A DNA stretch of 64,000 bases from Candidatus Aramenus sp. CH1. Its GTDB lineage: Archaea; Thermoproteota; Thermoprotei_A; Sulfolobales; Sulfolobaceae. The position numbers and the translations under genes are program-made. Below, one piece after another: positions 1 to 64,000 of this stretch; positions within the stretch are counted from its first letter, which is position 1; the number at the start of each line of letters is the position of its first letter. The notes under the pieces were generated by a model. It saw only the letters and a list, made by a program, of their open reading frames with translations, ran no database searches and had not been told where the DNA came from. The stretch covers positions 139,501 through 203,500 of the forward strand of contig JALBWU010000007.1 of NCBI GenBank assembly GCA_022678445.1, in the 5' to 3' direction.

Positions 1-74
1 TTGTTTGGCTTCTTCTTGCCCTTCTCGGCCTTGTCCTCCTTGACGTCAGCCTTCTTCTTGGCCAACTCCTCCAC
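1..74 (-). CDS. Partial CDS at left edge, lysine-rich N-terminus
   Basis: A reading frame starts at a GTG (74-72), two bases after the stop of the upstream gene, and runs off the left edge. The visible 24 residues are almost all Lys, Glu, Ala and Asp (they begin MEELAKKKADVKED), as in lysine-rich tails or N-terminal extensions of archaeal nucleic-acid-binding proteins. The tight spacing suggests translational coupling to the preceding gene. Function cannot be called. An ATG at 76 overlaps the same site but gives an arginine/tryptophan-rich frame and is less likely. Confidence 0.4.
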   Translation of the reverse strand, partial: MEELAKKKADVKEDKAEKGKKKPN

Positions 75-75
75 A

Positions 76-402
76 TTATACTGTTTGAGCCAAGTCTAAG
101 AAATCTAGCGGAAGTATCTTCTTTTTCGCCGTTAGCTCCTGGTACTTATCCTCAAGGAACTTCATAAAGACTGGGCAGTTGTCGTACCTCCCTTCCCTAG
201 TACACTTGTTCGCTAGGTCTAAGAAGCAATTAGAGGTCTTTTTGTCGTAATATGGACATACCTTGTAGTAGGTTTTAGCGCTCTTCACCATCTTCTCTAT
301 CCATATTCTCTTATGGTCCTTTTTCTCGGCCTCTTTCTCGGCCTTGGCAAGGGCCTTATTTATTTCCTCTTCTGACATCTTAACGGACTTATTTGAAGAC
401 AA
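76..402 (-). CDS. Hypothetical four-cysteine protein, 108 aa
   Basis: The N-terminal 40 residues are a charged helical segment rich in Lys and Glu. The centre has four cysteines (about C49, C59, C67, C76) in aromatic surroundings, spaced as could suit a metal site or disulfides. The start is a TTG at 402 preceded by GGTGAG; an ATG at 378 (residue 9) is an alternative. I do not recognise a family with a known function. It lies downstream of whiP across the AT-rich gap and is transcribed the same way; the next gene begins within two bases of its stop, suggesting an operon. Confidence 0.7.
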   Translation of the reverse strand: MSSNKSVKMSEEEINKALAKAEKEAEKKDHKRIWIEKMVKSAKTYYKVCPYYDKKTSNCFLDLANKCTREGRYDNCPVFMKFLEDKYQELTAKKKILPLDFLDLAQTV

Positions 403-581
403 GAATTCTCACCTTATACCCTATTTTCAGGATTTTGTATTATATACCTTGCTACTCTTACCTTATTAAACACTACTATACGGGGCCGTAATTTTTTGTC
501 AGAAGAGTAAATAGAGTTTGTATAATCTAAACCTTAGCAACAACAAACACGCAATTCTTCACAAAACCAAAGAAGTAGATT
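403..581. other. AT-rich intergenic gap next to whiP; candidate oriC3 / promoter region
   Basis: This 179-bp gap between whiP and the downstream gene holds no ORF. It is clearly richer in A+T than its surroundings, with one GC island (CGGGGCC near 481-487). In Sulfolobus the WhiP gene lies beside the third replication origin, oriC3, so this gap is the natural origin candidate. It also has to hold the promoter of the 402-76 gene (a TATA-like GGGTATAAGG on the minus strand near 412-421). I see no clear ORB-type repeat. The origin call is inference from gene context. Confidence 0.35.
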
Positions 582-1298
582 TTAGCAGTCCTCTAGCTTC
601 TTCTTGACAACTTGGGAGAAACCAACCCTGAAACCCAACTTGGGGTCGTTGTATAAGTAGACGATCCTCTTAGTCTGAAGCCCCCTCAATACCTTGAACA
701 GCCACGCTGGATCCGCTTTGTACTCCTCCTGCAACTGGTCCAAGTATACGTATGTGGAGCCCCATTGTTTGTACCTAGATATTAAGTAAATTAATATTTC
801 CCTCTCATCCTCATCTAATTTTTGAATGATTTCCGATAGACAAACCGTTGGGTCTCCTTTTTGTTGTTTCTTGATAGCCTTACTGGTTTTGTTGTCAATA
901 AACGACAAAACTTCCTTGGCCTCTTTTGTCTCGTCTTGTCCCTTTTTGTTGTTTATTGGTTGATTAACAGGATCGATGAGCTGTTTAGCTATTGCCAGCA
1001 TTTCCTTGAACCTAGAGTTGGAGTAGGAATCGATGATCGCCTTGGCCAAGTTCTCGCCATCTGGAGTTAAGTACCACCTGCCTCCCTCTTGGTAGACGAG
1101 GCCCTTTTTCTTCCAGTAGCTCAAGTAACTGCTTATGTACTTAGTCTCGTAACCTAAGTTCGTGGCTATCTCAGAAGTCCTCAAGGGCCTCGCGTGTAGG
1201 AGGACAACAACTGCCTCAATCAGTTTGGACCTAGGAGAACCCCTTAGGTAGGTCTTCGAAAGGTTCTCTGCAACTTCGTCGATAGCCTTGTCTCCCAT
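582..1298 (-). CDS. whiP: WhiP-type winged-helix replication initiator (Cdt1-like)
   Basis: About 238 aa with an N-terminal winged helix (residues about 20-75: a hydrophobic helix, then [16 protein letters not shown] as the turn and recognition helix, then a wing) and a second winged-helix-like region near the C-terminus, joined by a Lys/Gln-rich linker. This layout and the gene neighbourhood (upstream of the pps, trp and cdv genes) fit Sulfolobus WhiP, which binds oriC3. I place the start at ATG 1298 because a TATA-like CATTTAAAAC is centred about 25 bp upstream, the leaderless spacing; a TTG at 1337 would add 13 residues that overlap this promoter. Family call from memory of the Sulfolobus gene. 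Confidence 0.65.
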
Positions 1299-1317
1299 CG
1301 CCAATATGTTTTCGCGA

Positions 1318-1328
1318 AGTTTTAAATG
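1318..1328 (-). promoter_or_regulatory. TATA box of whiP
   Basis: The minus strand reads CATTTAAAAC centred near 1323, about 25 bp before the ATG at 1298. This suggests that whiP has its own leaderless transcript in addition to read-through from the NAD-kinase-like gene, which ends at 1372. Confidence 0.45.
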
Positions 1329-1371
1329 CTGTACCAAAATGGGCTTGTGTGTTAGCGAAGTAATATTTCTC

Positions 1372-2424
1372 TCATGTATTACTGCACGTTTTCACTGGCA
1401 TAAACTCATTGTAGCCTACGATCACGTTGTAAACCCCCTGGAGGAGTCTGTCCACCTCCGGGTCCCCAGTGTCAATCCTCAAGCAGTCTATGCTCCTCAG
1501 CTTTTCCCTTGAAGATACAACTATGATTCCTTTCTTCCCCACTCTCTTTAGTACTTCAGGGCCTATCTCTTGGTTCCCTCTACCTATCAAGAACCCTTGA
1601 CCACCGATAGGCGACAGGATCACCTTTAACTCCCCGGTTAAACCAATCAAGTCAAAGTAGCTGACCCCGGCCTTGACCAGCTTCTTGCCTAGGAATAAGT
1701 CAGTAGATAGGAAATTAGTAAAGTAACCTAGCCTTTCCTCAATACTTTTTACAGTTTTTCCTGGCCCCATAGCGTAATATACGTTATCCTTTATCATGTC
1801 TATTACAAACTCCGAAATGTCGTCGGTGTCGGAAGAGGAGTACTCCTCCTTGCTCGGGGTTAACAGATTCCCTGAGGATATTGTGCTAACTACGAAGAAG
1901 AGTTTGACCACGAAGTTCCCCCTTCTGTACTCCTCCTCGTCCACGTCCAAGACTTCAGCTTTGACCACCCTCGCGTTCCCCTGGACGTAATCGCGTAGGA
2001 TCCTTGCTGCGGCTTCTGGAGTTGTAGCAAAGACCCCGCTGTGCATCTTTACCCCTGCTGGTATTCCGAGAATGGGCAGGTTCCTAGTTAGTGCTCCCGC
2101 TACGTCTCTAGCTGTCCCATCTCCTCCCACGAAAGTTATTACGTCTACTACGTCCTGAAGGATCTTCACGCTAGCTATCGTGTCTTCCCTAGTCGAGTTG
2201 TCCCTGCCGGCGTCAATGACCTCGTAATCGAAGTCTGTTCCTCTGAAGTAGACTTCCCCCATCTTCCCTCTTGGGACAAAGTACTTAACCCTGAGGGCGA
2301 GGTTGAGGAACCTCTTTACCCTAAAAGGCACCTCCGGGTTCTCAACCCTGAGGTCGTCACTGCCCTTCCTCCCGATCCTCCCGCCTGATCCCGCGTAAGG
2401 GTTAACTAGAAACCCGACCTTCAT
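1372..2424 (-). CDS. Archaeal ATP-NAD kinase-like protein (COG3199)
   Basis: 350 aa. The N-terminus [15 protein letters not shown] and the GGDGT motif at residues 100-104, followed by [14 protein letters not shown], are the NAD-kinase/diacylglycerol-kinase fold signature; the overall form matches the archaeal COG3199 group, predicted to phosphorylate NAD from ATP or polyphosphate. The start ATG lies inside the 3' end of the DUF4443 gene (23-bp overlap), so the two are probably co-transcribed and coupled. Catalytic activity of this subgroup is a family-based prediction. The insert around residues 20-70 is longer than in bacterial NAD kinases. Confidence 0.8.
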
Positions 2425-3043
2425 ATTTTACCAAGTTCACAGCAACCTTATATGCGATGTACTTGTTCTGAGGGGTAACGAAGACTATTAGATCCTCTGG
2501 GACACAAGTGGGACAGCTTTCCCTTATTTCCTGTAAGAGGTTTCCCATGGAAAGTTCGTCGGTCTTAGGAGGGAGTTCTATGCCCTTGTCTGTGACAACA
2601 GCGATCAGCGTAGACTCGGCGCCGTTCTTGATTATGGCGTCCCTGAGGTTTATGATCCCCATCCTTTCTAGGATCTTCACGCCCCCACTAATCACGATCT
2701 CCATGGTGTCCCAGTTGATCGAGTTTAACCTAGCCGAGTGGATCGAAACTGCCCTTTTCCACTCCTCTACCGCCTTTTTACCCAGTTCGGTGAGCTCTGC
2801 CCCGCCCACTTTGTCAACCTTGATAACGTTTAGCTCCCTCAACCTCTTCACTAGCGTCTTTGTGGGCGCCTCAGAGAGGTCTAACCTCTTCATTATGCTC
2901 ATCCTCCCTATGGGCTGTTCCTGCATTATTATCTCCAAGGCCATTACCACGTGGGCCTCATCGTACTTTGGCTTGTTCCCCTGCCTAGCCTTCACGGCCT
3001 CCTCTGCGATCTCTAGGATATCCATATTAATCCCTAATTCCAT
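2402..3043 (-). CDS. DUF4443 winged-helix transcription regulator
   Basis: 213 aa. Residues about 28-85 form a winged helix (IGRMSIMKRLDLSEAPTKTL, then LRELNVIKVDKVGGAELTE as helix and wing). The C-terminal half (ILERMGIINLRDAIIKNGAE and following) resembles the ligand-like DUF4443 domain of archaeal regulators. It is divergent from argF with only 8 bp between starts, so the two core promoters overlap, each lying in the other's coding start. A regulatory link to argF is possible but not shown. ATG 3043 fits a near-leaderless start; residue 7 is a second Met. Confidence 0.7.
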   Translation of the reverse strand: MELGINMDILEIAEEAVKARQGNKPKYDEAHVVMALEIIMQEQPIGRMSIMKRLDLSEAPTKTLVKRLRELNVIKVDKVGGAELTELGKKAVEEWKRAVSIHSARLNSINWDTMEIVISGGVKILERMGIINLRDAIIKNGAESTLIAVVTDKGIELPPKTDELSMGNLLQEIRESCPTCVPEDLIVFVTPQNKYIAYKVAVNLVKYEGRVSS

Positions 3044-3051
3044 GAAGGTTT

Positions 3052-3972
3052 ATGCTCAAAGGTAAAAATCTGTTATGCCTACTTGACCTAGAGAAGGAGG
3101 AGATAGAGAAGATAATGGACGCCTCCTTTTTAATGAAGCACTTTGTGTACTCCAATTCCGTTCCTAAGCCATTACAAGGTAAGAGGGTTGCCCTTATCTT
3201 CGAGAAGCCGAGCACTAGGACTAGGGTCAGCACGGAACTGGCTGTCAATTTACTGGGTGGTTACGTGATAGTGCTAAACAAGTCGGAGATACAGTGGAGC
3301 AGGGGCGAGCCGGTGGAGGACACCGCCAGGGTTCTGGGCAGAATGGTGAACGGCATAGGGGCGAGGGTCCTCTCCCACGATAGCCTTGTAAAGTTGGCAA
3401 GTTTCTCAGGCGTCCCCACCATAAACCTCCTGAGTGACCTCTCCCACCCCCTTCAAGCCCTAGCTGACTACATGACAGTTAGGGAGAAGTTCGGCGGGTA
3501 CAAGGCTATAGCCTTTGTAGGCGACGGGAGCGACAACGTGCTGGTCAGCTTAATGGCCTTCGCCTCAAAGATGGGCCTAGAGCTGAGGGTCGCGTCACCG
3601 CCTGGGCTGAGGCCTAGGCCAGACATATGGAAAAGGATAGAAGAGGAGGCGGAAAGGTCTGGTGCAAACATAGAGTTCTACGAGGATCCCTACGAGGCTG
3701 TTAGGGGAAGTTACGTGGTATACACTGACGTGTGGGTGAGCATGGGTCAGGAAAACGTGGCCCAGCAGAAGAAGGAGATACTAAAGGACTACAAGGTGAC
3801 GGAAGACCTAATGAGGTACACTGCCTCTGGGGGAATATTCATGCACTGCCTACCCGCTGTGAGGGGAGAAGAGGTGGAGGCAAGCGTAATAGACGGCAAG
3901 CGGAGTGCTGTGTGGGATCAAGCTGAGAACAGGCTCTACACGTCAATGGCGGTGTTCTCCTTGCTCATTTGA
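3052..3972 (+). CDS. argF: Ornithine carbamoyltransferase
   Basis: 306 aa, the normal length. It makes citrulline from ornithine and carbamoyl phosphate in arginine synthesis. The carbamoyl-phosphate loop STRTR is at residues 54-58, HPLQALAD follows near 135, the ornithine-loop SMG lies in DVWVSMGQE near 225, and the catalytic HCLPA is near 264. The SMG loop separates it from aspartate transcarbamoylase. A TATA-like ATATTAAT is centred about 25 bp before ATG 3052, so the mRNA is probably leaderless. Its last eight bases overlap the convergent nreA gene. Confidence 0.95.
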
Positions 3973-5188
3973 AGAAGGAGTCTATGGTCTTTTGGGCCAG
4001 CACAGAGCGGATGGACTTTACCTCCGTCAAGTTAACTTTTCCCCTTATCCTGGACTGGACGAACTTTATCGCCTCCTCGACTGTGTCGAAAGTAGAGACC
4101 TTGTTCTCCATGGCCTTCCTTACCGTTTCCCTAATGTGCCAGTTTCCAAGTGGGGCGAAGTACTCGGGAGTTATCTCCCTGATAATGATCACCCCTGCGC
4201 TCCTCCTCATCTTGCTTAGGTACTTCAGGACTGAGGTCCTTGCAGCAATGTACCCCCCGTCCATGAAGTCGTACTCCCCCCAGAAGTTCTCCCTTAAGTC
4301 TGAGACCACGAGCTCGCTGGACCAGAGGCTCAAGGGGTGCCATATCTCCATCCACGTCACGTTATATGCTGAGGGGTAAAGGATGACGTGGAAGTAGTTG
4401 CCCAAGTACTTTTGATAGTATACCTCAACTTTGTCTACAGACTCATACCCCCTTACCTCCTCTAGGAGTTGCTTCCCTATTGCGGAGTCCACGGCGGTAA
4501 TTGCCCACCTAGTGGGGACCAGCCTCCTGTTCTTCTTCCTGCCTAAGAGACCTAGGGACATAGCGTTGATTATCTTGTACACCTCTTCCCCAGAGGAGTA
4601 GAGTTCCCTCACAGCCTCCTGGGCGTTCACGTCGTCGAAGATGAGCCTATCGAATGCTTTCGACAGCTTGGGGTTGTCAACTACTTTGACGTCCTTGGCC
4701 AGTACTGAGGGGCCTCTTGGCATCACGTAGCCGTCAAAGCGCAACTTTGCCTCTACATTTCCCTCTATCAAGCTCTCTGATCCCACCGGCGTATGAGAAA
4801 TAGCAGTTAAGGCTATCTCCTTGTCGTAAAGCTCCCACACGTCCTTTACTTTAGCCTTTATTACGTTAGAGACAAGGGACGCGCGGTATGATATTATCTC
4901 GTTTATGGACTTTCTTCCCCACCACTCCCGTGGATTCTCGTACTCCTTCGCCTCGTCTCCAAAGACCCCAGGCGGGAGGTTAAAGGACAGGGAAACAGTG
5001 GGATAGCCCTTCTCTCCTACGACGACGCTGGGGGGAGTTGCGCCGTCAAGCCTTTTTGACTCGAGGTCTATTCTAAGCGTAGTATTTACTACTGCCCTAA
5101 ACCTCTCTAGAATGGGGCAGGAGCTCAACCCACAGAGGAGCTTTTTCCCCTTACACCTCACGCACAGCTCTGCGGGTATTTTTCTCAA
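3965..5188 (-). CDS. nreA: DNA repair protein NreA (DUF650) with C-terminal PCNA-binding motif
   Basis: 407 aa. The N-terminus has a four-Cys zinc site (C9, C12, C19, C24: [18 protein letters not shown]), followed by the conserved NreA core ([39 protein letters not shown]). The protein ends in QKTIDSFFK, a PCNA-interacting (PIP) motif as found in archaeal NreA proteins, which take part in DNA damage response with PCNA. It is the last gene of the thrC-aspartokinase-asd-PHP-nreA run and overlaps the PHP gene by 38 bp and argF (convergent) by 8 bp. Confidence 0.9.
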
Positions 5189-5801
5189 ACAGCTTCCTCT
5201 GTATATACCATTCCGCGATCATTATTTTAGCCTTTACGCTGAGCCCTATCCCTATGGGCTTAGACCTCCTACTTCTCAAGGCCTCAAGGACTTCGTCCAC
5301 ATCGAATCCCTCCACTTCCACTTGGTTGTATGCAGAGCCTATTGCCTCCTTTACGTGGGAGTCGCTGTTTGCTAGCCCGAGGAGATGTAGGCGTTCTGAG
5401 GCCTCCTTTGCCTTTGCGTTGGCCCAGCTGGGTGCCTTTGAGTTAAAGACCTCTATTGCGTTGAACTTGTACTCGTACAAGTGATCCCCTATTCCCTTTC
5501 TAAATAGATCGAAAGGGTGAGATGGGAAGACGAAGCATGAGTTTTCCTTGGCGTAATCAACTAGCTCCCCAATTTCCCTCGGAGGAGAAGGGGGAAAGCT
5601 ACACAGGATCACCACGTGTCCAAACCGGGTAGTGACCTCCTGGCCAGGAATAACCTTTCCCTTTACCCTCTCTATTCCTCTAGAGGTGTCGTGGTCGGTA
5701 ATGGCTAGGTATATGCCCTTCTTCCTGGCGTACTCCACTATAGTCTCGGGGGACTCTTTTCCGTCGCTGAAAAAGGTATGAACGTGGAGATCTACCCTCA
5801 T
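5151..5801 (-). CDS. PHP-domain metal-dependent phosphoesterase
   Basis: 216 aa. PHP motifs are clear: [11 protein letters not shown] (H6, H8), ITDHDT near residues 35-39, a [11 protein letters not shown] motif near 53-62, and NSDSH near 145. This is the stand-alone PHP form that hydrolyses phosphoesters such as nucleotide or oligonucleotide ends with two or three metal ions; the substrate is unknown. It shares ATGA with the end of asd (start 5801 against asd stop 5798) and overlaps nreA by 38 bp, so it sits in one operon with both. Its position next to nreA makes a nucleic-acid role possible, by context only. Confidence 0.85.
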
Positions 5802-6844
5802 ATGTACCCTAGCTCTCTCATTAGCTCTACAGTGAGTATGGTTATTCCTGCTGCCCCCCTAACTAGGTTGTCTCCCAGCACGACGAACCTCAGGACGCCG
5901 TTCTCAAACTTGAACCGCCCTACGTGGACTTCCATCCCGTTTCCGGTCTTTAGGTCAATCTCTGGCTGTGGCCTGTCCTCCTGCTCGTGGAGGACGATGG
6001 GCTTGGCTGGGGCAGTTGGTAGACCCCTTTCTTGGGGTAACGACTTGAAGGAACTCAAAGCCTTCTTTATCTCCTCCACTTTTCCCTCTTCAGTTATCAC
6101 GTTGACCACGCCCATGTGGCCCACCTTCGTAGGTACCCTAGTCGAGGTGATAGTGGCGTCTATGCCGGCTGGGACTATTGAGTCCTCCTTTAGGCTACCC
6201 AGCATTTTGTTCATCTCCTTTGGTATCTTCTCCTCCTCTCCCTTAATGTAAGGTATGACGTTGTTCTCTATGGACATAAAGGAGAGCCCGTTGTAACCAG
6301 CACCGCTTACTGCCTGAAGCGTGGTAATTATGACCTTGCCCATGTTCAAGCTCTTTAAGATAGGCTTGAAGGGAATCGACAAGATCGAGGCGGTGCAGTT
6401 GGGGTTCTTGACTAGCAACCCCTTCCAACCCCTCTTCGACCTCTGGGTCTTTAGTAGCTCCAAGTGTTCCCAGTTTATCTCTGGGTTGATAAGGGGCACT
6501 TCTGGATCCATCCTAAATGGGCTAGCGTTGGACACTACGACCTTCCCCTCCCTGACCAGCTTTAGCTCTACGTCCTCTGCTAACTCGTTGGGAAGGGCCG
6601 AGAGCACCACGTCTACGTCCTTGTGGTCTTCTGGATTGGTGGACACAATCCTTAGATCCCTTATGCTCTCTGGGATCTCCCCTCCTTCAACCCACTTTAC
6701 CGCCTCTTGGTATTTTCTACCTATTTTTGAGGGCGAAGCGCTGACCTTAGTTAGCTCAAGAAATGGGTGAGGTGCCAAAAGCTTTACCATCTTTTGCCCT
6801 ACCATTCCGGTAGAGCCAAGTAACGAGACCCTTATCTTGTCCAT
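5798..6844 (-). CDS. asd: Aspartate-semialdehyde dehydrogenase
   Basis: 348 aa. It reduces aspartyl phosphate to aspartate semialdehyde for threonine, methionine and lysine synthesis. The NADP-binding loop GSTGMVGQK is at residues 10-18 and the catalytic Cys is C150 in NPNCTAS; the archaeal/fungal-type C-terminus ([14 protein letters not shown]) follows. It overlaps the aspartokinase end by 13 bp and the PHP start by 4 bp, so the order thrC-aspartokinase-asd is one coupled operon of the aspartate pathway. Homoserine dehydrogenase and homoserine kinase are not in the window. Confidence 0.95.
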
Positions 6845-8160
6845 TTTAGCACAACCTCGTGTAAATCTTTAGCTAGGTTTAAAGAGTCGTCTTTTTTCAC
6901 TATAAATGTAACGCTCACGTTGTTGAGCCCCCTGGATACGGAGATCACGTTGTAGTTGGACGCCTCCCTGAGGACCTCCCTGTATACTTCCTTGAACTTG
7001 AGACCGCAACCAACTACGTTAACCGCGTCCACGTCTTCGAGCTCCACTCTTTCCACCTCAGGCAACTCCGTTAGCCTCTTGGAGAGCAGTTCAGCGTACT
7101 GCGAGTTTACAACTAGCTGTATCGTAGTCTCTGAAGCAGGCTGTGAGATGGACACGATGTTTACTCCAGAGTCCTTTGCTTCTTTCATTACCTTGGCTGC
7201 AGATCCAACCTTTCCCACTATGTCCGTGCTCTCTACAGTAACGAGTTTTAGCTCGTCCACCACCGCTATGCCCTTTATTCCCTTATCGTTGCTGCATTCC
7301 CCCTGCACGACTGTGTAACCCTCGTCGTAGAGGCCCTCAATTATAACTTGAACGTTGCTGTTCAACAGGGGCTCGAAGGTCCTCGGGTGGAGCCTTTTAG
7401 CCCCCATCTGCGAGAGCTCTATTGCCTCCTCCAACGACAGCCTCTTTATGGTCACAGCGTTTGGGAACTTCTTGGGGTCTCCGGTCATTATGCCGGGCAC
7501 TTCCGTGATTAGCCTTACCTCTTCTATGCCCGTCAACTTCCCAAGAACAGTTGCAGTGTAGTCGCTACCTCCTCGCCCCAACGTAGTATACCTGTTGTTC
7601 TCGGTCTTCCCTATAAACCCTGGAACAACGACTACGTTGGCATTTAAGTCCAAGATTTTCTTTACCTCTAACGCGGAGAGCTTCTCTATGACCTTAGCGT
7701 CCCCAAAGTTGTTGTCCGTGACAAGTGGAGGCTCGGGGTACGCGATTGACTCTATCCTAGAGGAATTGAGGGACGCGTTAAGGACTATTGTGGCCATCCT
7801 CTCGCCGAAGGACAGGATGTAGTCCCTAACCCTCGGCGTCATCTCGTCGAGTACCCTTATTGACCACGCTATTTTAAAGAGTTCGTCGGCGAGCTTGGAT
7901 ATCTCCCTGAAGGCTTGTTCAAACGCGGACCCTTCAGTGACCTTAGAAAGGAGTTTGACGTGCTTGTCGTAAATGTCGCTGACTATGTCTACTGCCTTGT
8001 CCCTGTTCTCTGTGGCTGAGATCAGCTGGTTGGTTACTCCCTTTAGGGCTGAGGTGACCACTATGGTCTTTCCTTTAGCGTAACTCCTTATTTTCTCCAC
8101 GATCAGCGAGAAGTCCCTTTCGTCCTTCTGTATAGAACCGCCTATTTTAACGACTGGCAC
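6832..8160 (-). CDS. lysC: Aspartate kinase
   Basis: 442 aa. It phosphorylates aspartate, the committed step of the aspartate family. Visible are the amino-acid-kinase start KIGGS (residues 5-9), [12 protein letters not shown] near residue 200, and two ACT-type regulatory domains in the last 140 residues ([28 protein letters not shown]), which usually bind lysine or threonine for feedback. The start is GTG 8160, preceded by GGTGAGGT, a good Shine-Dalgarno site lying inside the end of thrC. It overlaps thrC by 14 bp and asd by 13 bp. Confidence 0.93.
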
Positions 8161-9328
8161 TTACCTCACCTAATATGACCCTCTCAATCTCCTCCGGATT
8201 GAGGGAGACTATCCTCTTGTCTTGCCTTAGCATTGCGTCGGGATCCTTTAGAGCGTGACCGGTTAAAATTAACGCCACCTTGTCTCTCTTGTCTAGAATC
8301 CCCTCCCTCAATAGCTTATCGTACCCGGCCAAGGACGAGGCTGACGCTGGTTCAGCTCCAACTCCCTCATTTCTGGCCAACTCCTTTTGCGCCTCCATTA
8401 TCTCGTTGTCAGAGACAGTTATTGCGTAACCCTTAGACTCCTTGATTGCCTTCATCGCCTTCATCCAGTTAACCGGCTTACCTATCCTTATGGCAGTGGC
8501 TATGGTCTCGGGGTTTTCCACGAACTCTGGCTTGTCAAGCCCCTTAATGATCGCGTTGGCGATTGGGGAAGCCCCCTCAGCTTGAACGCCTATCATCCTG
8601 GGAACCCTATCTATGACTCCAGCCTCCATGAGCTCCATGAAGCCCTTCCATATGGCGTATATGTTCCCAGCGTTGCCAACTGGAACTACTACTGCGTCTG
8701 GAACACCCATGTCTTCCACTATCTCGTAGGCAATGGTCTTCTGCCCTTCAAGCCTCCACGGGTTAAACGAGTTTAAGGGGTACACTATGCCAAGTTCTCT
8801 ATAGATCTTCATTACAGAGCTCATGGCAACGTCGAAGCTTCCGTTTACCTCTATTATTGTGGCACCGTAAAGTACTGACTGGGCGAGTTTGCCTAGGGCA
8901 ACCTTGCCTTTGGGCAAGAGGAGGAAAATCTTTAGCCCTGCCCTCGCTGCGTAAGCAGCGGCAGAGGCAGCAGTGTTGCCAGTTGAGGCAGCTACTACTA
9001 CCTTGTGGTTCGTGTTAACGGCTGAGCTGATGGCAACAGTCATGCCCCTGTCCTTAAAGCTTCCCGTGGGGTTGGCTCCCTCGAACTTGTAGTAAACTTC
9101 TCCCCTTTCCCTTGACTTTATTAGAGGAGTACCTCCCTCGTTCAGCGTTATAACTTTGTCATATTTTCCGGGAATAGCTTCCCTATACCTCCAGACCCCC
9201 CTCCCTCTTAAGTTGGAGAAGGAGAAGGACTTGAGCTTTACGTTTATTTCCAGTATTCCCCCACATTTGGGACAAGTTATAATCCTTTGATCAAGGGGGG
9301 ACTCATAGCCACAGCCCAAACACCTCAT
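8147..9328 (-). CDS. thrC: Threonine synthase
   Basis: 393 aa. A PLP enzyme that makes threonine from O-phosphohomoserine. The N-terminus is a zinc-ribbon-like segment (C3, C6, C19, C22), common in archaeal ThrC, and the PLP lysine is K92 in [15 protein letters not shown] and [11 protein letters not shown] are family motifs. It is the promoter-proximal gene of the thrC-aspartokinase-asd-PHP-nreA operon. The minus-strand TATA element near 9391 predicts a 5' leader of about 35 nt, longer than usual here, containing a small hairpin (AGCC/GGCT). Confidence 0.94.
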
Positions 9329-9384
9329 AGAGCCTTCTAGGCTGTTTCCAACCTTTATTCACCGTCAGCAAATGCTCATTTCCA

Positions 9385-9400
9385 TAAAAATATAAGCTTT
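9385..9400. promoter_or_regulatory. Bidirectional TATA element between thrC and ubiD
   Basis: The segment AAAAATATAAGCTTTTTG reads as a TATA box on both strands. On the plus strand it lies about 28 bp before the ubiD start at 9423 (leaderless). On the minus strand it would start a transcript about 35 nt upstream of thrC. Shared use of one element by two divergent genes is inferred from spacing. Confidence 0.45.
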
Positions 9401-9422
9401 TTGTATTATTCTAGTTTATAAT

Positions 9423-10865
9423 ATGACTTTCAAGGATCTAAGAGATTATATAAAATTCATGGATGAAAGAGGCAAAATTATACACATTGAAGACGAGGTC
9501 GACCCGGTTTTAGAGATAGCGGAGGTGAGCAGAAGAGCTACTTACGCCAACTTACCCCCACTGCTCTTTGAGAGGGTGAAGAACTACGAGGGGTGGAAAG
9601 TCCTCACAAACGTGTTTGGCTCAATGGAAAGCGTGTACGACGTATTTGGTACAAGGGATCTCGAGGGGATATCTCAGTCGTTCCTCTCCATCTTGGGCGA
9701 GCTTCCCGTAACCCTGCTTGACAAGGTCAAGTCATTGGGCAACGCGTTGAGGATGGGCAAGTTCATGCCAAAGTCAAGCAGTCCTAAGTTCGAGGAGAAC
9801 CCAATTGGCCTTACCGACGTTCCTGCGCTCAAAACTTGGCCAAAGGACGCTGGGAGGTACTTTACCTTTTCCATAGTTATAACTAAGGATCCCTCCGGCG
9901 TCAACAACCTAAGCGTCTACAGAGTCCAAGTGCTCAACGAAAGGGAGGCCATAGTGCACTGGCAGGCGTTCAAGAGGGGCTCTTTGACTGCCTCAAAGTA
10001 CAAGGAAAGGGGCGTGACCAAGATACCCGTGGCCATAGTCAACGGAGTGGATCCAGTAATAGCGTTTACTGCCTCGTCTCCAGTACCTCCGGGGCTTGAC
10101 AAGTACCTCTTTGCTGGCATACTGAGGGGAGAGGGCGTGGACGTCCACGAACTTAGTAACGGTATCCTAGTTCCCTCCCATGCAGAGTCTGTCTTCGAGG
10201 GTTACGTTGACTTAAACGACGTGAGGTTAGAGGGACCTTTCGGGGACCACTTGGGCTACTACACTCCGCAGGACTACTATCCCGTGTTTAAGCTGGAGAG
10301 GAGCTACGTCAGGAAGTCGCCCGTCTTTCACGCCACTTCAGTGGGTAAGCCTCCACTGGAGGACGCGTGGATAGGGAAGGCGGTGGAGAGGCTGTTCTTA
10401 CCATTCCTTAAGGTGATTATTCCCGAGCTAGTGGACATGAACTTGCCAGAGTATGGTCTGTTTACGGGCATTGGCATCTTCTCCATCAGGAAGAGCTACC
10501 CGGGACAGGGGAAGAGGGCCATGATGTCAATATGGGGAACCGGGCAGTTGAGCTTACTCAAGGTGGTCATAGTAGTTGATTCCGACGTCAACGTGCACGA
10601 TTTGAACCAAGTGCTCTACACTATAGCCTCAACCGTAGATCCAGCAAGGGACGTCTTAGTGATCCCGAACGTCCTCACAGACTCCCTAGACCACACTACT
10701 CCACATCCCCCTCTAGGGAGCAAAGTGGGAATCGACGCAACTAGGAAGTTCAAGGAAGAGCTTGGAAGGGAGTGGCCAGAGGAGGTTAAGAGCGACGAAG
10801 AGGTGGTAAAGAGGATTACGCCAATTTGGGAAAAGATCAGAGCGAAATATCCTCCCTTAAGGTAA
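9423..10865 (+). CDS. UbiD-family prenyl-FMN-dependent decarboxylase
   Basis: 480 aa, typical UbiD length. The family start [19 protein letters not shown], the prFMN-region sequence [27 protein letters not shown] and the C-terminal [21 protein letters not shown] are recognisable UbiD features. UbiD enzymes decarboxylate aromatic or unsaturated acids with prenylated FMN made by UbiX. The substrate here is open: quinone synthesis or aromatic acid breakdown are options, and the anhydromevalonate-phosphate decarboxylase of some archaea is also a UbiD homologue. No UbiX gene is in the window. Its 3' end overlaps the next, convergent gene by 29 bp. Confidence 0.88.
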
Positions 10866-11121
10866 TGTCGCCGTCTTTAAAGATGACGGAGACCTCGACG
10901 ACGTCGTTAGTTGTCAACGGTAACTCCATTTTCCCGTCTTTCTTGAGCTCCCCGTCTACCTTAACCTCGTCGGTTATTGTCCTAACTCCCACGTCTCCCT
11001 GTGGCGTCACTACTGTTACCTTGTACTTAACTAAAACTTCCCTTACAAAGAGGTTCTTACCTGAGATGTTTTCCAATATAAGCTTTCCTCCAAGTAATTT
11101 AGCTGTGAACCTCCTGGACAT
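10837..11121 (-). CDS. Hypothetical beta-rich protein, 94 aa
   Basis: A short, likely beta-sandwich protein of alternating hydrophobic and charged strands ([23 protein letters not shown]). No Cys, no signal peptide, no membrane segment. It is convergent with ubiD (29-bp overlap) and divergent from cdvB2, 77 bp away, so it and cdvB2 share a regulatory region. I do not recognise a family. Placement beside an ESCRT-III paralogue gives a weak hint only. Confidence 0.7.
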
Positions 11122-11198
11122 GATGCCCTTTCTCGCGTGTATATTATGGGATTCCCGTATTAAATCATACTACCATACAAGGTAATAATTAGACCCGT

Positions 11199-11858
11199 AT
11201 GGCTAACAAGGTAGAAGAGTTCGTTAAGGGTTGGAACGGAAAACAGGAACCCAGTCTAGGGGAGAAACTAAAGGGCGCTTTCACCTCAAAACAGCCTCTA
11301 AGGTACAAGCTCGTGATGGCCCACTATAAGCTCAAGTCCACGATTAGTAGGCTAGAGGTATACATATCCAAGATGCAGGAAAGGGACAGGGTCCTCTTCG
11401 AGAGAGTAGTAGACGCCAAGATGTCTAAGGACACTGCAAGGGCTGCAATGTACGCCAACGAAATCGCCGAGATCAGGAAGGTCACGAAGCAGTTAATAGC
11501 GACCCAGATAGCGTTGGAACAAGTGGAGCTCAGGCTTGAGACTGTGACGGAGCTTGGAGACGTGTTCACAAACTTGATACCCGTAGTCGGAGTGGTAAAG
11601 GAGCTGAGGAACTCCATACGCGGCATGATGCCGGAGCTAAGCTTGGAGCTAGCTGACGTGGAAGAGGGCTTGCAGGAGGTCGTAATAGAGGCAGGAGACT
11701 TCACTGGTGCTAACCTAGAACAGGCACCGGCTAGCCCAGAGGCTAGGAAGATACTGGAGGAGGCCTCTGCAATAGCGGAACAGAGGATGAAGGAGAACTT
11801 CCCAGAGTTGCCTTCCTTCGTGACCAGTACGCAAAAGAGCAACGCTTCTCAAAAATAA
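11199..11858 (+). CDS. cdvB2: ESCRT-III-like division protein, CdvB2 type
   Basis: 219 aa. The helical Snf7-like core is clear ([19 protein letters not shown], then [18 protein letters not shown], then [11 protein letters not shown]), followed by a linker and a last helix ([19 protein letters not shown]). It lacks the C-terminal winged helix and MIM2 segment found in CdvB. It is closely similar to the paralogue at 55627-56262. Position in the block with pps and trp matches Sulfolobus cdvB2 (SSO0881/Saci_1416 by memory), which polymerises at the division neck during constriction and membrane scission. The assignment to B2 rather than B1 rests on context. Confidence 0.85.
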
Positions 11859-11918
11859 CCATTTTCACAAATTTTCTCTATATAATCTATTTTTTGTTCA
11901 CTTTTACATTCTAAGCAA

Positions 11919-11927
11919 ACTTTTAAG
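11919..11927 (+). promoter_or_regulatory. TATA box before the PEP synthase gene
   Basis: AACTTTTAAGCC centred near 11923 has the usual TATA/BRE form. The predicted transcription start, about 25 bp on, falls on the ATG at 11948. That ATG is one base out of frame with the PEP synthase reading frame (see the gene entry). Confidence 0.6.
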
Positions 11928-12020
11928 CCATAAGCTAGAGATTATTAATGGTGGAGGGTTATTGTCGAGGAGGTAGTAAGCGGTGGTTACATTCTCGACA
12001 TTTCTAAGCTTAGAAAGGAC

Positions 12021-14306
12021 ATGATAGATATAGCAGGAGGAAAGGGGGCGAATTTAGGCGAACTGGTGAGCTTTGGTATAAGGGTTCCTCCAGGGTTTAT
12101 AATTACCTCCAAGGCTTATTACTACTTTATTTCGTATAACAATCTTAACACGAAGATAAAGGAAATTTTAGACCAGGAAAAGGACGTAGAAGAGGCTAGC
12201 AAGAGGATAAAGGAGCTTATCTTAAAGTCAAAGATCCCAGAGGACCTCGAGCAAGCTATATTCTCTGCCTACGATGAACTAGCCAAAAGGGTCGGGACGG
12301 AGATCTTGGTCGCAGTGAGGTCCTCAGCTACGGCAGAGGACTTAGAAAACGCCAGTTTTGCGGGCCAGCAGGACACCTACTTGAACGTTACTAGGCCAGA
12401 GCTCCTCAACAACGTAAAAATGGTCTGGGCCAGCCTTTTCAACGCTAGGGCCATAGAGTATAGGAGGGCAAAGGGAATAGACGTGGAAAAGGTTGGAATA
12501 GCCGTCGTCGTACAAAAGATGGTGAACTCCAGATCAGCAGGCGTCATGTTCACCTTACACCCAGCCAACGGGGACAGGAACTTCGTAGTAATAGAGTCCT
12601 CGTGGGGTTTAGGAGAAGCTGTAGTGGGAGGGAAGGTAACTCCTGATGAGATAGTGATAGAGAAGTCCACTCTAAGGATCGTGGAAAAGAGGGCATCCCA
12701 TAAGACCCTTAAGATCTACTATGATAGGGTTCAGAAGAAAAACGTTGAGGCAGAGCTAAAAGGCGAAGAGGCGGACAAGATTAGCTTGACCGACGAGGAA
12801 GCCATAGAGCTGGCTAAGTTGGCTTTGAAAATAGAGGAGCACTACGGCAGGCCAATGGATATAGAGTGGGCAATTGACGCCGACATGAAGTTCCCGGATA
12901 ACGTGTTCGTAGTGCAGGCGAGGGTAGAGACTTTCTGGAGCTCTAAGGCTAAAGCCCAGCAAGAGGAGAAGAAGGTAGAGGTTCCCGAGAGGAAGGTTCT
13001 CATCAAGGGACTCGCTGCAAGCCCCGGTATAGCGAGCGGGAGGGCGAGGGTCATACTAGACGTTAAGGATACTAAGGACTTCCAGAAGGGCGACATACTG
13101 GTCACAAAGATGACGGATCCAGACTGGGTTCCAATCATGAAGATTGCATCAGCGATAGTCACAGATGAGGGAGGAATAACCAGTCACGCAGCGATAGTCT
13201 CTAGGGAACTTGGGATACCAGCGGTGGTTGGCACTAAGGAGGGAACCAAGCTCATCAAGGACGGGCAGGATATCACGGTAGACGCCACCAGAGGAGTGGT
13301 CTACGAAGGCAGGATAGTAACTGAAAAGGTAGAGGAGAAGCCAGTAACTGCCCAAGGTCTGAGCAGGGACATCCTCCTCAGTCTTTACCCAATAACTGGT
13401 ACGAAGATTTATATGAACCTTGGCCAACCAGACGTAATAGAGAAGTACGTGGACCTCCCGTTTGACGGAATAGGCCTCATGAGGATAGAGTTCATAGTGA
13501 GCGAGTGGATAAGATACCACCCGCTGTACCTCATCAAAATAGGAAAACCGGAGGAGTTCGTGAACAAGCTGGCCGAGGGAGTAGCTAGGGTAGCTAGCGC
13601 AATCTATCCTAGGCCAGTGGTGGTTAGGTTCTCGGACTTTAAGACCAACGAATACAAGGGGCTCATAGGAGGGGAAGAATTCGAACCGGAGGAGAGGAAC
13701 CCAATGTTGGGATGGAGGGGCGTCTCGAGGTACATTAGCCCACAGTACGAACCAGCATTCAGGCTAGAGGTGAGGGCAATAAAGAAGGTAAGGGAGGAGA
13801 TGGGGTTAAACAACGTCTGGGTAATGTTCCCGTTCGTGAGAACGCTGACGGAACTTAGGAAGGCAATGAAAATAATGAAGGACGAGGGACTAGAGAGAGG
13901 CAAGAACTTTAAGGTCTGGGTGATGGCTGAAGTACCATCAGTTATTATGCTGGCTGATGAGTTCTCCAGGCTTGTGGACGGTTTTAGCATAGGAAGTAAC
14001 GACCTAGCCCAATTAACTCTTGGCGTTGACAGGGACTCGGAGATCTTAGCCAGGACTGGATACTACGATGAAAGGGACCCAGCCGTGCTGAGGTCCATGA
14101 GAAAGTTGATAAGAGTAGCTCACAAGTACGGGAGGACTGTCTCCATATGCGGGCAAGCCCCCAGCGTTTACCCAGAGGTTACCGAGTTCCTGGTCAAGGA
14201 AGGGATAGATAGCGTGAGCGTCAATCCGGACGCCGTGGTCAGCACTAGAAGGTTGGTAGCTAGCATAGAGCAGAAACTAATGCTTCAAGGCTTGAGAAGA
14301 AAGTAA
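12021..14306 (+). CDS. ppsA: Phosphoenolpyruvate synthase, 5' end probably frameshifted
   Basis: 761 aa from the first in-frame ATG. It makes PEP from pyruvate and ATP for gluconeogenesis. Motifs in order: [10 protein letters not shown] (N-terminus), the ATP-grasp part ([20 protein letters not shown]), the phosphohistidine loop [21 protein letters not shown], and the C-terminal PEP/pyruvate barrel ending with SICGQAPS. The open frame continues upstream through [13 protein letters not shown], which aligns with normal PPS N-termini, but offers no ATG, GTG or TTG before a stop at 11946. The ATG at 11948, exactly where a leaderless start is predicted, is in another frame. Loss of one G in GTGGAGGGTT (11951-11960) would join them. 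Confidence 0.93.
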
Positions 14307-14582
14307 ATTTTTCGCGCACTCCTTACATATCCTTCTACTTCCGTCGTAAAAAGAAGTACACTCTTGGCAAACGAGCCTTCCACAGCTTTCGCAATACCCT
14401 AGTGACAACCTTTCTCCGCACAGCTCGCATAGGCTCATCTCGCAGATCTTACAAATCCCTTTAATTGGGACGAAGTCGTCTTCGCATACCCTCCTCTTAC
14501 ACAGTCTGCACTCTCTGATGCTCTCCTTCTCCTCGCAAATCTCACATAACGAACTCCTTAAACCACCTGTATGCCTCGTCAT
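14277..14582 (-). CDS. Cysteine-rich zinc-binding protein, about 101 aa
   Basis: At least seven CxxC-type pairs in 90 residues ([44 protein letters not shown]) show a compact multi-zinc fold of the B-box/FYVE-like kind. Proposed start ATG 14582, which overlaps the inositol-phosphate synthase end by 41 bp; a start at 14648 would overlap by over 100 bp and is less likely. The 3' end overlaps the pps end (convergent) by 30 bp. Such proteins usually bind proteins or nucleic acids; the partner is unknown. It probably shares the mRNA of the upstream synthase gene. Confidence 0.72.
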
Positions 14583-15618
14583 CGTCCTTAGCCTGTACTG
14601 GCGGGTGCTTAAAGTAGAACGCAGATACCTTGTCCAAGGGCCCGCCAACTTTCCTGTCTAACGCGATCTTCACCGCCCTTATTACGTCTACTAATACGGC
14701 AGCGCAGTTGGACTTATCGTCTACCTCGAGGCTTGCCTCAACCTTAATGGGTATGCCAGCGAAACCCGAGCCCTTAACGTAAATGTAAGCAACTTTAGTG
14801 TTGCCGAGGAAAGGAACGTAGTCGCTGGGGCCTATCCTTATTTTTCCCTCGCTCTCTATCTCCACTGCGTTGTCCAACGTGCTAGTTACCGCTTTTGTCT
14901 TGCTTATCCTCTTAGAGTAAAGCCTCTCCTCGGTCTTCATGTTCAAGAAGTCGGTGTTCCCTCCAACGTTTAACTGGTAGGTCTCCTCCACCTTTACTCC
15001 CCTTAGCCTAAAGAGCGATGTTATGGCCCTGTGGAAGATCGTGGCCCCTATCTGTCCCTTTACATCGTCCCCAGCTAACGGAATGTTCTTAGCCTTAAAC
15101 ATCTTAGGGAACTTTCCAGTGGGGTCGCTGGCTATGAAGACCGGTATGGCGTTGACGAAGGCCACGTTAGCTTCTAAGGCAGCCCTGGCGTAGGCTCTTG
15201 TTGCGTTCTCACTACCTACAGGTAACATGTTGACGAGGATTTCAGCCTTGGAGTCCTTCAGTTCCCTTACCACGTCCTCTATTTTTCCGTCAACCTCAGG
15301 GTTAAACACGTTAAACATGTGAGGTGCGACGCCGTCTAGTACTGGCCCCTTACTCACTTTTACTCCCAGCTTTTTCATTTCAACGATCCTGGGGGTTATG
15401 TTGGGCTTCTCAAATATGGCCTCTGCCACGTCCTTCCCCACCTTGTTCTTGGAAACGTCAAATGCCGCTACAACCTCTATGTCAGTGATGGAGTAGTTTC
15501 CCACAAACGGTGTAATTAGTCCCTCAGTGAAGTTCCTTCCCCTCTGCTTGTAGTACTCTATACCTTGGATTAACATGGAGGCGCAGTTTCCTAGTCCTGC
15601 TATTGCTATCCTGATCAT
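14542..15618 (-). CDS. ino1: myo-Inositol-1-phosphate synthase
   Basis: 358 aa. An NAD-dependent enzyme that turns glucose 6-phosphate into inositol 1-phosphate, used for archaeal inositol phospholipids. The Rossmann start [18 protein letters not shown], the [15 protein letters not shown] segment and [16 protein letters not shown] with [10 protein letters not shown] are characteristic. ATG 15618 is chosen because a TATA-like ATATTTTAAC on the minus strand is centred about 25 bp upstream, giving a leaderless start; ATG 15636 would place the promoter too close. Divergent from acylphosphatase; the cysteine-rich gene follows with overlap. Confidence 0.92.
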
Positions 15619-15650
15619 AATTTTTAAGCATGACAAAGAGTTAAAATATG

Positions 15651-15703
15651 TTTGTGATGAAAGGGAAAACCCGGACCAGTGAAGAAGTGGAGCGACACTG
15701 AGG
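15651..15703 (+). ncRNA. Candidate C/D-box guide sRNA overlapping the acylphosphatase start
   Basis: Elements in order: C box GTGATGA (15654-15660), 11-nt guide, D'-like CGGA (15672-15675), 3-nt spacer, C'-like GTGAAGA (15679-15685), exactly 12 nt AGTGGAGCGACA, D box CTGA (15698-15701). A TATA element (TTTTTAAG near 15625) predicts a 5' end at about 15650, just before the C box. The D guide is complementary over 10 nt to GTCGCTCCAC, which I recall from the decoding-site end of crenarchaeal 16S rRNA; the N+5 rule would place 2'-O-methylation at G1408 (E. coli numbering). The weak D' box and the overlap with coding sequence lower confidence. Confidence 0.5.
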
Positions 15704-15984
15704 CGATGTGTATGTTGAGGAGAATGTACATAAGGGTTTACGGTCTAGTGCAGGGAGTAGGGTTTAGGCGTTACGTTCAAATTAACGCCGCGAGGCTGGG
15801 GATAAGGGGGTACGCTAAGAACCTTCCAGACGGTACTGTGGAGGTGGTAGCGGAGGGTTACGAGGAAGCGTTAAACAAGCTCCTCGAGGTCGTCAAGAGG
15901 GGTCCCCCACTGTCGAAGGTAGAGAAAGTAGATTATCGCTTTGAGGACTACAGGGGAGACTTCGAGTCCTTTGAGACGTACTGA
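15679..15984 (+). CDS. acyP: Acylphosphatase
   Basis: 101 aa. It hydrolyses acyl phosphates such as carbamoyl phosphate and 1,3-bisphosphoglycerate. The active-site loop is [16 protein letters not shown], followed by the conserved [13 protein letters not shown] with the catalytic Asn. The GTG start at 15679 gives MKKWSDTE, the same start as I recall for S. solfataricus acylphosphatase, a 101-residue protein with an unstructured N-terminal tail. Those eight codons coincide with the C'-to-D part of the candidate guide RNA at 15651-15703. Divergent from ino1, single gene, upstream of the trp operon. Confidence 0.95.
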
Positions 15985-15985
15985 A

Positions 15986-15998
15986 ATTCTTATATATC
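15986..15998 (+). promoter_or_regulatory. TATA box of the trp operon
   Basis: TTCTTATATATCC centred near 15992 predicts transcription start near 16018, leaving a 5' leader of about 20 nt before trpB at 16037. I looked for a Trp-codon leader ORF here and saw none. Operon regulation, if any, would be by a repressor site; no clear palindrome is visible. Confidence 0.5.
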
Positions 15999-16036
15999 CG
16001 AACTTTTATTAACTTCTTGGTGTTCTTGTTGTACCA

Positions 16037-17308
16037 ATGGTAGAAAGAGAGGAAATCTTACCGAAGTATTGGTATAACGTAATACCAGACCTCCCTAAGC
16101 CTTTACCTCCACCTAGGGATCCACCGGAAGCCGAGTTCTCCAGGATAGACCTCCTGAGGAAGATAATGCCAAAGGAGGTGCTAAGGCAACAGTTCACAGT
16201 CGAGAGGTTCATAAAGATCCCCGAGGACGTGAGAAACGCTTACCTTAACATAGGAAGGCCAACACCGCTGTTGAGGGCAAAGAGGCTTGAGGAAATGCTG
16301 GGAACCCCCGCTAAGATATACTTTAAGTTCGAGGGGGCGACGCCGACTGGCTCTCACAAGATAAACACAGCGTTGCCTCAAGCGTACTTCGCTAAAGAGG
16401 AAGGGGTGAACCACGTAGTTACGGAGACGGGAGCGGGCCAGTGGGGAACTGCAGTAGCGCTGTCCGCAAGGATGTTCGACATGAACGCCACTGTCTTCAT
16501 GGTTAGGGTCAGCTACGAACAGAAGCCCCAAAGGAGGACCATAATGCAACTTTACGGAGCTGACGTCTACGCCAGTCCTACAAACTTAACGGAGTTTGGA
16601 AGAAAGATCTTAGCAGAGAACAAGGATCACCCAGGCTCTCTGGGTATAGCAATGAGCGAGGCAATAGAGTTTGCATTAAAGAACGAGATAAAGTACCTAG
16701 TGGGAAGCGTGTTGGACGTGGCGATCCTCCATCAAAGCGTAATCGGACTCGAGGCCATAAGGCAATTGGACGAGCTAGGCGAAGACCCAGACGTGCTAAT
16801 AGGATGCGTTGGAGGGGGGAGTAACTTTGGTGGATTTGCATTTCCGTTCTACGGTGCTAAGAAGGGCAAGAAGTTCATAGCAGTAGGATCTTACGAGATC
16901 CCCAAATTCAGCAAGGGAGATTACGTTTACGATTTCCCGGACACCGCGGGTCTATTACCTCAAGTTAAGATGATAACCCTCGGCAAGGACTACGTGCCTC
17001 CGCCAATTTACGCTGGAGGACTTAGGTATCACGGTGCAGCACCGTCTCTGAGCTTGTTGATAAAGGAAAAAGTAGTGGAGTGGAGGGAATACAGCGAGCC
17101 AGAGATCTTTGAGGCGGCAAAGCTGTTTATGAGGGCACAAGGTATAGTACCTGCCCCAGAATCGGCTCACGCCATAAAGGCTGTCATAGACGAGGCATTG
17201 GAGGCTAAGAGAGCCAACGAAAAGAGGGTCATAGTGTTCAACTTAAGCGGTCACGGGTTACTCGACCTGCCAAACTACGAGTCAATGATGAAAAGGTCTT
17301 TGAAATGA
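16037..17308 (+). CDS. trpB: Tryptophan synthase beta chain, TrpB2 type
   Basis: 423 aa, longer than ordinary TrpB (about 400). The PLP lysine is K108 in [13 protein letters not shown], the phosphate-cup motif is VGGGSNFGG, and the N-terminal sequence [20 protein letters not shown] is typical of the TrpB2 subgroup. TrpB condenses indole with serine to give tryptophan. In Sulfolobus the TrpB2 enzyme inside the operon works with TrpA although it lacks the full bacterial-type interface. First gene of the operon trpBADFEGC; it overlaps trpA by 4 bp. Confidence 0.95.
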
Positions 17309-18039
17309 GAAAGATGCTAGTCTCCTATATGACGTTGGGTTACCCAAACGTGGAGGGCTACTTGGAGTTCATTGACGGAGCTATTTCGCAGGGAAGCGAC
17401 GTCCTAGAGGTGGGCATAAAGCCAAAGTTTGCCAAGTACGACGGTCCCGTCATTAGGAAGAGCTATAAGGCTGTTAACCTTAGCGAAGGCGAGACCTGGG
17501 AACTGCTAAAGGAGACGAGGAAGAGAAGCAACGTTCCAGCGATCGTGTTAACTTACTTGGAAGACTGGCTGGGAAAACTGGACGAGTTTCTGTCCAAGCT
17601 TAGGGAGGTAGGAGTTAACGGGGTGCTTTTCCCCGACTTGATAATAGACTTTACAGATGAGTACGAGAAGTACGTGAAGGCAATAAGGGATCACGGGTTA
17701 AAGGCTGTGATCTTCACCTCGCCCTCAGTTCCGGACACAATGATCCACGACCTCTCCAAGAACTCCGACCTTTTCCTGTACTACGGCGTGAGGCCTACCA
17801 CGGGTGTCCCAATACCCGTGAGCGTAGACTCCTTGATAACTAGGGTAAGGACACTTGTGGAGAACAAGCTTGTGGTGGGGTTTGGCTTGTCTGACGTCGA
17901 AGACATGAGAAAGGCATTGAGGGCTGGGGCAGACGGAATTGCGATAGGGACTGCGTACATAGAGGAAGTGGAGAAGAGGGGAGTAAAGTCGGCCATCTCC
18001 CTAGTCAAGTACTTTAGGGGGGTGTTGGATGAGTTTTAG
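17305..18039 (+). CDS. trpA: Tryptophan synthase alpha chain
   Basis: 244 aa, shorter than bacterial TrpA (about 268). It cleaves indole-3-glycerol phosphate to indole and glyceraldehyde 3-phosphate. The TIM-barrel start [17 protein letters not shown] and the catalytic Glu in [16 protein letters not shown] are visible; the phosphate site is [10 protein letters not shown] with [10 protein letters not shown]. The bacterial IPFSDP segment is replaced by IKPKFAKY, consistent with pairing to TrpB2 rather than TrpB1. It overlaps trpB by 4 bp and trpD by 11 bp. Confidence 0.95.
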
Positions 18040-19075
18040 GGATCTCCTGATTAAGGTGACTGAGAGGAAAGATCTTACAGAGGACGAGGCTAGGGAACTC
18101 GCGGACCTGATGTTCGAGGGAAACATCAACGAGATAGTGACGTCCGCCTTCCTAGCCTCCTTGAAGACCAAGGGCGAGACCGTGGACGAGATAGTGGGGT
18201 TTGCCAGCTCAATGAAGGCCCACGCACTTAAGGTAGGTCCTCTAAACGCCCTAGACACAGCGGGTACTGGGGGGGACGGACTGGGGACAGTTAACGTGAG
18301 TACCGTATCAGCGATAGTTGTAAGTCAAGTTTACCCTGTAGCAAAACACGGCAACAGGGCGGCTAGTAGCAAGAGCGGTAGCGCGGACGTGTTAGAGGCA
18401 TTTGGATACAACATTGCTGTCCCTCCTGAATCTGCAGAAAAGCTGTTAAAGAGGCACAACTTCGTCTTCCTTTTTGCGCAATTGTACCACCCAGCTATGA
18501 AGAACGTGGCAAACGTCAGAAGAACCTTGGGGATAAGGACAATATTCAACGTGTTGGGCCCCCTTACTAACCCAGCAGGCGTAAAGAGGCAAATGACCGG
18601 GGTCTTCTCTCCCTCGTTTATGGAAAGGATGGCCCTAGCAGGAGTCAAGTTGGGTTACGATAGGATGCTACTGGTTCACGGTGAACCCTGGCTTGACGAG
18701 GTTAGCCCATGTGGTAAAACGTACGTCTACGAAGTAAAGGGAAACAAGGTGGAGAGTTACGTGGTTGACTACTCCGAGTTTTTGAGGGAGAAGATACCAA
18801 TTGAGAAGCTTACAGTAAAGGACAGCAAGGACTCCGCCATAAGGTCTTTGAGGGCCCTCTACGGTAAGGACAAGGAAGTAAGGGAGTTCATCAGGATTAA
18901 CACAGCGTTCGCCCTTTACGCCTCCGGGGTGACTAAGGACTTACGTGACGGCTTTGAGCTCTCCGCCCAGCTTGTGGACACGGCGAGCCGTAAACTGTAC
19001 GAGATAGTCGAAGGGAATGGAGACGTGTCTAAGCTCAAGGCCCTAATGGCAGAGGCGGGTATAAGTGAAGGTTAA
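18029..19075 (+). CDS. trpD: Anthranilate phosphoribosyltransferase
   Basis: 348 aa, normal length. It joins anthranilate and PRPP. The PRPP/metal motifs are seen: [38 protein letters not shown] and the anthranilate-site region [11 protein letters not shown]. The S. solfataricus enzyme is a well-studied homodimer of the same length. It overlaps trpA by 11 bp and trpF by 11 bp; coupling by overlap is the rule in this operon. Confidence 0.95.
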
Positions 19076-19664
19076 AATCTGCGGTATATCCACCCTACTC
19101 GACGCGGTAAGCGTTTCCAAGATGGACGTCGACTTCCTAGGCGTTGTGATAGACAACGTTAGCCCTAGGTTCGCTAAACCCGAGTTCGTCTCCTTCAGCA
19201 AGAAGGTCTCCGACAAGCCCATTGTCGCAGTCAAGGTTAAGGGTTCAATAGGGACAATCGTGAAAGAAAGTGGGGGAGCTGACTTCATTCAAATACACAG
19301 GGTTCTCTCCGACGGCGAACTCGAGGAGCTAACCACGTATAATAGAAAGTTCATACTTTACGTCCCTGGAAGCGCAGAATATTATAAGTACGTGGGCAAG
19401 GCGTTTATGCACTCTGATCTAGTCCTGCTGGACTCGCCCAGGAAGGGTGAGAGGCTAAACTTGGAGTACGCTAAGGGGGTCTTGAGGGACTACCCAGACC
19501 TTGGGCTAGCTGGGGGAATCAACGAGGAGAACGTCAAGCAGTTCGTTGACCTAAACCCGGGGTGGATAGACGTATCAAGCGGGGTTGAAGCTTATCCAGG
19601 CAAGAAAGACCTTAACAAGGTCAAGAAAATCATAGGTGTTGCGAAATGGAAGTCCACCCAATAA
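19065..19664 (+). CDS. trpF: Phosphoribosylanthranilate isomerase
   Basis: 199 aa. It catalyses the Amadori rearrangement to CdRP. The catalytic Cys is C6 in MKVKICGI and the general acid Asp is in WIDVSSGVE near the C-terminus; [11 protein letters not shown] is the phosphate-binding part. The start is a GTG inside the end of trpD (11-bp overlap). It overlaps trpE by 19 bp. Confidence 0.94.
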
Positions 19665-20923
19665 CGTCTTTTGCCCAACCGTACGAGGTTTTTAAGTGTA
19701 TAGAAGGCTCAGAGGACTACGTTGCCCTCTTGGAAAGCGTCAACGGTCCCTCAAACCTGTCGAGGTACAGCATTATTGGATGGGGGACAAAGAGGTACGT
19801 TAAGGTAGACGAAGGGGACTCGCTGGAGGACAAATTGCTGGGCGCCCTACCACAGCAAGACCCCGAGTTCAAGTTCCTCGGCAACATGGTAGGTTACGTT
19901 TCCTATGACGCAGTAAGGCAATGGGAAAGAGTAAGGGATCTGAAGCTTCCCGCTGAGAAGTGGCCCTACGCAGAGTTCTTCTTGCCGGAAAACCTCATAG
20001 TTTACGACCACCAGGCGGGTAAAGTTTACCTCGACGGCGATATAAAGTACTACAACTGCGGAGAGATAGGAGAACTAAAGGTAGAGAGGTACGACGAGTC
20101 GATGAAAAAGGGCGAGTTCGAAGAAGGGGTTAAGAGAGTCCTGGAATACATAAGGGCAGGGTACGCATTTCAAGTGGTCCTCTCTAGGTTTTATCGTTTC
20201 TCCTACAAGGGTGACCTAATGAGGTTTTACTACAATTTGAGGAAAGTGAACCCGTCTCCTTACATGTTTTACCTTAAGTTTGGAAAGAGGAAGGTGATCG
20301 GATCGAGCCCCGAGCTACTCTTCTCGGTGAATAGGGGAATAGCGGAAAGTTACCCAATAGCTGGCACCAGGCCTAGGGGGTCGACCAGAGAAGAGGATCT
20401 GGCCCTAGAACAGGAGCTACTTGCGTCGGAGAAGGAGAGGGCAGAGCACCTTATGCTAGTTGACCTAGCAAGGAACGACTTGGGAAAGGTGTGTGTGCCA
20501 GGGACGGTTAAAGTTCCCGAGTTTATGTACGTGGAGAAGTACAGCCACGTCCAACACATAGTTAGCAAGGTTGTGGGGACGTTAAGGAAGAACTTGACCC
20601 CAGTGGACGTCCTTAAGGCCACGTTCCCTGCAGGGACAGTTAGTGGGGCCCCGAAGCCAATGGCAATGAACATTATCGAGGAGATAGAGCCGTTTAAGAG
20701 GGGGCCTTACGCGGGGGCCGTTGGTATCGTCTCCCAAAGCTCCGCTGAGTTCGCCATCGCCATAAGGACCGCGTTTGTCAACGACGACTTAATAAGGGTA
20801 CAGGCAGGTGCAGGCATAGTGTACGATTCCGCGCCGGAGATGGAGTACTACGAGACTGAGCACAAGATGAAGGCATTACTAGTTTCCTTGGGTGAGAAAG
20901 GTGGACATAACTCTGATAATTGA
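19646..20923 (+). CDS. trpE: Anthranilate synthase component I
   Basis: 425 aa. It makes anthranilate from chorismate with ammonia delivered by TrpG. The tryptophan-feedback motif LLES is at residues 29-32, and the chorismate-binding half has [27 protein letters not shown] and [16 protein letters not shown]. Length and motifs agree with the S. solfataricus enzyme, whose TrpE-TrpG structure is known. The start ATG 19646 overlaps trpF by 19 bp. Confidence 0.95.
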
Positions 20924-21485
20924 CAACTACGATAGCTTCGTCTACAACATTGCCCAGTCAGTGGCGGAGCTGGGCACTTACCCAATCGTGGTAAGGAATG
21001 ACGAAATCACGCTGAGCGGAGTGGAGAGGATAAACCCAGACAGGATAATAATCTCCCCCGGGCCCGGATCCCCCGACAAGAAGGAGGACATAGGCATAGT
21101 TATAGACGTAATAAGAAAGCTGGGTAAGAGGATCCCTATCCTTGGAATATGCCTTGGTCACCAAGCCATAGGCTACGCGTTTGGTGCGAAGATAAGGAGG
21201 GCAAAGAAGGTCTTCCACGGCAAGCTCAGCAACATCGTGCTCCTGAACCAGTCCGTGCCAATATTTCAAGGCCTGCCGAGGGAGTTCAAAGCCACTAGGT
21301 ACCACAGCCTTGTGGTCGATAACGTGTCATCGCCGTTAATACTCGACGCTAGATCAAAGGAGGACGACGAGATAATGGCCCTCCACCACGAGGAGTTCAA
21401 GATATACGGAGTGCAGTTCCACCCAGAGAGCATAGGGACTTCTGAAGGTCAAAAGATATTTTATAATTTCCTAAATAGGGTATAG
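20901..21485 (+). CDS. trpG: Anthranilate synthase component II, glutamine amidotransferase
   Basis: 195 aa from GTG 20901 ([13 protein letters not shown]), the start that matches S. solfataricus TrpG; a GTG at 20892 would add three residues. The class I glutaminase triad is Cys in [15 protein letters not shown] and His/Glu in [11 protein letters not shown], with the oxyanion motif SPGPGSP. It frees ammonia for TrpE. It overlaps trpE by 23 bp and ends 2 bp before trpC. Confidence 0.94.
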
Positions 21486-21487
21486 AG

Positions 21488-22234
21488 ATGCCCAGATATC
21501 TGGAAGGGTGGCTCAAGGAGGTCGTGGAAAACGCTCTTAGGAGGCCATACGTAGATGCCAAGAGGAAGAGGCCGATTTTCCCCTTATATAACGCCATCCT
21601 CAGGACTAAGGAGAGCGGAAGGAACGCTATTATAGCCGAGTACAAGACTAGGTCTCCCTCTGGTTTTAAGGCCGAGAGGGATCCAATAGAGTACGCTAAG
21701 TTCATGGAGGCTAACGGAGCCACCGCCCTTAGCGTTTTGACGGAGGACAAATTCTTCGGGGGCTCATACTCCACTTTAATTAGGATAGCCGACGAGGTTA
21801 GCATACCCGTGTTGATGAAGGACTTCGTGGTAACTGAAAGTCAAATAGACACAGCCTACAACATAGGGGCAGACTCAGTCCTTCTAATTGTGAGGATCTT
21901 GACGCAGAGAGAACTGACCAACCTAATAGAGTACTCTAGGACTTACAAGATGGAGCCCCTCGTGGAGGTACACAACGAGTATGAAGTAGAGATTGCGTTG
22001 GACAGTGGTGCCAAAATAATTGGCGTAAACTCTAGAGATCTCCAGAGCCTAAAGGTAGATATAGGGAGAGTTAAGAAGCTCTTGCAGTACATTCCAAACA
22101 AGATGATGAAGGTAGCGGAAAGCGGGATAGACAACAGGGAGACTATTAACGAGCTCAAAAAGGCTGGGGCGAACGCTTTCCTCATCGGTTCTGCCCTAAT
22201 GACGGATCCAGCTAAAATTAAAGACTTGGTTTAA
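21488..22234 (+). CDS. trpC: Indole-3-glycerol-phosphate synthase
   Basis: 248 aa, the length of the crystallised S. solfataricus enzyme, with the same start (MPRYLEGWL). It closes the indole ring from CdRP. Catalytic residues are visible in [12 protein letters not shown] (Lys), VLMKDFVV (Lys), the Glu of [10 protein letters not shown] and the Asn/Ser motif IGVNSRDL with VAESGI. Last biosynthetic gene of the operon; an aminotransferase gene follows after 13 bp. Confidence 0.95.
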
Positions 22235-22247
22235 CGATTTTTCCCAA

Positions 22248-23450
22248 ATGATAACAGATTTCGCTAGTTCCTTGGGCAATCTAACGGGTGAATCAACCCT
22301 AGTTTACCAAGAAATAGCGAGGAAGGTGGAGAGGGAAAAGGGAATAAAGACCATAAACTTTGGCATAGGACAGCCAGACGTCAAGACCTTCCTTAGGATA
22401 AGGGAAGGGGCAAAGAGGGCGCTGGACGATGGGTTTACTGGCTACACCTCTGCGCTTGGAATAGACGAGCTAAGGCAAAAGATAGCCGATTACTTGTCCT
22501 CAAAGTACGGCGAAGTGAAGAAGGAGGAAGTTGCGATTACGCCAGGGGCTAAGACGGCCCTCTTCTTGACTTTCCTCCTTTACGTTAACCCCGGAGACGA
22601 AGTGATCTTGCCAGACCCGGGCTTCTACTCCTACGCAGAGGTGGTTAAATTACTAGGAGGCAAACCAGTTTATGCAAAGATGAGCTTCTCGGAAAGCGAC
22701 GGCTTCTCGCTGAACGTTGAGGAACTGGAAAACTTGATCTCGAGAAAGACCAAAATGATAGTCCTCAACAACCCACACAACCCGACAGGCATGGTGTTCA
22801 AGCCCAGAGAGGTAATAAGGCTTCAGGAGATCGCCAGGGACAGGGGTATAATACTCCTATCGGACGAGATCTACGACTACTTCGTTTTTGAGGGAGAGAT
22901 GAGGAGCGTACTCCAGGATCCAGCATGGAGGGACTACGTAATATACGTCAACGGTTTCAGCAAGACCTTCAGTATGACTGGCTGGAGGCTTGGTTACGTA
23001 GTTGCCAGGAAGGAGGTCATACAGAAGGTTGGTATACTAGCTTCAAACATATACACGTGTGCCACCAGCTTCGCCCAGAGGGGGGCTCTGGAGGCGTTTA
23101 ACTCCTTTAGCGACGTGGAGGAGATGATCAAGCTATTCAAGAGGAGGAGGGACGTGATGTATCAGGAGCTCAAAAAGATCAAGCAATTTAAGGTGTACAA
23201 GTCCTTGGGAACTTTCTACATGTTCCCTGAGGTGAGCGATCTGCTAAAGCAGTGGAACACTGACACAAAGGGCCTTTCGGTGAGGTTAATAGAGGAGGCT
23301 GGCGTCATCACAATACCTGGAGAGGTGTTTCCTCTAGAAGTCGGAAAGAGGTTCTTGAGGTTCAGCTTCTCCATAGACGAGGAGAAAATTAAAGAGGGCG
23401 TAAACAGGATAAAGGAGATAATAGAGACTGATGAGAAAAAAGGATCATGA
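22248..23450 (+). CDS. aspC: Aspartate aminotransferase, class I
   Basis: 400 aa. It is close to the biochemically characterised S. solfataricus aspartate aminotransferase (similar N-terminus with [12 protein letters not shown] and INFGIGQPD). The PLP lysine is in [16 protein letters not shown], with NNPHNPTG and the C-terminal FLRFSFS arginine. It lies 13 bp after trpC and could be read through from the trp promoter, supplying aspartate, which also feeds the thrC operon pathway. The 3' end overlaps the convergent valS gene by 6 bp and a candidate guide RNA. Confidence 0.93.
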
Positions 23451-23486
23451 CTGGTGATTGGAACTCCCATGGTCTGACTTCTCTAT
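23421..23486 (+). ncRNA. Candidate C/D-box guide sRNA in the aspC/valS convergent overlap
   Basis: All elements have standard spacing: C box CTGATGA (23428-23434), 12-nt guide GAAAAAAGGATC, D'-like ATGA (23447-23450), 3-nt spacer CTG, C'-like GTGATTG (23454-23460), 13-nt guide GAACTCCCATGGT, D box CTGA (23474-23477). A perfect 7-bp terminal stem, ATAGAGA (23421-23427) with TCTCTAT (23480-23486), encloses the C and D boxes. The segment spans the stop codons of both convergent genes. I cannot name the RNA targets from memory. The C of the C box replaces the usual purine. Confidence 0.5.
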
Positions 23487-25898
23487 TTCCACCTTCTCCT
23501 CTTGGGACTCCACGTACTGCAACTCTACTATCTTAAGGGTTCTTGTAAGATCTTCTTCCACTCTCCTTATTTTTTCCAAGAAATCCTTACTGCCGTAGAT
23601 CTTAGCCTTTATTGGCGCGTTCATAGCCAGCCTATTGGAGATCTTTGCGTTCCTGATCATAGAGGTGGCCCTCTTTAGGGTGTTGCCGACCTCTATGGCT
23701 TCTTCGTCCTCTTTTACGTCGTCCACCTTGGGAAGCTCCTCGAGCAGGATGCTTACCTTTTCTCCGTACATCCTCGAGTATATCTCCTCTGTTATGTGTG
23801 GGGCGATGGGGTGGAGGAGAATCAGTATGTCCTTCAGTATCCTCCTCAAGGTGTATATTGCTGATGGGTCGTCCTGGAATAGCCTGTACTTTACCAGCTC
23901 GAGGTACTCGTCTGCAACTATCTCCCAGAAGTAGTTGTATAGCTCTTGGAGGATGACGTAAAATTCGAAGGAATCGTAAGCATTTATAGCCCTTTCCACG
24001 AACTTCTTGTGCTCCGCTAACACCCATCTGTCTATTATGTGGAGGGAGCTTGGCTTCTCCACCTTCCGACCGCTAATGAACGGGTAGGCCAACCTACTCG
24101 CGTTCCAGAGCTTTTGCAGGAATAGCTTCTTACTCCTAACCACTTCCCACTTGAACGGGAAGTCGTCCCCAATTGCTGCGTCTAAAAGCGCCATCCTGAT
24201 TGCGTCAGCCCCAAACTCGTCAATCCTATCCATTGGCGACACTACGTTACCCTTGCTCTTACTCATCCTAGTGCCGTCAGGGCCCAGGACTTGTCCGTTA
24301 ATTAGGACCTGCTTAAAGGGCACGTCTCCTGCTAGCGTTAGCGTTCTAAAGAACGTGTAGAACAGCCACGTCCTGATTATGTCAGTTCCCTGTAACCTCA
24401 GGGAAGCTGGGAAAGCCTTAGAGAACCTCTTTTTGTTACTATAAAACCCAGAAAGGTAAAGGACAGTTACGCTGGAGTCTATCCAGACGTCGGCTACGTC
24501 AGTTACGGGCTTTAAGGGCAGGCCACACTGGGGACACTTCTCCGCAGGAGGTTTAGCCTTAGTAGGGTCTATTGGCAGGTCTTCTTCCCTTGCAGGCACT
24601 AGGTGGTTGTTGTCGCAGTACCAGAAAGGTAACGGAGTGCCGTAGGCCCTCTGCCTACTTATGTTCCAGTCCCAGTCTAGGCTTCTAATCCAGTCCTCAA
24701 GGTAGTACGACATTCTCGGGGGCTTGAACTTCATCTTCTTAGACTCCTCGAGTAACTTATCCCTAAACGGCAACACCTCTATGTATACTTGTTTCTTTGT
24801 TAAGAACTCTATGGGCGACATACAGTCGCTCCTTTCCGTGTGTGCAAGTACCCTGTGCTTTATCTTCTCCACTTTCCTAACGAAGCCCTTTTCCTTGAGT
24901 ATTTCAACTATCTTCTTCCTGGCTTCCTCTACCTTGAGCCCGTCCACTATCCCAGTACCCTTCATTCTCCCCTTGTTGTCTATGAGCTCCGTAGAGGGCA
25001 AGTTGTACTTCAGTTTCCACTTTATGTCTTGAGGGTCTCCGTAAGTGCTTATCATGACAGCTCCAGTCCCAAAGTCCTTTTCCACCTCGCTGTCAGCTAT
25101 GATCTTAACCTCCTTGTTGAATAGGGGGACTATTGTCACTTTCCCCACAAGGTTCTTGTACCTCTCGTCGTCTGGGTGGACTGCGATTGCCTGCGTTGCC
25201 CCTATCAGTTCGGGCCTAGTGGTAGCTATCACTATCTCTCCCCCTTCTTTCAGGGGGAATCCCACGTAAACTAAGATGCCCTCCTTCTCTATGTATCCCA
25301 CTTCGCTCAAGGCCAGGGCCGTCTCGCACTTGGGGCACCAGTACACAGGCCCTTCCATCATCTTCACTAGCCCTTTACTGTACATGTCCAAGAGGCTCTT
25401 CTGGATCACCTTCCTGTACTCGGGGTCAAACGTCCTGTACTCAAACTGTTCCCAGTTCGGCCTATAGCCAAGCCTTATCATTGCCTTCTTCATTCTATCG
25501 ATCATGTCGTGAGTCCACTCTACGCACTTCTGTAGGAAAAGTTCCCTGTTCTCCTTTGGAATTCCCAGCCTATACTGGACCTTGAGTTCAGTGGGTAGCC
25601 CTTGTGTGTCCCAGCCCTGTGGTAAAAGAACGTTGTACCCCTGTAGCTTCTTGAACCTACCGATTGTGTCGGCTATTGTTACCCAGTACGCGTGTCCCAT
25701 GTGGAGCTCTCCGCTTGTGAACGGTGGGGGAGTGTCGATGAAGAACACGGGTTTGTTTGAGTCTTCGTCGAACTTGAAAACCTTCTCCCATACTTCCTGG
25801 CTTAACCAGAGGTTTTGCCACTTAGGCTCAATCTGTTTCGGTTCGTAATGTTTGGGCCACTCCTCCATCTTTTTGAGAACGTATTCTTGACTCAACAA
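23445..25898 (-). CDS. valS: Valyl-tRNA synthetase
   Basis: 817 aa. Class Ia synthetase: the HIGH motif is GELHMGHA near residue 62 and KMSKS is RMSKSKGN near 540, with the CP1 editing domain between ([20 protein letters not shown]). A four-cysteine zinc knuckle is at CPQCGLPL. The start TTG 25898 is preceded by a TATA-like TTTTAAAA about 30 bp upstream; an internal ATG at 25868 is an alternative. The C-terminus has a short coiled segment ending in Glu/Lys/Ser. Divergent from the flavoprotein gene at 25969. Confidence 0.95.
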
Positions 25899-25968
25899 TA
25901 ACTGGTCACCGCGTAATTAAGAGTTTTAAAACAAAGGTTCTTTTATACTTTACCTAAATATTCCTAAT

Positions 25969-26949
25969 ATGCAAATTGCGGTGATTGGCGGAGGAGTGGC
26001 CGGCTCCTACTTGTCCGTTCTCCTTCAGAGGTCCGGCCACGACGTCACTTTATTTGACTTGAAGGGTAAGTACTTTAAGCCATGTGGAGACGTCGTTCCC
26101 AACGTTTACGAGCCAAAGATACCTTGGAGGGTAAAGTTCAGGATAAAGAACTTTGCCTTCTACGTCGACGGGGAAAAGGTGTACGACGTGAACTATAGGC
26201 ATACAAAGTGGAACGTTATAGACAAGGCTGGATGGATAAACTCCATGATAGAAGAGGTGAGGAAGAAGGTAATCGGAAACATCAAAGTGAACAGCAAAGA
26301 CTTTGACCTCGTAGTGAAGGCTATGGGGCCTTACTTAATGGACAGGAAGGTAGTGTACACCACGAGGTCGATAATAAAGACTGAGGAGTTCGACGACGTG
26401 GCTGTCCTAGAGTTCGACACCAAGTACACAGGTTTCTACTGGATATTCCCAGACGAGGATGGGGTGTACAACGTAGGAGCGGGTTTCCTAGAGTACAAGA
26501 ACTCAAAGGAGTTGTTGTTCAACTACCTCAAGTCCAAGTTTAAGAAGTACGAGATTCTCGACACCAGGGGAGCGCCAATTACTGTGGATTTAGTTAAGGA
26601 AAAGGACTGGAGGATTGGCGAGGCCAGAGGGCTCGTCTTTCCCATGAGCGGGGAGGGAATTAGGCCTTCCGCGATATCAGCTGAAGAGGCTTTTAACGTA
26701 ATTGTCAAAGGAAAGGAGTTTAACGAAGCCCTAAACCAAGGGCTAAGGAAGCTGGAGAGGAGGATAGCTATCCAGTACTTGTTGCTAAGAACATATATAA
26801 ATTCAAATAACTATCTACGAAAGAAAATGCTCAAGACTTTCCTCTCCAACGGCGTTCTAGTGGACGCGTTTTTAGAGGACAAAATAGACCTAGAGGGCGT
26901 AGCGGAGTCCATGAGGGAGTTGAAGAATGGTTCAGCTATTATTAGATAA
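25969..26949 (+). CDS. FAD-dependent geranylgeranyl-reductase-family oxidoreductase
   Basis: 326 aa, shorter than canonical digeranylgeranylglycerophospholipid reductase (about 400-450). The FAD dinucleotide motif [17 protein letters not shown] opens the protein, a KPCGDVVP motif with the family cysteine follows, the membrane-lipid signature YWIFP is at about residue 163, and [14 protein letters not shown] binds FAD. Family members reduce double bonds of isoprenoid chains; lipid or quinone side chains are both possible here. Leaderless start: TATTTTATACTT is centred about 24 bp before the ATG. The next gene overlaps by 23 bp. Confidence 0.85.
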
Positions 26950-27304
26950 CTCGAAGAGTAGGTCGGGAAAACATGTGATGAGGACAGTGCTCTTTAAGAT
27001 AGACGGAGTTATTGAGGAGGTAACGTCAACGGGAATCGAAGTAACGCCAACGTATAAGGTAGGGAAGGCATTCATGGTCGACCTACCCTCAAAGGGGATC
27101 TTCGTTTACGTTATACTGATAAGGAACGTTTACAACAGGGTAAGGGGGAAGATCCTTGTGATAAAGGACGGGAACCCGGTGCTCGTGCTGAACTATAGGA
27201 AACTGAAGATAAAGAGGGTAAATGGAGATCCTTCCTTCTACGAGTATGTTAAGAAGGTAATAGAGCAAACTAAAATACCCGTAAAGAGGGTAAACTTGAA
27301 ATGA
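26927..27304 (+). CDS. Hypothetical protein, 125 aa
   Basis: A basic, mostly beta protein ([36 protein letters not shown]) without Cys or membrane segment. It starts inside the end of the flavoprotein gene (23 bp) and its stop overlaps the start of the next gene by 4 bp (ATGA), so the three form one coupled operon. No family with known function is recognised. The basic C-terminus ([19 protein letters not shown]) would suit nucleic-acid or membrane-surface binding; that is inference. Confidence 0.75.
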
Positions 27305-27618
27305 CGTCTAACTTCTCCGTAAGTTTATACGTTCTGACTGAACCTCAGAGAACTAGGGAAGTGTTCTTAGGGCTAGACAAAATGCTGAGCGACATGTGCA
27401 AGCCCATTAGGATTGGCGCCTCGTACATATGTTCGCCCTCAGATGACGTGCTAGTCTCAGTTTTTCTGAACGACGACGTTAAACGCTTTGCCATGGTAAT
27501 AAAGGTTGAGGGCAAGAACGCGAGCGAGCTAGTAGACGTTGTATCTAAGATAAACGAGAAACTGAAGGAAATGGGAGTTCACGCCAGTTTACTTAGCTCT
27601 TTTAAAAGCTCCCTATAG
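27301..27618 (+). CDS. Hypothetical protein, 105 aa
   Basis: Starts in the ATGA overlap with the previous gene. A predicted alpha/beta protein with two cysteines close together (DMCKPIRIGASYIC). The pattern of a beta-rich half followed by a long amphipathic helix (NASELVDVVSKINEKLKEMG) resembles small ferredoxin-like folds. No known function. Its last 40 bp overlap the convergent gene at 27579-27866, an unusually long tail-to-tail overlap. Confidence 0.7.
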   Translation: MTSNFSVSLYVLTEPQRTREVFLGLDKMLSDMCKPIRIGASYICSPSDDVLVSVFLNDDVKRFAMVIKVEGKNASELVDVVSKINEKLKEMGVHASLLSSFKSSL

Positions 27619-27866
27619 GCGTCTTCAACGTTTTCGTCACTTATTTTTTCCACCTTAGCTATTGCGTTACAAATAAAGCTATATAGGCCGTTGCAAACCA
27701 CCACCCTTACAACCTTTCCGTACTTGAAGTCCACATTAACGTTAACGTAGTCTATCTTACTCTTTCCCTTCAACTTTCTAGTTACGATTTCGGTGTCAGC
27801 GTATAAAATGTCCTTGTCTAAAATGAGGAAAACCCTTTTGTTGTCTACCGAGTACCTTTTTATCAT
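27579..27866 (-). CDS. Hypothetical protein, 95 aa
   Basis: A small alpha/beta protein; the central hydrophobic part (VVRVVVCNGLYSFICNAIAKV) is followed by a charged helix. Translation starts 4 bp before the end of the zinc-ribbon gene (ATGA-type overlap), so the two are an operon. No family is recognised. Confidence 0.7.
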   Translation of the reverse strand: MIKRYSVDNKRVFLILDKDILYADTEIVTRKLKGKSKIDYVNVNVDFKYGKVVRVVVCNGLYSFICNAIAKVEKISDENVEDAYRELLKELSKLA

Positions 27867-28081
27867 ATTACAGGTACCAGTTCAGTTCCACAGTAGGGGC
27901 ATTTGCCCTTAAGTCCTCTCTTGTCAGCTTCGCAGAAGTAAGCCTTGTACTTCTTTTCGCACTTAGGGCACTTGTAAATTACGTCGACGCCTATTTTTAG
28001 CGACCTATTGCAAATCCTGCACTTTACAGTAAACCAACCCATGTGGCCGTAGGAGTTTATTCCTCTTGTCCTTATGCTCAT
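27863..28081 (-). CDS. Small zinc-ribbon protein, 72 aa
   Basis: Four zinc motifs: CRIC, CPKC, an FCEAD cysteine and CPYCG, spaced as two zinc ribbons, close to archaeal COG2888-like Zn-ribbon proteins of unknown role often linked to translation or RNA binding. I choose ATG 28081 (MSIRTRG); a TTG at 28093 would also be possible. A TATA-like GTATAAATAACA on the minus strand is centred near 28115, giving a very short leader. Confidence 0.75.
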   Translation of the reverse strand: MSIRTRGINSYGHMGWFTVKCRICNRSLKIGVDVIYKCPKCEKKYKAYFCEADKRGLKGKCPYCGTELVPVI

Positions 28082-28204
28082 GATTATCCACAACTTATGG
28101 ATACACTTGTTATTTATACTTTTCGCGTCATCTTCCTCGGTTTTACTCGTGTTATTATGCCAGAATTTTAATATGCGTTTTTCAATAATATAGAGTAGAT
28201 CTAA

Positions 28205-28708
28205 TTGAGCGTGCTCGCTGAGTATTATAGGCCAGAGTTGATTAAAGTAAACGACTTCATCTCCTTCATCTCTTTAGTTAAAGAAAAGGAGGAAAAGGTG
28301 TCCAATTCCTCTAGCTTGGAGGATAGCTTCGTCGAGGGAAAGGTCGTAGTGTTCAACGTCAAGGACGGTAGGGTCATAAACAGCAACCTAGACGTTACCT
28401 ACAAGTTCCCTTACCCCGTTTACGTCAACAAGGTTAGCGTGCCAAAGGAAATCGGCGAGACTGTGAAGTTTGACGACTTTCCAATAAACGTGGAAAACCC
28501 AGTGCTCGGAGTAAACGTGGACTTTTCCAAAGTCCCCTTCATAGTCGTTGAGACGTCCAACGGCTATAAAGTAATAACCAAGTCAGACGTGGAGGAAGTT
28601 AAACCAGTTAAGGAGAAGCCTAAAAAGGCAAAGGCTAAGAAGAAAAAGCGTGCTAAGAAGTCTGCTAAGAAACGCAAAATTAAGGGCAAGAGTTCTAGAA
28701 AGGGCTGA
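28205..28708 (+). CDS. Hypothetical protein with lysine-rich C-terminal tail
   Basis: 167 aa. Residues 1-130 are an alpha/beta domain without recognised family. Residues about 131-167 are a tail of almost only Lys, Arg, Ala and Ser (for example [16 protein letters not shown]), which would bind DNA or RNA. The start is TTG 28205, about 37 bp after a TATA-like TTTTAATATG; a GTG two codons later is possible. The tail coding region overlaps the first 59 bp of the Ogg glycosylase gene in another frame. Confidence 0.72.
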
Positions 28709-29264
28709 GGAGTTTAAGTTAAACAACTTGGGTGGCGAAGACCTCTGGTTCAGGGAGCTAGTTTTCTGCATATTGACTGCCAATTCCTCCTTCGTTTCCG
28801 CCTACTATTCCCTTCAATCTTTGGGCGACAATATATACGTTGGCACAAGGGAGGAGATAGCTAAGGCGCTGAAGGAGAGCGGTTATAGGTTTTACAACTT
28901 GAAGTCAACTTACATAATCAAGAATAGGGAGCTCATTTACGGTAAACTGAAGAGAACCGTAAAGGAAATTGCCGACGTAGACCAGCTAAGGGCACGCGAG
29001 TTCCTGATTAACTTACATGGGATAGGGATGAAGGAGGCTAGCCACTTTCTGAGGAACGTTGGTTACTTTGACCTAGCCATAATTGACAGACATATCTTGA
29101 ATTTTATTCAAAATTACTTAGTTATAAGCAATAAACATTTGACAAAAACTAAGTATATTTATTTAGAATCAGTTTTAAGAGGAATCTCAGCTAATTTAGA
29201 TATTCAACTAGGTCTTCTTGATTTGTTCATATGGTTTAAAGAAACTAAAACGTTAGTAAAGTGA
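28650..29264 (+). CDS. ogg: 8-oxoguanine DNA glycosylase/AP lyase, archaeal Ogg2 type
   Basis: 204 aa, the short archaeal Ogg2 form. It removes 8-oxoguanine and cuts the strand. The helix-hairpin-helix is [19 protein letters not shown] with the catalytic Lys (MKEASHF), and the conserved Asp is in [13 protein letters not shown] 28650 starts inside the lysine-rich tail of the previous gene. The last about 60 codons are much richer in A+T than the rest of the gene and its neighbours (TTA, AAA, ATA codons), though the frame stays intact and the sequence still fits the family. Confidence 0.9.
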
Positions 29265-29267
29265 ATA

Positions 29268-29281
29268 AAAGTATATATACT
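29268..29281 (+). promoter_or_regulatory. Promoter of the serA leader transcript
   Basis: AAAAGTATATATACT is a consensus-like TATA/BRE centred near 29275. The predicted transcription start is near 29300, just before GAGGTAAAAATG. This leaves about 130 nt of 5' leader before serA, very long for this group of archaea, in which most genes here appear leaderless. Confidence 0.65.
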
Positions 29282-29309
29282 AGTAGTTGCACGAATATGT
29301 GAGGTAAAA

Positions 29310-29405
29310 ATGGACACAAAGGGACTAAACCTACATCTCGTAAAGTTAACCACGTTCAAGTTCATTCTGTCCTTTTCGTCAGTTTCCCTTTCATCATCAT
29401 GTTAA
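29310..29405 (+). CDS. Putative serine-codon-rich leader peptide upstream of serA, 31 aa
   Basis: ATG 29310 follows TGTGAGGT by 5 nt, a good match to the 16S anti-Shine-Dalgarno sequence. The 31-codon ORF starts MDTKGLNLHL and ends LSFSSVSLSSSC before TAA at 29403-29405. Seven of the last eleven codons are serine (TCC, TCG, TCA, TCC, TCA, TCA, TCA) and the last is cysteine, whose carbon skeleton comes from serine. The serA start is 28 bp beyond its stop. This is the arrangement of an amino-acid-sensing attenuator peptide: ribosome pausing at Ser codons would report charged tRNA-Ser. Translation and function are unproven; no intrinsic hairpin terminator is obvious, though the tract is rich in U and C. 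Confidence 0.55.
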   Translation: MDTKGLNLHLVKLTTFKFILSFSSVSLSSSC

Positions 29406-29420
29406 ACTAATTCTCGCGTT

Positions 29421-29429
29421 TGAGGTGAT
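29421..29429 (+). promoter_or_regulatory. Perfect Shine-Dalgarno site of serA
   Basis: TGAGGTGAT is fully complementary to the 3' end of Sulfolobus 16S rRNA (ATCACCTCA) and stands 4 nt before ATG 29434. It supports translation from a leadered mRNA, as expected if the leader ORF precedes serA on one transcript. Confidence 0.7.
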
Positions 29430-29433
29430 CTAA

Positions 29434-30411
29434 ATGGCAGAGACCATAAACTCCGTAAAATATAATTCTATAAATAGAGAAAACCTTAGGATCTTGATAA
29501 CAGACCCCATAGACAACTACATGTTAGATACATTGAAGAGCAATGGATTTAACGTCACCTACCTGCCCGACATAAAGAGAGAAGAACTACTGAAAGTTAT
29601 TGAAAACTATCACGTCATAGTGGTCAGGAGCAGAACCAAGGTAGATAAGGAGATCATAGAAAGAGGTAAGAACCTCAAGATAATCGCTAGGGCCGGGATA
29701 GGCCTGGACAACATTGACACTGACGAGGCAGATAAGAGGAACATAAAGGTCGTCTATGCTCCTGGTGCTTCCACCGATTCCGCGGCAGAGCTAACAATTG
29801 GGCTTATGATAGCAGCTGCTAGGAACATGTACACGTCCATGAGCCTGGCCAAATCTGGCATCTTCAAGAAGGTGTCCGGAGTGGAGTTAAGCGGCAAGAC
29901 AATAGGCATCATAGGGTTTGGTAGGATAGGAACAAAGGTAGCCCTAGTAGCTAAGGCAATGGGCATGAACGTTCTTGCCTACGACGTAGTTGACGTGAGG
30001 AAGAGGGCGGAAGAGATAGGAGCTAGGGCAGTAACTTTGGACGAGCTCTTGGCAAACTCCGACGTTATAAGCTTGCACGTCACTGTGGGAAAGGACGCTA
30101 AGCCTATTCTAAATAGGCAAGAGTTCGAGAAGATGAAGAATAACGTAATAATAGTGAACACTAGTAGGGCAGTCGCTATAGATGGACCTGCGTTGCTTGA
30201 ATACGTAAAGAAGGGCAAAGTGTTGGCATATGCTACTGACGTGTTGTGGAATGAGCCTCCTAAGGATGAATGGGAGTGGGAACTGCTAAAGCACGAGAGA
30301 GTAATAGTGACTACTCACATAGGGGCCCAAACTAAGGAAGCCCAGTATAGGGTAGCAGTAATTACGACCCAGAACTTGCTGAACGCCATCAAAGAGATAG
30401 GTGTAAAGTGA
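29434..30411 (+). CDS. serA: D-3-phosphoglycerate dehydrogenase
   Basis: 325 aa, the short form without C-terminal ACT or ASB regulatory domain, so allosteric serine feedback through an ACT domain is absent. First step of the phosphorylated serine pathway. NAD-binding [17 protein letters not shown] near residue 150, the Arg in [10 protein letters not shown], and the catalytic Glu/His ([19 protein letters not shown]) are visible. It ends directly before the aminotransferase gene (no gap). The leader peptide and strong Shine-Dalgarno site upstream suggest control at the mRNA level instead. Confidence 0.94.
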
Positions 30412-31530
30412 ATGCTTCTTATACCGGGCCCCGTTAACGTTCCCAGAAGCGTGGAGTTTGAGGCCACTAGGGTAGTGAACCACAGGTCGGACGCCTTCAG
30501 AGAGGTAGTGTCCCAACTGGAGGGAAAGCTAGCTAAGCTCTTCTCCTCCGATAGGGTAGCGTTGCTGACTGGATCTGGCACGCTAGCGGTAGAGGCAATG
30601 GTCTACTCTTTGCTCAGAAGGGGAGAAAAAGTTGTGGTGCTAACGTATGGTGAGTTCAGCGAGAGGTTGCTGGACTCAGTTAAGCGTAGAGGAGCACAGC
30701 CAGTTGTTTACAGAAAGGCCCCCGGAGAGTCGTTTAACGTAGAAGAAGTAAAGAAGGTGGTAGAGGAGAACAAGGACGCCTCTGCAGTGGCATTGGTCCA
30801 TAACGAGACGAGCACTGGTATAGCGTTTAGGGAATTGAGGAGTGTGGTAAAGGCCATTAAGGATTCGGGGAAGAAGGCGCTGGTGGACTCCGTCTCCGGT
30901 TTCGCTGCCTATGAACTGCTGGTAAACGAGTGGGGAATCGACGCCGTGGCAACCGGTAGTCAAAAGGCCTTGGCGTCCGTGCCAGGTATGGGACTGGTAG
31001 CCCTATCCAAGGAAGGGATATCCAACTTGAGCTCAGTAGACGTTCCAGCATTTCACGACATACAACTCTACTTGAAGTTCCAAGACAAACACGAGACTCC
31101 CTTTACTCCAGCAGTAGGGGTATTCTTTGCGACCCTAAGGGCTGCAGAGCTTCTGGAAAGGGAAGGAATCAAAAACAGGTGGGCAAGACACGAGGCATGT
31201 GCCCGGTATCTCAGGAAGGTAACCACTGAGATTGGCTTCTCCCTTCTTGGTAACGAGTCCAATTTCTCCAACACTGTAGTGGCAGGCGTTCCCCCAATAT
31301 CCCCCAAGTCCTTAATTGCCGAACTGAAGAACAGGGGCATTGAGGTCTCTGGGGGCATGGGAGAATTACGTGAGAAGATAGTCAGAATAGGCATACTGGG
31401 AGTAGTTGACGATAGGGCAATCCAAAAGCTTGTGACCGCGCTCTCTGATATTCTGAAACAAGAGGTAAGTCTAAAGGCGCCTTCCCAGTGCTCTCTGCCG
31501 GACTTCTTAAGGGCTGAAGTTGAATGGTAA
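30412..31530 (+). CDS. Class V aminotransferase, probable phosphoserine or serine-type aminotransferase
   Basis: 372 aa. Fold type I PLP enzyme like alanine-glyoxylate/serine-pyruvate aminotransferases: LIPGPVNVP start, [27 protein letters not shown] and the PLP lysine in [12 protein letters not shown]. It follows serA without a gap. I infer that it makes phosphoserine from 3-phosphohydroxypyruvate, replacing a classical SerC, because no SerC is seen; serine-glyoxylate transfer is the alternative. The last about 20 residues ([15 protein letters not shown]) extend past the usual fold. Confidence 0.85.
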
Positions 31531-31565
31531 GATTTATTTTTAGAAGTCAATCCCTATTTTCTAGT

Positions 31566-31844
31566 ATGTCTGATAGTGAGTATTTAACTCCCTTAAACAA
31601 GACGTTCGCGGAGAGCTGGAAGACTAGACTTACCCTTTACGAGAGGGCAAGGGTGATCAGTGCTAGGGCCTTACAGCTGGCCATGGGTGCTCCTCCCCTT
31701 ATTGACATAAGCAGTATGGATCAGAAGAGCCTTACCAGTATTGCAATCGCCCAAGAAGAGCTTAGGAGGAGAGTCCTCCCCATAACAATAAGGAGAAGGT
31801 ACCCCAACGGCAAAGTAGAGTTAGTATCTCTGAGAAACCTATAA
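31566..31844 (+). CDS. rpoK: DNA-directed RNA polymerase subunit K (Rpb6/omega)
   Basis: 92 aa from ATG 31566. The omega/Rpb6 core is [23 protein letters not shown] followed by a helix and [16 protein letters not shown]. It helps assemble and stabilise the polymerase clamp. ATG 31566 is chosen because a TATA-like ATTTATTTTT is centred about 25 bp upstream, giving a leaderless start, and because residues before it would overlap the aminotransferase end. Confidence 0.92.
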
Positions 31845-31850
31845 AGCGGT

Positions 31851-33842
31851 GTGTTATTGGTTGACAAAAAACCTTACGTCGTTATAATAGCTGAAAAACC
31901 TAAGGCTGGGAAAAAGATAGCTGAGGCCTTCGGAAAGTACTTCCAGCTTTCCTATCGTAGCGTAAAGTATTGGAAAGTGAGCTTTAATGGAGAACAGATA
32001 GTAATAGTCACTGCTGCAGGGCATCTTTACGGGTTACATGGAGCCAGCGGGTTTCCTGTCTACGATATGTCGTGGGAACCCTTGTGGAGAATAGACAAGA
32101 AGGCCTATTACACCAAAAAGTACATGGACGTGATAAACTACGTTGCGGGTAACGCTAAGTTCTTCGTAAACGCTTGTGACTACGACATCGAAGGTTCAGT
32201 CATAGGTTACCTTATTATAGACAAGCTAGGGGGCATCGCCAACGCAAAGAGGATGAAGATCAACGCGTTGACTAAGGACGAGATACTAAGGGCTTACTCT
32301 GACCTTCAGCCTCTTGACCTAACTATGGTAGACGCGGGTATAGCCAGGCACAAGGTAGACTGGTTGTGGGGGATTAACGTCAGTAGAGCCCTCATGTTGT
32401 CAGTAAAGAAGGTTTCCGGTAAGAGGGTTATCTTAAGCGCTGGAAGGGTTCAGAGCCCGACTTTGCTCCAAGTAGTTAACAGGGAAATGGAGAGGTACTT
32501 ACATTTACCCTTACCGGAGTTCAAGGTCAAGGTAAAGGTGGAGGTAAAAGGCAGGGTATTCGATGTCCTCTTGGAGGGGAGATTCAACGTCCTTTCCGAG
32601 GCTAAGGAGTTAGCTGAGAGACTTAAGAGGGACGTACTGTTCGTGGAGGGGGTTTCGGTAGGCAAGACAAGACTAGTTAGACCTCCACCTTTTAACTTGA
32701 TAGACCTACAGCTAGAGGCGGGGAGGCTCTTCGGCTTCTCCCCATATAAGGTGGAGAGGCTAGCAGAGGAACTTTACTTGGACGGCCTAATAAGTTATCC
32801 AAGGACTAACAGCCAGAAAATACCCCCGACAGTAAATGTGAGGGAAATAGTGGAGGGGATCTCCAGAGGACCCCTAGGTTATTTAGTCTCTCTCCTAAAC
32901 AAGCTTACTCACGGGAAGTACGTTGTAAGGCAAGGGGAAAAGGACGATCCAGCTCACCCCGCAATCTACCCTACGCAGTACTTTGGCTCTAGGCTACCAA
33001 GGGATCAGTACAAGCTCTACGAGCTCATAGTAAGGAGGTTTCTCGCCTCCATGTCCGTGGACGCGTGGGTAGAGAGGCAGAGCGTTGCTTTGAGGTTCAA
33101 GAAAAGCGGGCTAAAGCTTAACCTAAGCCTCCAGGGGGTAGTGGAGAAGGGATGGCTGGAGATCTACCCTTACGTAAAGGTTAAGGACGAGGCCCTCCTT
33201 GAGGTTAAAGAAGGGGAGGAGGTAAACGTCAAAGGGATTAGCGTGGTTACCTCCCTGAGTAAGCCCCCACAGAGGTTCAGTAAGACCACGCTCTTGAAGT
33301 GGATGGAGAGCTCAAACTTGGGCACTGAGGCTACTAGGGGTATGATCATAGAGACCCTCTTTGAGAGGAAGTACGTAAAGCTGTCTGGGAGGTCGATAGT
33401 CCCAACCAAGCTAGGAATAGTTATAGCTGAGGTGCTAGGCCAATTCTTCGGCGAGCTGACAGACGTTAAGATGACTGCAGACATGGAACAAAAGCTAAAC
33501 GACATAATATACGGTAAGACTAACTCAGAGGAAGTAGCAAACGAGATGAGGGAGAAAATAGCCAAGTACGTGGAGGTGTTTGACAGCAATAAGGAAAAGA
33601 TAGGGGAGAAAATAGCCAAGGGACTTGGATACCTCCAGTACCAAAGGTGTAAGTACTGCGACTTCGAGGCAGAAGAGGGGGGGCTATGCAGGTATCACTT
33701 AAACGCTATGGAGAAGGTCAAGGAAGGGATAAACGAGTGGATGATAAGGACGGGCTATCCGAGGGACCGCGTTATCAAGTCGCTTGAGAAATCAAAATAT
33801 ACTGGTAAGTTCGTATTAGATGTAGTTAAAGAGATGATGTGA
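31851..33842 (+). CDS. top3: DNA topoisomerase III (type IA)
   Basis: 663 aa. Toprim domain at the N-terminus (VVIIAEKPKAGKKIAEAF, with the DxD in NACDYDIEG), then the type IA core with the active-site Tyr in LDGLISYPRTNS. A short C-terminal zinc knuckle (CKYCDFEAEEGGLCRYH) is present. Length and neighbours match S. solfataricus topoisomerase III (SSO0907 by memory), which relaxes negative supercoils and helps decatenation. The start is GTG 31851, six bases after rpoK. Its position beside cdvCBA links chromosome resolution with division by context. Confidence 0.93.
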   Translation: MLLVDKKPYVVIIAEKPKAGKKIAEAFGKYFQLSYRSVKYWKVSFNGEQIVIVTAAGHLYGLHGASGFPVYDMSWEPLWRIDKKAYYTKKYMDVINYVAGNAKFFVNACDYDIEGSVIGYLIIDKLGGIANAKRMKINALTKDEILRAYSDLQPLDLTMVDAGIARHKVDWLWGINVSRALMLSVKKVSGKRVILSAGRVQSPTLLQVVNREMERYLHLPLPEFKVKVKVEVKGRVFDVLLEGRFNVLSEAKELAERLKRDVLFVEGVSVGKTRLVRPPPFNLIDLQLEAGRLFGFSPYKVERLAEELYLDGLISYPRTNSQKIPPTVNVREIVEGISRGPLGYLVSLLNKLTHGKYVVRQGEKDDPAHPAIYPTQYFGSRLPRDQYKLYELIVRRFLASMSVDAWVERQSVALRFKKSGLKLNLSLQGVVEKGWLEIYPYVKVKDEALLEVKEGEEVNVKGISVVTSLSKPPQRFSKTTLLKWMESSNLGTEATRGMIIETLFERKYVKLSGRSIVPTKLGIVIAEVLGQFFGELTDVKMTADMEQKLNDIIYGKTNSEEVANEMREKIAKYVEVFDSNKEKIGEKIAKGLGYLQYQRCKYCDFEAEEGGLCRYHLNAMEKVKEGINEWMIRTGYPRDRVIKSLEKSKYTGKFVLDVVKEMM

Positions 33843-33888
33843 GACATGCCAGCCCGATCGGTGAGGTCCAACCCGAGGTATCTGAGAT
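33830..33888 (+). ncRNA. Weak candidate C/D-box sRNA in the top3/cdvC gap
   Basis: The 47-bp gap between two convergent stop codons, plus the last codons of top3, contain a C-like ATGATGT (33834-33840), 13 nt, D'-like CCGA (33854-33857), 3-nt spacer, C'-like GTGAGGT (33861-33867), 14 nt, D box CTGA (33882-33885). Box matches are imperfect and the D guide is 14 rather than 12 nt. There is no clear terminal stem. Kept because the order and spacing are those of a guide RNA in a typical location (3' gene ends). Confidence 0.28.
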
Positions 33889-33889
33889 T

Positions 33890-34996
33890 TCATAGTGCCT
33901 TGAACTTCTCATACCAACTCTCGTAGGCCTTTATTATGTCCTGGTTTACACTGGGCTTCCTGTACTTGAGCACTTCTAGCAGGTCCTCAGTAGTCAACTC
34001 CCTAGGTGCCTGTAATCCCTTCTCGAATACTTCCTTCACAATCTTCATGTACGCAGTCTGAACCACGTCTCTTATGTCGCTCGCAGTATAGCCCTCGAGT
34101 GCCCTGGCTACCTCGTCCACGTTCACATTATGGGAAGGGATCTTGGAGAGGTAGTAATTGACTAGAGACTTGCGTTGCTGAAGGTCTGGCAGAGGGATGT
34201 AGACTCTCTTCTGGAACCTCCTCAGGAAGGGCTCGTCTAGTCTCCAGGGCTTGTTTGTCGCCCCTATTACGTATACCTTGTAGTTCTCGCTCTTATCTAG
34301 GAGCCCGTCCATCTCCTTCAGGAACTGGTTCCTAACCCTGACCTCTCCTCCAACCTCGTTACCGAAAACGCCTAACAGTGCGTCTATTTCGTCGATGAAT
34401 ATGATGGAAGGCTTGTTCTCCTTTTTGGACAGCTCTCTGGCTGTATTAAAGATCTTTGCTACGTTTTTCTCAGCTTCTCCTAGCCACTTCGACATAATCG
34501 ATGCGGCATCAACTTGAAGGAAGTTGGAGTCTATTTCGTTAGCTACGGCTGCGGCTATCATAGTCTTCCCGCATCCGGGGGGGCCGAAGAGCAGTATGCC
34601 CCTTGGCCATCCTAGGGGGAACAGCTCTGGTCTCTTGGTGGGGTAAACTATCGCCTCCTTTAAGGCCTCCTTAACCTCGTCTAGTCCTACCACGTCGTTG
34701 AAAGATACCTTAGGTTTGTCCTTAACTACTAGCTCGTCAGTTGCATCACTTTTACCGTTATCTACCGTGGGCACTAACTCGGTGAGTACCTCAATTCTTC
34801 TCTTGTACTCGTTTATCATCTGCTCATACGCGTGCCTAGCAACGTGGTCTGGGTAGAGGGTTATTATCTGGGTTAAGATCTCGATGGCTTTCTTATAGTA
34901 GTTTACGGCTTCCTCAGCCTTACCCTCTTTGTCCGCCTTTACAGCTAAGATGGCGTACTTTCTTGCCATGTCCTCCAGCATTACCTGGGCACTCAT
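33890..34996 (-). CDS. cdvC: CdvC, Vps4-type AAA ATPase of the division machinery
   Basis: 368 aa. N-terminal MIT three-helix domain (residues 1-75, with [20 protein letters not shown]), a linker, then the AAA module: Walker A GPPGCGKT (138-145), Walker B IIFIDE (198-203), sensor GATNKPW and arginine finger in FLRRFQKR. It remodels and recycles ESCRT-III filaments; its MIT domain binds the MIM2 segment of CdvB. It starts 2 bp after the cdvB stop in the cdvA-cdvB-cdvC operon. Confidence 0.96.
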
Positions 34997-34998
34997 GG

Positions 34999-35769
34999 TT
35001 AAGCCTCCAGGCTAATTAGTCCCTTACTCGACATCTCCCTTAACAGGTTTAGTACCTCTTCCTTCCCCACTCCGTACCTCTTTGAAACGTAGTCTAGGTC
35101 TAGGTAACCACCGGTCTCGGATATGTAGTTTAGAATTTCCTTCTCGTCCAGCCTCTTCTTTACCTCCACTTTGGCTGGGATCTCCGAGGGTGGGTGTGGT
35201 AGATCTGGTAGGAGCTCCCTTACCTTTTGCTCGGCACTCTTCTGGGCCTCCTCTAGGATCTTCTTTGCTTGTTCATCGATTACCGCGGGCACAACGCTTC
35301 TGTCGCTTATCATCCCCGTCTCTGTAGCTATGCTGTTTACGCTACTGGTTATTGAGTCCAAGGTCATGGCTATTTCAGGAGAGATTGTCTTTATCTGGTC
35401 CTTTAGCCCTTCAAGGATCCTCACAATGGGGAAAAGCACCAACGACACTCCTTGTACTTCTTGTACCGTGTCCAACCTCAGCCTTACTTTTTCTATTGCG
35501 AGGTAGGCAGTGTAGAAGACCTTTATTATTTTCCTTATTTCGGAGATCTCCTGGGCGTAGATCGTGGCCTTTGCGAAGTCGCCGTCTATCTGTGCCCTCA
35601 CCACCTTGTCAAAGAGCTCCTTGTCCCTGTCTTTTAACCTCCTTATTGACTCGTCAATCCTCGTCTGCTGGTCCTTGAGCTTAATGGATATTTCAGTGAG
35701 AAGCCTCCCTAACTGTTCCTTCTTTTTCTTGTCGTTGTTAAAGTAAGAAACAAATAACTTTTTCAACAT
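34999..35769 (-). CDS. cdvB: CdvB, ESCRT-III division protein with MIM2 and winged helix
   Basis: 256 aa. ESCRT-III helical core (residues about 20-185), the proline-rich MIM2 segment [13 protein letters not shown] (about 192-204) for CdvC, and a C-terminal winged helix (208-256, [21 protein letters not shown]) that binds the CdvA tail. This domain order separates it from CdvB1 and CdvB2, which lack the winged helix. CdvB forms the first mid-cell ring and is removed by the proteasome before constriction in Sulfolobus. It lies 18 bp after cdvA. Confidence 0.96.
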
Positions 35770-35786
35770 CCTATTTCACTGGCTTG

Positions 35787-36504
<718 letters not shown>

Positions 36505-36528
36505 GGGTATTACTCCTCAAAAATACCC
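36505..36528 (-). promoter_or_regulatory. Inverted repeat directly before cdvA
   Basis: On the minus strand GGGTATT and AATACCC form a perfect 7-bp inverted repeat around a 10-nt loop that contains GAGGAG, ending at the cdvA ATG. With the predicted transcription start near 36523, it could be a DNA operator over the initiation site or an RNA hairpin that shows the ribosome-binding sequence in its loop. In Sulfolobus cdvA is repressed by the ribbon-helix-helix factor aCcr1; whether this repeat is its site cannot be told here. Confidence 0.5.
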
Positions 36529-36559
36529 TTTGTCTCGGTATTTACTTAAAAGGGTTAGG

Positions 36560-36626
36560 GCTCCTCAGCAGGCATTTCTCTTCACCTTTAAGCGCTTTTA
36601 ACCGTCATCATCGGTTTACGTCACAG
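36560..36626 (-). ncRNA. Candidate C/D-box sRNA upstream of cdvA
   Basis: Minus strand, in order: C box ATGATGA (36611-36605), 12 nt, D'-like CTTA (36592-36589), 3-nt spacer AAG, C'-like GTGAAGA, 10 nt, D box CTGA (36568-36565). A TATA-like TTTATTTATAGG near 36652 would start a transcript at about 36626. The C box is perfect and the D' geometry standard; the D guide is shorter than usual and no terminal stem is clear. It may instead be part of the cdvA regulatory region. Confidence 0.35.
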
Positions 36627-36689
36627 TACTTGTATTATTGAGTCCCAGCCTATAAATAAAATTGATTTGGATATATTAGGTAAGGGAAA

Positions 36690-36935
36690 ATGTCTCTTGG
36701 GACTCTGTATAACATAACTTCTCAAATTTTAGGTAACCACGTGAACTCCGGCTCCCTCTCAGAGATACTAGTACTAATCGGGTTGGCGATAATAGTATTG
36801 ATGGTATTTGGAGGCATTGTGTACGGTCTCTTTAAGGTGTTCTCCCTAATACCTAGAATGACCACGAAGCAGTTCCTGCTGTTCCTGCTAGGCATAGCGC
36901 TAGTGCTAATTGCTATAGGCATACTCTTGCCTTAA
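36690..36935 (+). CDS. Small two-span membrane protein divergent from cdvA
   Basis: 81 aa with two predicted membrane helices (about residues 25-50, [20 protein letters not shown]; and 61-80, [20 protein letters not shown]) joined by a short basic loop ([13 protein letters not shown]). The N-terminal 20 residues are polar. A TATA box CCTATAAATA near 36652 fits a short leader. It shares the 185-bp control region with cdvA. No known family; a role in membrane or division is a guess from context. The stop overlaps the convergent enolase stop by 4 bp. Confidence 0.75.
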
Positions 36936-38176
36936 ACCCTTTTGTACCTAAAGCCATATTCTTTCTCTATTTCTAGGAGTCTGTTGTACTTGCTAGTCCT
37001 CTCTCCTCTAGCCGGCGCTCCTGTCTTTATGAAGTCGCTGTTGAGTCCCACCGCCAAATCGGCTATGAAGTTATCCTCAGTCTCCCCGCTCCTGTGGCTG
37101 ACTACCGTCTTGACGGAGTTCTCCCTAGCCAAGTCGAAGAACTCCAAGGTCTCTGTCACAGTTCCAACTTGGTTTAGCTTCACTATCACCCCAGTTGTGG
37201 ACTTAGCCTCTATGCCCTTCTTTAAGTACTTGGCGTTTGTCGTGTAGAGGTCGTCTCCTGTGACGATTACCTTTTTGAGCTTGCTCTGGAGTACGGAGAA
37301 TCTCTCGAAGTCGTTCTCGTTAAATGGGTCCTCGAGGTAAAGTATTGGGTAGGTGTCAGCTAGGTCCTTGTAGAAGTCGATCATCTCGTCCGGAGTCTTC
37401 TTAGATCCGTCTATCTCGTACACGTTTTCCCTCTCGTTGTAGAAGTCAGATGCCGCAGCGTCCATTCCAAGATATATCTTGTCTTCGTAGCCGGAGTTCT
37501 TCACTGCAGTGTAGACGAGGTCTAACGCGTCCACCGTCTTTGAAAGGGGCGGAGAAATTCCCCCTTCGTCACCTAATGCCGTGTAGATCTTCCCATACCT
37601 CTCCGTTATCAAGTTCTTTAACGTCTTGTAGACCGCGGTAGACGCTTTAAGGGCCTCCTTTAACGAGTCGAAGCCCAACGGAATCACGATAAACTCTTGA
37701 ATCTTCAATTGGTTTCCTGCGTGTTTCCCCCCGTTTAGTATATTAAGGAGGGGCACGGGGATGGTATGGGTTCTGAACCCCCCTATGTACTCGAAGACCT
37801 CCACCCCTAGGGCCTTGGCTGCAGTCTTGGCGACCGCTATGGAGGTGGAGATTATGGAGTTACCTCCTAGCCTAGACTTGTTCTCGGTGCCGTCAAGCTT
37901 TATCATGGTTGCGTCTACGTCCTTTTGGTATCTGACGTCCATACTGTGAAGAGCGTAGTTTATGTAGTAGTTCACCGACTCTACAGCTTTCCTAACTCCG
38001 CCGTCCTCGTCTCTCAGCTCCACAGCTTCCCTAATACCTCTAGAGGCGCCTGCAGGCGCGTCGCCGAAGTCCCTTATGCCTGCCTTAGTGGTGACGAAAG
38101 TCCTTACGGTGAAGTTGCCCCTAGAGTCAAGTATTTCCATTGCTTCTACCTTTTTTATTTCAAACCCACTACTCAT
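36932..38176 (-). CDS. eno: Enolase
   Basis: 414 aa. It interconverts 2-phosphoglycerate and PEP. Motifs: [24 protein letters not shown], the metal Asp/Glu ([25 protein letters not shown]), the catalytic Lys in [17 protein letters not shown] and [20 protein letters not shown] minus-strand TATA (CTATAAGTA near 38199) is about 23 bp before ATG 38176, giving a leaderless start. Shares this short divergent region with the membrane-protein gene at 38218. Confidence 0.96.
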
Positions 38177-38217
38177 TCTTTTAAATCACTTCTTTACTTA
38201 TAGAGTTGAGAGTTTTA

Positions 38218-38505
38218 ATGTACTACGCCTTCCTCATAATGCTGATCTATGGCTTGCTCTCGCCCATTTACTTCAGACTCCTGAGGGGAAAGTTAAGCAA
38301 CGAGAAGGGCTTTTACGTTGTGTGGGTTACTGCCCCTTTCTTGGCATCATATTTTTACCTGTCCTCCTCCTTCCTTTACGCTTCGCTAATTGCCATAAAT
38401 GCGTTGGGGTACTACTTGGTGTACAAGGGAATGACGTCCCACGTTTCTGACGGACTGTTATTCCTTTTGACATCGGTCATTATAATGTTATTTTATAAAC
38501 TTTAA
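38218..38505 (+). CDS. Small polytopic membrane protein
   Basis: 95 aa from ATG 38218; a TTG at 38206 is an alternative. Three to four predicted membrane helices cover nearly the whole protein (MYYAFLIMLIYGLLSPIYF, VVWVTAPFLASYFYLSSSFLY, YASLIAINALGYYLVY, GLLFLLTSVIIMLFYKL). No recognised family. A TATA-like TTTTAAATC near 38183 fits a start near 38208. It is followed by a zinc-ribbon gene and a signal peptidase gene in the same direction. Confidence 0.7.
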   Translation: MYYAFLIMLIYGLLSPIYFRLLRGKLSNEKGFYVVWVTAPFLASYFYLSSSFLYASLIAINALGYYLVYKGMTSHVSDGLLFLLTSVIIMLFYKL

Positions 38506-38521
38506 AACAAAGGTTTTTCAC

Positions 38522-38842
38522 ATGCCTAAGAAACAGAAGGACTCCAATGTTTGCCCAAATTGTGGGACTGTAGTGGATAAGCCAGTAAAGACGTGGAACT
38601 TGGTTTCTCCTTTGCCAGACGCCTACGGGAGGATAACCATAACCGTAATGGGTTCATACGTCTGTCCAAACTGCGGTCATCGGTGGAGGGCAGTAGTGTC
38701 TAAAATCAAGGCAGGAGGGGACTCAGTAGAGATCGAGGGGAAGAAGGGCGTGAAGAAATTCGGAGAGGAAAAGGGGAAGAAGGAAGAGGACAGGGGAGAG
38801 ATAATAGAGTTGGACATAAGTGATTTGGATGAAGAAGAGTGA
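38522..38842 (+). CDS. Zinc-ribbon protein with acidic tail
   Basis: 106 aa. One zinc ribbon is split over the first 55 residues: CPNCG (11-15) and CPNCG (48-52) with a beta hairpin between. The C-terminal third is Lys/Glu-rich and ends in the acidic ELDISDLDEEE. The form recalls small archaeal transcription-elongation or chromatin-associated ribbons, but I cannot name a family. It overlaps the signal peptidase start by 14 bp, so they are co-transcribed. Confidence 0.75.
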   Translation: MPKKQKDSNVCPNCGTVVDKPVKTWNLVSPLPDAYGRITITVMGSYVCPNCGHRWRAVVSKIKAGGDSVEIEGKKGVKKFGEEKGKKEEDRGEIIELDISDLDEEE

Positions 38843-39260
38843 CATCCTCATCGTTGGGTTTATAGTGCTCATTTACGTTCTCTACTTCTCCAATATCATC
38901 AGCTCTGCCAGCGTAGAAGGTGTCTCCATGTACCCAACGTTCCAGAACGGGGCCTTAACTTTCTACACGTCGCCTCATAACGTCTCCCTTGGGAACATAA
39001 TCATCTACAAATCCCCTACCGTAGGAGCTTACGTTATACATAGAGTTGTCAGCGTGAACTACTATAACGGAGAAAAGTACTACGTTACGCAGGGAGTCGA
39101 CAAGATATCGAACCCAAAGCCGGACAACCAAATAGGTCTAGAGCCACTGCCCGGAATTCCCTCAAACTTGGTGTTGGGGAAAGTCGACGAGTACCACGGG
39201 GTCATCTTCTCGATCCCTTACTTAGGCTATATATCGATATTGCTCAACTCGCTTATCTGA
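38829..39260 (+). CDS. Signal peptidase I, archaeal Ser-His type
   Basis: 143 aa from ATG 38829. One N-terminal membrane helix (about 5-26), then the catalytic Ser in SMYP (S33), the His that replaces the bacterial Lys in IHRVV (H71) and the conserved Asp in PDNQIG (D99), and a C-terminal hydrophobic segment (IPYLGYISILLNSLI). It cleaves signal peptides on the outer face of the membrane. An upstream GTG at 38820 would add three residues. Convergent with gcvPB (8-bp overlap). Confidence 0.9.
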   Translation: MKKSDILIVGFIVLIYVLYFSNIISSASVEGVSMYPTFQNGALTFYTSPHNVSLGNIIIYKSPTVGAYVIHRVVSVNYYNGEKYYVTQGVDKISNPKPDNQIGLEPLPGIPSNLVLGKVDEYHGVIFSIPYLGYISILLNSLI

Positions 39261-40764
39261 GAGCTCCTATTTTGTTCTCCTCCCTTAATTTTTTCACGAG
39301 GTAGGTTGGAGTTACCGTGGTTGGGTGGTTAGCCGTAACTTGGTCTAGTCTTCCCACAGAGGCATTGAGAGGGGTTCCCGAGATCTTCTTTGGGTCAGAG
39401 TAAGCCTCTGCTAGGATTTCCTTTAGGGCGTTTGCGAACTTGTCTAAAGTCTCCCTAGTCTCGGTCTCAGTTGGCTCTATCATTAAGGCCTCCTCTACTA
39501 TGGGTGGGAAGTATATGGTGGGAGCGTAGAACCCCCTGTCCAGGAGCGCCTTTGCGACGTCAAACGCGGTGACTCCTGTGTCGTTCATCAGGGGCTTTGC
39601 ACTGAACACCACTTCGTGCTTCCTGTACTTGCCGGGGAAAGGTAGCTCCAGTCCCCTAATTCCCCGTAGCCTAGATATTAAGTAATTGGTAGCCACTGTG
39701 CTCATTTTGCCTACAGCAGAAACACCTTGAGGTCCTAGGCCCAGTATATACGTGTAAGCTCTAGCTACGTTGCCCACGTTGCCGAAGAACGTTGAGATCT
39801 TTCCTATGGACTTCTTTGGGTAATAGAGAGAGTAACCCTTACCGGACTTTTGCACAATGGGGTAAGGTAGGTACTCTGCCATCTCACCTTTTGCACAGAT
39901 AGCTCCAGCACCAGGCCCTCCTCCCCCGTGGGGTACTGCAAAAGTCTTGTGGAGGTTGACGTGTACTACGTCAAACCCCATATCGCCTGGCCTTGCAACT
40001 CCAAGTATTCCGTTTAGGTTTGCCCCGTCGTAGTAGAGCATTCCGTCTACGCTGTGGATTACCTTCGATATTTCCAGGATCTCCTCTTCAAAGAGGCCTA
40101 GAGTATTTGGGTTAGTTAGCATGAACCCTGCGACATTTTCGTTGACCACCTCCTTAAGGATGTCTAGGTTCACAAGCCCCCTGTTGTTGGACTTTATGTA
40201 AACCACCTTGAAACCTGCCATGGACGCACTAGCAGGGTTTGTTCCGTGGGCAGTGTCAGCCACGAGCATCTCGTCCCTTCTCCTTCCTTTTTCCTCGTGG
40301 TACTTCTTGATCATTAAGACCCCTGCCAGTTCTCCCGCGGAGCCAGCAGGCACTTGGAAACTACACTTGTCCATTCCTGTGACCTCGGCTATCCACTCCT
40401 GCATCTCGTAAAGCATCTCTAGTGCTCCCTGGACAGTACTGACGTCTTGGAGAGGGTGGAGGTTCTCCACCAGTGACTGGGACATCTCCTCCACCTTCGG
40501 GTTGTACTTCATGGTACAGGAGCCGAGAGGCATCATCCCTGTGTCTACCCCAAAGCTCATCTGGGACAGCCTTATGTAGTGCCTTACCGCCTCTAGTTCG
40601 CTCAGCTCCGGCAACTCTGCCTCCCTTTTCCTCCTTATCTTATTAGGGAGGCTAACGTTTACCTCTTTCCTTATCTCGTCTTCCCTAGGTATCAGCATCC
40701 CTCTCCTTCCCTTTCCCTTGTATTCAAAAATTAACGGCTCGTCCCACTTAGCTTGTCTCCACAC
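39253..40764 (-). CDS. gcvPB: Glycine dehydrogenase (decarboxylating), subunit 2
   Basis: 503 aa from GTG 40764 (MWRQAKWDEPLIFE), the start that matches Sulfolobus GcvPB; an ATG at 40791 would add nine residues in the overlap with gcvPA. The PLP lysine is in HVNLHKTFAVPHGGGGPGAG. Together with subunit 1 it forms the P-protein that decarboxylates glycine and loads the aminomethyl group on GcvH. Split P-protein subunits are usual in archaea. The minus-strand gcvPA-gcvPB pair is divergent from gcvT-gcvH. Confidence 0.95.
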   Translation of the reverse strand: MWRQAKWDEPLIFEYKGKGRRGMLIPREDEIRKEVNVSLPNKIRRKREAELPELSELEAVRHYIRLSQMSFGVDTGMMPLGSCTMKYNPKVEEMSQSLVENLHPLQDVSTVQGALEMLYEMQEWIAEVTGMDKCSFQVPAGSAGELAGVLMIKKYHEEKGRRRDEMLVADTAHGTNPASASMAGFKVVYIKSNNRGLVNLDILKEVVNENVAGFMLTNPNTLGLFEEEILEISKVIHSVDGMLYYDGANLNGILGVARPGDMGFDVVHVNLHKTFAVPHGGGGPGAGAICAKGEMAEYLPYPIVQKSGKGYSLYYPKKSIGKISTFFGNVGNVARAYTYILGLGPQGVSAVGKMSTVATNYLISRLRGIRGLELPFPGKYRKHEVVFSAKPLMNDTGVTAFDVAKALLDRGFYAPTIYFPPIVEEALMIEPTETETRETLDKFANALKEILAEAYSDPKKISGTPLNASVGRLDQVTANHPTTVTPTYLVKKLREENKIGALR

Positions 40765-42109
40765 CTTTGACCACCTTCTCCACCTTATCAACCAGCAAGT
40801 CTATTGCCTTCTTGGGGTGCACTTCCGTGAAGCAGAAGACCGCGGAGTAGTCGTCTATTCTAAGTCCTCCGTGTAGACCAGCCTTGAGCAACTTCTCGTG
40901 AATCCTTTGGTACTCAACAGGGAAAGTCAGCGTCACTTCTTCAAAGAAGTCCCCGAGGAACTTCCTCTTTCCTATGCCTCTGCTCTCCACCGACTTAGTA
41001 GCGTAGTGACTCCTCAAGTATACCTCTTCCGCAAGTTCCTTTAAGCCGTTCCTTCCCAACAAGGAGAGGTAGACCGCGACCGCTATCGCCATGAGGGCCT
41101 CGTTTGTGGTTATGTTCGAAGTGGCCTTCTCCCTTCTCGCGAACTGCTCCCTTGTCTGGAGGATTAACGTAAACCCCTCTTTTCCAAACGAGTCCTTAGT
41201 CAACCCCACTATTCTCCCCGGCATCTGCCTCACCAACTTTGCGTCCCACCTAGTAGCAAAGACGCCAAGGGAGGGACCGCCCATGCTTAATGGTATGCCC
41301 AGCTCCTGCGCGTCTCCAATAGCTATGTCAACGTCGTACTCCCCAGGAGGTTTTATGAGGGCTAGAGCCAACGGGTTAACGCCCATTATAGTTAAGGCAC
41401 CCCTTTTCCTCGCAAGCTCCACCACGCCTTCTACTTCGGTTTCGAAGACTCCAAAGAAGTTTGGCGTCTGCAGGTACACGGCCCCTACGTCGTCTGTAAG
41501 CTTCCTCTCTAGGTCTTCAACGTCAATCTTTCCCTCTTCGTTGTACTTCACTTTCACTAGCTCTATTCCCTTTCCTCTCGCCCATGTCTCCGCCACCTTT
41601 AGGTGGTTTGGGTTTGCGTTGGCTGGTACGAGAACCTTCCTTTTTCCGTTTATCCTGTTGGCCATTAATATCGCCTCAGCTAAAGCCCCGGCCCAGTCGT
41701 AGAGGGAGGAGTTCACGACCTCCATCTGCAGTAGCTCGGCCATGTAGCTCTGGTACTCGAAGAGGGCCTGCAGAAGCCCTTGGTTTGCCTCTGGCTGATA
41801 GGGGGTGTAAGCGGTGTAGAACTCTGACCTAGAGACTATCATCTTCACGGCATAGGGCACGTAGTGGGGGCAAACCCCGCCCCCTAGGAAGGGAGGGTAA
41901 AGTAACTTCGCGTTCCTCTCGCTAAGTTCCTCGAGCCTCCTGGCGATCTCGTACTCCGACAGCGGTCTGCCGTAACCTACGTTTAGCTCCCTCTTGAGGA
42001 CGATCTCCTTTGGAACGTCGCTGAAGAGCTCCTCAACGTCCTTTACCCCTATTTCCTTCAACATCTCCCTCAAGTCGCCTAAGTTCGGAAGCCAGGGATG
42101 CATTTCCAT
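40748..42109 (-). CDS. gcvPA: Glycine dehydrogenase (decarboxylating), subunit 1
   Basis: 453 aa. N-terminus HPWLPNLGDLREMLKEIG and the GGGVCPHYVPYAVKMIVSRSEFYTAYTPYQPE segment are family signatures. This subunit lacks the PLP lysine and pairs with GcvPB. Its end overlaps gcvPB. The 36-bp gap to gcvT is a divergent promoter: the four glycine-cleavage genes P1, P2, T and H are controlled from one spot. Confidence 0.95.
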   Translation of the reverse strand: MEMHPWLPNLGDLREMLKEIGVKDVEELFSDVPKEIVLKRELNVGYGRPLSEYEIARRLEELSERNAKLLYPPFLGGGVCPHYVPYAVKMIVSRSEFYTAYTPYQPEANQGLLQALFEYQSYMAELLQMEVVNSSLYDWAGALAEAILMANRINGKRKVLVPANANPNHLKVAETWARGKGIELVKVKYNEEGKIDVEDLERKLTDDVGAVYLQTPNFFGVFETEVEGVVELARKRGALTIMGVNPLALALIKPPGEYDVDIAIGDAQELGIPLSMGGPSLGVFATRWDAKLVRQMPGRIVGLTKDSFGKEGFTLILQTREQFARREKATSNITTNEALMAIAVAVYLSLLGRNGLKELAEEVYLRSHYATKSVESRGIGKRKFLGDFFEEVTLTFPVEYQRIHEKLLKAGLHGGLRIDDYSAVFCFTEVHPKKAIDLLVDKVEKVVKGVETS

Positions 42110-42145
42110 ATAAATATCTTGATGAGATGTATCTAATAGGTAATA

Positions 42146-43195
42146 ATGTTAAGTACACCCCTTTATGACGTGGAGGAAAAGGTGGGGGCAAGCTTTGGGG
42201 AGTTTGCTGGTTGGAGAATGCCGATGGAGTACTCCTCGTACCAAAAGGAGCACATGGCGGTTAGGCAAGAGGTAGCGTTTTTCGACCTCTCCCACATGGG
42301 CAGACTGAGGCTCAAGGGGAAGATATCGGAAGTGGAGACCCTAGTGGCCAAAACGGTCTCAAGGAAGGAAAACAACGTCATGATTGGACCCACAGCCTTC
42401 CTTAATGACAGGGGGGGTTTCGTGGACGACGTAATGGTTTACAAGCTGTCAGACGACGAGTTCCTAGTAGTTACGAACGCTGTAAACAGGGAGAAGGATA
42501 TCCAGTGGATCAGGAAGAACTCCTCGCTGGAGGTAGAGGACCTAACCTTTAAGTACGTCATGCTCGCTATACAGGGGAGGAAGGTTTGGAACTACTTGGC
42601 TAGGGTTGACCTAGAGCCACTGCATTTCAAGCTCAACGCCGAGTTCATGGGAGAGAAGGTCTTCCTGCTCAGCAGGTCTGGGTGGACGGGGGAAGAGGGG
42701 GTAGAGGTTTGGGCCGACGTCGAGACGGGGAAGAGGCTAGTGGAAAAGCTAATCAGTATTGGAATGACCCCCGCAGGGCTCATCACCAGGGACAGCTTAA
42801 GGCAGGAGATGGGCTTCGTCCTCTATGGGGAGGACATCGACGAGAGCGTAAACCCCGTTGAGGCTAGGTACTGGGTGTTCTCGTTGGAGAAGGACTTCAT
42901 AGGAAAGGCAAAAGTGGAGGAGTACTTGGCCAACGGCGTCGAGAAGTTGAGGGTGGGATTTAAGATGAACAAGGGAGAGAGATCGTTGCCAAGGAACGGC
43001 AACAAGCTGAAGCTTCTGGACAAGGAAGTAGGTTACGTCACCAGTTCCACCTATTCTCCCTACCTTTCAAGGGTCATAGGCATGGGTTACGTGAATTCGA
43101 GGAACTTCGTCCTAGGTTACAGCGTCCATGTTGAAGTGAGGGGTAAAAAATATTCGGTAAAGTTAACAGACTTTCCACTGGTGAAGGTACAATGA
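42146..43195 (+). CDS. gcvT: Aminomethyltransferase (T-protein)
   Basis: 349 aa. It takes the aminomethyl group from GcvH and passes one carbon to the folate or archaeal pterin carrier, releasing ammonia. Motifs: GAKFGEFAGW-like opening ([19 protein letters not shown]), [11 protein letters not shown], the Asp in [17 protein letters not shown]. Overlaps gcvH by 4 bp. The Sulfolobus one-carbon carrier is a modified pterin, so the acceptor is inferred from the lineage. Confidence 0.94.
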
Positions 43196-43590
43196 AGGTA
43201 GGGAAGTACGAGGTCTTGGAGGACAGATATTACACCGAAAGCGACGAGTGGGTAAAGATAGAAGGCGAGATAGTCACTGTGGGTATAACCGACTACGCCC
43301 AGAAGAAGCTCAGGGACATAGTTGGAGTGGAACTGCCACAAGTGGGAAGAGAGGTGAAAATGGGGGAGAGCATAGCAGTGGTGGAGTCGGTAAAGGCCGC
43401 AGCTGATATTTACTCCCCGCTCAGCGGAACCGTAGTTGAGGTAAACGAAGATCTCATAAGCGAACCAGAGTTAATAAACAGGGATCCATACGGAGCTGGG
43501 TGGATATTTAAGCTAAAGGTGGCAAACAAGGCTGAGGTAGAAAAATTATTAACTGCAGAAAAGTATAGTGAGAAGATAAGGGGAGATTGA
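43192..43590 (+). CDS. gcvH: Glycine cleavage system H protein
   Basis: 132 aa. Lipoyl-domain protein; the lipoylated Lys is K68 in [14 protein letters not shown]. It carries the aminomethyl group between P, T and L proteins. Neither the L protein nor lipoate-attachment genes are in the window. It starts in the ATGA overlap with gcvT and ends at the start of the PAC2 gene. Confidence 0.95.
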
Positions 43591-44342
43591 TGACCCCAGA
43601 ATTTGAGGTAATAGAGCGCATTACACCGGTTATTTCAAAGCCCACTTACTTGATTGTGGGCCTTCCGGATGCAGGACTGGTTGGGTCGATAGCCACGGAG
43701 TTCTTGATAGAGAACTTCGGCCTTAAGGAGTTCGGGGAGGTGTACTCGACAAAGTACATCCCCCCAATAATGCACGTTACTGACGGGATTGCCAGGTCGC
43801 CATTAAGGCTTTACTACTCCCAGTCGCCAGGGATAATAGTCTTCCACGCTTGGACTGCCCTTCCCTCAAACGCTATTTACCCCTTGGCGAAGCTAGTCGT
43901 TGAGTACTCAAAGAAGTACGACGTCAGCAAGATAATCTCGATCACCGGCATTCCCATACAGAACAGGCTAGAGATCGACAGACCAAACGTTTACTGGATC
44001 TCCAACAACGCCCAACTTTCGGTAGAACTAGAGAAGACTGGGCTAATGCAGAAGTTCGGGGACGGCTACATAGCTGGGCCCTACGCTCCAATACTCATGG
44101 AGTCGGGGAGGGCAGGCATAGACAACTTTGTCATAGCAGTAGAGTCCTTCCTTGACCTCCCAGACCCAGAGGCGTCGGCTGTAGCCTTGGATATCCTTTC
44201 TAAGTACATAGGCTTCAAAGTAGACGTGAGCTCCCTCCTACATCAGGCTGAGGAGATAAGGGAGAGGATAAGGGGCCTCATGGAACAGACAAAGAAGGAG
44301 CTCCCCTCGTATACCCTAGGGAAGCCAATGACCTACACGTGA
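43590..44342 (+). CDS. PAC2-family proteasome-assembly-chaperone-like protein
   Basis: 250 aa from ATG 43590 (a TTG one codon earlier is possible). PAC2 fold signature: YLIVGLPDAGLVGSIATEFLIENF at the N-terminus, the STKYIPPIMHVTDGIARSP segment, and SITGIPIQNR. Archaeal PAC2 homologues (PbaA/PbaB group) help or bind proteasome particles, but many members are of unknown role. The start touches the gcvH stop, so it is in the gcv operon; an Hsp20-like gene follows after 6 bp, giving a small protein-quality pair. Confidence 0.82.
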   Translation: MTPEFEVIERITPVISKPTYLIVGLPDAGLVGSIATEFLIENFGLKEFGEVYSTKYIPPIMHVTDGIARSPLRLYYSQSPGIIVFHAWTALPSNAIYPLAKLVVEYSKKYDVSKIISITGIPIQNRLEIDRPNVYWISNNAQLSVELEKTGLMQKFGDGYIAGPYAPILMESGRAGIDNFVIAVESFLDLPDPEASAVALDILSKYIGFKVDVSSLLHQAEEIRERIRGLMEQTKKELPSYTLGKPMTYT

Positions 44343-44348
44343 CCTAAG

Positions 44349-44702
44349 ATGCCTGCCACGTGGGATCTTTACGAGCTATTTAAGAGGCTAATGCGAGAGC
44401 AGGAGAAGGAGATGGAGGAGTTCTTCGAGGAGATGCAAAGGACCATAGAAGGCTTGACCCCCCTTTATACGATCTATGAGCAAGGGGAAGCCCTATACTA
44501 CGTAGTCGACGTGCCCTTCGTGAACTACTCCACCGTCTACGTAAAGGCGGAGTCCAGAAGTCTCTTCTTTTCCTGCCAAGACAAAAAGGGGAGGAAGTAC
44601 TCCTTGAGGTTACCGATTCCAGAAAAATATGATAAGTATGACATAAAGGTAGAAAATAGTAAAGGTTTCATAAGAATTATCATAAAGAAGGTTGAATCTT
44701 AA
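44349..44702 (+). CDS. Small heat-shock-protein-like (Hsp20/alpha-crystallin fold)
   Basis: 117 aa. A charged helical N-terminal part (LFKRLMREQEKEMEEFFEEMQ) leads into a beta-sandwich of about 80 residues (YYVVDVPFVNYSTVYVKAESRSLFFSC; LRLPIPEKYDKYDIKVENSKGFIRIIIKK) that follows the Hsp20 strand order, including the LPIP loop. It lacks the C-terminal IXI extension, so higher oligomers may not form. Six bases after the PAC2 gene. Confidence 0.75.
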   Translation: MPATWDLYELFKRLMREQEKEMEEFFEEMQRTIEGLTPLYTIYEQGEALYYVVDVPFVNYSTVYVKAESRSLFFSCQDKKGRKYSLRLPIPEKYDKYDIKVENSKGFIRIIIKKVES

Positions 44703-44785
44703 AAATAGGCTTTCATAACCCGTTATATACGATTTGCAACACATTTATAAACGGCGTTTAACATAGAACATATTGTTGACTCAAA

Positions 44786-45775
44786 TTGGAGGAAGTAGAC
44801 AGTTCCAAGGACATTGAGACTAGGAAAGTCCAAAAGTTGGGTTCATCCTCCCTGTTTATCACCTTACCTAAGAAGTGGATAAACCGTTGGAACATCAAGC
44901 CCGGGGACAAGATCCTCATTGAGGTATCGGAGGACGGGTCGTTAAAGCTCTTGGCGGAAAAGGTCAAGACCGTGGCCAATAAGAGGTCAATAAAGATCGA
45001 CATAGACTCCTTAAAACAGCCCATGCCCGGCATCATACCTTGCCTTTACTCCCTTGGTTACGACGAGATCGTGTTCGAGTCCAAAAAGCCTTTGGTACAG
45101 AAGGACGTAGAGGAAATAGTAAACGTTACAAAGCAGATGGTCGGTTCAGAGGTAACAGAGGTGTCTGAGGGCAGGATAAAGGTGGAGTGCCTACTTGACT
45201 CCGAGAAGGTGGGCTTAGAGTCGTTGCTGAGGAGGATGCTTAACGTAATATCCAAGAAAGTGGACGAGATAGTCGCCTACTTGAACGGCGAAACTCCGAG
45301 GGAGTCTGCAAACAGCGACGACCTAAGGAGGATTTACTACATGTTGCTAAGGCGTATAGTGAGCGTAAGGTACGACACCGCGAGGAACATGACAAAGAAC
45401 TTCTTCATAGTCATGAACGCCATCCTTCTCCTCAACACCGGGAACCTGATCAGCAAAATATACAACGTAGTTAAGTCGGAGGAGCTTGGAGAGGTGGAAA
45501 AGGGAGTAATCAAGGAGTCACTGCAGAGGATAAACGACCTATTGGACGAGGTTGTCATGACCGTGCTCTTCCCGAGCATAAAGAGGGTCGCAAACGGCCT
45601 CTCTATAATAAAACAGGTAAGGGCCAACATGACCACCGTAGACCAGAAGAAGCACCAGTTGCTCGTCAACTACATGGAAGACCTAGTCAGCTCCCTGGAG
45701 TCAGCACTGGACAACTCTTCGTGTACACTGTTCCTAGAGGACATGCCGTGGATAGAAAGAAACTTAACTCCATGA
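44786..45775 (+). CDS. PhoU-like regulator with AbrB DNA-binding domain
   Basis: 329 aa. Residues about 12-57 are a SpoVT/AbrB swapped-hairpin domain (RKVQKLGSSSLFITLPKKWINRWNIKPGDKI), and residues about 165-320 are helical like PhoU. Archaeal proteins of this kind are annotated as phosphate uptake regulators. Start TTG 44786; a TATA box CATTTATAAAC near 44745 predicts a leader of about 15 nt. No phosphate transporter is next to it; sufC follows 23 bp later, probably by read-through. Confidence 0.85.
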   Translation: MEEVDSSKDIETRKVQKLGSSSLFITLPKKWINRWNIKPGDKILIEVSEDGSLKLLAEKVKTVANKRSIKIDIDSLKQPMPGIIPCLYSLGYDEIVFESKKPLVQKDVEEIVNVTKQMVGSEVTEVSEGRIKVECLLDSEKVGLESLLRRMLNVISKKVDEIVAYLNGETPRESANSDDLRRIYYMLLRRIVSVRYDTARNMTKNFFIVMNAILLLNTGNLISKIYNVVKSEELGEVEKGVIKESLQRINDLLDEVVMTVLFPSIKRVANGLSIIKQVRANMTTVDQKKHQLLVNYMEDLVSSLESALDNSSCTLFLEDMPWIERNLTP

Positions 45776-45798
45776 GGTTAAAATAGTGGTGAAATCAA

Positions 45799-46539
45799 AT
45801 GTCAGTACTTAAGATCGAGGACCTTCACGTAGAGGTAGAAGGCAAGGAAGTGATTAAGGGTATCAGTCTTGAGGTGAAGAGCGGAGAAATACACGCATTG
45901 ATGGGCCCCAACGGCTCCGGGAAGACTAGCTTGTCGTTGGCCATAATGGGACATCCTAAGTACAAGATAACAAAGGGGAGGATAACGCTAGACGGAGAGG
46001 ACATAACTAGCCTAGAGACTGACGAGAAGGTAAAGCGGGGGCTTTTCCTAGCTTTCCAGAACCCTGTAGAGATCTCTGGTGTAAAGCTCTCCACCCTCTT
46101 GGTAGCAGAGCTGAACAGAGTGAGGGGTTCCAGCGACTCCGTAATGCAGATGTTCCAGACCATTAGGGAGTACGCAAAGACTGTTGGGATATCAGAGACC
46201 TTACTTAACAGGGGCATCTTTGAGGGATTCAGTGGGGGCGAAAAGAAGAGAACTGAAATACTCCAGATGCTCATTCTAAGGCCCAAGTTCGCCATCTTGG
46301 ACGAGCCTGACTCAGGGGTAGACGTTGACGGGCTCAGAGTAATCTCAGAAATAGTTAACAAGCTTAAGAAAGAGATAAACACGGGGTACTTGATAATAAC
46401 CCACTACAGGAGGATCTTGGACTACGTCAACGCTGACAAGGTCCACGTGCTTTACAAGGGGAAGATTGTCTCCTCTGGAGACATGAGCCTCGCTAGGCTC
46501 ATAGACGAGAAGGGGTACGAGAGCGTAATTAAGAACTAA
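45799..46539 (+). CDS. sufC: SufC, Fe-S assembly ATPase
   Basis: 246 aa. ABC ATPase with Walker A GPNGSGKT (36-43), signature FSGGEKKRTEI, and Walker B/D-loop FAILDEPDSGVDVDGL typical of SufC. It powers the SufBCD scaffold for iron-sulfur cluster assembly. First of sufCBD; a 51-bp gap with a TATA-like GGTTTATATTTT before sufB suggests a second promoter. No SufS cysteine desulfurase is in the window. Confidence 0.95.
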   Translation: MSVLKIEDLHVEVEGKEVIKGISLEVKSGEIHALMGPNGSGKTSLSLAIMGHPKYKITKGRITLDGEDITSLETDEKVKRGLFLAFQNPVEISGVKLSTLLVAELNRVRGSSDSVMQMFQTIREYAKTVGISETLLNRGIFEGFSGGEKKRTEILQMLILRPKFAILDEPDSGVDVDGLRVISEIVNKLKKEINTGYLIITHYRRILDYVNADKVHVLYKGKIVSSGDMSLARLIDEKGYESVIKN

Positions 46540-46590
46540 AAGCATAGGTTTATATTTTTTCTTTAACATAGTTAAAGGTGGAAGATCGAA

Positions 46591-48030
46591 ATGCCGGAAG
46601 AAAAGCTTTCGTTGGACATAAACGAGATCCTTAACGCCTCGATAGAAGCAAAGTACGAGAAACTTGACGAGAAGGAATTCCACAGGAGGATTGTAAGCTC
46701 AGGCCTCAGCAGGAGCACGATTGAGGAGATCTCAAAGCTCAAGAAGGAGCCCGAGTGGATGCTCAGGCTAAGGTTAAAGTCGCTGGAGCTCTTTGAGAAG
46801 CTACCAACTCCCAACTGGTTACCGGACTTCCTCGGTTCCCTTGACGTTTCAAGCCTAGAGCTCTACGTAAAGCCCGGGATAGAGAAGACTAACAACTGGG
46901 ACGAGATACCCAAGGAGATAAGGGAGTACTACGATAAGCTCGGCATCCCAGAGTCGGAGAAGAAGTACCTGGGAGGTCTAGTAGCCGTCCTGGAGTCTGA
47001 GCCCATTTACGCCAACGTAAAGGAGGAGCTCAAGAAAAAGGGGGTAATAATGATGCCACCGGAAGAGGCTGTCCAGAAGTACCCAGACGTGATCAAGGAG
47101 TACTTCATGAAGATCTTCCCTGCTTCAGACCACAAGTTCGCCGCCCTTCACGGGGCTCTGTGGAGCGGGGGAGTGTTCGTCTACGTCCCAAGGGGCGTCA
47201 AGATAACCACCCCAGTTGAGGGCTTCTTCGTGATAGGCTCGGAGATGGAGGGCCAGTTCGAGCACACTCTAGTCGTTGCAGACGAGGGGTCTTACATCCA
47301 CTTCATCGAGGGTTGTAGTGCCCCTCAGTTCAAGAAGTTCTCCTTCCACGACGGGATGGTAGAGCTCTACGCTAAGAAGGACGCCCACATAAAGTTCACC
47401 ACCGTGCAGAACTGGAGCAAGAACGTTATAAACTTCAACAACAAGAGGGCGTGGGCTGACGAGAACGCCAACATCGAGTGGGTAGAGGGCTCTCTGGGTT
47501 CAAAGTACTCCTTTGTCTATCCCTCGACCATACTCAGGGGAAGGAACGCCACCTCTACTAGCTTGGTCGTGACCATGGCCTCTGGGGAGGGCGAGTGGAA
47601 GGACAGCGGTTCCAAGATGATCCACGCAGCCCCCAACACCAGGAGTAAAGTAGTTAACAAGAACATAGGCTTTAATGGCGGAGTCAACATTTACAGGGGG
47701 TTAATTAGGGTAAACAAGGGTGCCACGGGGGCGAAGGCCTTTGTGAAGTGCGACTCCCTGATGCTTGACGAGAAGACCAAGGCCTACACCTTCCCGCACA
47801 ACCAAGTGTTCGAGGACGACGCTGACGTGGCCCACGAGGCACACACCTTTAGGATGAGCGAGGACCAGCTGTTCTACTTGATGAACAGGGGGATAAACGA
47901 GAAGGAGGCCACCTCAATGCTCGTGCTGGGCTTCATAGATGAGATAATGAGGGAGTTGCCCTTCGAGTACGCCACAATGCTGAACAAGATTATTAAGCTG
48001 GAGTTGGAGAAGTTAGGGGCTGTAGCTTAA
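46591..48030 (+). CDS. sufB: SufB, Fe-S cluster scaffold subunit
   Basis: 479 aa. Family signatures: PEWMLRLRLKSLELFEKLPTP, KFAALHGALWSGGVFVYVPRGVKI, the C-terminal HEAHTFRMSEDQLFYLMNRGI and the helical end. SufB with SufC and SufD builds [4Fe-4S] clusters. Its stop TAA is directly followed by the sufD ATG. Confidence 0.96.
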   Translation: MPEEKLSLDINEILNASIEAKYEKLDEKEFHRRIVSSGLSRSTIEEISKLKKEPEWMLRLRLKSLELFEKLPTPNWLPDFLGSLDVSSLELYVKPGIEKTNNWDEIPKEIREYYDKLGIPESEKKYLGGLVAVLESEPIYANVKEELKKKGVIMMPPEEAVQKYPDVIKEYFMKIFPASDHKFAALHGALWSGGVFVYVPRGVKITTPVEGFFVIGSEMEGQFEHTLVVADEGSYIHFIEGCSAPQFKKFSFHDGMVELYAKKDAHIKFTTVQNWSKNVINFNNKRAWADENANIEWVEGSLGSKYSFVYPSTILRGRNATSTSLVVTMASGEGEWKDSGSKMIHAAPNTRSKVVNKNIGFNGGVNIYRGLIRVNKGATGAKAFVKCDSLMLDEKTKAYTFPHNQVFEDDADVAHEAHTFRMSEDQLFYLMNRGINEKEATSMLVLGFIDEIMRELPFEYATMLNKIIKLELEKLGAVA

Positions 48031-49170
48031 ATGGGAGTAGTGAAAGAAGAGTCGGCCAAGGGCTACATCAAAAGGCTTGGTCACGAGGCAGAGAGGGAAG
48101 AGCTTTATTTAACGTACGTGAAGTCCCCTTACCAAGTAATCAACGACTCTCCGACGCTTAAGCACTACACTAACTGGAACGCCTTCGACTCCCTCTCCCT
48201 TGAGGTAAGGGAAGGGAAAAGGAAAGCCGACCTCACACCTCCCCTCAAGGACTACAAGCTAATCCTCGTCGCAAACAACGTAATAGAGGGGGCCGAGACC
48301 CTGGACTCTCCGGGAAACGCGGGCATCTCGCCAAAGGAGCACAAGCTAGTGGCCCTAAACTTGGCCCTCTCTAAAAAGGTAAAGATAGATAGGCCAGGGA
48401 GGTACCTCATTTACCACTACGCCGACGAAGACGTGTACTCCCCAATCAACGTGGAGGTGGAGGCAAAGGAAGACGTGTTTGAGGTGGTGTACTACGCTGA
48501 GGGCTACGGCAAGGCCACACAGAGCTCCACGATTTACATAGACGTGGGGAAGAACGCTGCGGTGAACTTTAGCTTAATCGTAAAGGGGGGAAACTCGTCT
48601 AATGTATTCTCTTACTCTAAGGCTAGGGTAGAGGGCTCAATAAGCACGTCAATATTCGTCACTGGCACTGCAAACGCACACGTCCAGTACAAGTCCCTCT
48701 TACAAGCGAACTCATCGGCCTCCTTCAACGCAAAGGCCCTTGGCACTAGGGACAACAACATAGACGTGGTGACTGACGTGATCCATGAGGGAGCTAGAAG
48801 CGTGAGCAACGGAGTTATGAAGTCAATAGCCGCAAACAACTCCCTCTCCGTCATAAGGGGAGACGCTAGGATAGAGGAAAACGCCTTTGACTCCTCGACC
48901 TCGATAATAGGAAGGGCGCTGATGCTAGGAAGGGACGCAAAGGCAGTTGTAGCACCCATGCTCGAGGTGAGGACTGGAAGGGTAGTGACAGCAAAACACT
49001 CAGCCTCCATTTCCAGGGTCAACGAGGACCAACTGTTCTACCTCCAGAACAGGGGGTTTGACAGGAAGGCAGCTGAGGGGCTATTGATCAGGGGATTCCT
49101 GAGTGACGAGAACGACTTGAGCGTGGTCAAGGACCTCGTCGAGAGAATAGTTTCTGAGCTCGGCTATTAG
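48031..49170 (+). CDS. sufD: SufD, Fe-S scaffold subunit
   Basis: 379 aa. SufB-related beta-helix protein: HYTNWNAFDSLSLEVREGKRK, SVIRGDARIEENAFDSST and HSASISRVNEDQLFYLQNRGFDRKAAEGLLIRGFL. Forms a heterodimer with SufB. Starts with no gap after sufB and ends the suf operon. Confidence 0.94.
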   Translation: MGVVKEESAKGYIKRLGHEAEREELYLTYVKSPYQVINDSPTLKHYTNWNAFDSLSLEVREGKRKADLTPPLKDYKLILVANNVIEGAETLDSPGNAGISPKEHKLVALNLALSKKVKIDRPGRYLIYHYADEDVYSPINVEVEAKEDVFEVVYYAEGYGKATQSSTIYIDVGKNAAVNFSLIVKGGNSSNVFSYSKARVEGSISTSIFVTGTANAHVQYKSLLQANSSASFNAKALGTRDNNIDVVTDVIHEGARSVSNGVMKSIAANNSLSVIRGDARIEENAFDSSTSIIGRALMLGRDAKAVVAPMLEVRTGRVVTAKHSASISRVNEDQLFYLQNRGFDRKAAEGLLIRGFLSDENDLSVVKDLVERIVSELGY

Positions 49171-49248
49171 TTTCGCCCACCTCTCAATTTACAAATGAAA
49201 GAGATTTTTCATATATTCTCCTTGCTAGAAGGTAATACTGAGGGATCC

Positions 49249-49377
49249 ATGCGAGTGATCACTTTTAAGGCGGAGGAAGACCTAGTGACAAAGCTAGACC
49301 TATACGCCATAAACAGGAGGATCTCCAGGAGCGAAATAATAAGGGAAGCCCTCAAGAGGTACTTGGAAGCAGAGTAG
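49249..49377 (+). CDS. Ribbon-helix-helix (CopG-type) transcription regulator, 42 aa
   Basis: A minimal RHH protein: a single strand [13 protein letters not shown], helix [10 protein letters not shown] and helix [14 protein letters not shown], the whole fold in 42 residues. ATG 49249 is chosen because the strand starts there and a TATA-like TTTCATATATTC near 49212 fits a short leader; a frame from 49195 would add 18 non-homologous residues. RHH factors in Sulfolobus include the cell-cycle repressor aCcr1; nothing here identifies this as that protein. Ends one base before the tRNA-Thr 3' end (convergent). Confidence 0.82.
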
Positions 49378-49378
49378 A

Positions 49379-49466
49379 GCCACCGGCGGGATTCGAACCC
49401 GCGACCACCGGCTCTCCTGCTGTACCTTACAAGGCCGGCGCTCTAGCCGGGCTGAGCTACGGTGGC
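49379..49466 (-). tRNA. tRNA-Thr (TGT) with anticodon-loop intron
   Basis: 88 nt. Acceptor stem GCCACCG/CGGTGGC, T arm GCGGGTTCGAATCCCGC, anticodon stem CCGGC/GCCGG. Removing about 14 nt (AGGTACAGCAGGAG) restores the 7-nt loop CTTGTAA with anticodon TGT. The intron is at the usual 37/38 site. A TATA-like ACTTTAATTC lies upstream near 49490. Confidence 0.9.
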
Positions 49467-49526
49467 ATGAAATTAGTTGCCATTTTTGGAATTAAAGTTT
49501 ACTTCGCTTTCCACTAGGCAAAAAAT

Positions 49527-49616
<90 letters not shown>

Positions 49617-49662
49617 GTAGTTATATTCGTCCAAGAGTTAAAAATTTTGTGCGGTTTACTGG

Positions 49663-50409
49663 TCAACACTGGACGTAAGTGTGCATGAAGTTCTCCCAGA
49701 TCAGCGGGATTAGGGCCTTTGTCCTAAAGTTGTATACGTCTATCTCCACTTCGTTCTTCATGGGCCCGCTCCTCTTAGCGTTGACCTTTACCTCAAGAGG
49801 GTCGGAGAAATAGGCCATGGCGTACTTTAGGCTCTCGTACTGTGGGGGGTTGTCGCAGTTAGCAATGATCCTCGCGTGCTTAGCGTCTTGGATCTCGAAG
49901 TCGGCCACGCAGTTGGAGGTGGTCAAGTTGCTCAACATCTCTGAAAACAGTTCCTCCGGGGTGTAGGGTATCTCGGACGCCCTAACCCCTAATGGGGGAA
50001 GGAGGAGCTTTACCGGGTTTCTGTGGTTTTTCACCTTTCTCAGGACTAGGTCGAAGTAGATGAAGATGAAGAGCTCCCCGCATAGCCTCAGCTTGCTGAC
50101 CTTGGTCTCGCCTAGGAGGCCGAAGTCCTCTGAGACCTTTCCCAAGTACTTGGAGATGTCCTGTTCCCTCACGTTCTGCCTCGAGACTACTAGCGTCTTG
50201 CAGGAGACAAAGTTCTTTATCTTGTCGTCCTTGTAGAACTCAACGATGTAGGCGTCGAATTTCCTGCTTCCGGCCTTCTTCAGCGTGCTCTGGACGAGCC
50301 AGTAAAGGAAAGACATCTCAGGGTTCTTGGATATGACAAGCCACTCTCCTAGTTCGTCCCTTAAGTTGATGTCCTTGGGGTTGGCATTCCTCCTGAGAAA
50401 GTCAAACAA
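49663..50409 (-). CDS. Hypothetical protein, 248 aa
   Basis: A soluble alpha/beta protein with no signal peptide or membrane segment; several cysteines (C74, C110, C166 region, C189, terminal C248) without metal-motif spacing. Start TTG 50409 (MFDFLRRN), about 38 bp after a TATA-like GGTTTTAAAG. I do not recognise the family; the composition and codon use match the neighbours, so it is probably a genuine gene. It lies between tRNA genes and stands alone. Confidence 0.7.
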   Translation of the reverse strand: MFDFLRRNANPKDINLRDELGEWLVISKNPEMSFLYWLVQSTLKKAGSRKFDAYIVEFYKDDKIKNFVSCKTLVVSRQNVREQDISKYLGKVSEDFGLLGETKVSKLRLCGELFIFIYFDLVLRKVKNHRNPVKLLLPPLGVRASEIPYTPEELFSEMLSNLTTSNCVADFEIQDAKHARIIANCDNPPQYESLKYAMAYFSDPLEVKVNAKRSGPMKNEVEIDVYNFRTKALIPLIWENFMHTYVQC

Positions 50410-50720
50410 AAGTTGTACCCTCAGTATTCTGTTGGCACCAAACTTTAAAACCTTGTAATATCAAAGGACGGCCCGTCAAAGAGGCCGTTTTAGGTAAGGC
50501 CAAGGCGGTACTCACGCTAGACCTTAAGGTGGGGGTGTCCTTCAATCCCTCTTTGAGTTAAGGAGCTTATATACATGTGAGATAGAGTGTGCGATAACTC
50601 TGGGCTAATAGAGGTAGTAGCCTTAGGGCAATTACCAGTTAGTAGCCATCTTAGCTGTCGCTTTTAGGAAAGCGCTAAATACTTTCAGTATAGGGGTGGG
50701 AGTGTGGGGGAGTATCCTAG
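50410..50720. other. 311-bp non-coding region with promoter-like element and hairpins
   Basis: No ORF of note apart from an unassigned open frame on the plus strand ending at about 50560. An inverted repeat ACGGCC/GGCCGT followed by TTTT is at about 50468-50490. A plus-strand TATA-like AGCTTATATACA near 50578 has no gene behind it; downstream are two adjacent small hairpins (CGCTTT/AAAGCG with loop TAGG, then ATACT/AGTAT with loop TTC) and a repeated TAGTAGCC. It could encode a small RNA on the plus strand. The TATA box of the 50409 gene is also here (minus, near 50447). Confidence 0.35.
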
Positions 50721-50793
<73 letters not shown>

Positions 50794-50947
50794 ACATAAA
50801 GATACAACACCGGTAACTAAAAAGCTTACTTTCCGCTTAAGGCAAGCGACTCTAGATAGGACGTGCTGAGCCCACCTAGGGCTAAATATAGTAACATCAG
50901 AACGAGGCTTCGGGGCAACGCAGAATGGGTGGACGTACGTGGTTACC

Positions 50948-52404
50948 TTATACCCTACTGCCTCTCCCCCTCAGTACCCACAGCACCAATAGGACTAGCA
51001 AGCTGGCAATTCCGATAGGTAGGACGTAGAGGAGCCCCCATAACCACAACAAGTAGTTGACTACCGAAGCCCCTACGCTACCTATGGTAGCAAGGTGGCG
51101 TTTGCCCTTATCGGCTAGGAGGTATACGATCCCCGTTATGGCGAAGTACACGGCAAAGCCCAGCAGGGTTCGGGAGGTGGGCGAAGACCCATTAGTTATA
51201 GTTGACGTCGATGAGGTCGTAAAGGACGTCTAAGTGGAGCTGGCGTTAAGTACTAGGCTGTTCTGCGTGGTTAGGTTTGTCGCTACTATTATCGTGCTGG
51301 TCCCCGCGTTAAGGTACGCTGACACTTGAACGACTTTGTAGGGCTGAGAATAATTGACTTACTGTACATTTAAGGGCTGTCCATTTACGAAGACGCTTAC
51401 GTTGTTGTACGTGGTCTCTAGGTAGAGAGTAATGCAATTGGCGTTACTCGTGTATATGTCAATTGCCAGAGCCGTGCAGTTCCATTTGACGTCTGTCATA
51501 AGCTTCGGTTTCCCATGTTGTTGGCGTAGAACGGGTATAAGTTGGGGGTTGATAGACGAGTCAGCTTCGATAGCGGCTATACCCCACGACTGGGTCTCCG
51601 AACTAACTGGAAGTCAGTAGGCTGGTTGTTACCTACGAGGAGCTCCAACACGTCCAAGTAGTTGTACTGTACTCCAACGCCGTTGAGGAACCTAACAGGG
51701 TCTAGGTGGGGAAGCTCGTTGAGCGCATCAAAGTCCACGTAAAGCTCCTCTGAAGGGACTTTAAAGAACGACAGCCCGGTTAAGTTTAGGTAAGTCCTTG
51801 CGCTGTTGGCTATGACTACCTTGGAGCCGTTAGTTACGTTTCCGGTAAAGCCCTCTCAGAGAGGGTTCTGTCCATCAGACCCACTGTCGATTATGAAGTC
51901 CTCCATCCCTTGGTAACCAAGACCCCGTCGGGTAACCTGACTACAATGGGCGAGAGGTACGCCAGGGGCATTGCGATGTTGTAGCGAGTCGAGGCAGAGA
52001 AGTTCATGTATAAGAGGTTATCCCCAGGGTTTTAAACCAGTTTATCCACGTGTTAAAGCCCAGTCTCTGTAGGGTACTCGAAGTGCTTTATGAACGACCC
52101 GTTGATGTCGACCTCATGTAGGAACTGCAATATTGAGTTAACGCGTCTCGGATACGTCTGCCAATACTGGGGACAGCCTGCAGAAACTTAGCCTGGTCGT
52201 CGAGTCAGAAGTTGTTGTTCGCTTTGTGCGATTCGTAAAACTCGTACGAGCCTGTTAGCGACTTTGACTAGAGGTTCTTTACCTCTGTGATGGCTGCTTG
52301 GGACAACTATTGCAGAAGGGGGAGCTGAAGGGCACTTTGTAACAGCTGGGAGAACTGTCCCCATTACTGTGAGGAGTAGAAGGGGAAAGAGAGAGCCTAC
52401 TCAT
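50948..52404 (-). pseudogene. Decayed gene for an exported, N-glycosylated, C-terminally membrane-anchored protein
   Basis: Read on the minus strand in shifting frames this is one protein of about 480 residues: a signal-peptide-like start near 52404, a helical part (AAITEVKNL, YEFYESHKANNNF), then a beta-rich ectodomain (FLNGVGVQYNYLDVLELLVG; YTSNANCITLYLETTYNNVS) with about ten N-x-S/T sites, a Ser/Thr-rich stalk (SFTTSSTSTITNGSSPTS) and two to three C-terminal membrane helices. The last 67 codons (50948-51151) are intact. Upstream there are at least five in-frame stops and several frameshifts. The stalk plus C-terminal anchor is common in Sulfolobales surface proteins. Identity unknown. No transposon ends are seen. 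Confidence 0.75.
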
Positions 52405-52441
52405 ACCTCACCACTTGAGTTCGCTGGCCCATCAAGGAGAT

Positions 52442-52466
52442 GTGGTGCGGGGGAACCCCCGCCACA
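52442..52466 (-). repeat. GC-rich hairpin directly after tRNA-Glu
   Basis: The 7-bp arms GCGGGGG and CCCCCGC are separated by only AA (plus strand), extended by TGTG/CACA after a 2-nt bulge. It starts 2 bp after the tRNA-Glu discriminator base on the minus strand. It may be a transcript-end or processing structure; crenarchaeal terminators are usually U tracts, so its role is unclear. Confidence 0.55.
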
Positions 52467-52569
<103 letters not shown>

Positions 52570-52698
52570 ACTGTGATAATAATTGAGAACTTAGATTTAA
52601 AGTTTTCTTGTACTAACGATCTACGCTTCGTCCTACTGTAACGTGCTGACATCGGGCTTGTGTCACGCTTAAATTTCCCCGTTTCCACTTATTTTTCG

Positions 52699-53298
52699 AT
52701 GGTTTTATACGTTACCTTGAGGTCTCCGCAAGAGGACTGGACCAGGGGGATTGACTGGACTAAGAACTCCTTGATCGTGCTTGACGTAAAGGAGTCCAAC
52801 GGGTTGGCTAGGCTCCTCGCGGAGTTCAAGGGCGACGAGGGAGCTCTCCAAAAGCTCAACGGCAAGTTTACAAAGGTCTCCAAGTTCAAGTACCTCGGCA
52901 CCATAGAGCTAGACACTCCCGTCGAGAGGATACTCTCCGGTTACATAATCCTAAACGGAGTTGTGTGGCCAGAAGAGGTCAGATGGACGGTTATACTAAG
53001 CGACTACGCTGAGCTGAAGAGACTCCTCAGGGAGTTCGTGGACAAGAAGATTGAAGTAAAGATAATCCGGGTCGTGAAGGCGAAGTCGCAGGACGTGCTG
53101 ACTGCAAGGCAAGAGCAGATCTTGAAGATAGCCTTTGAAGCAGGTTTCTTTGACTACCCAAGGAAGATAAAGATACAAGAGTTAGCTGAGAAGCTCAACA
53201 TGAGCGTCTCCAACTTGTCCGAGATCCTCAGAAGGGCGGAGAAGAACGTCATAAGCAACTACTTGGGGGAAAAGGACTTTGATCCACGGAGGGGGTAG
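52699..53298 (+). CDS. Bat-type helix-turn-helix transcription regulator
   Basis: 199 aa from ATG 52699. The C-terminal HTH_10 (bacterio-opsin-activator) motif is clear: LTARQEQILKIAFEAGFFDYPRKIKIQELAEKLNMSVSNLSEILRRAEKN. The N-terminal 130 residues are a sensor-like alpha/beta domain (GLARLLAEFKGDEGALQKL). A TATA CGCTTAAATTT near 52672 gives a leaderless start at 52699. The target is unknown; its end overlaps the CobD-like gene by 20 bp, so it may regulate that operon. Confidence 0.85.
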   Translation: MVLYVTLRSPQEDWTRGIDWTKNSLIVLDVKESNGLARLLAEFKGDEGALQKLNGKFTKVSKFKYLGTIELDTPVERILSGYIILNGVVWPEEVRWTVILSDYAELKRLLREFVDKKIEVKIIRVVKAKSQDVLTARQEQILKIAFEAGFFDYPRKIKIQELAEKLNMSVSNLSEILRRAEKNVISNYLGEKDFDPRRG

Positions 53299-54280
53299 GT
53301 GGGAAAGGGGGAGGCCACCGGAGGTCAAGGACTTCAGCGTTAACTTGAACCCCTTAAGCACTCCTGCTTTCCTTGAGGAGCTAATCGAGGAGGCGGTGAA
53401 GAGGGGAGTTCACAAGTTCTATCCTGACGACTACTCATCCCTTAAACAGGTAATTGCAGAGGTGTATGGCGTAGACCCAGGGCTGGTGGGCGTGTTCAAC
53501 GGGGCTATGGAGGCAATAAGGCTCCTGGGAAAGGGCTTTTCTGTGCCGGAGCCCAACTTCGTAGAGTACCCGAGGTCGTCAATATACTTTGCGGAGGAGG
53601 TAGGCGACTCCTTCCGCTTCCCCATCAGGGGAGAGAAGGTGATAATTTCCAACCCCAATAACCCCACAGGGGCAGAGGCTTCCTTTAACGAGGTTCTCTC
53701 CGCCCTCCAGCTAGGGAAGGAAGTAGTGGTGGATGAGTCCTTCGCCGACATAAGCCCAGTCAAGAGCTTCGCTAAGTACGTGGAGGAGTTCCCCAACCTC
53801 CTCGTAATCTCTACTTTTACCAAGTCGCTTTCCGTTCCTGGTCTGAGGATAGGGTTCACCTTGGGGGCTAAGTCGAGGGAGCTGGAGGCAAAGGCTATCC
53901 CATGGAGGGTGAACTCCATTGCCTACTACGTGTTCTCGAACGTGGACCCCAAGGAGGTCAGGAGGTTCTTTGCAGAGAGTAGGAGGAAGGTGGAGGGGCT
54001 TTTGACTATCTACTCCTCCAAGAAGTTACCGGGTAAGGCATACCGCAGTAGGGCCCCGTTCTTCCTGTGGAGGACACCTTGCACCTCTAGGGACGTCGTC
54101 CAGTACTTATTAGGAAAGGGGTACCTAGTGAGGGATGCCAGCAACTTCGTTGGTCTGGACTCTCACTACATCAGGGTAGCCCTAAAGGACGGGTTTGAGG
54201 ATATAATACAATTTGTATTAAATCTCTGCGAAAATTACCAAAGGGTTTTAAAGGGAAGTTTCAAAGTTTTAGAGAGATGA
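53279..54280 (+). CDS. CobD-like PLP enzyme (threonine-phosphate decarboxylase/HisC family)
   Basis: 333 aa. Starts (TTG 53279) with IHGGGRWERG, the HGG opening of L-threonine-O-3-phosphate decarboxylase, which makes aminopropanol phosphate for the cobamide lower loop. PLP motifs: NPNNPTGA, VVDESFADISP, and the Schiff-base Lys in STFTKSLSVPGLRIGF. HisC is the alternative, but the N-terminus favours CobD. No other cobamide gene is nearby. Shorter than enterobacterial CobD (about 364). Coupled to the HTH gene before and the GtrA gene after (4-bp overlap). Confidence 0.75.
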   Translation: MIHGGGRWERGRPPEVKDFSVNLNPLSTPAFLEELIEEAVKRGVHKFYPDDYSSLKQVIAEVYGVDPGLVGVFNGAMEAIRLLGKGFSVPEPNFVEYPRSSIYFAEEVGDSFRFPIRGEKVIISNPNNPTGAEASFNEVLSALQLGKEVVVDESFADISPVKSFAKYVEEFPNLLVISTFTKSLSVPGLRIGFTLGAKSRELEAKAIPWRVNSIAYYVFSNVDPKEVRRFFAESRRKVEGLLTIYSSKKLPGKAYRSRAPFFLWRTPCTSRDVVQYLLGKGYLVRDASNFVGLDSHYIRVALKDGFEDIIQFVLNLCENYQRVLKGSFKVLER

Positions 54281-54708
54281 GCAGACTGCTTAAGTACGCG
54301 GTAGTCGGCGGACTAGGTACATTGGTGAACGAGGGCGTCGTCCTCTTTACGGCAAAGTTGCTCCCCCTTTCAGTTTCCCTTGCCCTCGCAATAGAGGTGT
54401 CAATCCTCTTTAACTTCGTCTTGAACGACTTTTGGACCTTCAATGACAAGAGGACTGGGAGCGTTTGGAGGAGGTTGGGCAAGTTCCACCTCTCCTCCCT
54501 CTCCGGCGGAGTGGTGCAGTACATTGTTGTGGTGGCCCTCCTAATTGCGGTGCTACACTTCGGCAACTTAACGGAGATCTTGAGCGTCCTCTTCTTCTCC
54601 TCTTTTGTGAAGTTGCAGTCCATCTTGCTTGGCGCTATCAACTTCGTTGGCATAGCGTCGGGGTTTCTGGTCAGGTTCCTCACTAGCGTCAAGTTTGTGT
54701 GGTCTTGA
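54277..54708 (+). CDS. GtrA-family membrane protein
   Basis: 143 aa with four predicted membrane helices. The GtrA pattern is seen: LLKYAVVGGLGTLVNEGVVLF, then the conserved FNFVLNDFWTF. GtrA proteins are thought to move or bind lipid-linked sugars (undecaprenyl- or dolichol-type) across the membrane. Here it may serve surface glycosylation. Starts in a 4-bp overlap with the CobD-like gene and overlaps alaX (convergent) by 20 bp. Confidence 0.85.
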   Translation: MSRLLKYAVVGGLGTLVNEGVVLFTAKLLPLSVSLALAIEVSILFNFVLNDFWTFNDKRTGSVWRRLGKFHLSSLSGGVVQYIVVVALLIAVLHFGNLTEILSVLFFSSFVKLQSILLGAINFVGIASGFLVRFLTSVKFVWS

Positions 54709-55396
54709 CGGTGTAGTAGACCCTCTTCCTCCCCTTCCCCCTGTTCTCTACCTTTAGGATCTGGATCTCCCCTATCTCCCTCGTGTTCTTCACGTGTGGC
54801 CCCCCGTCTGCTTGGATGTCCACTCCGGGGATTTCCACTATCCTCCAGACTGGCACCTCTGGGGGGTTCCTGCCCATCAGCTTCACTATCCCGGGTATCA
54901 TCATTGCCTCCTCCCTTGGGAGGAAGTACACCTTTACCTCTATCCCCTTCTTGGCGACCTCGTTGGCCTCCCTCACTATTTCAGCTAGGACGCTCTTGTC
55001 CTCCACGTTGAAGTCGTCCTTAGCGTACTCTGGCGTAATGCTGCCTCCAGTAACCATCGCGTTGTACTTGCTGAAGGCTATGGCCGAAATTATGTGGGAG
55101 GCGGTGTGCAACCTCATCATCGCGTACCTTCTCTCCCAGTCTATCACTCCCTTTATTACCGCCCCCTCCGGCACCTTTTCCTCGACCTTGTGGACTATTT
55201 CCCCGTCTTTCCTCTTGACCTCAGTTACCTTGTACTCCTTTCCCTCAAAGATCAGCTTTCCCACGTCGTTCTCTAGCCCTCCCCCGCCTGGGTAGAAAGC
55301 AGTCTTGTCCAACACTACCCCTTCCTCCGTTGACTTTACTACCATAGCCTCGAACTCCCTCACGTACGAGTCCTTTAAGAACAGTTCCTCTGTCAT
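54689..55396 (-). CDS. alaX: Alanyl-tRNA editing protein AlaX
   Basis: 235 aa from ATG 55396; an upstream frame to 55453 overlaps the TATA box (CTTTAAATT near 55424), so it is unlikely to be translated. Free-standing editing domain that hydrolyses Ser- or Gly-tRNA-Ala. Zinc ligands include H-x3-H in LHTASHIIS; the third site reads QADGGPHVKN, where AlaRS and many AlaX have Cys (CGGTH). GGGGLEND matches the glycine-rich motif. Near serine metabolism only by distance. Confidence 0.9.
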   Translation of the reverse strand: MTEELFLKDSYVREFEAMVVKSTEEGVVLDKTAFYPGGGGLENDVGKLIFEGKEYKVTEVKRKDGEIVHKVEEKVPEGAVIKGVIDWERRYAMMRLHTASHIISAIAFSKYNAMVTGGSITPEYAKDDFNVEDKSVLAEIVREANEVAKKGIEVKVYFLPREEAMMIPGIVKLMGRNPPEVPVWRIVEIPGVDIQADGGPHVKNTREIGEIQILKVENRGKGRKRVYYTVKTTQT

Positions 55397-55626
55397 CGTT
55401 AACTGTTTATTCTCCGGGAATTTAAAGGGGTTTGTCCTCTTTTGTATTCCCATAAAAGCCTTTACCCGTTTCCAGTCCCCCTTAAACGCGAAAATACCTC
55501 CTCATTACCCTCCGTTCACCAACTTCCAGGAGGAGTGAAAACGTCCTAGGAAAACGTCGGTTGAGAAGGGCACCATATTACATTTCTTGACTCTTAAAAG
55601 CCAAACAGAACAATATTGTAGTTAAG

Positions 55627-56262
55627 ATGCTCGGTAAAAACTTCCAAAAGTATTGGGCTGGATCGGAAGAAAAGGCCATTTGGGGAGGAGTAAAGGGCGT
55701 ATTTAAGGGGAGGCAGCCCCTTAAGTACAAGCTCGTTCAAGCTCACTACCAGTTGCGCTCCATGATAAGCAGGCTCGACGCTTACATAGGGAGGATGCAG
55801 GAGAGGGACAAGATACTCTTTGAGAGGGTCGTTGAGGCGCAGATGGCTAAGGACACAGCAAGGGCAGCGATGTACGCAAACGAGGTGGCTGAAATAAGGA
55901 AGATAAGCAAACAGCTGTTGATGACGCAGATAGCCCTTGAGCAGGTGGAGCTAAGGCTCGAGACCGTTAGCGAGATAGGCGATGTCTTTGTGAACCTAGT
56001 GCCAGTGGTGGGAGTGATCAACGAGCTGAGAGGAGTGTTGAAGGGAGTTATGCCGGAGCTATCCGTGGAGTTAGGTGCCCTAGGAGAAGGGCTACAGGAG
56101 GTGGTAGTGGAGGCCGGAGACTTCGCAGGAGCCTACTCGTACTCCTCGGCGCCAACTGCGGAGGCAAGGAAGATTCTGGAGGAGGCATCTGCCATTGCAG
56201 AGCAGAAGATGAAGGAGAAGTTCCCCGACCTTCCTGCAGCCACCCTAACCCAAAAGGCATAA
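55627..56262 (+). CDS. cdvB1: ESCRT-III-like division protein, CdvB1 type
   Basis: 211 aa. Helical ESCRT-III core nearly collinear with the copy at 11199-11858 (shared [12 protein letters not shown]-type start, [64 protein letters not shown]). No winged helix. Sulfolobus CdvB1 and CdvB2 act together in constriction and scission after CdvB is degraded. A TATA CTCTTAAAAGCC near 55594 fits a short leader. B1 rather than B2 by elimination and context (upstream of trpS); sequence alone does not decide. Confidence 0.85.
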
Positions 56263-56298
56263 AAACGCTTTTTTATTCTACTCTGTATCCTCATTTTT

Positions 56299-57447
56299 GT
56301 GGAAGGCGAAAATTACACTGTTACTCCTTGGGAAGTTAAGGGTAAGGTGGACTACGACAAGCTCATAATCCAGTTTGGTACACAGAAGGTCACCGAGGAG
56401 CTGAAGCAGAGGATATCGAGGCTAGTTGGAGGAGACCTTCACGTAATGTTGAGGAGGAACGTGTTCTTCTCCCACAGAGACCTCGACCTAGTCCTAAAGG
56501 ACTACGAGGAGGGGCGCAGGTTTTTCCTCTATACGGGGAGGGCGCCCTCACTAGGGATGCACATAGGCCACCTCATCCCCTTCATATTTACCAGGTGGCT
56601 CCAGGAGAAGTTCAAGGTAAATCTCTATATAGAGATCACAGACGACGAGAAGTTCATGAGGAACGTTGACTACACGCTGGACCAGACGAGGCAGTGGGCC
56701 TACGAGAACATCTTGGACATAATAGCTGTCGGCTTCGACCCAGACAGGACTTTCATCTTCCAGGACACGGAGTACATAAAGAACATGTACCCCATAGCCG
56801 TTAAGATAGCAAAGAAGCTGACCTTCAACGAGGTAAAGGCGACCTTTGGGCTGGACACCTCTTCTAATATTGGCATAATCTTCTACCCTGCCCTCCAGAT
56901 AGCCCCGACTATGTTCGAGAAGAGGAGGTGCTTGATCCCTGCAGGTATCGACCAAGACCCCTACTGGAGGCTCCAGAGGGACATAGCGGAGAGCCTTGGT
57001 TATTACAAGGCAGCGCAGATACATAGCAAGTTCCTCCCACCGCTCACGGGACCAGAGGGGAAGATGAGCTCCTCAAACCCGGAGTCCGCCATCTACTTGA
57101 CGGACGACCCAAAGACTGTCGAGAGGAAGATCATGAAGTACGCCTTCTCCGGTGGCCAGCCAACAATTGAGCTCCACAGGAAATACGGCGGTAACCCAGA
57201 CATCGACGTGCCTTTCCAGTGGCTCTACTACTTCTTTGAGCCCGACGACAACAGGATAAAGAAAATAGAGGAGGAGTATAGGTCTGGGAAGATGCTCACG
57301 GGGGAACTAAAGCAGATCCTAATAGAGAGGCTAAACGAGTTCCTGGAGCAACACAGGCAGAAGAGGGAGGAAGCTAAGGACAGGGTAAGGCTGTTCAAGT
57401 ACGAGGGCAAGTTAGCTACTGAGATGTGGAATAAGATTCATGAGTAG
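56299..57447 (+). CDS. trpS: Tryptophanyl-tRNA synthetase
   Basis: 382 aa. Class Ic synthetase of the archaeal/eukaryal type: HIGH motif GMHIGHLIPF, KMSKS motif GKMSSSNP, with LTFNEVKATFGLD and IPAGIDQDPYWRLQRD. Start GTG 56299, 36 bp after cdvB1. It charges tRNA-Trp, the sink of the trp operon product. The last 32 bp overlap the convergent three-HTH gene. Confidence 0.95.
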   Translation: MEGENYTVTPWEVKGKVDYDKLIIQFGTQKVTEELKQRISRLVGGDLHVMLRRNVFFSHRDLDLVLKDYEEGRRFFLYTGRAPSLGMHIGHLIPFIFTRWLQEKFKVNLYIEITDDEKFMRNVDYTLDQTRQWAYENILDIIAVGFDPDRTFIFQDTEYIKNMYPIAVKIAKKLTFNEVKATFGLDTSSNIGIIFYPALQIAPTMFEKRRCLIPAGIDQDPYWRLQRDIAESLGYYKAAQIHSKFLPPLTGPEGKMSSSNPESAIYLTDDPKTVERKIMKYAFSGGQPTIELHRKYGGNPDIDVPFQWLYYFFEPDDNRIKKIEEEYRSGKMLTGELKQILIERLNEFLEQHRQKREEAKDRVRLFKYEGKLATEMWNKIHE

Positions 57448-57868
57448 GCTTGTAAATGTTTAGTTTCTTTAAGTAATACACTACAAGGTTTGTGGAGACG
57501 TCTAGCTGTTTGGCTATCTTGTAGATGGACGCCCCGCTCTTGTACATTTCCTCTATCACCTTGATCTTGTCCTCGCTCAACCTCCTCTTCCTCTTTACGA
57601 GGCCGTACCTCCTCAGTATCCTGAGTACAGTGTTGGAGTTCACTCCAAGCTCCTTGCTTATCCTGTTTGCGCTGTAGCCCTTCTTCCCCAGCTCTACTAT
57701 CTTTTCCTCGGTCTCCTTGGGCAGTTTCCCCCTGAACTGGACCCCCGCGTCCTTGAGCAGTTTCCTAGCCCTAGAGTAGCTGAGGTTTAGCTGTTGGGCT
57801 ATCTTCCTTATGCTCATCCCTGCCTCGTACAGCTCCTTAGCCTTCCTAATCATTTCCTCCTCTTGCAT
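57416..57868 (-). CDS. Protein of three tandem helix-turn-helix units
   Basis: 150 aa made of three similar about 45-residue recombinase/homeodomain-like HTH units: residues about 5-45 (YEAGMSIRKIAQQLNLSYSRARKLL), 50-95 (GKKGYSANRISKELGVNSNTVLRIL) and 98-142 (YKSGASIYKIAKQLDVSTNLVVYYL). There is no catalytic, ligand or oligomer domain. Such units are found at transposase/resolvase N-termini and in archaeal regulators. Basic overall; presumably binds an extended DNA site of about three half-sites. Overlaps the trpS end by 32 bp. Confidence 0.8.
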   Translation of the reverse strand: MQEEEMIRKAKELYEAGMSIRKIAQQLNLSYSRARKLLKDAGVQFRGKLPKETEEKIVELGKKGYSANRISKELGVNSNTVLRILRRYGLVKRKRRLSEDKIKVIEEMYKSGASIYKIAKQLDVSTNLVVYYLKKLNIYKPTHESYSTSQ

Positions 57869-58029
57869 AATTATGCCTCTCCACTATGCTCTTTAAATTT
57901 TTTCCAAAATCTTTTTTAATACATGACGCATTTTCTCGTCTCATACAAAATAAAAATTCTTAATGTTGAATTTTTTATGTTATTGGGTAATTTTGAAAGC
58001 TTTTAAGCGGAGTTGGAGATGCTGATGTA

Positions 58030-58725
58030 ATGAAAGTTGGAGTTTGCTCCGTGAGTAGAAAGTACGCGAAGATTTTCGACGTGCTCGAGGTCCAGAAGAC
58101 CTTCTACGACGAGGTGAGCCAAGAGGAGCTCAAGAGGTGGAGGGGGTACAGCGATAAGGTTGAGTACACCGTTAAGGCGTTACAAGTCATAACCCATACC
58201 TACAACTCCAACTTCGCCAAGATGAGGAGGTTTAAACTAGAGGACAAGGCAAACGCTGGTGACTTTAAGCTAAACAAGGACACGGAGAAGGCGTTGGAGG
58301 TCACCTTAGAGGAGGCTAAGGTTCTAGGCTCAAGGATAATCGTTTTTCAGAGTCCGCCCTCCTTTTCCCCGACTAGGGAGAACGTGGATAACATAAGGCA
58401 GTTCTTCTCGGTGGTGGACAGGAACTTCATTTATGGCTGGGAGCCAAGGGGGGTGTGGTACGCTAACGTGGATCTACTTCTCGAGGTATTAAGGAACATC
58501 AAGGCGATACACGTAGTTGACCCGTTTAGGCACGACCCCCTCTACGGGGAGGTAAAGTACTTCAGACTACACGGCATAGGGGGAGGAGAGGTTAACTATA
58601 AGTACGACTACACGGAGGAGGACTTGCGCAAGCTCAAGGAAAAGGTGGACGAAAAATCTTATGTCCTCTTCAATAACGTATACTCCGTCAAAAACGCTCT
58701 GAGGTTCAAGGAGATCACGTCATGA
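58030..58725 (+). CDS. DUF72-family protein
   Basis: 231 aa, TIM-barrel DUF72 (YecE-like) family: KVGVCSVSRKYAKIFDVLEVQKTFYD start, the FKLNKDTEKALE region, IIVFQSPPSFSPT, WEPRGVW and YFRLHGIGGG. Family members have uncertain function; a nuclease or isomerase role has been suggested. A TATA GCTTTTAAGC near 58000 gives an almost leaderless start. Its stop overlaps the LysE start by 4 bp. Confidence 0.85.
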   Translation: MKVGVCSVSRKYAKIFDVLEVQKTFYDEVSQEELKRWRGYSDKVEYTVKALQVITHTYNSNFAKMRRFKLEDKANAGDFKLNKDTEKALEVTLEEAKVLGSRIIVFQSPPSFSPTRENVDNIRQFFSVVDRNFIYGWEPRGVWYANVDLLLEVLRNIKAIHVVDPFRHDPLYGEVKYFRLHGIGGGEVNYKYDYTEEDLRKLKEKVDEKSYVLFNNVYSVKNALRFKEITS

Positions 58726-59276
58726 TATCCTTCGCGCTAGGTGTTTTGCTCGGTATGTCCATGGCAGCTCCACCTGGTCCAGTTAACGCCATGATCTTGA
58801 GGGAGTCGATGAAGTCCAAACTCCACGGCAGTAGCGTGGGATTTGGCGCCATGACTGCGGACTTCATATTCTTTCTAGTGGTCTACTTCATAAGGGCCGA
58901 CATACCACCGCTGGCCTTGAAATTCCTTTACTTGGTGGGTGGGTTACTCCTGCTGTTTTTAGCCTACCTTACCCTCAAGTCTAGTCCCTCCGTCAAAACG
59001 TCTGTCAGGGGGAACTACTTTACCGGGCTTGTTATGGGCTTGACCAATCCATACCAGATCAGTTGGTGGGTGACGATAGGGATCTACATGATAGACAGTT
59101 TGGGCGCGTTGAGCGTCTTGGGCTTCTTTTCTGGGATAGTGGTCTGGGTCCTCACATTTCCCTACTTCTCCAACTTATACGTAAAAAGGTACGTCAAATA
59201 CGTAAACTTTGTGTCCTTTGTCATCCTGGCTTCTTTCGGAGCTTACATCTTGATCCAGGGTATAAGGCTTTTATAA
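58722..59276 (+). CDS. LysE-family amino-acid exporter
   Basis: 184 aa with six predicted membrane helices; the LysE/RhtB signature GMSMAAPPGPVNAMILRESM opens the protein and GLTNPYQISWW is the second conserved region. Exports amino acids or similar small molecules; the substrate is unknown. Coupled with the DUF72 gene by an ATGA overlap; overlaps the convergent regulator gene by 6 bp. Confidence 0.88.
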   Translation: MISFALGVLLGMSMAAPPGPVNAMILRESMKSKLHGSSVGFGAMTADFIFFLVVYFIRADIPPLALKFLYLVGGLLLLFLAYLTLKSSPSVKTSVRGNYFTGLVMGLTNPYQISWWVTIGIYMIDSLGALSVLGFFSGIVVWVLTFPYFSNLYVKRYVKYVNFVSFVILASFGAYILIQGIRLL

Positions 59277-59618
59277 AGAGCGGATTATGTTTTCGAGGTC
59301 CTTGCAGAGCTCCTTTGCCCTGCTGATCATCTTGGAGATCACTTCGTCCTTGTTTATGTAGTATATGTACTTTGGCCTCCCGCCCTTAGAGCCGGAGCTC
59401 TTCTGTTTCTCCACGAGGCCGGCGTCGGAGAGGCGCTTTAAAATCAAGCTCGCCCTGCTCTTGCTTATCCCCAGCTCGGAGGAGACGAAGTCCACGTCTT
59501 TTCCTTCGTTGCTCTTGACTATTTTCATGAACGCCTCTACGTCCGCCTCGGAAAGGCCGTATCCCACCATCAAGAATCTCTTTAATATGACGCTTTTTTC
59601 AGTAATTTCAATACTCAT
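59271..59618 (-). CDS. Lrs14-like winged-helix regulator
   Basis: 115 aa. Winged helix at residues about 25-95 (LSEADVEAFMKIV, DFVSSELGISKSRASLILKRLSDAGLVEK, wing GSKGGRPKYIYYI) with a last helix for dimerisation. Resembles the Lrs14-like family, abundant in Sulfolobales and involved in biofilm, motility and stress control. Position opposite the LysE gene may indicate a local target. The gap to the next gene at 59718 contains its promoter; AT-rich. Confidence 0.78.
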   Translation of the reverse strand: MSIEITEKSVILKRFLMVGYGLSEADVEAFMKIVKSNEGKDVDFVSSELGISKSRASLILKRLSDAGLVEKQKSSGSKGGRPKYIYYINKDEVISKMISRAKELCKDLENIIRSL

Positions 59619-59717
59619 TTAACTTTTCACCATAAAGATTTTAGTTTTTATTGTTTTTAAAGTTATTTCCATAAGCGTAACCTTAATTTTTTATTGGTGT
59701 AGCAGGAAATAATACCT

Positions 59718-59927
59718 ATGAACCAAGAGCTGAAGGAAAAAATCATTGAGGTACTCAAGACAGGGGACAAGACCTCCACGGAGATCATGAGGGAGCTCCT
59801 CAAGCAAGACGTCAACTTTAACGCAGTTGAATTCAGGGAGACCTTGGCTGAAATGGTAAGGGAGGGTATAGTGGAGAAGTACCCAGTCTACGAGACCAAA
59901 AGGTTTTACTTCCGCGTTAAGAGGTAG
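59718..59927 (+). CDS. Small winged-helix protein, 69 aa
   Basis: A single wHTH: LKEKIIEVLKTGDKTSTEIMRELLKQ, VNFNAVEFRETLAEMVREGIVEK, then a short wing KRFYFRVKR. Too small for a ligand domain; likely a DNA-binding protein or a partner of one. ATG 59718 follows AATAATACCT. Its end overlaps the convergent Mrp gene by 11 bp. Confidence 0.75.
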   Translation: MNQELKEKIIEVLKTGDKTSTEIMRELLKQDVNFNAVEFRETLAEMVREGIVEKYPVYETKRFYFRVKR

Positions 59928-60810
59928 TGCCCTTTTCCACTATGTTGATTACCCTGTCAGCTATGTTAAGGAACTCCTTAGAAGTGGGAGAGTCGACGTA
60001 CTTCAGGAAGAACGGCTCCCCAGCGTCATTTGCCTCAGCTATCCTCGGATCTAATGGCACTTGTCCTAAGAGGGGAACTCCCATCTCCTCCGCCATCTTC
60101 TTTCCCTTGTTCTCTCCGAAGATGTAGTACGGCTTCCCGTCAGATGGGCACACGAAGTAGCTCATGTTCTCTACTATGCCGAGTATCCTGGTGTTTACTG
60201 TCTTTACGAAAGTGATCGACTTCTTAACGGCGAGGGTAGAAACCTCAGAGGGTATTGTGACTATGACCGCTCCAGTTATGTCCGGGAGTAGTTGGGCCAC
60301 AGATAACGCCTCGTCTCCTGTGCCCGGGGGCATGTCCACCACTAGGTAATCTAACGTCCCCCAGTTTACGTCGCCTAGGAATTGCTTTATTGCAGTGTGC
60401 TTTATCGAACCCCTCCACACCACTGGGGTGTCGTCCCTTGGAAGGAGGAAGTCTATTGAGACCACCTTTATTCCGAAGGGTCCCTGCACTGGGTTTATTC
60501 CCTTGTCATCTGCGGTGAGTACTTGCCCCCTTACTCCTAGCATTTTGGGGACCGAGGGTCCGTGGAAGTCGACGTCTACTATACCCACGGTTTTTCCAGA
60601 AGCGGCCAAAGCCATAGCCAGATTCGATGAGACGAAGGACTTGCCAACGCCTCCTTTTCCGCTGAGCACGATTATCTTGTACTTCACGTTTTTCATCCTC
60701 ATCTGTATCTTCATGTCTGCTGCAGGGACTTGTGGCTGGGCCTTCCTAAGGTCCCTTGGTTGCCTTTGTGGTTGCTGTGGGGACTGGATCCTAAACGGAT
60801 TACTGCTCAT
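59917..60810 (-). CDS. Mrp/NBP35-family Fe-S carrier ATPase
   Basis: 297 aa. Deviant Walker A GKGGVGKS (51-58), VDVDFHGPSVPKMLG, DMPPGTGDE and a CxxC-like part (NMSYFVCPSDGKPYYIFG, only one Cys visible of the usual CxxC pair). The N-terminal 40 residues are Gln/Pro/Arg-rich and probably disordered. Carries iron-sulfur clusters to target proteins, which links it to sufCBD. Last gene of the M50-rhomboid-small protein-AK6-Mrp operon (11-bp overlap with AK6). Confidence 0.9.
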   Translation of the reverse strand: MSSNPFRIQSPQQPQRQPRDLRKAQPQVPAADMKIQMRMKNVKYKIIVLSGKGGVGKSFVSSNLAMALAASGKTVGIVDVDFHGPSVPKMLGVRGQVLTADDKGINPVQGPFGIKVVSIDFLLPRDDTPVVWRGSIKHTAIKQFLGDVNWGTLDYLVVDMPPGTGDEALSVAQLLPDITGAVIVTIPSEVSTLAVKKSITFVKTVNTRILGIVENMSYFVCPSDGKPYYIFGENKGKKMAEEMGVPLLGQVPLDPRIAEANDAGEPFFLKYVDSPTSKEFLNIADRVINIVEKGTTS

Positions 60811-61372
60811 TATGATATACGTTATCGTGAGAGGTAATAATTTTATCTAATTTGAGCAGGAGATCTTCGACCTCAGGGGAGGAAAGCCAGTCTACGTCCT
60901 TGTTGCACTCACCTTTCTCTACCATGGAAATTACCTCTTCCGTCGTCTTCTCGCTTACGTCGATCTCACAGACGCTTTGGAACCAGTCCTTAGCCTCCTG
61001 ACTCACCACTCCCAAGATCTCCGCCTCTACGTTCTCCGCTACCTTGAGGTCGTTCCATCCCCTCTTCTTAAGCTCTTCGTATAGCTTTAGTGGGTTCTTC
61101 CTCAGGAGGATCACCTTGTCCGCCCTGTCCAAGAGCGAAGGGTATATGGTCTCTACGACGACGTCGCGTAGGCGTTCCACTTCCCTGTTGACCTTCTCTA
61201 TTACGCTCTCGTCTATGTTGTACGTCTGCCTTTCCTCGTCGTAGTTAACGTAGAGTTTGTTTTCTATGATAAACTGGGAAACCGAAAAATAACTCAAGTT
61301 GTACCTCTTCGCCAGTTCCTTGGCTACAGTTGTCTTGCCTACTCCTGGAGTTCCCGAGACTAGAATTATCAT
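60800..61372 (-). CDS. AK6/Fap7-type adenylate kinase-like NTPase
   Basis: 190 aa. P-loop GTPGVGKTT (7-15), then SVSQFIIENKLY and the NMP-like part VVVETIYPSLL with LRKNPLKLYEELKKRGWN, as in AK6/Fap7 proteins that act in the last steps of small-subunit ribosome maturation with uS11 and also as adenylate kinase. The C-terminal 30 residues (VDWLSSPEVEDLLLKLDKII) are a longer tail. The start ATG overlaps the stop of the 53-residue membrane protein gene (ATGA). Confidence 0.88.
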   Translation of the reverse strand: MIILVSGTPGVGKTTVAKELAKRYNLSYFSVSQFIIENKLYVNYDEERQTYNIDESVIEKVNREVERLRDVVVETIYPSLLDRADKVILLRKNPLKLYEELKKRGWNDLKVAENVEAEILGVVSQEAKDWFQSVCEIDVSEKTTEEVISMVEKGECNKDVDWLSSPEVEDLLLKLDKIITSHDNVYHNEQ

Positions 61373-61530
61373 CTATACGCTAGGATGAACTCAATAATAA
61401 ATAACGCTAACGAGGTGCCTATGAGGAGCAACTTCACCTGCTTGTCTCCTTCCCCCTTGGCAATCTCGTAGAGTCCGTAGGGCATCATTGCTATGCCTAT
61501 GATTAGTAGAGCCTCTTCTATTAAGTTCAT
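61369..61530 (-). CDS. Small membrane protein, 53 aa
   Basis: ATG 61530 to TGA 61369. Two predicted membrane helices (LIEEALLIIGIAMMPYGLYE; VKLLLIGTSLALFIIEFILA) around a charged turn AKGEGDKQ. It lies 5 bp after the rhomboid gene and shares ATGA with the AK6 gene, so it is firmly inside the operon and probably real. Function unknown; a partner of the neighbouring membrane proteases is a context guess. Confidence 0.7.
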   Translation of the reverse strand: MNLIEEALLIIGIAMMPYGLYEIAKGEGDKQVKLLLIGTSLALFIIEFILAYR

Positions 61531-61535
61531 GAGGT

Positions 61536-62084
61536 CTAGGCTTCTCCGCTTCTCTTTAAAAGATAAGGGGTCGCTAAAGCCAGTAGTACTCCTGTGAGAA
61601 TTCCCCCCAGATGGGCGACGAAGTTGACGTGGGGTATGACGTCGCTCAAGATAAATACGAAGAGCAATATGCCCAAGCCGTTGTAGTCGACCCTGTGCAT
61701 CTCTACCATGTCTTCTATCACGTAAAAGGCAAAGACGCCGAATATCCCCCCAGAAGCTCCCTCACTTGCAGTGAAAGGAGGGAAGAAGAAAAGGGTAAAG
61801 ACGTTGCCTACTAGCCCAGAGAGGAGGAACACCAAGTACTCGAACTTCCCCGCCCTCGATCCAAACAAGTAGTAGATAACGCCTAACGAGAAGAAGTTGA
61901 AGAAGAAGTCCAGGAAGCTGTTTGTCACGAATATTGAGGTAAGCAGGCTGAAGTAATCCCCTCTGAGTACCAAGTAGTTCACTTGTATTAGGTAGTAGAA
62001 GGTAGGGTTGCCAGTTAAGTAGAGGAGATTTCCTACTAAAAAGCCCAGGAGGACAGCTATCATTAGGGCTATCGTAGTTTTCAT
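61536..62084 (-). CDS. Rhomboid-family intramembrane serine protease
   Basis: 182 aa from ATG 62084 (MKTTIALMIAV). Six membrane helices; the catalytic Ser is in TASEGASGGIFGVFAFY and the His in HVNFVAHLGGILTG, the Ser-His dyad. Helix 2 carries SFLDFFFNFFSLGVIYYLFG. It cleaves membrane proteins within the bilayer. Starts in an ATGA overlap with the M50 protease gene: two different intramembrane proteases are translated from adjoining cistrons. Confidence 0.9.
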   Translation of the reverse strand: MKTTIALMIAVLLGFLVGNLLYLTGNPTFYYLIQVNYLVLRGDYFSLLTSIFVTNSFLDFFFNFFSLGVIYYLFGSRAGKFEYLVFLLSGLVGNVFTLFFFPPFTASEGASGGIFGVFAFYVIEDMVEMHRVDYNGLGILLFVFILSDVIPHVNFVAHLGGILTGVLLALATPYLLKRSGEA

Positions 62085-62764
62085 ATCTGACCAGTGAAGA
62101 TCATCATAGCTACAGCCGCTATAATCATTGCTATCCAGGCACCTATGTTCCACCTAAACACCTTAAGCCCGTCCAGTATCCAGAAGGGTAACAAGTTGAA
62201 GAAGGCCACCACGGCGTTAAAGGCCGATATATAGAATAGAAAGAAAGACGCTAGGCCAGAGGTAGTCAAAGCTAGTATGTACGTGGCTAGTATGTACGTG
62301 AGAATGGAAATAGCCAAGTTGGTCGCAGGACCAACAGCAGCGGACTTACCCTCTATCTCTCTATTTGTAGAGAAAAACCTACACGAGAGTAGCGTGTACC
62401 CTGAGAAGAAGACCAGCCCAAAGACGGGCAATATGTTGATTAGTAGCGTGTACCCTGAGAAGAAGACCAGCCCAAAGACGGGCAATATGTTGATTACGGT
62501 GGTGGTCAGAAACCCGGTGAAGCTAACGGTAAACCTGGAAAAGCAACCGTATCTTCTAGCCATTTGCCTGTGCGCTAGCTCATGTGGGATTACCGCGATA
62601 ACTGCCGCAGTTATTACTGCCGGTATGACAAACGGAGCTAGTGGACGTGAGATGATGAAATATAGCGGTATTGCTTTCACAGCTATCGAAAGTATAGCTA
62701 ACAGGAAGGATGTCGGCTCACTTAAGTTTCTAAATCTCCACTCTAACTCATCCAAAGTAGCCAA
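62081..62764 (-). CDS. M50 (site-2) metalloprotease with internal duplications
   Basis: 227 aa from TTG 62764. Zinc motif HELAH (61-65) in the second membrane helix, GPATN (145-149), and the third ligand motif NLLPFWILDG (190-199). It cleaves transmembrane substrates. Residues 91-108 (INILPVFGLVFFSGYTLL) are repeated exactly at 109-126, from a perfect 54-bp tandem duplication, and TYILA at 156-160 is repeated at 161-165 from a 15-bp duplication. Both keep the frame but add 18 and 5 residues in membrane segments and may alter topology. Confidence 0.9.
   Translation of the reverse strand: MATLDELEWRFRNLSEPTSFLLAILSIAVKAIPLYFIISRPLAPFVIPAVITAAVIAVIPHELAHRQMARRYGCFSRFTVSFTGFLTTTVINILPVFGLVFFSGYTLLINILPVFGLVFFSGYTLLSCRFFSTNREIEGKSAAVGPATNLAISILTYILATYILALTTSGLASFFLFYISAFNAVVAFFNLLPFWILDGLKVFRWNIGAWIAMIIAAVAMMIFTGQI
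62271..62300. repeat. 15-bp perfect tandem repeat in the M50 gene
   Basis: Two copies of GCTAGTATGTACGTG at 62271-62285 and 62286-62300. Encodes the doubled TYILA in a membrane helix. Confidence 0.95.
62388..62495. repeat. 54-bp perfect tandem repeat in the M50 gene
   Basis: Copies at 62388-62441 and 62442-62495, beginning AGTAGCGTGTACCCTGAGAA, identical base for base. Encodes an exact 18-residue doubling. The absence of any divergence points to a recent event or ongoing expansion and contraction. Confidence 0.97.
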
Positions 62765-62792
62765 ATTTGGTCATAAATGTATGGATTTTCAG

Positions 62793-63410
62793 CTATAAAA
62801 TACTGCTCACGCCCAAGTTTTCTTTCCCAACGTCGTTCACGTACTTCAGGTTGGTGGAGTCCACCATCCATATGACCGCGTTAAGGTCCTTGTTGACCGC
62901 AAGCAGGTAGTCACTCTGCTTGGCTCTAACCAATCCCTCAAACCTCAGTTCCTTCATCTTTCTAAAGGCGTTGAATGCCTCGAAAACCAGGAACTTGTAG
63001 AGAAATGGCATAGTTATTAGAGCGTCCTTATACTTATTGACGTCTTTCATGACTTTCTCCACTTCCATGTTTATCAATTTCGAGTCTATTAGGGTCACCT
63101 TGCTGACGTCCTTGAAGTTGCTTATGACCGCGAAGAGCTTGGTTTGATAATTGGGGAAGTTGACCCAAAATTCGAACACCCTAGAGAACACCTCTGGTCC
63201 CTCTGGAACGTTTAACCTCTTATAATACACTGAGTAGCTAGTGACCCTCTCCTCGAAGTACGCAGTGACCCAGTTTGCGAAAGCCTTACTCCCTATTCCC
63301 AAGTTCCTCAGTTCCTCGGCCATACCCTTGGAGAATGCAACTAGGTGCCCGTCGTCCGTTATTACCTTTTCCTCTGAGTTGACTATCATGTCTACGAATA
63401 TCTCAAACAT
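62793..63410 (-). CDS. Hypothetical protein, 205 aa
   Basis: Soluble, mostly helical protein without Cys; hydrophobic stretches (LITMPFLYKFLVFEAFNAF; DYLLAVNKDLNAVIWMVD) are too broken for membrane spans. I do not recognise a family. It lies 28 bp upstream of the M50 gene in the same direction and may be the first gene of that operon. The start ATG 63410 is followed by an acidic, helical N-terminus. Confidence 0.72.
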   Translation of the reverse strand: MFEIFVDMIVNSEEKVITDDGHLVAFSKGMAEELRNLGIGSKAFANWVTAYFEERVTSYSVYYKRLNVPEGPEVFSRVFEFWVNFPNYQTKLFAVISNFKDVSKVTLIDSKLINMEVEKVMKDVNKYKDALITMPFLYKFLVFEAFNAFRKMKELRFEGLVRAKQSDYLLAVNKDLNAVIWMVDSTNLKYVNDVGKENLGVSSIL

Positions 63411-63470
63411 TCTAAAAGAAAAGTTTCAAACAGACGTTTATAAGCATTTTCTGTAATGAAGAAAAAGACT

Positions 63471-63629
63471 TTACATTTTCAAGTACATGGAGTATATCTC
63501 TGCCTCTATTTTCATGTTCTTAGCAATGATCTCGTTAATTACCCTCTTGTCCTCCGTCGTCGGGTTGGCGGAGCTTATGATCTTCTCCACTTCCTCGAGT
63601 AGTTTAAGGGCGTCCTTTAGAGACGACAT
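63471..63629 (-). CDS. Small helical protein, 52 aa
   Basis: ATG 63629 to TAA 63471. Entirely helical and charged (SLKDALKLLEEVEKIISSA; EDKRVINEIIAKNMKIEAEI), the pattern of a short coiled-coil or helical hairpin. No known family. Sixty bases upstream of the 205-residue gene in the same direction. Codon use is like the neighbours. Real-gene status is likely but not certain. Confidence 0.6.
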   Translation of the reverse strand: MSSLKDALKLLEEVEKIISSANPTTEDKRVINEIIAKNMKIEAEIYSMYLKM

Positions 63630-63721
63630 AAGTAATTTCTTCCTTCATGAGATAAATAGGTTCCAGTCGTAAAATTGGTATTTCCCAAACGATTTTAGCA
63701 AAGCTATTATCAATTATACAT

Positions 63722-64000
63722 GTGTACTCCAAACTACTTTTACTCGTCCCTTGGATAGTCCTCCTAGTTATCCTAGTCCCTTTCGCGCTTAACATACAGA
63801 AGGACTTCGTGTACAGCGACTCACCCTTTCTAGGAAAGGAGTACCAGAGCGTCGTGGTAGACTACATCGTTTCTCAGTACTTTAAGCTAAGTGAAAACTC
63901 AAGCATATACGTAATAGTAAACGGAACGTATAACCAGAGCTACGAAGAGGTTAAGTCAAACTTGAAGTACCTCCAAGACTACGTCCTAATAACGCCTTAC
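63722..64000 (+). CDS. Partial MMPL/RND-family transporter, N-terminus
   Basis: GTG 63722 opens a frame that stays open to the right edge (93 residues). A short basic start (MYSKLLLL) leads into one membrane helix (VPWIVLLVILVPFAL) and then an extracytoplasmic region with FVYSDSPFLGKEYQSVVV and N-x-S/T sites (NSS, NGT, NQS). This is the beginning of MMPL-type exporters in archaea. The rest lies outside the window. A TATA-like element near 63699 would allow a leaderless start. Confidence 0.6.
   Translation, partial: MYSKLLLLVPWIVLLVILVPFALNIQKDFVYSDSPFLGKEYQSVVVDYIVSQYFKLSENSSIYVIVNGTYNQSYEEVKSNLKYLQDYVLITPY

Follow-up and report, generated by a model that had tools for sequence, protein, structure and literature searches.

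Leader-peptide attenuation is a classic mode of control in bacteria, and the locus analyzed here raises the question of whether a serine biosynthesis gene of an archaeon could be controlled in a similar manner. In a 64,000-nucleotide stretch of the Candidatus Aramenus sp. CH1 genome (hereafter the window), serA is preceded by a short open reading frame (ORF) rich in Ser codons, for which a first-pass annotation had proposed the role of a Ser-codon leader. The features of the locus are listed in Table 1. The ORF, its TATA box, the Ser-rich end and the final Cys codon were all reproduced from the sequence, as was serA with a Shine-Dalgarno (SD) site and a 28 nt gap between the leader TAA and its start; the SD-like site of the leader lies 4 nt, not five as annotated, before the ATG. 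The Ser codons of the cluster are TCC (two), TCG (one) and TCA (four), and the Cys codon is TGT. The SerA protein gave the Pfam domains 2-Hacid_dh and 2-Hacid_dh_C alone, in agreement with the annotated lack of an ACT domain, and its best NCBIfam match was TIGR01327 PGDH, with a score under the full-length cut-off of that model. The next gene had been taken for the pathway aminotransferase. It does encode a class-V aminotransferase, but no NCBIfam equivalog scored above its cut-off, so that we infer the substrate; the protein is probably the pathway transaminase.

Table 1. Features of the serA leader locus in the window (positions are those of the window).
Feature	Position	Strand	Basis or remark
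TATA-box-like promoter element GTATATATAC of the leader-serA transcript	29271..29280	+	Sequence
SD-like site of the leader ORF, TGTGAGGT	29298..29305	+	Sequence; 4 nt before ATG
Candidate leader peptide ORF, 31 codons	29310..29405	+	Translation MDTKGLNLHLVKLTTFKFILSFSSVSLSSSC, C-terminal end LSFSSVSLSSSC, then stop
Ser/Cys codon cluster, conserved putative sensing part of the leader	29370..29402	+	11 codons: 7 Ser and 1 Cys
AATTCT motif in the leader-serA spacer, 5' of the serA SD	29409..29414	+	Enriched across genera
SD site of serA, TGAGGTGATC	29421..29430	+	Sequence; partly complementary to leader (UCA)n Ser codons
serA, D-3-phosphoglycerate dehydrogenase-like, without ACT domain	29434..30411	+	Pfam PF00389/PF02826
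Class-V aminotransferase	30412..31530	+	PF00266; ATG directly after serA stop

Compared with dinucleotide-shuffled versions of its final 45 nt, the leader in the window was marginal when taken alone (p = 0.048), and single leaders were moderately unusual (p from 0.0015 to 0.24, many below 0.02). The case against chance thus rests on recurrence of the leader in 29 genomes and across genera. Specifically, 260 nt 5' of the oriented serA loci were read in 31 Sulfolobaceae genomes, and an ORF was counted as a leader when it had at least 5 Ser in the last 15 codons and a Cys in the last 12. A serA homologue was present in 31 of 31 genomes, and a Ser-rich short ORF was found at the same place before it in 29 of the 31 (9 of 11 genera). 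This check among relatives had been set beforehand, and its outcome was that the ORF and its Ser cluster are kept while the rest drifts. The homologous leaders are 31-40 aa long, and examples, each followed by a stop codon, are MLRRENFNRLAVELKVENSLIDLFLLVASVSCSSSISSC (G022), MQNPSMLKREFEFTQLLRKLDLIIILFSSFFSSSFSSSC (genus g6), MNTNKFLENFEKLYNYTSYYYDFFFSSSFSSSC (g11) and MQKETRVGSFSQGLFLMVVRKGSTTFRSCSSSSQ (g8). Note that, for L012, L023 and L024, the downstream of two in-frame ATGs was taken as the leader start, as judged from the TATA spacing. Cys was found in the last 12 codons of 29 out of 29 leaders, whereas this residue makes up 0.53% of an S. acidocaldarius-like proteome. In addition, the TATA-like hexamer, among family genomes in which it could be located, almost always stands 34-39 nt 5' of the leader ATG, an SD-like GTGA, TGAGG or TGAGGT stands at the same place before the leader in genera g1, g5, g7 and g9, and the spacing from the leader stop to serA ranges from 18 to 41 nt.

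The Ser cluster is absent in two of the 31 genomes, G003 and G004. The ORF at the usual leader place in G003 (L031) ends in NNFYWSCWQ and a stop, with a single Ser, a single Cys and two Trp in place of the Ser cluster; Cys and Trp also derive from serine. SerA of G004 groups with those of other families in the SerA tree. Genus g11 (L013-L015) has a TATA-like TTTATAAATAAA in the leader-serA spacer, some 30 nt 5' of the serA ATG, and this element could serve as an additional promoter giving serA transcripts without the leader.

How specific such an ORF is to serA was examined in G022, a complete Sulfolobaceae genome scanned in 20-kb stretches for intergenic short ORFs. At least 7 Ser in the last 12 codons were present in 2 of the 759 scored upstream ORFs, one of which was the serA leader, and ranking of 996 candidate intergenic short ORFs gave, besides the serA leader, no residue cluster matching the downstream enzyme. 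Because the serA leader alone fits in this genome-wide scan, amino-acid leaders are not a general strategy in this species. Two other short ORFs on G022:C1 were recorded: an intergenic one that lies 5' of a gene for 240 aa (434491-435213, minus strand) and contains the odd run FSWFGCWFGCWFGGGG, and MNDKSSSYWWIRVYRWRIIKAISYA, which overlaps the start of a LysY/ArgC-like gene (upstream of 600153-601205). When the ending TCNTCATGTTAA was searched elsewhere in the 31 genomes, scattered matches were found in most. Among 80 serA loci scanned in named genomes, the Ser test was passed only by six leader-bearing Sulfolobaceae and one Micrarchaeota genome, the latter being the exception among the 74 loci outside the leader-bearing Sulfolobaceae, in 73 of which no such ORF was seen. 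Nor was a leader of this kind seen at 19 of 19 serA loci of other Sulfolobales families or before the Thermoplasmata serA of the same SerA clade.

The Micrarchaeota exception (L052), in which the gene order is leader, serA and class-V aminotransferase, was used to search 164 genomes of its order. A close SerA was found in five of them, and all five serA loci have a Ser-rich leader ending in Cys, for example MEAGNLSYLSCASISVISGSSSSSGSSASC followed by a stop. Three segments can be distinguished in these loci. R1 consists of the last Ser-Ser-Cys, Ala-Ser-Cys or Pro-Ser-Cys codons of the leader, R2 (GCAUAAAG or GCAUAGAG) lies just 3' of the leader stop, and R3 (CUUUAUGC) holds the serA AUG, with the SD AAGGUG between R2 and R3. 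Fold z-scores for the five loci were -4.5, -4.4, -2.2, -4.8 and -2.9 for R2:R3, and -4.4, -1.8, -2.4, -4.0 and -3.7 for R1:R2. Because R2 is common to both, the two hairpins are mutually exclusive, and R2:R3 is predicted to mask the serA SD and AUG; the region has, as predicted from its sequence, the anatomy of a translational attenuator. R1 and R2 vary in step (CUC with GAG, and UUC with AAAG), and an extra G in R2 of L249 is matched by a C in R3. An automatic alignment of the five loci, which misregisters L249, gave no formal two-sided covariation, so that the case for the hairpins is built on anatomy and energy. An extra hairpin, R0:R1, was rejected as its folding was not above shuffles.

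We then compared a covariance model of this region with 296 genomes of the phylum. It returned the five known loci, one strong new locus, L281, whose Ser-rich leader ends in SSRSSSSSRSSC and a stop, and two marginal matches without a visible leader. At L281:1354-2139 (G278), the Ser leader and an R1:R2 hairpin are followed by an ORF of 188 aa whose visible likeness to SerA is confined to an amino-terminal extension; there the downstream gene seems to have changed while the attenuator was retained. Against Sulfolobaceae, the model matched the leader region of the g6 locus L016 (E = 1e-5) and, weakly, that of G022 (L023, E = 0.03), and shared Ser codons may be the cause of both matches. The SerA tree places the Micrarchaeota leader clade together with Sulfolobaceae and Thermoplasmata (SH-aLRT 99). 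The leader may have had one origin, with loss in Thermoplasmata, or two origins.

Codon-level comparison was informative about which property of the leader is under selection. Within-genus changes in the amino-terminal part, summed over non-independent pairs, numbered 413 at the first, 373 at the second and 434 at the third codon position, indicating no peptide-level constraint there, and the frame of this part stayed open throughout the drift, free of stop codons. Over the final 14 codons, rates were lower and the third position was the most variable (103, 100 and 154 changes), and 50 aligned Ser-to-Ser differences were in the codon alone. The Ser codons are of the TCN as well as the AGC/AGT type and are exchanged between genomes, and Ser content of the cluster is specific to the reading frame of the ORF (on average 6.7 of 12), the other frames being weaker in their residues (His 4.0, Ile 3.0). 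Selection on the leader is on codons rather than on the peptide.

The choice among Ser codons is biased as well. TCA makes up 126 of 240 Ser codons (52%) in the Sulfolobaceae leaders versus 29 of 371 (8%) in serA, and its share is 26% genome-wide in G022 and 12% among the genes of the window; in the Micrarchaeota leaders it accounts for 22 of 61 versus 12% in flanking genes. G022 has four tRNA-Ser genes, with the anticodons GCU, CGA, GGA and UGA. The proposal that all three TCN-reading tRNAs would be probed therefore agrees with the tRNA set of G022, which also includes GCU, but it understates the TCA bias. GGUGA in the serA SD is a possible pairing partner for UCAUC of the leader Ser codons, and synonymous recoding revealed a weak trend toward such masking in most genera; codon permutation gave no trend, that is, the pairing is without positional tuning. 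Masking of the SD or start is clear as a hairpin in Micrarchaeota and weak as pairing in Sulfolobaceae. Given that the pairing trend is weak and that the TCA preference recurs in Micrarchaeota leaders, a tRNA reason for the preference is more likely than pairing with the serA SD.

RNA structure in Sulfolobaceae gave a negative result. Folds of the leader and spacer equaled those of shuffles and were near 0 kcal/mol at 70 °C, and no mutually exclusive structures were found in the family, the window included. The leader-serA region also has no T run above 5, no conserved U-tract and no terminator, and FttA/U-tract termination as originally written is not supported. Comparison with Rfam matched no T-box or other regulatory family. 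AATTCT/ATTCTT, also seen as TAATTCT(T)/TTCTT, was enriched in the spacer (29406-29433 and relatives) against dinucleotide shuffles (familywise p about 0.003), to an extent across genera similar to that of the serA SD.

Taken together, conservation in Sulfolobaceae and recurrence in Micrarchaeota with attenuator-like hairpins bear out the idea of a Ser-codon leader for serine biosynthesis. We consider it highly probable that the ORF encodes a regulatory leader peptide and acts through its codons rather than through its product, and that pausing at its Ser/Cys codons controls the serA-aminotransferase operon. From the features common to Sulfolobaceae and Micrarchaeota, we infer that the leader is translated and that ribosome pausing at these codons would be the signal. 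A shortage of charged tRNA-Ser, chiefly of the UGA isoacceptor that reads TCA, or of charged tRNA-Cys would make ribosomes pause within the Ser/Cys cluster of the leader, which would be the first ORF on the serA-aminotransferase transcript, and the paused ribosome would presumably raise, rather than lower, expression of the adjoining serA. In Micrarchaeota, a pause early in the cluster would leave R1 free to pair with R2, preventing R2:R3 and allowing serA to be translated, and a ribosome that proceeds through R1 to the stop and then leaves would let R2:R3 form and mask the serA start; the direction of this modeled switch would depend on the pause position. For the step after the pause in Sulfolobaceae, we favor control of serA translation, or survival of the message through the parked ribosome, over intrinsic termination. 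We give an even chance to the broader reading that Archaea have tRNA-charging-sensitive attenuation, which in the hot-living Sulfolobaceae would need no RNA hairpin switch but just the position of a paused ribosome (acting by start-site access, polarity or message protection), and which in Micrarchaeota would use a hairpin version of the same serine leader.

Several explanations concern what a paused ribosome would do. Sulfolobus possesses 5'-3' mRNA decay, and a parked ribosome might shield the 5' end of the message from it, stabilizing serA mRNA. This would suit Sulfolobaceae because it requires no hairpin and none was seen there, and the leader is at most about 100 nt away from the predicted 5' end; however, it would leave the Micrarchaeota hairpins unused, and we regard it as doubtful. 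It is similarly unlikely that the paused ribosome blocks or permits FttA/aCPSF1-type termination before serA. The leader end and spacer are pyrimidine-rich, AATTCT/TTCTT is conserved between the stop and the SD, and archaeal polarity was ascribed to FttA in a review (PMC12548453), but the absence of T runs above 5 and of a conserved U-tract does not fit, and polarity alone predicts lower serA expression under starvation. Simple termination-reinitiation coupling is unlikely as the main route, since the spacings reach from 18 to 41 nt and in E. coli and Haloferax such coupling is reported to weaken at distances above about 30 nt (PMC12548453).

Other explanations dispense with tRNA charging. If the Ser/Cys-rich carboxyl end stalled the ribosome chemically, perhaps sensing serine or cysteine directly, the SSxSSSC end kept next to the stop codon in many genera would be accounted for. 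Such nascent-peptide arrest is nevertheless improbable, as ends and Ser positions vary (SSLSCSS, SLSYWS, CSSHQ and CSSSSQ, each before the stop) and the TCA codon is selected besides the residue. An untranslated role of the conserved TC-rich stretch as DNA or RNA, either as a protein site or as an SD-masking repeat, with the ORF incidental, would explain the weak pairing trend between UCAUC and the serA SD in most genera. We find this highly improbable, given that Ser richness is frame-specific, AGY replaces TCN, frames remain open despite drift, the SD of the leader start is retained in several genera, and TCA is also preferred in Micrarchaeota, where the Ser codons do not face the SD. Least of all would we expect a functional microprotein encoded upstream of serA: the short ORF is conserved and has an SD, but its amino-terminal two thirds are unconstrained, and their drift disfavors this explanation.

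The regulatory leader that we prefer resembles the bacterial trp, his, thr, leu and ilv attenuators in having a short ORF between the promoter and the first gene with clustered codons for the product, in the conservation of this cluster while the remainder drifts, and, in Micrarchaeota, in mutually exclusive hairpins near the leader stop. It differs from them in being archaeal, in its serine and cysteine codons, and in lacking a terminator hairpin or U-tract; Sulfolobaceae are without any hairpin, and the alternative hairpin in Micrarchaeota would mask the SD and AUG. In the latter respect, it is like ermC with its leader ermCL, where the 5' arm of the masking hairpin also lies just after the leader stop, although the proposed signal here is uncharged tRNA-Ser/Cys and not a drug, and clustered codons would take the place of the drug-dependent arrest motif. 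T-box riboswitches likewise place amino-acid genes under control of tRNA charging, but the sensor here would be a translated ORF, and Rfam gave no T-box match. Unlike SecM/MifM-like arrest peptides, Ser positions and last residues are not fixed but vary between genera.

The first-pass annotation knew of no described leader-peptide attenuation in Archaea. Our search of the open-access literature, with subscription papers outside its scope, likewise turned up no leader-peptide attenuator from Archaea that was backed by comparison or experiment: one tool paper mentions archaea just in passing (PMC10219788), and the main text of a post-transcriptional atlas of S. acidocaldarius has no mention of leaders, attenuation or serine (PMC12817955). 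If confirmed, the present finding would mean that ribosome position governs biosynthetic genes in Archaea, and would make archaeal transcription-translation coupling testable in the genetically tractable Sulfolobales. It would also pose the question of how attenuation operates at 75-80 °C without stable hairpins.
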